This document shows, in pieces, positions 1-24,434 of a DNA stretch of 24,434 bases. Each line of letters starts with the position of its first letter. The first letter of the stretch is position 1. The translations under genes were made by a program, and so were the position numbers. This DNA comes from a virus, in IMG/VR virus record IMGVR_UViG_3300036832_000990, positions 1 through 24,434 of that record. One strand, written 5' to 3'. The notes below the pieces were generated by a model. It saw nothing but the letters and a program-made list of their open reading frames with translations. It was not told where the DNA came from and ran no database searches.

Positions 1-2
1 TC

Positions 3-677
3 GATCCCGGCATTATCGGAAACCTCGAAGTCGGCACCGCGCTTAGCTTGCAGACGCCGCTCATTGGCATCGCCTCGGTCACGGTCGTCACCCTCGACGG
101 CGGGACCGATGACGAGACCGACGACGAGCTGCGCGCGCGCGTGCTTCAGCGCATCCAGGAGCCGCCGATGGGCGGTGACAAGGACGACTATGTTCGCTGG
201 ACGCTTGAAGTCCCCGGCGTCACGCGGGCGTGGTCCTATCCGCTGGAAATGGGCATGGGGACCGTTTCGGTGCGCTTTATGATGGACGATCTCCGCGCCG
301 GGCAAGGCGGCTTTCCGTTGCAGGAGGATATCGAGACGGTGCAAGCCTTCCTCGATACGGTGCGGCCGGTTGCGGTCAAGGATTTCTTTGTGGTCGCACC
401 GATCCAGCAACGCATCGACTTCCGCATCGCCAGCCTGCAGCCGAACAACACTGCGGTCCGCGCCGGCATCGAGCAAAGCATTCTCGACATGCTGCAGGAA
501 CGCTCCGCACCGGGGCAGACCATCTTTCGCGCCTGGAAATCCGATGCCGTGCTCAATGCGCCCGGCGTGATCTCGTTCGATCTGCTCGCGACCGTCGCCA
601 ATCAGGACACCTATGGCGATGACGTGATGCCGGACAACGGCCACATGGCGACGCTCGGCGACATCTTGTACGAGTAG
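3..677 (+). CDS. Baseplate J-like protein (partial, 5' end outside window)
   Basis: This is the C-terminal part of a Mu gp47/P2 gpJ-type baseplate protein, which builds the periphery of a contractile-tail baseplate. The frame is open from the left edge, so the TTG at 48 is only an internal codon. The run VTVVTLDGGTDDETDDELRARV followed by PPMGG, DYVRW and VPGVTRAW is the typical central region of the family: a Gly/Asp-rich turn, then DDELR, then the conserved 'PGVxxA' segment. The remainder (residues about 100-225 of the visible part) matches the usual C-terminal wedge-interaction region. A gp48-like gene follows after 11 nt, the standard Mu-like order. Family assignment is confident; the true start is unseen. 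Confidence 0.9.
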   Translation, partial: DPGIIGNLEVGTALSLQTPLIGIASVTVVTLDGGTDDETDDELRARVLQRIQEPPMGGDKDDYVRWTLEVPGVTRAWSYPLEMGMGTVSVRFMMDDLRAGQGGFPLQEDIETVQAFLDTVRPVAVKDFFVVAPIQQRIDFRIASLQPNNTAVRAGIEQSILDMLQERSAPGQTIFRAWKSDAVLNAPGVISFDLLATVANQDTYGDDVMPDNGHMATLGDILYE

Positions 678-688
678 CGAGCGCGCGA

Positions 689-1822
689 ATGTCTGATCGA
701 CATATCCGGCGCTTTGGCGACGATTACGCGCAGCAGCTGCTCGCGCTGCTGCCTACCGGGCAGGCGTGGCCGCGCGATCCGGGCTCGACCCTGGTGCGCG
801 GCATCATGGGCCTCGCGCAATACTACGGCTTCGTTGACGGCCGCGCGGCCGATCTTCTGGAGCGCGAGAGCGATCCGCGCCAGACCATCGAGCTGCTGAC
901 CGATTGGGAGCGCAATTGGGGCCTGCCCGATCCGTGCGTGGCCGAGCCGCTGACCATCGGCGATCGGCGCACGGCGCTGATGCAGAAGATGACGCTGCTC
1001 GGCGCGCAGAGCCGGCAGTTCTTTATCGATGTCGCCAAGCAGCTCGGCTACGACATCACGATCAGCGAATACGCGCCGTTCATGGCCGGCGTCAGCAATG
1101 TCGGCGAGACGCGCCCGCTCGACGAGATCGCCGCCACTACGCCGCCCGCGACCTGGACGCCGTTCAATTATTTCGACTGGACCGCCAACAGCTACAACGG
1201 CTCGACCGATCCCGGCCCCGGCAAATTCGGATTCAACCAGGCCATTGCCGGCGATCCAGGCTATCCCCCGTTTCAGGGCTCGCTCGGCGCCGTTGCGCAG
1301 CATCTCGTGGTCGGCAGCAACACCGATGCGAACGGGCAAGCGGTGCCGGTCGGTTGGTTCGCGCTGAACAATAACGGCCTGCCGAACTTCAAGAAGTATT
1401 TGATTGTTCGCGACAAGACCACGCCCGGCAATTTCGTCACGTTCGAGCTGCTTCAGCCGGTCGTCAATCCGACGTGGTCGCAGGCGCAATTCAAGATCAT
1501 CGATGCGGGCGGCCAGGCCTTTTTCAATGACGGCCATCCGGTCGAATACAAGCAGCTGTGGGATCAGCCCGGTCACTACCGATGGGAGATCGGGCCGCCC
1601 GAGATGCGGTTCACATGGACCATCCATGTGAAGAACGCGCGCCTCGTCTGGTTTCGCTGCTCGGCCGGACAGGCCGGCGTCGATCCGCATTTGCTGATCG
1701 GCAGAGCGACCGACCTCGAATGTCGCCTCAACGGCCCGCACGGCTGGAAGCCTGCGCACACTTTGATCGTCTTCGATTATTCCGGGATGCAATTCGATGA
1801 TCCGATGGCCGGCACGCCATAG
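689..1822 (+). CDS. Mu gp48 / YmfQ-like (DUF2313) tail protein with C-terminal extension
   Basis: Predicted 377-aa baseplate or tail protein. The N-terminal ~190 residues fit the YmfQ/gp48 family: 'YAQQLLALLPTGQAWPRD' near residues 13-30, then 'LLxERESDPR' and a 'DWERNWGLPDPC' segment around 60-85, which is the family signature. The usual protein is about 180-200 aa. This one carries roughly 180 extra residues rich in aromatics (for example FNYFDWTAN and WDQPGHYRWEIG), with no domain I recognise; a fibre-docking role is only a guess. The ATG at 689 is 11 nt after the baseplate J stop. Its ribosome-binding site is weak, suggesting translational coupling. Confidence 0.82.
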   Translation: MSDRHIRRFGDDYAQQLLALLPTGQAWPRDPGSTLVRGIMGLAQYYGFVDGRAADLLERESDPRQTIELLTDWERNWGLPDPCVAEPLTIGDRRTALMQKMTLLGAQSRQFFIDVAKQLGYDITISEYAPFMAGVSNVGETRPLDEIAATTPPATWTPFNYFDWTANSYNGSTDPGPGKFGFNQAIAGDPGYPPFQGSLGAVAQHLVVGSNTDANGQAVPVGWFALNNNGLPNFKKYLIVRDKTTPGNFVTFELLQPVVNPTWSQAQFKIIDAGGQAFFNDGHPVEYKQLWDQPGHYRWEIGPPEMRFTWTIHVKNARLVWFRCSAGQAGVDPHLLIGRATDLECRLNGPHGWKPAHTLIVFDYSGMQFDDPMAGTP

Positions 1823-1834
1823 CGGAGGATACGG

Positions 1835-3430
1835 ATGAAATACAATCAGCCTTACGGCGTGGTCGATCCAAACGCGCCCTACGTCAACGGCGATCCGACC
1901 ATCGGCCGCGCCGGCTCGATTCCGCCGGCAGGCGCTTTCGAGGAACCGCAGCGCGAGCTGGTTAGCCTGATCGCGAACGCGGGCTTCGTCCCGAGCCATA
2001 GCGATCTGGCGCAAGTCACGCGTTCGGTGCGCCAGGGCGTCAACTATCTGGTCGGCGCGATCCTGGGCGGCAACGTCAACACGATCGGCGCCAACAGCCC
2101 ATCAGGCGTGCCGACGCTCGATGCCTATCGGGCCGGCCTTACGCTGCGCGTGCTCTGGCCCGCGAACAATTCCGGCCCCGCCACCCTCAACATCGACGGC
2201 CTCGGTGCGCGCACCATCGTCCGCGCCAACGGGGCCGCCACCGCTGCGAACGATCTGCAGGCCGGCATGATGGTCGAGCTTGCCGACGACGGAACGCGAT
2301 TCCAGATCGTCAATTTCCAGGGCTTCACATCGACCACGACCAACAACAACACCTATCTGGTCAACCTCCCCTATATCGCAGACAGCTCGGCCACGCCGAA
2401 CTCGGTGCTGGCGAACTTCAGCCCGGCGGTCGGGACGCTGACGGCCGGCACCGCGATCCTGGTCAAGCTCGCCAACAATTTCACCGGCCCGGCGACCATC
2501 ACGGTCAACGCCAATCCGGTCAAGGCGATCACCCATCCCGACGGCTCGGCGATCCAGAACGGCGATGCCGTCATCGGCGCGATGTTGTTCATGGTCTATG
2601 ACGGCGTCGCCTTCCAGCTGGAGAACTTCGTCCCGCCCGCGCGCACCATTTTGACCGCGCCGCGCACCTGGTACGTCAACAGCTCGACCGGCAACGACAG
2701 CAATTCCGGCATCGATGCCGCGCACGCCTTCCAGCACATTCAGCGTGCGGTTGACGTGATGCAGACCTACGATCTCAACGGCTACACCGTCACCATCAGC
2801 GTTGCGGCCGGCAGTTATGGCCCGGTGACGTGCAAGCCGATCACCGGATCGGGCTATTGCAATCTGACCGGCGACGCGACGACGCCATCGAATGTCACGG
2901 TGACAGCGGCTGCGGGGGCGGCAATTGTCGTCATCGGCACCGGCTACACGATCAACGGCTTCCGCACTTCGGCGCCCACCAACAACCCGGGCGCGACTGA
3001 CGGCGTCGGGATCGTCGCTTCCGGGGCGATCAATCTCAACATCGCCAACTGCGAATATCTCTACTGCGCCGAGTCTCATATCTATGCGCAACTCGGCGCC
3101 CAGGTCAGCGTCAGTGGCATGGACCGGGTCTCCGGTGGCGCCGGCTACGATCATTGCACCGCCGTCGCCAATGCCGTGATCGACACGGTCAACGCAGCCC
3201 TGACCATCACGACGCCGGTTTCCTTCGGCGGCCAATTCTGGCAGGCGTCCGGGGGGATTCTCACATCCGGCAGCACCGGCGGGCCCTACGCTTCGATCAC
3301 CAACAAAGCCTATGTGACCGGCCGGAAATTCCTCTCGCACGCCTTAGGCTCGATCCAGACCAACAACGGCACCGATTATTTGCCGGGCACCGTCGCCGGC
3401 TATGTCGAGCCGGGCTCGTTCTACGCCTGA
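1835..3430 (+). CDS. Tail fibre / beta-helix tailspike-like protein
   Basis: Predicted 531-aa host-recognition fibre. The N-terminus (residues about 1-75) has the 'VVDPNAPYVNGDPTIGRAGSIPPAGAFE' type of start common to alphaproteobacterial phage fibres, presumably the baseplate-docking part. The middle (75-270) has two repeated LNIDG/ITVNANPVKAI beta-rich segments. From about residue 277, 'RTWYVNSSTGNDSNSG' leads into repetitive Val/Gly/Asn-rich strands resembling a parallel beta-helix (pectate-lyase-like) fold. I see no catalytic residues that prove depolymerase activity. The start is supported by GGAGG six bases upstream of the ATG. It lies between the gp48-like gene and a small structural protein, as expected for a fibre. 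Confidence 0.75.
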   Translation: MKYNQPYGVVDPNAPYVNGDPTIGRAGSIPPAGAFEEPQRELVSLIANAGFVPSHSDLAQVTRSVRQGVNYLVGAILGGNVNTIGANSPSGVPTLDAYRAGLTLRVLWPANNSGPATLNIDGLGARTIVRANGAATAANDLQAGMMVELADDGTRFQIVNFQGFTSTTTNNNTYLVNLPYIADSSATPNSVLANFSPAVGTLTAGTAILVKLANNFTGPATITVNANPVKAITHPDGSAIQNGDAVIGAMLFMVYDGVAFQLENFVPPARTILTAPRTWYVNSSTGNDSNSGIDAAHAFQHIQRAVDVMQTYDLNGYTVTISVAAGSYGPVTCKPITGSGYCNLTGDATTPSNVTVTAAAGAAIVVIGTGYTINGFRTSAPTNNPGATDGVGIVASGAINLNIANCEYLYCAESHIYAQLGAQVSVSGMDRVSGGAGYDHCTAVANAVIDTVNAALTITTPVSFGGQFWQASGGILTSGSTGGPYASITNKAYVTGRKFLSHALGSIQTNNGTDYLPGTVAGYVEPGSFYA

Positions 3431-3445
3431 TCGAGAGGCATCCAA

Positions 3446-3820
3446 ATGGCGACGAATCTCCTGGCGCTGCCATTGGTGCAGCTCTCGGTCTACACCGGCA
3501 ACAATGAGGACTGGATCGACACGCTCCAGTTCCTCGACGTTGACGGCAACCCGATCGCGCTCACCGGCATCAGCTTTGCGATGGAAGTGCGCAAGGGGCC
3601 GCCCGACCATACGGTGCTGCTGGAAGCCTCGACCGACAACGGATTGATCGCCATCGCGGGCAGCGATTTCAGCTATCTCGCGATCCGGGTTCCGATCGCG
3701 CACATGAGCGACTTCCTGGCGGATTCCTATGTGGCCGACATCGTCGGCCAAGATGCCACGAACGCGCGCGTCATCATTCAAGTGACGCCGCTGCAAGTCT
3801 TCGAAGGCATCACGCGGTGA
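3446..3820 (+). CDS. Small structural protein preceding collagen-like fibre
   Basis: 124-aa protein of unknown family. It reads as an all-beta protein: '[20 protein letters not shown]' followed by '[19 protein letters not shown]' resembles immunoglobulin-like domains found in phage neck or fibre adaptors. A GAGAGG motif seven bases before the ATG supports the start. The stop overlaps the GTG start of the collagen-like fibre by 4 nt (GTGA), so the two proteins are probably made together and may form one fibre complex. The connector role is inference from position. Confidence 0.65.
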
Positions 3821-4884
3821 CGATCTCGACCTCCGACATTGTGCGGCAGACCGGCTCGCCGGGGCCTGCAGGACCGCCGGGCGCGAGCGGGGCGGCCGGC
3901 GCGACTGGTCTAACCGGGCCTGCTGGTCCGACCGGCGCGAGCGGTGCAACGGGGCCGATAGGTGCGACCGGACCCGGCGTCGGCTCGACCGGCGCCACCG
4001 GCCTGACCGGAGCAACCGGGCCGGCCGGCGCATCAGGGCCGCCCGGCACCGTCGGGCCGGCGGGGGCGACCGGGCCGGCCGGCGCAACCGGCGTCGGTGC
4101 AACGGGAGCCACCGGGCCCGTCGGCGCAAGCGGAGGGCCGATCGGCGCCACCGGGGCGAGCGGGCCGGCGGGCGCGAGCGGGCCGGCGGGCCTCACCGGG
4201 CCAGCGGGAGCAACCGGACCGGCGGGGCCGACCGGCGCAACCGGCCTCACCGGGCCAGCGGGAGCAACCGGGCCTGTGGGCACAACCGGCCCGGCGGGTG
4301 CGACCGGTGCAACCGGATCAAGCGCGACCGCTTGGACCACCGGCGACATAAAGCTGACCTTCAAGACGGCGCCTGATGCCGGCTTCGTGATGATGAATGA
4401 TCTCTCGATCGGCGACGCCTCATCGGGCGCGACCAATCGAGCGAATAACGATACCGTCAATCTGTTCACGCTGTTCTACAACAATTGCGTCGATGCCGAT
4501 GTGCCGATCCAAACATCCACCGGCGCGGCAACGACGCGCGCCGCGCAAGGCGCTGCGGTAACGGCTTTCGGGAACCATTGCCGCCTTGTGCTGCCGAAGG
4601 CGCTCGGCCGCGATCTTGCCGTGGCGGGCGCCGGATCGGGCCTGACCTCGCGCGCCCTCGGCTCGAACACAGGCACGGAAACGCACACCATCACCACCAC
4701 TGACCTGCCGGCTCTTTCGGCGAATGCCGTGTTTGAAAACTTCGGGACCGGCAGCGATTCCGGTCAGAAGGGCGGCACCACTGGCCTCTCGCTCTTGCAG
4801 ACTGCTCCGGTAATCACCACCGGCAGCGGCTCCATGTCGATCATCAACCCCCGCACCCATCTCAATGTCATGGTGTGTCTATGA
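3817..4884 (+). CDS. Collagen-like tail fibre with C-terminal collar/receptor-binding head (fibre 1)
   Basis: 355-aa fibre. Residues 1-12 form a short N-terminal tag. Residues about 13-168 are nearly uninterrupted Gly-X-Y triplets dominated by GAT, GPA, GPT and GAS, expected to form a collagen-like triple helix. Short breaks are visible ([19 protein letters not shown]). The C-terminal ~185 residues form a non-repetitive head: '[19 protein letters not shown]', '[17 protein letters not shown]', '[13 protein letters not shown]' and the final '[13 protein letters not shown]' match phage tail-collar/microcystin-dependent-protein heads that end a fibre. The start is GTG at 3817, overlapping the upstream stop. 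The Y position is very rich in Thr, a potential O-glycosylation substrate given the glycosyltransferase downstream. Confidence 0.85.
3853..4323 (+). repeat. Gly-X-Y (collagen-like) coding repeat, fibre 1
   Basis: About 470 bp of imperfect 9-bp codon-triplet repeats (GGN-SCN-ACC/GCG type) encoding [12 protein letters not shown] triplets. The repeat is related at DNA level to the one in the second fibre (5403-5750), making slippage or recombination between them plausible. Confidence 0.85.
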
Positions 4885-5309
4885 AGCCGGAATTGCACCA
4901 GCATCCAACCGACGACATCTTCGTGCGCAGCGATAGCGGCATCTACAAAGACACGCCGGAAGATTTCACGGCCGATTGCTTGACCGTGGGCATTACCGAA
5001 TCGCTGCCGACACTGCCGGAAGGCGCGATCGAGCGCATCTATGTGCAGGGCGTGCGTCATGCGGTGATGTCGAGCGAGACCATCATCGAGGGCGGCCCGA
5101 TGCCGTGGCCGCTCGGTGATACGATCATTGCGGCGCTGCCGGAACTGCTCGCGGCGCAGGCCGATCGCCAGCCGCCCGTTCAAACGCTCGATCCCGAATT
5201 GCAGCGCAAGGCGATCGAGGATGCCGCGAACGCGCGCGCCAAAGTCGGTGCCGCGCTCGGGCCGCTCGGCATCACGCTCGCGGACCTCGCCAGCGCGCTC
5301 GGGTTGTGA
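4881..5309 (+). CDS. Small protein between two collagen-like fibres (possible fibre chaperone)
   Basis: 142-aa protein from the ATG at 4881, which overlaps the fibre-1 stop as ATGA; an in-frame GTG two codons earlier (4875) is the alternative. It begins '[29 protein letters not shown]' and ends with an Ala/Leu-rich helical tail (about 95-142, '[20 protein letters not shown]'). I do not recognise the family. Its place directly after a fibre gene is where tail-fibre assembly chaperones usually lie, and a helical C-terminus fits, but that is inference only. Confidence 0.6.
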
Positions 5310-5315
5310 TCTGCG

Positions 5316-6143
5316 ATGGCTGACGAGCTTCCCATCGTCCGCGCGTCGGCGCTGATCATCCAAGCCGGCGCGCTGACCGCCAACGCCGGCACCGCCAGGC
5401 TGACCGGGCCGCCGGGGCCTGCAGGGCCGGCGGGCGCGACGGGCGCAAGCGGCGCGACCGGCTTCGTCGGACCCGCCGGGCCTCCGGGCGCAACCGGATC
5501 GACCGGCGCAAGCGGAGGCCCGATCGGCGCAACGGGGCCTGCCGGCCTGACGGGAGCGCCGGGCGCCACCGGCGCGACCGGACCCATCGGGGCGCAGGGC
5601 GTGACGGGTGCGACCGGGCCGGGCGCGGGCTCGACGGGTGCGACCGGCGCCTCGGGGCCTTCGGGCGCGACCGGCTCGACCGGGCCAGCGGGCGCCAGCG
5701 GCGTACCGGGCGTGCAAGGGCCAGCGGGCGCAACGGGCGCCACCGGACCCAACCCGGTGCCCGCGACCACCGCCATGCTGTTCCTGCAAGCGGCGGCGCC
5801 GACCGGGTGGACGCGCGTCACCACCTATGACGACTCGCTGCTGCGCATCGTGGGCTCGGTGGCGCCGAGCTTCGGCGGCGTGAATGGCTTTGTCGCGGTC
5901 TACAACTCACAAACGGCGGTCGGCAACACGACGCTGACGACAAGCACCATGCCGCCCCACGCGCACGCGCAAGACCCGAACACGGTCCTCGCCGGTGGGC
6001 CAAATAGAATCCTCTACGGCGGCACGGGAGCGGCGGCGAGCTACGGCTCTAATACCGCCTCGCAAGGCGGCGGCGCTGCGCACGCGCATGGCATCACGCG
6101 CAACGTCAAATATGTCGATGCCCTGGTCGCAACCAAGAACTGA
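5316..6143 (+). CDS. Collagen-like tail fibre with tail-collar head (fibre 2)
   Basis: 275-aa fibre. Residues 1-29 form a hydrophobic, helical N-terminus. Residues about 30-145 are Gly-X-Y repeats (GAT, GPA, GAS, with breaks at GGPIG and GPGAGSTG). The C-terminal ~125 residues form a tail-collar-like head: '[27 protein letters not shown]', then 'FGGVNGF', 'TMPPHAHAQ' and '[25 protein letters not shown]'. The 'P.GWT....D..LLRIVG...GG..GF' and 'H.H......VKYVDALVA' patterns are typical of phage receptor-binding collar heads. The head differs from that of fibre 1 although the shafts are alike, so the phage apparently carries two alternative or co-assembled collagen fibres. Confidence 0.87.
5403..5750 (+). 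repeat. Gly-X-Y (collagen-like) coding repeat, fibre 2
   Basis: About 350 bp encoding Gly-X-Y triplets, similar in codon pattern to 3853-4323. The edges are approximate, set where the triplet periodicity begins (TGPPGPAG) and ends (GATGPN). Confidence 0.82.
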
Positions 6144-6147
6144 TCCG

Positions 6148-6468
6148 ATGGCCCAAATCCCCCACGCTGACAACGACGGCCTGCATTGCCCGCTCTGGCA
6201 CAAGCCGATGCACAAGGTCTGCCACACCTGTCCGTGGTGGATCGCCATTCGCGGGATCGAGCGCAATACCGGCGCCGAAGTCGATCAATGGCGCTGCGCC
6301 GTCGCGGTGCTGCCGCACTTGCTGATCGAGAACGCGCATCAGACGCGCGGCGCTGCAGCCGCGACCGAGATGCTGCGCAACATCGTCGCCCAAGGCATGA
6401 GCGGCAATCCGCCCGCGCGCGAGCGCGACATCGAAGATTTCATCCCGCCGGTTGCGAGGATCAAATGA
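6148..6468 (+). CDS. Small cysteine/tryptophan-rich protein, unknown
   Basis: 106-aa protein of no recognised family. The N-terminal half has 'GLHCPLWHKPMHKVCHTCPWW' followed by 'DQWRCAVAVLP'. These are four cysteines plus histidines in a spacing that could bind a metal (C-x13-C-x2-C, then a fourth Cys about 24 residues on). The C-terminal half looks helical and ends with 'DIEDFIPPVARIK'. The ATG at 6148 lies 5 nt after the fibre-2 stop and its own stop overlaps the next start as ATGA. Its position after fibre genes hints at a tail or fibre-related role, which remains unproven. Confidence 0.62.
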   Translation: MAQIPHADNDGLHCPLWHKPMHKVCHTCPWWIAIRGIERNTGAEVDQWRCAVAVLPHLLIENAHQTRGAAAATEMLRNIVAQGMSGNPPARERDIEDFIPPVARIK

Positions 6469-6857
6469 CGCATTGGGAAGGCCAATGGAAGGAACTCGGC
6501 GCTTTCGGCAACGTGTGGATTCGTCTGCATGTGCTGCGCAAGGCCGGGCAGGCCAACCAGGGCCACCGGCACAATTTCGATCACGTCACCATCGTCGCGA
6601 CCGGCGGCGTGCGCTGCGAGATCGCCGGGCGCGCGCCGCGCGATTGCATGGCGCCAATGATCCTTGAAATCGCCAAGAACATCGAGCATCGGTTCACCGC
6701 GCTCGCGGACGACACGACCTACTATTGCGTGTTCGCCGTGCGTGACGAGGCCGGGCGCGTCACCGACGTTTTCGACGGCGCCATCGGTCCCTATACGCAA
6801 TGCAGCAGCGGCGATGCGGATTGCGCCGGCTGCCCGGCACAGACGCCCGGAGCCTGA
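6465..6857 (+). CDS. Cupin-like small protein
   Basis: 130-aa protein with a cupin-like core. 'QGHRHNFDHVTIVATGGVRCEI' (about 26-47) resembles cupin motif 1 (HxH then a Gly-containing strand), and 'EIAKNIEHRFTALADDTTYYCVFAV' (about 68-92) resembles motif 2 with its single His. H30, H32 and the later His would be metal ligands. The C-terminus ends with a cysteine-rich 'CSSGDADCAGCP'. Cupins range from sugar isomerases/epimerases to simple binding modules; next to a glycosyltransferase, a sugar-related role is possible but not shown. The ATGA overlap with the previous gene fixes the start. Confidence 0.58.
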   Translation: MTHWEGQWKELGAFGNVWIRLHVLRKAGQANQGHRHNFDHVTIVATGGVRCEIAGRAPRDCMAPMILEIAKNIEHRFTALADDTTYYCVFAVRDEAGRVTDVFDGAIGPYTQCSSGDADCAGCPAQTPGA

Positions 6858-6861
6858 ATAA

Positions 6862-7470
6862 ATGCAAGTCACGATCAATCGCGTCGATGGGCTGGTCATC
6901 ATCGACGGCAAACCTCTGACGGTCGATCTCTCGCGCATGGACAAGGCCATCGCGGTGGTGCAGTGGGATGGCGTTAAGGCGCGCGGCTGGATCGAATACG
7001 TCAACGATCGATTCGCAGCGGGCGACTTCAGAGCCAATACGCCGATCGATACCATTGCGGATTTCAGTTTCGCGATCGACGCCTACCGGGCGAAGGCGGA
7101 ACGCCTGGCGCAATCGCCGACCCTCGATCAGCTGAAAGATGTCAAGCGCCTGCAATGGGAGCGCGTGCGCCGCGCCGCGATCTTGGACGGCTTCCAATCG
7201 AGCGCGCTCGGCCTGCCGCATTTCTACAGCGGCGCCCCGCTCGATCAGATCGCCATGATCTCCGCGATCATCCTGCAGCGGGATGCGAGGATTTTTTGCC
7301 GCGATGGAACCGACCGCTGGGCGATGCGCCAGCACAGTGTGGCGCAAATCAGCGAGGCCTTTCAGGATGGCCGCACCGCCATCGATGCCGTGATGGATAA
7401 ATACTGCCTGCTGCTGGAGCAGATCGAGGCGGCGACCACGCCGCAGGCGCTGGCGGCGATCAGTCTGTGA
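6862..7470 (+). CDS. Phage tail-region protein with DUF4376-like C-terminal half
   Basis: 202-aa protein. Residues 1-75 form a small beta-rich domain ('VDGLVIIDGKPLTVDLS ... VQWDGVKARGWIEY') of a type often seen downstream of fibres. Residues about 80-200 contain 'LKDVKRLQWERVRRAAILDGFQSSALG', 'YSGAPLDQIAMISAIIL' and 'HSVAQISEAFQDGRTAI'. That pattern ('K..W...R...........G......D......' then a helix) is like DUF4376 segments in tail-fibre proteins, assigned from memory with moderate confidence. It starts 4 nt after the cupin-like gene and its stop overlaps the glycosyltransferase GTG start by 4 nt, so it belongs to the same transcript. Confidence 0.62.
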   Translation: MQVTINRVDGLVIIDGKPLTVDLSRMDKAIAVVQWDGVKARGWIEYVNDRFAAGDFRANTPIDTIADFSFAIDAYRAKAERLAQSPTLDQLKDVKRLQWERVRRAAILDGFQSSALGLPHFYSGAPLDQIAMISAIILQRDARIFCRDGTDRWAMRQHSVAQISEAFQDGRTAIDAVMDKYCLLLEQIEAATTPQALAAISL

Positions 7471-8576
7471 CGCGCTATCGCTTCCATATCTTGGGCGTCC
7501 CGCACACCGCATCAAACCGGGAATGGCTGACGTGCGCCTACACGCAGAAGATCGTCAAACTCTGCGCCATGCTCAAGGCGCGCGGGCATACCGTGATCCA
7601 CTACGGCAACGCGGCATCCGATGTCGCCTGCGATGAGCACGTCAGCGTAACCGAGCGCGGCGACCTCGGGCCGCCGGAAGGCTACATCAACTTCGATCTC
7701 AAGAGCCGCGTCTACAAGCTGTTCCATCGCGCCGCGATTGCCGCGATCGAACGGCGCAAAGAGCCTCACGACTTTCTGCTGTGCATGTGGGGCGAGGGCC
7801 ATCGCGCGGTCGCGGAAGCGCATCCCGACATGATCGTGGTCGAGCCCGGCATCGGTTATGCCGGCGGGCATTTCGCCCCGTTCAAGGTGTTCGAGAGCTA
7901 CGCGATCCTGCACGCCTATTACGGGCTCGCGGCGGTCGGCACGTCCGACTTCGTCAAATGGTATGACGTAGTCATCCCGAATTTTTTCGACCTCAATGAC
8001 TTCCAGTTCTCGGCGAGCAAGGACGACTATCTGTTGTTCCTGGGTCGCGTCTATTCCGGCAAGGGCGTGCATATCGCGATCGAGCTGGCCGAGCGCGTCG
8101 CGACGCGGCTCATCATCGCGGGGCCCGGCAAGATCGAGAAGCCGGCCTATGCCGGCATCGACATCGTCGGCACGGTCGGCCCGGACGAACGCCGCGAATT
8201 GCTGGCGCACGCGCGCGCCCTGATCGCCCCGTCGATGTTCGTCGAGCCGTTCTGTGGCGTGGTGACCGAAGCGCACCTGTCGGGCACGCCGACCATCACC
8301 AACGATTGGGGCAGTTTCGCCGAGAACAACCTGCACGGCGTCACCGGCTTTCGCTGCCGCACGTTCGAGCATTTCGAATGGGCGGCGCGCAACATCGATC
8401 AGATTGATCCGCACACTTGCCGCGCCTGGGCCGAGAACAACTTTTCGATCGAGCGCGTCGGTGAGATGTATGACGAATTTTTCTGGTCGGTCATGAACAT
8501 CTTCACCGGCAAGGGATGGTACGAGCCCAATCCTGGACGGCGCGATCTCGGATGGCTCGCGCGCCATGCCCCGTAA
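7467..8576 (+). CDS. GT-B glycosyltransferase (GT4-like)
   Basis: 369-aa retaining GT-B-type glycosyltransferase, predicted to transfer a sugar from a nucleotide-sugar donor. The N-terminal acceptor domain opens 'FHILGVPHTASNREWLTCAYTQK'. The C-terminal donor domain begins near 'LFLGRVYSGKGVHIAIELA' (about residue 190) and includes 'LIIAGPG'. The hallmark E-x7-E, 'EPFCGVVTEAHLSGTP', lies at residues 260-275 (E260, E268) and is followed by 'GVTGFRC'. No signal peptide or membrane segment is visible, so it should be cytoplasmic. GTG start, overlapping the previous stop. It could modify host surface glycans (lysogenic conversion) or the Thr-rich collagen fibres made from the same operon; its place in the late operon favours a virion substrate. 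Confidence 0.82.
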   Translation: MTRYRFHILGVPHTASNREWLTCAYTQKIVKLCAMLKARGHTVIHYGNAASDVACDEHVSVTERGDLGPPEGYINFDLKSRVYKLFHRAAIAAIERRKEPHDFLLCMWGEGHRAVAEAHPDMIVVEPGIGYAGGHFAPFKVFESYAILHAYYGLAAVGTSDFVKWYDVVIPNFFDLNDFQFSASKDDYLLFLGRVYSGKGVHIAIELAERVATRLIIAGPGKIEKPAYAGIDIVGTVGPDERRELLAHARALIAPSMFVEPFCGVVTEAHLSGTPTITNDWGSFAENNLHGVTGFRCRTFEHFEWAARNIDQIDPHTCRAWAENNFSIERVGEMYDEFFWSVMNIFTGKGWYEPNPGRRDLGWLARHAP

Positions 8577-8591
8577 GCAAAAGGAAACCAG

Positions 8592-8885
8592 ATGACATCA
8601 CGCAGTGACTTGCAAGCCATGGGTGAGGCGCTCGGCGCCTTCATCGTCGAAATCAAAACGCAGATTGCCGCGCTGCGCAGCGCGCTTGAAGCGGAGGACG
8701 CCGACGCGGCGGCAGCCGCCGAAGCCGCGATTGATGACGCGATTGCCAAGATCGACAAGACCGTCAGCGACATCGCGCTTGCGGCGATCAACCCTGCCGT
8801 CGATCCGCGGGATCAGGGCACCGTGATTCCGCAGGGCAAGGAACCGGCGCCATTCCATATCGTGCCGCCACTTGGGCATCCATGA
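8592..8885 (+). CDS. Small helical protein, unknown
   Basis: 97-aa protein, last gene of the plus-strand operon. Residues about 5-72 are predicted to be strongly helical and Ala/Glu/Asp-rich ('AALRSALEAEDADAAAAAEAAIDDAIAKIDK'), possibly a coiled coil, and the tail is Pro-rich. The start is supported by AAGGAAA five bases before the ATG. No family recognised. It is followed by a strong terminator about 80 nt downstream. Confidence 0.55.
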   Translation: MTSRSDLQAMGEALGAFIVEIKTQIAALRSALEAEDADAAAAAEAAIDDAIAKIDKTVSDIALAAINPAVDPRDQGTVIPQGKEPAPFHIVPPLGHP

Positions 8886-9125
8886 AGAATGTGCTAATCA
8901 TCGATTCGGCGCGGCGTTCCTAACCGCGCCCTCCTTGGGAATGTTTTGGAATTCCTCCCTCGTCTTGGGCCGGTTCGCCGGCCCTTTTTTTTGTGCCCTG
9001 CTCCCGCCTATCGGTGGAGGGCCGGGCCTCGCGGCGGCATCCGGTCAGCGACCCGGCCCTCCTTGCTCCCCGCCGAGCCGTTCCCCCGGTGGCCCGGGGG
9101 CGGCGGGTATGCAACCGTCAAAGCC
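8886..9125. other. Intergenic region between convergent operons
   Basis: 240 bp with no convincing gene. It holds the plus-strand terminator (8967-8992) and two more GC-rich inverted repeats: GGCGCGG/CCGCGCC at 8908-8914 and 8924-8930, and CCCCCGG/CCGGGGG at 9083-9089 and 9094-9100. Neither extra hairpin has a following T-run. The second is the only candidate end signal I see for the minus-strand operon. Confidence 0.6.
8967..8992 (+). terminator. Rho-independent terminator of the late operon
   Basis: Perfect 7-bp GC stem (GGGCCGG / CCGGCCC) closed by a TTCG tetraloop and followed by eight T residues. It lies about 80 nt after the last plus-strand gene and faces the convergent minus-strand operon. 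Confidence 0.93.
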
Positions 9126-9353
9126 TTATAACCAAATTTCCACAATGTTCGCATCGTCGTCCGGGTGGCGAGCGATCCGGCAAAGCCCGGGCGGCAGCAG
9201 GCCGCGCAGCTGTTCGAGCGTGGCGGCCGTGATGGTGGTCTCGGTCATCACAAGCCCGCCGGTGCCCGAGACAAAAGCAAGCCGCGCCACGAAGTGATCC
9301 GGGTGGTCGCGCGGATGATCGTAAACCGTCCACATGGCGAGCGATTCGCTCAT
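9126..9353 (-). CDS. Small conserved phage-type protein, unknown
   Basis: 75-aa protein at the distal end of the minus-strand operon. It has an acidic/aromatic pattern: 'MWTVYDHPRDHPDHFVAR' at the N-terminus and 'DDANIVEIWL' at the C-terminus. I associate this pattern with small proteins of unknown function common in rhizobial (pro)phages; that is recollection, not a search. A longer alternative frame over the same DNA lacks this pattern. The start is 3 nt after the stop of the upstream gene. Confidence 0.68.
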   Translation of the reverse strand: MSESLAMWTVYDHPRDHPDHFVARLAFVSGTGGLVMTETTITAATLEQLRGLLPPGLCRIARHPDDDANIVEIWL

Positions 9354-9356
9354 CCT

Positions 9357-9845
9357 TCAAAACCATACACGCCGCCCGGTGACGACCGCCGGTCCATAGA
9401 TCGCCGGCAGCTCTTCGGGAGCTTCGTCCGGGTGCACGCTGAGCCAGAACGCCCGATAGATCGCGGTCGCGGGCTCGTTGCGCGGCAGCTGATCGTGGGC
9501 CCCGGTCTCATCAACAAACATATCGTGCGGCGCGTCATGGAACAGAACCGACACATGCTCGAAGGGCGCGCCGGTGCGCGTCCTCGGCCGCTCGAAATAG
9601 GGATCGAGCACCGCGCGCAATTCGTCATAGGCCGGCGTGCGCGGCAGCCGGCAGCAGCCCAAGACTGGCTGGCTAAAGGCGCTAGGCGCGAACACGTACA
9701 GCCTAACCTCGGTCAAGTCGCCTTCGTGCATTTTACAGGCGCCGCAGAACTTCATCCGCACGTCGTTGCTATTGTGCGAAGTGCGCCCGCATCGCAGGCA
9801 CTTGATGGCGCGGTAGTCCTTGGTGAATTCATAGGTTCGGGACAT
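9357..9845 (-). CDS. Zinc-ribbon protein, unknown
   Basis: 162-aa protein. The N-terminus contains 'IKCLRCGRTSHNSNDVRMKFCGACK' (residues about 14-38), a CxxC-x15-CxxC zinc ribbon. The rest, including 'VSVLFHDAPHDMFVDETGAHDQLPRNEPATAIYRAFWLS', is a soluble domain I do not recognise. It may be a fusion of a zinc knuckle with a separate small conserved module. It lies 3 nt from the next gene and 5 nt from the previous one, so it is co-transcribed. Confidence 0.68.
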   Translation of the reverse strand: MSRTYEFTKDYRAIKCLRCGRTSHNSNDVRMKFCGACKMHEGDLTEVRLYVFAPSAFSQPVLGCCRLPRTPAYDELRAVLDPYFERPRTRTGAPFEHVSVLFHDAPHDMFVDETGAHDQLPRNEPATAIYRAFWLSVHPDEAPEELPAIYGPAVVTGRRVWF

Positions 9846-9850
9846 CGGTC

Positions 9851-10048
9851 CTACTGATTATTGTGATGATACCGAAGCGCGCTCAATGCGATGCGCTCGG
9901 GAATGAAAGGAAACGCCGTGCCAAGCTCGACGAGAAGTTCCTTGGATCGTGTCTCGCCTCCGCAAAGACCCGCTTTGCGGCACATGGTCTGCAGAACGCA
10001 AATGCCAAGGTATGCCGCATAGATCGCATCCTCCTGATCCTTGGTCAT
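9851..10048 (-). CDS. Small helical protein, unknown
   Basis: 65-aa protein, helical and with three cysteines ('AAYLGICVLQTMCRKAGLCGG'). Its ATG overlaps the stop of the 51-aa gene upstream as ATGA, which supports both reading frames. No family recognised. Confidence 0.58.
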   Translation of the reverse strand: MTKDQEDAIYAAYLGICVLQTMCRKAGLCGGETRSKELLVELGTAFPFIPERIALSALRYHHNNQ

Positions 10049-10200
10049 CGCATCAGGTTCTCTTTGTATTCGCGCCGCAAATTGTCGTACAGGGCGCGTA
10101 GCTCATCATCGGTCGGTTTGCGGTTGAAATAGAGAACGAGTGCCTTCTCGTTGTCGGCGTCGCGACCGCAGCCTTTGATTCGGAGGTCGATCATCGTCAT
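10045..10200 (-). CDS. 51-aa protein, unknown
   Basis: Short ORF filling an otherwise empty slot in the operon. It begins 'MTMIDLRIKGCGRD' and ends 'LRREYKENLMR', with 'LVLYFNRKPTDDELRALY' in the middle. Two starts are possible: 10200 (AGGA seven bases upstream) or the second ATG at 10194 (AAGG six bases upstream). The stop overlaps the following ATG (ATGA). The charged, protein-like composition and tight coupling support it as real. Confidence 0.6.
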   Translation of the reverse strand: MTMIDLRIKGCGRDADNEKALVLYFNRKPTDDELRALYDNLRREYKENLMR

Positions 10201-10223
10201 CCTTGCGTCCTGTTTTAACGTGT

Positions 10224-10856
10224 CTACTGATTACCGTGCAGCTTCGATGGGCGCCATTGATCGGGATGCTGCAAGATGTCGTCGCGCTCCATCACTTTAT
10301 TGTTGTCGCGCGCCTCGACCCAATCGCCGCCGGTCATCTGCGGCGGAATGAGTGCGAAGCCGCGGCGATTGTCGTATCGAATGAGCGCGACCGCGCGTTC
10401 CTTCTCGAACCGACGCAAGAGCCATGCGCGCAGCACCGGATCGCGATGCGCATCCGGGTAGTCGGGATCGACCCACACCTGGATCGCCGGGACATCGGTC
10501 GGCGGCGAGCCGTCGTTCGGGTTCATGCGGATCACGTCTGGCATGATGTCAATCACGTAGTGGGCGCGGTCGGGCCGCGAAAGGTCCGCGGCGTCGTCAT
10601 TGACCAGCCACCGGCAATTCCACACCCGGCAACCGAACGGCCGGCGCGCATAGACGCTGCAACCCTTGTGATGGCGCTGATGCGGGCAACGCGCGCCGGC
10701 CGGCTTGTCGAATTCGTCGAGCATGCCGACCAGCTCGGATCGGTCCATGAAGCCGGCGCCTACCAGAGCTTGCGCGGCCGGGCCGGTGGCGCGGTTCTGC
10801 GCGGCCTGCATCGGCAGGAGCTTGCAGCACAAATTGCACTCGCCGCAGTTACGCAT
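10224..10856 (-). CDS. YkgJ-like cysteine-cluster (zinc/iron-binding) protein
   Basis: 210-aa protein with the cysteine pattern of the YkgJ/CxxCxxCC family. 'NCGECNLCCKLLP' lies at the N-terminus, followed by 'KPAGARCPHQRHHKGCSVYARRPFGCRVWNCRW' (about 51-83). That is the family's C...GC.VY..RP..CR...C.W signature, thought to bind Zn or an Fe-S cluster. The C-terminal ~120 residues look like a phage-type extension ('DIMPDVIRMNPNDGS', 'RDPVLRAWLLRRFEKERAVALI'). Function in phages is unknown. The start overlaps the upstream stop by 8 nt. Confidence 0.75.
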   Translation of the reverse strand: MRNCGECNLCCKLLPMQAAQNRATGPAAQALVGAGFMDRSELVGMLDEFDKPAGARCPHQRHHKGCSVYARRPFGCRVWNCRWLVNDDAADLSRPDRAHYVIDIMPDVIRMNPNDGSPPTDVPAIQVWVDPDYPDAHRDPVLRAWLLRRFEKERAVALIRYDNRRGFALIPPQMTGGDWVEARDNNKVMERDDILQHPDQWRPSKLHGNQ

Positions 10857-11493
10857 GCTGGCGCTCCATGGTTTCCTCCCACCGCTCGAAACGCTCGATC
10901 AGCCTGCGGGTCGTCGGCGCACGGCGGTACGGGTCGCGGCCGTCCGGCCCGCGCGACCAGCTCTTGTTTTTGGGATGATCGAACCATGCGATCAAAACAT
11001 CCTCGCCCATCGTGGCCGACGCGAACAGGTCGAGGCCCCACCAGCCGCGCACGGGCTTGGTCGCCACCGGCAGCGCCAGCATGCCGGGTAATGCCGGCCA
11101 TTGCGGGCGCCGGCACTGGTAGAGCGTGGTGTCGACAAGGAACTCGGTCCCGGCCAGCGGGAACTTGACCGTCACCACCAGGTGGCCTTTCCAGGACTCC
11201 GGTAGCGTGCGCTTGTCGTGCGGCGCGCCGATCGCGAGCGAATGGAGCATCTTGCCGTCGCGTTCGGCCCAGATCACGGTTGCGACCGGCCGCACGATCG
11301 CCTTGAAGCCGAGCTGCACCAGGAAGTCGCGCACCGTCAGGGACGAGAGCACGCAGCCGCGGCGCGAATAAAACAATTTGATGCCAGGGTCGGCATCGAA
11401 GCTGGCGTGCATCGTGTCCGCGATGACGGCGAGCGCCTTGAGTAACTTGGCGGGCGGGTACGGCTCCAGGACATGCATGTCGCCAAGGTTCAT
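10849..11493 (-). CDS. Unknown protein, about 214 aa
   Basis: The ATG at 11493 overlaps the upstream stop (ATGA) and is preferred over in-frame starts further upstream, which would run into the preceding gene. The soluble alpha/beta protein contains 'SRRGCVLSSLTVRDFLVQLGFKAIVRPV', 'WKGHLVVTVKF', 'LVDTTLYQ' and 'RGWWGLDLF' and ends 'RRLIERFERWEETMERQHA'. I do not recognise a family. The 'HLVV.....LVDTTL.Q' stretch vaguely recalls phage proteins annotated only as hypothetical. No membrane segment is visible. Confidence 0.6.
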   Translation of the reverse strand: MNLGDMHVLEPYPPAKLLKALAVIADTMHASFDADPGIKLFYSRRGCVLSSLTVRDFLVQLGFKAIVRPVATVIWAERDGKMLHSLAIGAPHDKRTLPESWKGHLVVTVKFPLAGTEFLVDTTLYQCRRPQWPALPGMLALPVATKPVRGWWGLDLFASATMGEDVLIAWFDHPKNKSWSRGPDGRDPYRRAPTTRRLIERFERWEETMERQHA

Positions 11494-11681
11494 TGCGCGG
11501 CCTCTTCCAGCTTCCTGATCTTCGCCAGCAAATTTTCGCATAGGCGCGCCGACCGATAGCAGGCAATGGCCAGCCGAAATTCGCAATGCCAGAGACGGCG
11601 CCAACATTGCGACCGCAGCTCGCGCGGCAAGCGCGCGGCGCGCTCGATCATCTCCGGGGTCAGCGGTGGAAGATCGGTCAT
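11490..11681 (-). CDS. Small helical protein, unknown
   Basis: 63-aa protein, all-helical and basic ('LRSQCWRRLWHCEFRLAIACYRSARLCENLLAKIRKL'). Both ends are coupled by ATGA overlaps to its neighbours, which fixes the start at 11681. It could be a small DNA-associated protein, but nothing proves it. Confidence 0.58.
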   Translation of the reverse strand: MTDLPPLTPEMIERAARLPRELRSQCWRRLWHCEFRLAIACYRSARLCENLLAKIRKLEEAAQ

Positions 11682-12172
11682 TGCCGTGTCCCCACCGCCG
11701 GCAGCAAGCCCACCATGCGGCCCTCGGATTGCTTGATGCGCTCGTCTTCGAGGGTGATCAGCGGGCCGAGTCGCGCCTTGCGCCCGGGCTCGCGGATGAT
11801 GATGCGGTGCGCGGTCAGCATCCCGGCGTTTTGATCCTCGGCCGAGAACATCAGAACCTCTTGCCGCTCGGGATGGTCGGCGAGGCCCTCGCGGTTGATC
11901 CGCGCGATCTCGTCCGGCTCGATTGAGCTTTGGCTGCGATCCAGAACCCAAGCCTCGTCGACGAAGACGTAGCGCACGACGTTTTTCATGAGCATGAAGG
12001 CCTTGATCAACACCACGCCGATATTTTTGTCGTTGGAAAGCGGCCCGCTGTAAAGATGCTCGCCGCCGGCCGTCACCATGTGCCAGATCGGCATGACGCT
12101 GCCGTGCTTCATGAAGACGCGTTCGGCCGCGACCGATGCCACTTCGATCAGCTCGTGCAGGACTTCGCTCAT
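11678..12172 (-). CDS. Unknown soluble protein
   Basis: 164-aa protein. Features are an N-terminal helix ('VLHELIEVASVAAERVF'), then 'PIWHMVTAGGEHLYSG', 'KAFMLMKNVVRYVFVDEAWVLD' and 'HPERQEVLMFSAEDQNAGMLTAHRIIIRE'. It looks like a compact mixed alpha/beta domain. No catalytic motif is obvious and no family is recognised, although such a pattern recurs, as far as I recall, in phage-encoded hypothetical proteins. ATGA overlaps on both sides place it firmly in the operon. Confidence 0.6.
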   Translation of the reverse strand: MSEVLHELIEVASVAAERVFMKHGSVMPIWHMVTAGGEHLYSGPLSNDKNIGVVLIKAFMLMKNVVRYVFVDEAWVLDRSQSSIEPDEIARINREGLADHPERQEVLMFSAEDQNAGMLTAHRIIIREPGRKARLGPLITLEDERIKQSEGRMVGLLPAVGTRQ

Positions 12173-12408
12173 CGCAGCATCGCCAACGCGAGCAATTGGG
12201 CGACGCAGACGGCGGCCAGCACCAAGATTCCCCAGAGCGCGCGGTCGAGCATTTTGCCCGCGTGTAGCACGGTCTGAAGCGTGACTTGAATCGCTTCGAG
12301 AAGCGCAACCTCATTGAGCTGCTCGGTTTGCGGAAAATGCTTGGCCAATTCCGCGAGCGGATCGATCGGCGGTTGCTTGTCGCCGGTGCCGGGATTAGGA
12401 TTGCTCAT
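12169..12408 (-). CDS. Small single-pass membrane protein
   Basis: 79-aa protein with a hydrophilic Pro-rich N-terminus ('NPNPGTGDKQPPIDPLAELAKHFPQTEQ') and one clear C-terminal transmembrane segment ('LWGILVLAAVCVAQLLALAML', about residues 58-78). A tail-anchored topology is predicted. It could be a spanin, holin-associated or exclusion protein, but the context gives no support for any. The start follows the hairpin at 12431-12458. Confidence 0.62.
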   Translation of the reverse strand: MSNPNPGTGDKQPPIDPLAELAKHFPQTEQLNEVALLEAIQVTLQTVLHAGKMLDRALWGILVLAAVCVAQLLALAMLR

Positions 12409-12430
12409 CGATCGTTGTCCACTTCGGTTT

Positions 12431-12458
12431 GCCCCGGGCTTCGGCCCGGGGCTTTTTT
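12431..12458 (+). terminator. Plus-strand intrinsic terminator inside minus-strand operon
   Basis: Perfect 9-bp stem (GCCCCGGGC / GCCCGGGGC), TTCG loop, then six T residues on the plus strand. On the minus strand the hairpin is followed by CAAACCG and lacks a U-tract, so it should stop antisense rather than operon transcription. It sits between the frameshifted gene and the membrane-protein gene. Confidence 0.8.
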
Positions 12459-12707
12459 CATGCGCCGCCCGCCTTGAGCTGCGCGGCGTATTCCTCGATT
12501 TCAGCCGCCAGATCGTCCACCCGGGCGAGATCGGCATCGCTCGCCTCATCGCCAGGATCAAGGTGCTGGGTCATGAGATCGAACAGCGCGATGGCGCCGG
12601 CAAAGAACGCGTGCCGGTACCTCGACGAGCTGCGCCATCGAAGTCTCTGGCGGAAAGACCGTCGCCGCGAATTCGCGCCATTCCGCGTTGATGCGTTCCT
12701 TGCTCAT
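12458..12707 (-). pseudogene. Small conserved phage-type protein broken by a 1-nt frameshift
   Basis: Reading from the ATG at 12707 gives 'MSKERINAEWREFAATVFPP' and then, after 'QLVEV', a poor C-terminus that stops at 12558. If one C is removed from the GTACCGG at about 12616-12617 (minus-strand reading), the frame continues as 'VEVRHAFFAGAIALFDLMTQ', then 'DPGDEASDADLARVDDLAAEI', and stops at 12458, giving 82 aa. That repaired form has the 'E.R.AF.AGA..LF' pattern of small proteins I recall from many phages, and it abuts the neighbouring gene with normal spacing. It is either a real inactivating insertion or a sequencing/assembly error; programmed shifting is unlikely because no slippery run is present. 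Confidence 0.72.
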
Positions 12708-12718
12708 TTGCGCCTTCC

Positions 12719-12991
12719 TCAATTCGGCTTGCCTCTCACATGGAGCAGGCTCACGGCGTTGCGCAAGGTTTTGACGCGCCGGTCGGCCATGATGCTCCGC
12801 AATTCGTCCGGCGTCGGTTCGCGCAGCTTGCCGCCTCGGGTGAAGATCGCAATGTGCCCGCATTGGATACACACCGAAACGTCGCCGCGCGCCGGACGGT
12901 CCTTGCTATCGGCCGGCGTCGCGGAATCGAGAACCTTCTCGCAGCGCATGCAGCGTTTTTCCGCCACCCGATGCGTGGGGCCGAGCCTCAT
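12719..12991 (-). CDS. Zinc-ribbon protein, unknown
   Basis: 90-aa protein from the ATG at 12991, which overlaps the ATPase stop (ATGA); this is preferred to the upstream ATG at 13003. Two CxxC knuckles ('CMRCEKVL' and 'CIQCGHIA', about 30 residues apart) suggest a zinc ribbon. The C-terminal part ('REPTPDELRSIMADRRVKTLRNAVSLL') is helical. As far as I recall, similar small zinc-ribbon proteins with this 'R.PT..E...I' tail are common in alphaproteobacterial prophages. A nucleic-acid-binding role is plausible but unproven. Confidence 0.66.
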   Translation of the reverse strand: MRLGPTHRVAEKRCMRCEKVLDSATPADSKDRPARGDVSVCIQCGHIAIFTRGGKLREPTPDELRSIMADRRVKTLRNAVSLLHVRGKPN

Positions 12992-14835
12992 GGGTAAAGC
13001 CAATCGGAAATGCGCACCTTGCCGCGTTCGGGATAACTGACGAGATCGAGGCTCTTGAGACGCGAGCGCAGCGTGTCGAAGGTGCTCGACGTGAACGAAT
13101 AACCTGTCGCCTCGGCAAGCTCTTCCAGCGTCAGCGTCTTGCGACCGATCAGCGCGTCGAAAAATTTCTGCAAGGGGCCTGAGAGCTTGGCGCGCACGCG
13201 ATCATGATAGTCGATCATGGTCGGGGGTTGGGCCGGCGCGACCGCGAGGCGGGCGCCTTCCTCGGTCAAGCGCATGCGGCCTTGCACAGGATATTCGATC
13301 AGCCCCGCCGACTTCGCGCGCGAGCGCAACGTGTCGAAGGTCGACGAAGTATGCGAGTAGCCGGCGACGAAACCCACTTGCGCCAGCGTCGGCGCGCTCT
13401 GGCCGCCCACGCGCCACCAGGCCAAAGCGTTGAGGATCGCTTGCGGACCTCGGGCGAGCTTGGCGGGGGATGCCGATTCCGGGGCGCGGCTTGGCATGGG
13501 CAGCGGAAATGGCGGTAGCGCGTCGGGCGGCGCCTTGAGCACCCGGATCGGATAGGCATTGTCGAGGCCCGCCGCTAGGTCTTCGCGCCCGCGCAGCTTC
13601 GGCAGCTTGGACAGTGCCGCCAGATCGGGCGCCTTGAGCAAGGAGTCGCGCAACGTGCTGATGTCGGCGATCGAGCGCATTGCCTGCTCGCGAAGCCCGG
13701 TCGTGGCCTCGTCGAGCTTCCGATAGGCCTCGGTCACCAACGGATTGAGCTGTTGCGCAACCTCATCGCGCCCGTGCGTGAAACCTTCGGCGTAGCCGGC
13801 GGCCTTCCCGCGCGCGAGGCTTTCGGCGGCGGTGCGCTCCATCAGCTCTTGCGCGGCGGCCGTCGCCCGCTCGAACGTGCCGGTCGCGAGCTTGCGCAGC
13901 TCCAGCTCCAGCTCGACGATGCGGCCCTTGAGTGTGGGCACGTCATTGGCCTCGGCCTCGGCCACCGCGTCGCCGATCAGCGTGCGCAATTCGTTGTGGT
14001 CGACCGCCGCCGTCTTGACATCGATGGCGCCCGACTCCTTGTCCGGGGTCGCGGTGTTGTCGAAGGTGCGGATGCGCGGGAAGGCGATGCACTCGAAAAT
14101 CTTGGCCACCCCAGAGCAAAGCCAGCCAGTGCCATCGGGCAACGACGACATTGTGTCCTCGATCTCGCGGCGCACCGCCGCTTCCTTCACGTTGCCCTTG
14201 AGCCATTTCAGCACCGGGTCTTGATCGGCCGGCAGCATCAGGCGATGCGCGATCAGCGACAGGCAGGAACCAAGCAAGGCATTATGCAGCGATTGGGTGC
14301 GCTGCGTCGCCACGACGATGCGGATGCCCTTCGAGCGGCCGGCGGTCGCGAGCTTCTTGGCAAAATGCAGCGCGAGATTTTCCTTGCCGAAGCCGGCGCG
14401 TTCCTTCGGGGCGAATTCGTGCGCTTCCTCGACAACCAAATAAACGACGCCCCGCACGCTGCGCAGCAACGCCGGTGCGAAGTCGCAAAAGAACCGCTGC
14501 AAGCCGCCGGCCTCAAAATCCGCCATGTCGATGATCGCGAGCGGCAGCTTGCCGGTGCCCACGAGCTGGCCGATGACCTTGCCGGCCGACGACGGCAGCG
14601 GGATGTGCCCGTGCGGGCCGCCGAGAATTTTGAACGGCAGACCTTCGCGCTTGCCGCTGGCGCTCGACGTGATGCCCCACCAATCGGATTTGACCGGGTC
14701 GAGGATGCAGACGCGGTGCCCGTCGGCCACCACCTGCTCGATGATCAGTTTGGCGGTCGAAGTCTTACCCGAGCCCGTCATGCCGAGCACGGCGATGTGC
14801 GATCCAAGCACGGCTTCGGGGATGCGGTAGCTCAT
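12988..14835 (-). CDS. HerA/FtsK-type ATPase with duplicated C-terminal wHTH-like segments
   Basis: 615-aa protein; the start at 14835 overlaps the upstream stop as ATGA, so the longer reading is rejected. Walker A 'GMTGSGKT' lies at residues 18-25, a Walker B-like strand plus 'EEAH' ('VVYLVVEEAHEF') at 130-141, and a downstream arginine-rich 'RSKGIRIVVATQRTQSLH' motif matches the sensor region of HerA/DUF87 ATPases. After the motor comes a helical coiled-coil-like stretch (about 300-430). Two repeated C-terminal segments, 'GYSHTSSTFDTLRSR..SAGLIEYP' and 'GYSFTSSTFDTLRSR..SLDLVSYP', look like tandem winged-helix domains. HerA proteins translocate on dsDNA and often pair with the nuclease NurA, which I do not see here. 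Possible roles are DNA processing, packaging-like translocation or defence. Confidence 0.8.
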   Translation of the reverse strand: MSYRIPEAVLGSHIAVLGMTGSGKTSTAKLIIEQVVADGHRVCILDPVKSDWWGITSSASGKREGLPFKILGGPHGHIPLPSSAGKVIGQLVGTGKLPLAIIDMADFEAGGLQRFFCDFAPALLRSVRGVVYLVVEEAHEFAPKERAGFGKENLALHFAKKLATAGRSKGIRIVVATQRTQSLHNALLGSCLSLIAHRLMLPADQDPVLKWLKGNVKEAAVRREIEDTMSSLPDGTGWLCSGVAKIFECIAFPRIRTFDNTATPDKESGAIDVKTAAVDHNELRTLIGDAVAEAEANDVPTLKGRIVELELELRKLATGTFERATAAAQELMERTAAESLARGKAAGYAEGFTHGRDEVAQQLNPLVTEAYRKLDEATTGLREQAMRSIADISTLRDSLLKAPDLAALSKLPKLRGREDLAAGLDNAYPIRVLKAPPDALPPFPLPMPSRAPESASPAKLARGPQAILNALAWWRVGGQSAPTLAQVGFVAGYSHTSSTFDTLRSRAKSAGLIEYPVQGRMRLTEEGARLAVAPAQPPTMIDYHDRVRAKLSGPLQKFFDALIGRKTLTLEELAEATGYSFTSSTFDTLRSRLKSLDLVSYPERGKVRISDWLYP

Positions 14836-15032
14836 TGCGAATGCTTCTCCGCAATATGGGCGAGCACGGGTGCCGGGGTAGGCGGCAGCATCGCGATCTG
14901 CTCGGCCTTGAAGCCGTGGCGCGCGATGCAGAACCGGCAGGCGAAGCCCTGCGCGCCGTTCGTGTGAATGATCAGGATCGGCACGCGCCATTCGATCTCG
15001 GGATGGGCACGCGCCAGCTCTTCGTCAGTCAT
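14832..15032 (-). CDS. Small protein with CxxC motif, unknown
   Basis: 66-aa protein immediately upstream of the ATPase, overlapping it by ATGA. It has 'WRVPILIIHTNGAQGFACRFCIARHGFKA', with one CxxC and a nearby His, and a Pro-rich linker to 'AHIAEKHSQ'. The C-x2-C ... H-x4-H spacing could be a single zinc finger. The coupling suggests it works with or is regulated alongside the ATPase, but this is inference. Confidence 0.6.
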   Translation of the reverse strand: MTDEELARAHPEIEWRVPILIIHTNGAQGFACRFCIARHGFKAEQIAMLPPTPAPVLAHIAEKHSQ

Positions 15033-15044
15033 CGCTTTGCGTCA

Positions 15045-15410
15045 TCATGGTTGATAGATGTCGACATCGCGCTTGCTGAATTTCGCCAGCCGGATCGGCT
15101 TGCCGAAGCGGGTCGCGAGCCGGCGCGCCAGCGGGATAAGATCGTCAAGCCGGCGTTTGTCGGCCGCGATCAGCGGCACCGTCCCGCCATCGAGGGGCGC
15201 CCCCATCACGCCCTCGCCACCATCGTCGAGCGATAGGAAGGCCCAAATCCGATCGATGCGTCCCATATAGTTGCCCGGGTCGTGCGCGACGACCCGCGTA
15301 AGCACCGACACCGCCACCGTGTTGATCGCGCCCAGCACAAAATCCCGCTCTTCCGGTGTGAAGGCATCCGCGATCGCGACGCGTTCTTTCAGGCTGATCA
15401 GGTTGATCAT
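15045..15410 (-). CDS. Unknown protein, 121 aa
   Basis: Soluble, mostly helical protein: 'MINLISLKERVAIADAFTPEERDFVLGAINTVAVSVLTRV' followed by 'YMGRIDRIWAFLSLDDGGEGVMGAP' and a basic C-terminus ('KRDVDIYQP'). No motif is recognised. The ATG overlaps the stop of the preceding gene, and the stop lies 12 nt before the next start. Confidence 0.57.
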   Translation of the reverse strand: MINLISLKERVAIADAFTPEERDFVLGAINTVAVSVLTRVVAHDPGNYMGRIDRIWAFLSLDDGGEGVMGAPLDGGTVPLIAADKRRLDDLIPLARRLATRFGKPIRLAKFSKRDVDIYQP

Positions 15411-15619
15411 CGCTTCCTCTCGAATATCTCGGTGAAGGTGAGCCCAGGCTCGACCCGCAGCCGCTCAATGGCTTCCTGCAGCGTGGCTTCCGGCGCCTCG
15501 ATGCCAACCTCGAAATGACAGCCGGGATTGGCCACATCGAAATCGCGCAGGTGCTGGAGCCAGGCCTGCTCAAGCTCTGGCGGGACATGCGCGATCGTGA
15601 AAATTTTTGTCCTGCTCAT
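15407..15619 (-). CDS. Small unknown protein, 70 aa
   Basis: Small protein with 'IAHVPPELEQAWLQHLRDFDVANPGCHFEVGIEAP' and a charged end ('IFERKR'). The composition resembles a ferredoxin-like alpha/beta fold but no family is recognised. Both ends are coupled by ATGA overlaps. Confidence 0.57.
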   Translation of the reverse strand: MSRTKIFTIAHVPPELEQAWLQHLRDFDVANPGCHFEVGIEAPEATLQEAIERLRVEPGLTFTEIFERKR

Positions 15620-15864
15620 CGTCGCCGCCTGATGAGGCTGCCGTGTTGGATCACATAAGGTTCGGGCGCGAGCGCGATGGCTACCGCCGGGATCGGCGGC
15701 TGGCTGTTGCGCCCGTCTCCGAACGAGATCAGTCCCATGTGGGCGCTCACGATCTTCATCGTGTTGTTGTCGTCCGGGTAGATAGCCGCGCTAACCTCGC
15801 CGTCGCACAGCACTTCGACGATTTCCTTGCCATGCGGCGCGGTCGCCAGCCGGAAGGTGATCAT
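15616..15864 (-). CDS. Small unknown protein, 82 aa
   Basis: The ATG at 15864 overlaps the upstream stop (ATGA); the longer in-frame ORF starting inside the upstream gene is rejected. Beta-rich sequence ('GKEIVEVLCDGEVSAAIYPDDNNTMKIVSAH') ending with a basic 'GSLIRRRR'. I recall rhizobial phage proteins of this 'G..V.VL..GE..A.IYP....I.I.S' type without known function. Confidence 0.6.
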   Translation of the reverse strand: MITFRLATAPHGKEIVEVLCDGEVSAAIYPDDNNTMKIVSAHMGLISFGDGRNSQPPIPAVAIALAPEPYVIQHGSLIRRRR

Positions 15865-16439
15865 GAGCTTCGCTTTTTCAGCGCCTCGATGCAGCGCGGG
15901 CACGTCGCGTCCGCCCACTCATCGAGGCCGACCCATTTGTTGCCCGGCGGCCAATCGGCCGGTATCTTGACCGAGAAACCGCAGAGCGGTTGCCCGTAAT
16001 TGAGCACATGCACGAGCACTTCCGCGTCGGGCGCCTCGCCTTTCACGAAGGCCTCGCCCATGGACGCGAAGCCGTTCCGGTAGATGCGGGCAAGCTCGGC
16101 CATGTGGCCGGCATAGTCGCGCAGGCCCGCATCGGCCGTGCCCTTGGCGATGAAGTCGAAGGCCTCCGCGTGCGAGCGCATCACCGCCAACATGCCAGCG
16201 TGGGCGTTGACGAAGTAGAGCGCGAGATCGCGATCGGCTTCGCGCTGAAACGTGGCGATCTGCCAATCGACATGACCGCCGGTCTGCACGATGGCGAACT
16301 CGCCCGGTGTGCTCGGTGCCGCGACCGCTGGCGCCGCCTTCCAGGGCGTCGGCGTATGCTTGCCGCCGGTTGGGTTCGCGCTATCAATCAAATGGCGGAT
16401 GGCGGCGGCTTCGGCCTCGATCTCGTCACGCGTGACCAT
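15861..16439 (-). CDS. Unknown protein with C-terminal cysteine module
   Basis: 192-aa protein from the ATG at 16439. The first ~130 residues contain 'RDEIEAEAAAIRHLIDSANPTGG', 'FAIVQTGGHVDW' and a long helix ('LALYFVNAHAGMLAVMRSHAEAFDF'), the 'A..iv.avN.h..lL......' pattern of small phage proteins. The last ~50 residues ('VHVLNYGQPLCGFS ... DWPPGNKW ... ATCPRCIEALKK') form a C...CxxC module that recurs in the 161-aa protein at 19230-19715. The start lies 14 nt inside the upstream gene, a longer overlap than usual in this operon; the alternative is a downstream start. Confidence 0.63.
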   Translation of the reverse strand: MVTRDEIEAEAAAIRHLIDSANPTGGKHTPTPWKAAPAVAAPSTPGEFAIVQTGGHVDWQIATFQREADRDLALYFVNAHAGMLAVMRSHAEAFDFIAKGTADAGLRDYAGHMAELARIYRNGFASMGEAFVKGEAPDAEVLVHVLNYGQPLCGFSVKIPADWPPGNKWVGLDEWADATCPRCIEALKKRSS

Positions 16440-16623
16440 CGGTCGTCCTTTCCGGCTGCTCCTGCAGCCCGTCGCAGCAATGAGAGATTCCGCAGCCGCC
16501 GCAGTCGGGGCACGGCTCGTAACAAGCCGCTGCAACGCCACCGCCCACGAACCATGACGGCACCAGAAGGGCTCGGGTGATCCGAACGAAGCCCGGCTTT
16601 TCCTTGCAGGTTTCGCAGATCAT
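16426..16623 (-). CDS. Cysteine-rich zinc-binding protein
   Basis: 65-aa protein with eight cysteines: 'MICETCKEKPG' at the N-terminus and 'CYEPCPDCGGCGISHCCDG' at about 34-52. The CPxCGGxG segment resembles a DnaJ-type zinc-binding repeat. As far as I recall, small proteins ending in a 'PCPDCGG.G..HCCDGL' motif are frequent in Bradyrhizobium-type prophages and are annotated as hypothetical. ATGA overlap with the upstream gene. Confidence 0.65.
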   Translation of the reverse strand: MICETCKEKPGFVRITRALLVPSWFVGGGVAAACYEPCPDCGGCGISHCCDGLQEQPERTTDGHA

Positions 16624-16880
16624 CCCGGCTCCTTCCGCTCGATCAGGATCGGCGCCCCGCTGATCAGAGCATGGAACGAGCCGTCATCGGCCTGGAACAC
16701 CGGCATCGCTCCGACGTGGCCCGCGAGCATCGCCTCGAACGCGACCACCAGCGAGCGGCCGTTCAGCGAGGCCAGCGTCACCACGCCATCGACCGTGCGC
16801 CCGTCATAGGTGATGCGAACAGAATCGTTGCGCCGCAACGGACGGCCGATCGGCGGCAGCATGGGTAACTCGTCGGTCAC
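16620..16880 (-). CDS. Small beta-rich protein, unknown
   Basis: 86-aa protein with a GTG start at 16880, 3 nt after the upstream stop; an internal ATG at residue 7 is an alternative. 'RRNDSVRITYDGRTVDGVVTLASLNGRSLVVAFEAML' followed by 'GAMPVFQADDGSFHALISGAPILIERK' looks like an SH3-like or other small barrel. This assignment is by shape only. Confidence 0.58.
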   Translation of the reverse strand: MTDELPMLPPIGRPLRRNDSVRITYDGRTVDGVVTLASLNGRSLVVAFEAMLAGHVGAMPVFQADDGSFHALISGAPILIERKEPG

Positions 16881-16883
16881 GGC

Positions 16884-17102
16884 TCAAATAGTCTCCGCGG
16901 TGCGCTTGATGTCGCCCATGGTGGTCATCGCCGCGTGGCCGGCTTTCTCGATCTCGGCCAGCGCCTTGCCGAGTGTGCGCCTGGTGGCCTCGTCGGAAAT
17001 TTGCTCCACGAAGGATAAGGCGATCGACGACGCAGCTGTGATCTGGCTGAGTTGAAGATTGAGGACATCGGTGAGCCGTCGCGCTTTCGCTTGAACCATC
17101 AT
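16884..17102 (-). CDS. Small helical protein, unknown
   Basis: 72-aa protein, all helical ('ARRLTDVLNLQLSQITAASSIALSFVEQIS', then 'ALAEIEKAGHAAMTTMGDIKRTAETI'), a likely two-helix coiled coil. The start is the first of two adjacent ATGs, overlapping the previous stop (ATGA). Confidence 0.57.
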   Translation of the reverse strand: MMVQAKARRLTDVLNLQLSQITAASSIALSFVEQISDEATRRTLGKALAEIEKAGHAAMTTMGDIKRTAETI

Positions 17103-17377
17103 GCGTGGCCTTTCATCTCGGGCTGGCCTTCGAAGCGTTTGATCTGTTCCTTGAATAGCGTGACGATGTCGCGCCGATCGGCGCCGTTCGAGATGTAATT
17201 GCAGCGGCCTTCCTTGTCGCCGAATTCGAAGACCAGCAGGACGAAGCCGACTTTGCGATCGGCGCCCCGCGCATCGCCGTTGAAGGCTTGTTCGAGGGCT
17301 CCAGCCACGGCGTTCATCATCTCGCGATATTCGGCCTGGATCGGCGCGTCGCCGAGCCGCTCGGGTTTCTTGGTCAT
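17099..17377 (-). CDS. Small protein, unknown (single-domain, phage type)
   Basis: 92-aa protein starting at 17377 (ATGA with the upstream gene; the longer in-frame ORF is rejected). 'EYREMMNAVAGALEQAFNGD' then 'KVGFVLLVFEFGDKEGRCNYISNGADRRDIVTLFKEQIKRFEG' resembles a pattern I recall from phage and phage-like proteins: 'GFvLlvfpFG..GRcNYISN..R.dmi.l.KE.....G'. The 'GRCNYISNG' block is distinctive. Function unknown. Confidence 0.66.
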   Translation of the reverse strand: MTKKPERLGDAPIQAEYREMMNAVAGALEQAFNGDARGADRKVGFVLLVFEFGDKEGRCNYISNGADRRDIVTLFKEQIKRFEGQPEMKGHA

Positions 17378-17706
17378 GCGCTTGCCCTCTGTTCGAGATC
17401 GGCCGCGATCTGCCTGATCTGTTCGTCCGTCATCTGCCACGGCTCGCGGCGCGGCAGCGGACCGATCACCCTCCATTTGAAGTCCTGATGCAGTCGCAGG
17501 GCGCGACCGTCGTCACCGAGCGCATCGGCAAGCAGCGCGAGCGCGGTCTGCGCCGGCCCCGATCCGCCGTAACCCCATTCAAACCCGGTCGGGGAATGAT
17601 TGAACAGGCCGAGCCGCGGGTTGAGCCGGCGCCCGACCTTGCCGGCTTCGCGCACGGTTATGTGGCAAAGGCCGTCCACGTCGCGCCATCCATGATAGGT
17701 CTTCAT
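17374..17706 (-). CDS. DUF6166 protein
   Basis: 110-aa protein with the DUF6166 signature: 'TYHGWRDVDGLCHITV' at the start, then 'RLNPRLGLFNHSPTGFEWGYGGSGPAQTALALLADALGDD' and 'ALRLHQDFKWRVI'. The family is common in phages and mobile elements and has no known activity. A strong AGGAGG six bases upstream of the ATG at 17706 supports the start and could mark a re-initiation point in the operon, where the gap to the upstream gene is 10 nt. Confidence 0.83.
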   Translation of the reverse strand: MKTYHGWRDVDGLCHITVREAGKVGRRLNPRLGLFNHSPTGFEWGYGGSGPAQTALALLADALGDDGRALRLHQDFKWRVIGPLPRREPWQMTDEQIRQIAADLEQRASA

Positions 17707-17716
17707 CCGCTGCCTC

Positions 17717-18190
17717 CTACGGGAATAGCCGCTGGCGCATCGCCGTGGCCACCGCATGCTCGCGCGTCCCGGCGCGGAGATTGCGCATCGCGCTGATGAT
17801 GTAAGCCCTGACCGTTTCCACGCCGATGCCAAGATCACGCGCGATCAGCGCATCCTCCATGCCATAGGACACGTAATGCAGCACGGCGATTTCGCGGGAA
17901 GTCACCTTTCCTGCGCCTCGCCCTCGCGCGTCGGGTAGTCGTGCTGCCGCGGCGCGTCCGGGCAGCAACCATGCGGCGGCGGCGGTGCACTCGGGCATTC
18001 CTCTTCCGAGTTTGCGCATCGCGCGGATGAGATACGTCCTGACGCTGCTCTTATCGATGCGAAGGTCACGCGCGACCCGCGCTTCGATCTGCCCATGCCG
18101 CCCAGCTGCGGGTATACACCAAGCCACGCACACGCCCTGCAGCACAGCCATTTCGCGGTCGCTAAGTCGCGGAAGTTTTCGTGTCGTCAT
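17717..18190 (-). CDS. Tandem LuxR/GerE-type helix-turn-helix protein
   Basis: 157-aa protein; the start at 18190 is set by ATGA overlap with the upstream stop. It holds two LuxR C-terminal-like (GerE) HTH units and nothing else. Unit 1 (about 10-62) is 'LSDREMAVLQGVCVAW ... VARDLRIDKSSVRTYLIRAMRKLG'. Unit 2 (about 96-148) is 'TSREIAVLHYVSYGMEDALIARDLGIGVETVRAYIISAMRNL'. Each unit has the expected spacing of helix 1, a loop and a recognition helix ('SSVRTYLIRAMRKL'). No receiver, PAS or autoinducer domain is present. It probably binds DNA directly and may control phage genes. Two units in one chain suggest recognition of a two-site operator by a single polypeptide. Confidence 0.78.
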   Translation of the reverse strand: MTTRKLPRLSDREMAVLQGVCVAWCIPAAGRHGQIEARVARDLRIDKSSVRTYLIRAMRKLGRGMPECTAAAAWLLPGRAAAARLPDARGRGAGKVTSREIAVLHYVSYGMEDALIARDLGIGVETVRAYIISAMRNLRAGTREHAVATAMRQRLFP

Positions 18191-18777
18191 AGCGGTTCGA
18201 CTCCTGCCTGGCGGCACAGCGCCTCGCCCTCCCCGCGCGTGAGCTGCCCGCCGTGCTGCCAGTATTCCACCGCGATGTAGGGGCGCGACGGAACGAGGAT
18301 TGAGCTGCCCGGTGTAGGCGTGACGCGCTGGCCGCGCGCGAGCACGGCGACGAACAGGATCGGGCGCACTTCGTCGGCGGTCGACGGCGAGACGAGCGCA
18401 GTCTGATTGACGGTTAGGATCGGATCATCGGCCGAAAGCGTGCCGCCGTTGATCAGCTTGGCGTAGGTCGGCGAGGCGAGATACGGACAGACACGCAGCG
18501 CATAGCGCACGCACTCGGCATGCATCGGCGGATCGATATAGGCGCCGCGCGGATGAAACGCCGACTTCTCGCCGCCGACGAACCAGCGACCGCGCAACAG
18601 GCGTCCGGCGCAGATCGAGCAGCGGTCATCGCGGATCAAACGCTGGCGCACATCCTCGTCATTGACGGTGAAGTGCGCGCGTCCGCTCGGGTCGCGATAG
18701 GCCATCGCGAAGATCGGGAAGCCGCGATGATCGCGCGGCAGATGCTCCATGCGCTGGGGCACCTGGACTGCGCTCAT
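18187..18777 (-). CDS. Unknown protein with CxxC and conserved 'P..M..LP.D..G.P' start
   Basis: 196-aa protein from the ATG at 18777 (ATGA overlap; the longer upstream reading is rejected). It begins 'VPQRMEHLPRDHRGFPI' and continues with 'FTVNDEDVRQRLIRDDRCSICAGRLLRG' (CxxC at about 50-53) and 'DPPMHAECVRYALRVCPYLA', a Cys/His set that could bind zinc. The pattern of an Ala/Asp-led 'R.LC..CG..L' followed by 'GP.HP.CA..A...CP' is frequent in hypothetical phage and actinobacterial proteins that I recall but cannot name. The function is not known. Confidence 0.65.
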   Translation of the reverse strand: MSAVQVPQRMEHLPRDHRGFPIFAMAYRDPSGRAHFTVNDEDVRQRLIRDDRCSICAGRLLRGRWFVGGEKSAFHPRGAYIDPPMHAECVRYALRVCPYLASPTYAKLINGGTLSADDPILTVNQTALVSPSTADEVRPILFVAVLARGQRVTPTPGSSILVPSRPYIAVEYWQHGGQLTRGEGEALCRQAGVEPL

Positions 18778-19217
18778 GTATGTCCCTCCTGACGCGGCAC
18801 GATCAGCTTGAGCAAATTGACGGCGTGGCGACCGGGTTCGTATTCCTCCATCCACGTCATGCCTTGGTCGCGGGCGGTCGCAAAATCGATGCCGAAGGCT
18901 TTGGCGATGGCCCGCAGGGCTTCGACGCTCGGCATCAATTTCGGATCAGCGCGCTCGACCGAGATTGACAAATGAAGACACATCCCGGCCGGCTGTTCCT
19001 CGACGCTCACGCAGGCGCGGTAGCCCATCGGGATCAAAACCTGCTCGGGCTCGCGCGGGCGCTTGTAGCCCGGCTTGCGGTCCGAGAGTCTGAGCAGCGC
19101 GGTGTCATCCACGGCCACTTCGCGGGTGAAGCTGATCGGAATCGGATGCGCGCGCGCCCGCGCAATCGCCGCCGCGATGTTAGCCTCTTCCTTCTCTCCG
19201 ATTATCAGGACCGCCAT
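18774..19217 (-). CDS. Unknown protein, 147 aa
   Basis: Soluble protein with 'MAVLIIGEKEEANIAAAIARARAHPIP' (small beta-alpha start), a basic linker 'RKPGYKRPREPEQVLIPMGYRACVSVEEQPAGMCLHLSISVE', and a helical end. AAGGAG six bases upstream of the ATG at 19217 supports the start. The 'IP.GYR...S.EEQP.G...HLSIS' block is distinctive and, from memory, recurs in small Hyphomicrobiales phage proteins. No function assigned. Confidence 0.6.
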   Translation of the reverse strand: MAVLIIGEKEEANIAAAIARARAHPIPISFTREVAVDDTALLRLSDRKPGYKRPREPEQVLIPMGYRACVSVEEQPAGMCLHLSISVERADPKLMPSVEALRAIAKAFGIDFATARDQGMTWMEEYEPGRHAVNLLKLIVPRQEGHT

Positions 19218-19229
19218 GCCGTTTCTCCT

Positions 19230-19715
19230 TCATGGCTTCAACTTTTCAGCTGCGAGGCAGATCGGGCACGTCACATCATCCGCGTCCTGCCAGCTGGGCC
19301 AATCGCGCGTCATCGCTTCGGAAAGTCCACAAAGCGGTCGGCCCTTGCGCTGCACATGCACGATGGGCACCCCGCGACGATAATGACGGGACAGCTTGCT
19401 GATGAACACATAGTTGAGCAGGCCCGCGACCTCGACGCGCCGCTCATCGGTGAGCCAGCTTTCGGGATCATCGGCCGAATCCGCGATGCAAAAACAGGCT
19501 TCGGCGGCGAGCAGCACGGCGGCAGCCGTGACGTTCACGGCGACCCTCATGACGGCGGCTGGCGGGTCGAGCGGGTCGAGCGGGTCGAGCGGGTCGAGCG
19601 TGAGGGTCGCGCCCTTGCGGGCGAAACAATCAATATAGATGCCGGTGCCGCCATGCGCGGCCACGATGGCGGTGTATTGGCGAATGTATTCCCTGAAGGC
19701 ATGTTGCTCACTCAT
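19230..19715 (-). CDS. Unknown protein with (LDP)n repeat and C-terminal cysteine module
   Basis: 161-aa protein, starting 4 nt inside the XRE repressor stop (ATGA). The N-terminal part contains 'FREYIRQYTAIVAAHGG', then a (Leu-Asp-Pro)4 run encoded by a 9-bp tandem repeat at 19564-19599, then a helical stretch. The C-terminus ('VHVQRKGRPLCGLSEA ... DWPSWQDADDVTCPICLAAEK') matches the C-terminal module of the protein at 15861-16439, with one Cys followed by CPxC. The two genes are probably paralogous in this part only. No function is known. Confidence 0.63.
   Translation of the reverse strand: MSEQHAFREYIRQYTAIVAAHGGTGIYIDCFARKGATLTLDPLDPLDPLDPPAAVMRVAVNVTAAAVLLAAEACFCIADSADDPESWLTDERRVEVAGLLNYVFISKLSRHYRRGVPIVHVQRKGRPLCGLSEAMTRDWPSWQDADDVTCPICLAAEKLKP
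19564..19599 (-). repeat. 9-bp tandem repeat, four copies (LDP codons)
   Basis: Four exact copies of GGGTCGAGC on the plus strand, encoding Leu-Asp-Pro on the minus strand. Copy number is likely slippage-prone but always stays in frame. Confidence 0.93.
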
Positions 19716-20149
19716 TGCGAATGTTCCTTCGCCTTCCTTCGTTTGTCAGTGCGCCGGTTTCCGCGCTCGCTCACGATGGCCTCGACCAGCTCCACGACGG
19801 CGTGCTGCACGGACGACTCAAGCACGGCATAGCCGCGCAACAGCCTGATCGCGCCAGTGGATTGTACCAAGGCGTAATCGAATGCGCCGTCGCCATCGGT
19901 CGGCCGCGCGCGATCCATGCTCTTGTAGAAGGCGCCGATCTGGACGCCGAGATGATCGGCAATTTTCTGCAGCCGGCTCGACCCGACGCGGTTGAAGCCT
20001 TTCTCGTATTTCTGGACCTGTTGGAAGGTCACCCCGATCGCCTCGCCCAGACGCCCTTGCGACATGCCTTTCGCGACGCGTTGGGCGCGGATGCGGCGGC
20101 CGACTTCCTGGTCGACCGTCTCGGTGACTTTCACTCCCTTTTGCGGCAC
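19712..20149 (-). CDS. XRE-family transcriptional repressor-like protein
   Basis: 145-aa DNA-binding protein with a classic HTH_3 domain at about residues 15-72: 'VGRRIRAQRVAKGMSQGRLGEAIGVTFQQVQKYEKGFNRVGSSRLQKIADHLGV'. The recognition region is 'GVTFQQVQKYEKG'. The C-terminal ~70 residues ('GAIRLLRGYAVLESSVQHAVVELVEAIV') are helical, perhaps for dimerisation, with no LexA-like protease signature. GTG start, 3 nt after the upstream stop; no nearby ATG is available. As the second gene after the promoter at 21329-21358 it is the best candidate repressor of that promoter (autoregulation), although it could equally control genes outside the window. Confidence 0.85.
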   Translation of the reverse strand: MPQKGVKVTETVDQEVGRRIRAQRVAKGMSQGRLGEAIGVTFQQVQKYEKGFNRVGSSRLQKIADHLGVQIGAFYKSMDRARPTDGDGAFDYALVQSTGAIRLLRGYAVLESSVQHAVVELVEAIVSERGNRRTDKRRKAKEHSQ

Positions 20150-20152
20150 GGG

Positions 20153-21259
20153 TCAGCCTCCATGGATTTCATATTCCTCGCGTTTGATTGCTCCTTTGCT
20201 GGCGTCGCCGCGCAGGAAGGACGACCACCAGAAGACCCCGGTCCCCGTTTTTGTTTTTCGAATCTTGAAATGCCCGCGAACCAGATGCTGGCGCGCGCTC
20301 TCGCGGTCGATGCCGCGCGCCGCGGCTATGCGCGCCTGGCTGCGCGAGAGCGCGAGCCGTGTGCGCCGGTAAGGCAGGAATTGCGAACGCCCGTTCTTGC
20401 GGCGTGCCTTGTTCAAGCGCGTGAGATCGACCGCTTCATGCTCGACACACGGGTTCTTGGTATTGAGCATGGCGAGGAAGCATTGCACCCACCCGCCCTC
20501 GCCCTGCACGTCGGCTTCCCACTTCAACATGAATTGTTGAATCTCTTTCGCGTTGCCGCGTGCCAGCACGAAGCCGATGATGCCGGTGCCGTGCGGCGAG
20601 ATGCCCGGCATCATGTGGCGGTCGAGTGTTTTCATCGCCTCGATCTCGCGCGCGTCGCGGAAGTCTTCCCAACGGTCCCGCCCCGTGAAGGTGGCCCGGA
20701 TCGCGGCCATGTCCGCGGTCATCCATTTGCTTTCGAGCTTTTGGCGGTAGAGGCCGACCAGGTCGCGCATGATCGGATCGGGGATCGAGCTGATAATGAG
20801 ATTGTGCGCGCGGTGAATGATGTTGCGCACATTGCCGTTCTCGCGCCAGTCGAAGTAGATGCTGATCGGCGAGATGTTGACGGCGTGCTCGATGGCATCG
20901 CATGTGTGCACCCAGGCGACGGTCATGAACCCGGTCTGACCGCCCGGCATCGATTCAATCAGGACGCCTTGCTTCGAGGGTGTCGGCGCGTCGTCGAATT
21001 TCCGGCGACCGACGCCGCCGTCCTTGCCGAGCCCCCCACGATATTCGACCCACATGGTTTCGTAGGGCAGCCGGCAGAGCGGCAGCGCGGCGACCAGGCT
21101 TGAGGGCCGCGAATCGATGAGATCGCCGGCTGCGCGGGCGACCTCGTCGGCGACCTCGAACCGCTCTGCGGTTTCGATCCAGGGCGCCATGTGCGCGGCG
21201 AAGCCGCCAATATCGTTGAGCGTCCCGCGCGCGGCGAGCATATCGTCGGCAAGTCTCAT
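20153..21259 (-). CDS. Large unknown phage protein (first gene of the minus operon)
   Basis: 368-aa protein with no recognised enzymatic motif. The middle has 'VAWVHTCDAIEHAVNISPISIYFDWRENGN' and 'DPIMRDLVGLYRQKLESKW'. The C-terminal ~90 residues are basic, with 'RLNKARRKNGRSQFLPYRRTRLALSRSQ' and 'RGHFKIRKTKTGTGVFWWSSFLRGD'. That 'V.GHFK.RKTGVFWW....RG' block recurs, as far as I recall, at the ends of other phage proteins and may be a nucleic-acid-binding or partner-binding module. It is the first gene after the predicted promoter. The ribosome-binding site is weak (GAGG only 2 nt before the ATG). Confidence 0.63.
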   Translation of the reverse strand: MRLADDMLAARGTLNDIGGFAAHMAPWIETAERFEVADEVARAAGDLIDSRPSSLVAALPLCRLPYETMWVEYRGGLGKDGGVGRRKFDDAPTPSKQGVLIESMPGGQTGFMTVAWVHTCDAIEHAVNISPISIYFDWRENGNVRNIIHRAHNLIISSIPDPIMRDLVGLYRQKLESKWMTADMAAIRATFTGRDRWEDFRDAREIEAMKTLDRHMMPGISPHGTGIIGFVLARGNAKEIQQFMLKWEADVQGEGGWVQCFLAMLNTKNPCVEHEAVDLTRLNKARRKNGRSQFLPYRRTRLALSRSQARIAAARGIDRESARQHLVRGHFKIRKTKTGTGVFWWSSFLRGDASKGAIKREEYEIHGG

Positions 21260-21292
21260 GGCCTCATCTCATCGCGAGCGCGATGTCCAAAC

Positions 21293-21348
21293 GGGTTTAA
21301 CCGTCGTTTAACCTTGGCCTCGGTTGTCATTTTACGCAACGGGTAAAC
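21293..21348. promoter_or_regulatory. Operator-like repeat cluster
   Basis: Three related octamers: GGTTTAAC (21294-21301), GTTTAACC (21306-21313) and GGGTAAAC (21341-21348). Read on the minus strand the first two overlap a GGTTAAAC direct repeat with an 11-bp period, about one helical turn. The third lies in the promoter spacer and is inverted relative to them. This is typical of repressor operators; the cognate protein is likely the XRE gene downstream. Confidence 0.55.
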
Positions 21349-21358
21349 TCGTCATCAA
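21329..21358 (-). promoter_or_regulatory. Predicted sigma70 promoter of the minus operon
   Basis: Minus strand -35 TTGATG (21358-21353), an 18-bp spacer, and -10 TAAAAT (21334-21329). It sits about 70 bp upstream of the first gene of the operon (start 21259). Confidence 0.6.
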
Positions 21359-21412
21359 CACCTATGCTTTGGTATGTAGCACGGGACAAAATACCACCGC
21401 TGCCCGTCGTGA

Positions 21413-21424
21413 TAGCGCGCGCTA
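21413..21424. repeat. Perfect 12-bp palindrome
   Basis: TAGCGCGCGCTA, about 20 bp beyond the stop of the lipoprotein-like gene in its transcription direction. No U-tract follows, so a terminator role is doubtful; it could be a binding site. Confidence 0.5.
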
Positions 21425-21443
21425 CGCCGTGCCATTTTGCGAA

Positions 21444-22073
21444 CTAAAAGCGCGCGCCGGTCGAATGTGACAGTCGCCCGTCAAGCAGTGTGCCTGCGGC
21501 ATCGCGCCGCGCCGATCGCCACGTCATGATTCCGAGCGCGAGCGCGATGAGCGACGCGAGCGCCGCCATGCCGGCGAGCATCGTGCCGCGCATCGGCGGC
21601 CGAGTGTCGCGATCTTGCTGTCGCAGCAAGAAATCGCTCTTGGGTGCGGTGCCCATTTTTTGCTCATCGAGTTGCAACCGGCGCACCTGGTCATAGAGCC
21701 TCGCATCGGCGTCGGCATCGACCGCCCGGAATGTGCGCTCGACCCGTTGCGTCGGATTATCGGCCGGCGCTGGCGCGATAATGGGCGGCGGTGCCGGCGG
21801 TGCTGAGAACCGCGCCACCTGGGCGGCGACATGGTGATGGCGGGCCTGGGTATGCGCCGTGACGCCGTCACGCCGCGCGCCGTGCCCACCCACGTACCAG
21901 CATCGCCGCCCGTCGACGATGCGATAACGCCGCCAGCCGTGGTCGTCCGGCAGGTTGCGATAGTCGGTGATGCATCGGTCGGCCGCGGGCGTCGCGGGTG
22001 CCGCCGCGGCCGGCGTGCAGGCGGCGAGCTGCAGTGCGAGCATTCCGCCGGCCAGGCATGCGAGGCTTTCCAT
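21444..22073 (-). CDS. Lipoprotein-like protein with C-terminal membrane segment
   Basis: 209-aa protein. The N-terminus 'LACLAGGMLALQLAAC' ends in a lipobox-like LAAC (Cys19), though the n-region lacks the usual Lys/Arg. A mature segment with 'RCITDYRNLPDDHGWRRYRIVDGRRCWYVG' follows (two cysteines, Trp-rich; a motif I associate with Bradyrhizobium cell-envelope proteins). Then come a Pro/Ala-rich linker and, at about 170-190, a transmembrane helix ('MLAGMAALASLIALALGIM'). GGGGAGG six to seven bases upstream supports the start. Gene content resembles a moron or host-derived gene rather than a core phage gene. Confidence 0.65.
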   Translation of the reverse strand: MESLACLAGGMLALQLAACTPAAAAPATPAADRCITDYRNLPDDHGWRRYRIVDGRRCWYVGGHGARRDGVTAHTQARHHHVAAQVARFSAPPAPPPIIAPAPADNPTQRVERTFRAVDADADARLYDQVRRLQLDEQKMGTAPKSDFLLRQQDRDTRPPMRGTMLAGMAALASLIALALGIMTWRSARRDAAGTLLDGRLSHSTGARF

Positions 22074-22089
22074 CGGGCGCCTCCCCTTT

Positions 22090-22560
22090 TTACGAGCGCA
22101 CCGGCGCGAAGCGGCGGACCTCGGCCGCGCCCTGCTCGATCAGCACGCGCTCGTTGGTCGCCCGCATGGTGTTCGACACCCGCTTGGCCAGCTCGGAAAA
22201 ATTCTCGATCCGGTCCTGGACGCGCGAGCCGCGTGCCCGCAAGGCGGCGGCGAGCGCGCGGGCTTCTTCGCCGATCTCGCTGGCCATCGTGGTGAGCGAA
22301 TCGGCGGTCTTCTCGATGTCGCGCGCCGCTACCTCGCAGGCGAGTGCGATGGCCTTGCCGGCCTCGACGCCGAGCACCGATGGTCCGGCTTCGGGCTCCG
22401 GGTCGCGCGGGTCGTTGTGCGGATCGAAGCCCACCTTGGCCCTAGCGGTGGGCGGTGATGGGCGTCGGGCGCCATTGTCCTGATGGTCGGGCGCGTCGCG
22501 CTCCAGCGCATCGGCGACGGCGGTAAGGCCGCGGTGGCCGGGATCGTTCGTGTCGGTCAT
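22090..22560 (-). CDS. Hydrophilic helical protein, unknown
   Basis: 156-aa protein beginning at 22560 (SD GGGAGAG close upstream; the longer in-frame ORF extends into the att region and is rejected). The first ~60 residues are disordered and rich in Asp/Pro. The rest is one long helical region ('ARDIEKTADSLTTMASEIGEEARALAAALRARGSRVQDRI'), probably a coiled coil, with a heptad pattern reminiscent of methyl-accepting or phasin-like helices. No function is known. It lies 16 nt upstream of the lipoprotein-like gene. Confidence 0.62.
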   Translation of the reverse strand: MTDTNDPGHRGLTAVADALERDAPDHQDNGARRPSPPTARAKVGFDPHNDPRDPEPEAGPSVLGVEAGKAIALACEVAARDIEKTADSLTTMASEIGEEARALAAALRARGSRVQDRIENFSELAKRVSNTMRATNERVLIEQGAAEVRRFAPVRS

Positions 22561-22594
22561 GGGCTCTCTCCCTGGGTTGAAAACGGGGGAAAAA

Positions 22595-22618
22595 AGTTTG
22601 GGAATTAGTTTGGGACTC
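22595..22618 (+). repeat. Left-flank TTTGGGACT repeat (candidate arm site)
   Basis: Two tandem units, AGTTTGGGAAT and TAGTTTGGGACTC. The stretch 22595-22623 matches 22859-22887 at 27 of 29 positions. It lies about 150 bp left of the tRNA fragment. Confidence 0.75.
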
Positions 22619-22642
22619 TGTGTAACCAACCGTGAACAAATG

Positions 22643-22665
22643 GTCCCAAACAAGTCCCAAACTCG
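22643..22665 (-). repeat. Left-flank inverted TTTGGGACT repeat (candidate arm site)
   Basis: Two units on the opposite strand, GTCCCAAAC and AGTCCCAAACTCG on the plus strand. Same motif as the other two clusters, in inverted orientation. Confidence 0.72.
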
Positions 22666-22768
22666 CCGATTCGGACCCGACGAAAGCACAAAAATAGAAC
22701 GCTAAACTGTTGTGCGATCAGCGACTTAGCGCCGAAAATCGGGGAAACGTCGTCAGGCGACCATCGTC

Positions 22769-22813
22769 CTGTTAACCGGTTGGTCGCTGGTTCGAATCCG
22801 GCCCGGGGAGCCA
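22769..22813 (+). other. tRNA-Asn(GTT) 3' half: predicted attachment core
   Basis: The 45 nt run from the anticodon loop (CTGTTAA, anticodon GTT) through the variable loop, the T arm (GCTGG-TTCGAAT-CCGGC), the acceptor 3' strand (CCGGGGA), discriminator G and CCA. Each segment has the length seen in tRNA-Asn. The sequence just left (CATCGTC) cannot pair with the anticodon stem, so the 5' half is absent. This is the usual form of attP or attR for a tyrosine integrase that targets a tRNA 3' end. The integrase gene ends 18 nt away. Confidence 0.85.
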
Positions 22814-22831
22814 GCGATTTCAAAGACTTAG

Positions 22832-24043
22832 TCATCCGACCACCTTCAGCTTACCGCGAGTTTGGGACTTAGTTTGGGACTCCGTGTCATCCGCGGCGCC
22901 GGTTTGGGATTGGCTCGCTGCGGCGAGCGCCGCTTCGTTCGCAGCCGCGGTCGCTTCCAGCGCGGCCGTAAGCTCGGTCTTGAGCACATGCCGATACTTG
23001 CGCGTCGTCTTGATGTCCGCGTGGCCCATAAGCTCCTGCGTGATGCTGAGATCGCGAGCCTGCCGCGTCAGGCGCGACGCCGCGGTATGGCGCAGATCGT
23101 GCCAGCGCAGGCTGGCGATGCCGGCTTCCTTCTTGGCCCGCTGCCAGCGCGATTGCAGCCCCCAATAGGTGATCGGGTAGCGCCGGCCCTTTGCACGCTC
23201 GCCTTGAACCTTGCCGCCATGATGACCGGTCGCGACATAGGTGAAGACGTGCACCGCATGATGCCCGACCAGCGGGCGCAGGATGGCCTCGATCGCGGCC
23301 GTCAGCGGCATGGTTTTCTGTTCCTGCTTGCCCTTGCGGTTCTTCGCCAGATAGCGGATCACCCGGTTCTGCCAATCGACCTGCGACCACGTCAGCAGCG
23401 CGCGTCGCTTGCGCAGCCCCGCCAGAATCGAGAACTTGAAGATCGGCGCGTAGTCGTCGCGGATCGTATCGACCAGCTTGGCTTCCTCGTCGAAGGTCGC
23501 TTCGCGCGGCGTCTCGCCGGCCGGTTCATCGAGCATCGGCCATTTCAGCGCGCGCACGTTCGCATCGTAGCGGTCGGTGACGTGCCGGATGGCGGCGCGA
23601 AAAACCTCCATGGTGCGGTTGACCGTGGTGTTCGAGATCGGCTTCAACATCGGGCGCCCCTTGGCGTCGGTGCCGATCCGCTTCATCTGCGCGCGCCGCT
23701 TTTTCTGTACCTCGGTCAGCATGGTGTTGGTGAGATCGTGGACCGGCGTTTCGGGATCGATCAGCGCAACGATGTCGTCCCGCATCGGCGAGCCGATCAG
23801 GCGCACCAGCTCGGCCTCGTCGCCGCCCACGTCACTCGCGTAATGCCCGAATGCGATATTGATCGTCATCGGCTTCTTGCCCTGTTCGCGCTCGGCACGC
23901 ACTATCACTTCGGCTTTCGCGATTTCGGCTTGCTCGACGGCGATTGCTCCGCGCTTGCTCGTTGCGCCAGTTGGTCCCGAAAACCGATGACCTCCGCGCC
24001 AGAAGTCGAAGTAGTAGAGTCCCTTGGTTTTGGTGATTGACAT
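22832..24043 (-). CDS. int: Tyrosine-type site-specific integrase
   Basis: 403-aa phage integrase, catalysing recombination between attP and a tRNA-Asn attB. The N-terminus 'MSITKTKGLYYFDFWRGGHRFSG' is an arm-binding domain. The core-binding region lies at about 75-180. Catalytic residues are visible: R211 (in 'AGLRKRR'), the beta-hairpin Lys region ('AKNRKGKQEQKTMPL'), H315 and R318 (in 'WHDLRHTAASRL'), H341 (in 'LMGHADIKTTRKYRH') and nucleophile Y350. The C-terminal tail ('ESQTKSQTRG') is encoded by one of the candidate arm-site repeats. The gene ends 18 nt from the att core. The start is supported by the conserved N-terminal sequence but overlaps the upstream HTH gene by 139 nt. Confidence 0.93.
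   Translation of the reverse strand: MSITKTKGLYYFDFWRGGHRFSGPTGATSKRGAIAVEQAEIAKAEVIVRAEREQGKKPMTINIAFGHYASDVGGDEAELVRLIGSPMRDDIVALIDPETPVHDLTNTMLTEVQKKRRAQMKRIGTDAKGRPMLKPISNTTVNRTMEVFRAAIRHVTDRYDANVRALKWPMLDEPAGETPREATFDEEAKLVDTIRDDYAPIFKFSILAGLRKRRALLTWSQVDWQNRVIRYLAKNRKGKQEQKTMPLTAAIEAILRPLVGHHAVHVFTYVATGHHGGKVQGERAKGRRYPITYWGLQSRWQRAKKEAGIASLRWHDLRHTAASRLTRQARDLSITQELMGHADIKTTRKYRHVLKTELTAALEATAAANEAALAAASQSQTGAADDTESQTKSQTRGKLKVVG
22859..22882 (+). repeat. Right-flank TTTGGGACT repeat inside the integrase 3' end
   Basis: Tandem AGTTTGGGACT and TAGTTTGGGACTC, near-identical to 22595-22618. On the minus strand it encodes the SQTKSQT tail of the integrase. It lies about 50 bp right of the att core. 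Confidence 0.78.
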
Positions 24044-24288
24044 GGTATTCGCTGCCTCGCCTGTCGGGTCAGAAATCCGGCCACGTCGCCCAGCGTGAAC
24101 CGGCGGTGCGGACGCTTGGCCCCCGTGCCGATTTGATGAAATGTGAGATCGCCGGCCTCGATATGATTGGTGAGCGTGTGACGATCAGATTCGAGCGCGT
24201 CGGCAAGCTCTTCGATACCGATCCAGGTGCGACCTTCGAAGACACGCCGAACGCGGTCCGGCAACTCCACTGCGGTTTCCATCGACAT
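23905..24288 (-). CDS. Excisionase-like winged-helix DNA-binding protein
   Basis: 127-aa protein. Residues about 14-72 ('RTWIGIEELADALESDRHTLTNHIEAGDLTFHQIGTGAKRPHRRFTLGDVAGFL') form a MerR/excisionase-type wHTH. It is directly upstream of the integrase in the same orientation, the normal place for Xis. The start is placed at 24288 because a GGGAGAG sits six bases upstream; ATGs at 24303 and 24282 are alternatives. The C-terminal ~45 residues are Ser/Lys/Arg-rich, low in structure, and lie in the 139-nt overlap with the integrase, so that end may be poorly constrained. Confidence 0.72.
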   Translation of the reverse strand: MSMETAVELPDRVRRVFEGRTWIGIEELADALESDRHTLTNHIEAGDLTFHQIGTGAKRPHRRFTLGDVAGFLTRQARQRIPCQSPKPRDSTTSTSGAEVIGFRDQLAQRASAEQSPSSKPKSRKPK

Positions 24289-24311
24289 GATGGACTCTCC
24301 CATTGTAACGG

Positions 24312-24374
24312 TTAAAACCTTTTTGCTTCAAGCGTCACGGAAAGCCCAACCTTGGGCTCGATCTTTGTGGACAT
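24312..24374 (-). CDS. Possible 20-aa peptide ORF
   Basis: ATG directly after the stop of the partial gene at the edge (TGA-ATG), encoding 'MSTKIEPKVGLSVTLEAKRF'. Coupling is suggestive but the peptide is very short and no ribosome-binding site is clear. Confidence 0.22.
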   Translation of the reverse strand: MSTKIEPKVGLSVTLEAKRF

Positions 24375-24434
24375 TCACAGCCTCTCGAATTCGATCCGGG
24401 TGACGACGGTCTCGGGCTTGCAGTTGTTGGCGGC
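24375..24434 (-). CDS. C-terminal end of an unknown gene (cut by window edge)
   Basis: Nineteen codons open from the right edge, ending 'ETVVTRIEFERL' and TGA. The protein-like composition and the downstream coupled ATG suggest a real gene of the same minus-strand direction as int; its identity cannot be told from this fragment. Confidence 0.45.
   Translation of the reverse strand, partial: AANNCKPETVVTRIEFERL

Follow-up and report, generated by a model that had tools for sequence, protein, structure and literature searches.

Near the right end of this viral DNA, the 3' part of a tRNA gene lies among repeats of one short motif and beside an integrase gene. This raises the question of whether the site marks the boundary between a prophage and its host or is the intact attachment site (attP) of a phage that was not integrated. 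The window, by which we mean the whole stretch analysed, is the entire linear record of an uncultivated virus (24,434 bp). The record has no end repeats and its left end is cut inside an incomplete baseplate gene, and it is a linear fragment. ARAGORN detected no complete tRNA in the 24,434 bp, and a DNA-level search of phage records with the window gave no match. We conclude that the region 22595-22911 is very probably the intact attP of a temperate phage of Alphaproteobacteria with a tRNA-Asn(GTT) gene as its integration target, a judgement that includes the recombination mechanism proposed below. Its design is of the ordinary lambda type, but unusually complete.

The repeats and the tRNA-derived core

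The repeats, the identity and boundary of the core, the identities of the genes and the conserved spacing are computed. The features on which the argument draws are the following.

20153-21259, minus strand: phage gene to the left of attP, with relatives 66-69% identical in three viral contigs
22595-22617, plus strand: distal P-arm pair, predicted arm-type sites (AGTTTGGGAAT and AGTTTGGGACT, 12 bp apart), from the repeat search; VSN-002, Ssp-JY40 and RHph_I3_18 have an equivalent pair past the core
22642-22663, minus strand: proximal P-arm pair, inverted, predicted (TGTTTGGGACC and AGTTTGGGACT, 11 bp apart), from the repeat search
22716-22728, plus strand: weak IHF-like site GATCAGCGACTTA, one mismatch to WATCARNNNNTTR, 50 bp left of the loop centre
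22757-22765, plus strand: weak candidate left core-type site GCGACCATC, which is complementary to 22779-22787 at 8 of 9 bases
22769-22813, plus strand: attP core, 45 nt equal to positions 32-76 of tRNA-Asn(GTT), from exact matches in genomes, each intact by ARAGORN
22769-22775, plus strand: anticodon loop CTGTTAA, predicted 7-bp crossover region, from the boundary of core identity
22779-22787, plus strand: weak candidate right core-type site GTTGGTCGC inside the tRNA part, in the same dyad as 22757-22765
22818-22830, plus strand: weak IHF-like site TTTCAAAGACTTA between core and P' arm, one mismatch, 52 bp right of the loop centre; also seen in relatives
22832-24043, minus strand: int, tyrosine recombinase of 403 aa (PF00589, E 8e-22; phrog_1 integrase, E 5e-35; AlphaFold model)
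22859-22881, plus strand: P'-arm pair, predicted arm-type sites 12 bp apart in the 3' coding end of int, encoding ESQTKSQT, from the repeat search and relatives
22901-22911, plus strand: weak third P'-arm copy GGTTTGGGATT, two mismatches, also inside int, encoding SQT
23905-24303, minus strand: xis-like gene of 132 aa with a weak HTH_17 match, overlapping the 5' end of int; resembles the phiLM21 excisionase

A previous sequence-only reading of this DNA had described copies of one motif on both sides of the core, and a motif scan of the 24,434 bp bears this out. Exact copies of AGTTTGGGACT start at 22607, 22859 and 22871 on the plus strand and at 22653 on the minus strand (four observed, 0.002 expected in the record), and near copies at 22595 (one mismatch), 22642 (minus strand, two mismatches) and 22901 (two mismatches). 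These seven are all the matches with up to two mismatches and none falls outside 22595-22911, while dinucleotide shuffles of the sequence gave about two scattered matches each and reached seven in 1 of 100 cases. The right-hand and left-hand pairs share 27 of 29 nt. There are then four predicted arm sites on the left and two plus a weak one on the right, with none elsewhere in the 24 kb. Going beyond the sequence-only reading, we found that the right-hand copies are not intergenic but lie within the coding sequence of the integrase, in its last codons (...SQSQTGAADDTESQTKSQTRGKLKVVG), and that there is the weaker third copy at 22901.

Searching the literature with the repeat motif returned only unrelated primer-like sequences. 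A scan of viral contigs for doubled GTTTGGGAC retrieved 52 stretches, mostly coding repeats with a period of 12 nt and no related integrase, among which only two (L113 and L122) seemed relevant. In both (L113:9148-9900 and L122:360-960), a tyrosine integrase has directly after it TTTGGGAC motifs arrayed on both strands, and after these come several tRNA-Glu copies. Their motif is that of the window, though their integrase is not detectably related to int.

The core itself (22769-22813) is, as had been proposed, the 3' half of a tRNA without its 5' partner, since the sequence upstream does not continue the tRNA. Exact copies of the 45-mer were present in 10 of 398 Pseudomonadota genomes, all ten within an intact tRNA-Asn(GTT) gene according to ARAGORN. 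Identity with these genes starts precisely at C32, where the anticodon loop begins, and extends as far as the CCA, the preceding base being different in 10 of 10. These 45 nt are therefore the sequence held in common with the host attB, and an identity starting at C32 is the form expected if the anticodon loop is where crossover takes place and the 3' part of the tRNA gene comes from the phage. The bases that follow the core (22814-22831, gcgatttcaaagacttag) resemble the host sequence after tRNA-Asn in three genomes (L199, L201 and L202; e.g. acatttccaagcactta), and in the true host the shared stretch may therefore exceed 45 nt.

Other elements expected around a lambda-type core are much fainter. 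The candidate core-type sites form a dyad centred exactly on 22772, with 8 of 13 positions paired, a weak signal since about 1.3% of the centres in the window score as high. One-mismatch matches to the IHF-like sequence WATCARNNNNTTR number 12 in the window against 9 expected by chance. There is a modest enrichment in the interval between core and P' arm, with 8 matches over 27 related loci versus 1.1 expected, at offsets of -52 in the window, -53 in locus L230 and -40 to -45 in most others.

The integrase gene and the two flanks

The integrase gene lies to the right of the core and is convergent with the tRNA part. In the AlphaFold model (mean pLDDT only 66), the first 55 residues are predicted to form a beta-beta-beta-alpha domain (pLDDT about 72) that is followed by the recombinase fold, and among the Foldseek matches to the model are the lambda integrase tetramer (1z1g), XerH and the Tn1549 integrase. 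Within the moderate confidence of the model, the protein fits the lambda domain plan of an N-terminal arm-binding-type domain plus a PF00589 catalytic domain. Its relatives in genome and viral contigs are remote matches. The overlapping xis-int order is found also in Sinorhizobium phage phiLM21, whose annotated excisionase is 31% identical to the xis-like product (E 7e-14) and whose integrase is 35% identical to that of the window; unlike in the window, no GTCCC-type pair was called in the tail of the phiLM21 integrase.

That both flanks are phage DNA, another proposal of the sequence-only reading, agrees with the gene content. The right flank carries int and the xis-like gene, and the left flank has predicted arm sites of the same integrase and, further out, the viral-type gene at 20153-21259. 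Relatives were sought for the two genes between the latter and the core (21444-22560) and none was found, which leaves the arm repeats and the gene order as the basis for assigning 21.3-22.6 kb to the phage. The three viral contigs with relatives of the 20153-21259 gene (L165-L167) have neither the int nor the attP of the window and could not show the junction.

The repeats, the identity of the core, the int and xis flank and the shared plan of the relatives described below argue together for an intact lambda-type attP belonging to an unintegrated (or tandem) temperate phage and against a host boundary. The tandem arrangement, in which the record would span the junction of two like prophages side by side at the tRNA-Asn gene, would have a P-core-P' sequence identical to attP, as would a free genome or a concatemer, and the record is linear, 24 kb long and devoid of end repeats. 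We nevertheless regard it as unlikely, given that it requires two neighbouring elements with the same integrase specificity, a single free phage being simpler, and that an uncultivated-virus record may derive from virion or replicating DNA. A simple boundary, with the tRNA part as attL or attR and host DNA on one side, could appeal to the two genes without relatives left of the site. It was rejected and is very improbable: if the left side were host, the tRNA at the int side should be complete, and it is incomplete even though int adjoins its 3' end; moreover, the left side has arm sites that match those in int, at a distance like that in complete phages, and the next gene leftward is viral.

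Several other genes of the window deserve mention. A HerA/FtsK-like ATPase of 667 aa (12988-14991, minus strand), with weak matches to HerA helicases and to a terminase family, has relatives 41-65% identical in 14 viral contigs. Tail-fibre-like genes with long collagen-like Gly-X-Y stretches (3817-6143, plus strand) have downstream of them a glycosyltransferase-like gene (7467-8576, plus strand) that is a possible accessory gene, as is a gene with a CxxCxxCC metal-binding domain (10224-10856, minus strand).

Position of the P' pair in related integrases

An attP-like layout with arm sites on both sides was the central claim of the sequence-only reading. It is upheld by a core that matches intact tRNA-Asn genes exactly, by the int and excisionase-like genes and by related prophages and complete phages, whose sites have the same geometry. 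Sphingopyxis phage VSN-002, Synechococcus phage Ssp-JY40 and Rhizobium phage RHph_I3_18 have integrases 31-34% identical to that of the window (over 87-88%), and we have read their attP regions, which are unannotated, from the sequence records. Each has, like the window, one pair spaced by 11 or 12 bp in the tail of int and a second such pair past a tRNA-derived core. The repeat units are GTCCCGGA or CACGG in these phages and GTCCCAAAC in the window, the P' distance is 86-89 bp versus 108, and their core comes from the other side of the loop, being the 5' half of tRNA-Pro or tRNA-Val, whereas that of the window is the 3' part of tRNA-Asn. From the P-side pair to the loop centre there are 134 bp in VSN-002 and Ssp-JY40, 154 in RHph_I3_18 and 156 in the window, which on either side exceeds the first two by about two helical turns. 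The inverted pair nearer the core on the P side (equivalent to 22642-22663) is missing from VSN-002 and Ssp-JY40, which weighs against our reading.

Phage lambda (NC_001416) also has a core between two multi-site arms, with int read toward attP and the P' sites reaching the int stop. Measured from its overlap centre, the P' sites of lambda begin at 53, 63 and 74 bp and the int stop is at 80, so that only P'3 (74) touches int, unlike the window pair, which starts about 86 bp out and is wholly inside int. Since the last P' site of lambda touches the stop codon, the window layout can be described as that of lambda with the P' sites moved into the gene. The lambda core, unlike that of the window, is not a tRNA gene, and the arm motifs differ. 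A different alphaproteobacterial tyrosine integrase, IntS of ICEMlSymR7A, has several arm-type sites in a 283-bp attP (PMC11963761). Unlike in the window, the arm motif there is TGKTGGTATC, and intS is downstream of attL with its promoter near attP (PMC11963761).

We have examined the position of the pair in a set of 42 integrases (that of the window and its relatives). A strict GTCCC-type pair, 11-12 bp apart and within 160 nt of the int stop, was present in 16 of 42, against 0 of 638 control windows (overlapping) elsewhere in the same genes. Distances were referred to the centre of the anticodon loop of the adjoining tRNA-derived core, assigned by eye in a first set of 28 loci. The best pair was 85-89 bp from the loop centre in 23 of the 28, some of these pairs being weak; four had it at 108-111 bp (the window, at 108, and loci L230, L231 and L232) and one at 130 bp. 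For the eleven strong pairs at 87-89 bp the standard deviation of the distance was 0.64 bp, matched by 1 in 100,000 permutations of pair positions, with the proviso that one strong-pair locus (L222) has a displaced stop codon that inflates the spread of single positions, not that of the distance. In a second set, mostly from another genome sample, an automatic rule placed the loop; here the pair was at 85-88 bp in 12 of 20 loci, and eight strong pairs lay at 86, 87, 87, 87, 88, 88, 98 and 110 bp. An additional class-wise sample of genomes yielded few integrases. Taken over all loci, which are not fully independent because the integrases are homologous, the distance is usually 87 +/- 2 bp and less often about 10, 21 or 43 bp more, classes separated by about one, two and four helical turns; the window belongs to the +21 class.

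Around this distance much else varies. After GTCCC the repeat unit continues with AAAC, GGAA, GAAA, GCGA or ACCA in different elements, the position of the stop codon changes by tens of bases, and different tRNAs (Pro, Val, Ser, Asn) and tRNA halves are used, all of which counts against simple shared descent of the sequence. The fixed helical distance from pair to loop in many integrases, despite differing stop codons and tRNAs, also bears on whether the repeats are arm sites at all. Regulatory operators, or a by-product of a protein repeat (the SQT codons in the int tail), would account for the right pair encoding ESQTKSQT and for the same 9-mer in unrelated coding repeats of other viral contigs, but only three of the seven copies fall within int and two of the remaining four are on the opposite strand, so we give such explanations hardly any credence.

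Judging from these loci, the P' arm embedded in coding sequence and helically spaced appears to be a property of the group. We consider it reasonably probable that many alphaproteobacterial tRNA-directed integrases carry their P' sites in their own C-terminal codons, with selection holding them about 87, 98, 109 or 130 bp from the crossover, whatever the tRNA, its half or the stop codon. Our literature search, in open-licence papers only, found no earlier description of such an arm.

About 19 of the 28 related elements have as their core not the 3' but the 5' half of a tRNA, mostly Pro: the complete phages L183, L184 and L189, the elements L187 and L188, and some 14 genome loci among L206-L232. 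In those elements the phage would have to supply the promoter of the tRNA after integration.

Proposed recombination and its meaning

Following the lambda paradigm (PMC4880445), from which we infer the binding events, the exact crossover point and the roles of the HTH protein and IHF, the small N-terminal domain of the integrase would bind the AGTTTGGGACT arm-type sites on the P side (22595-22663) and the P' side (22859-22881). Its core-binding and catalytic domains would bind the inverted sites flanking the anticodon loop, the integrase thereby bridging arm and core. Strand exchange between attP and the host gene would then occur across the 7-bp loop CTGTTAA (22769-22775), and the 45 nt of the phage would rebuild the host tRNA-Asn gene, reading toward the 3' end of int. 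The overlapping HTH gene (23905-24303) would be the excisionase.

The window thus provides a complete attP from an uncultivated phage, with a predicted crossover point, and its target gene identifies tRNA-Asn as the site in the host. The spacing rule offers a way to locate attP, arm sites and crossover in many alphaproteobacterial prophages from sequence alone, and predicts which residues of the integrase tail exist for the sake of the DNA. If the rule is true, the C-terminal tail of these integrases would be shaped by constraints of DNA sites rather than by protein function.
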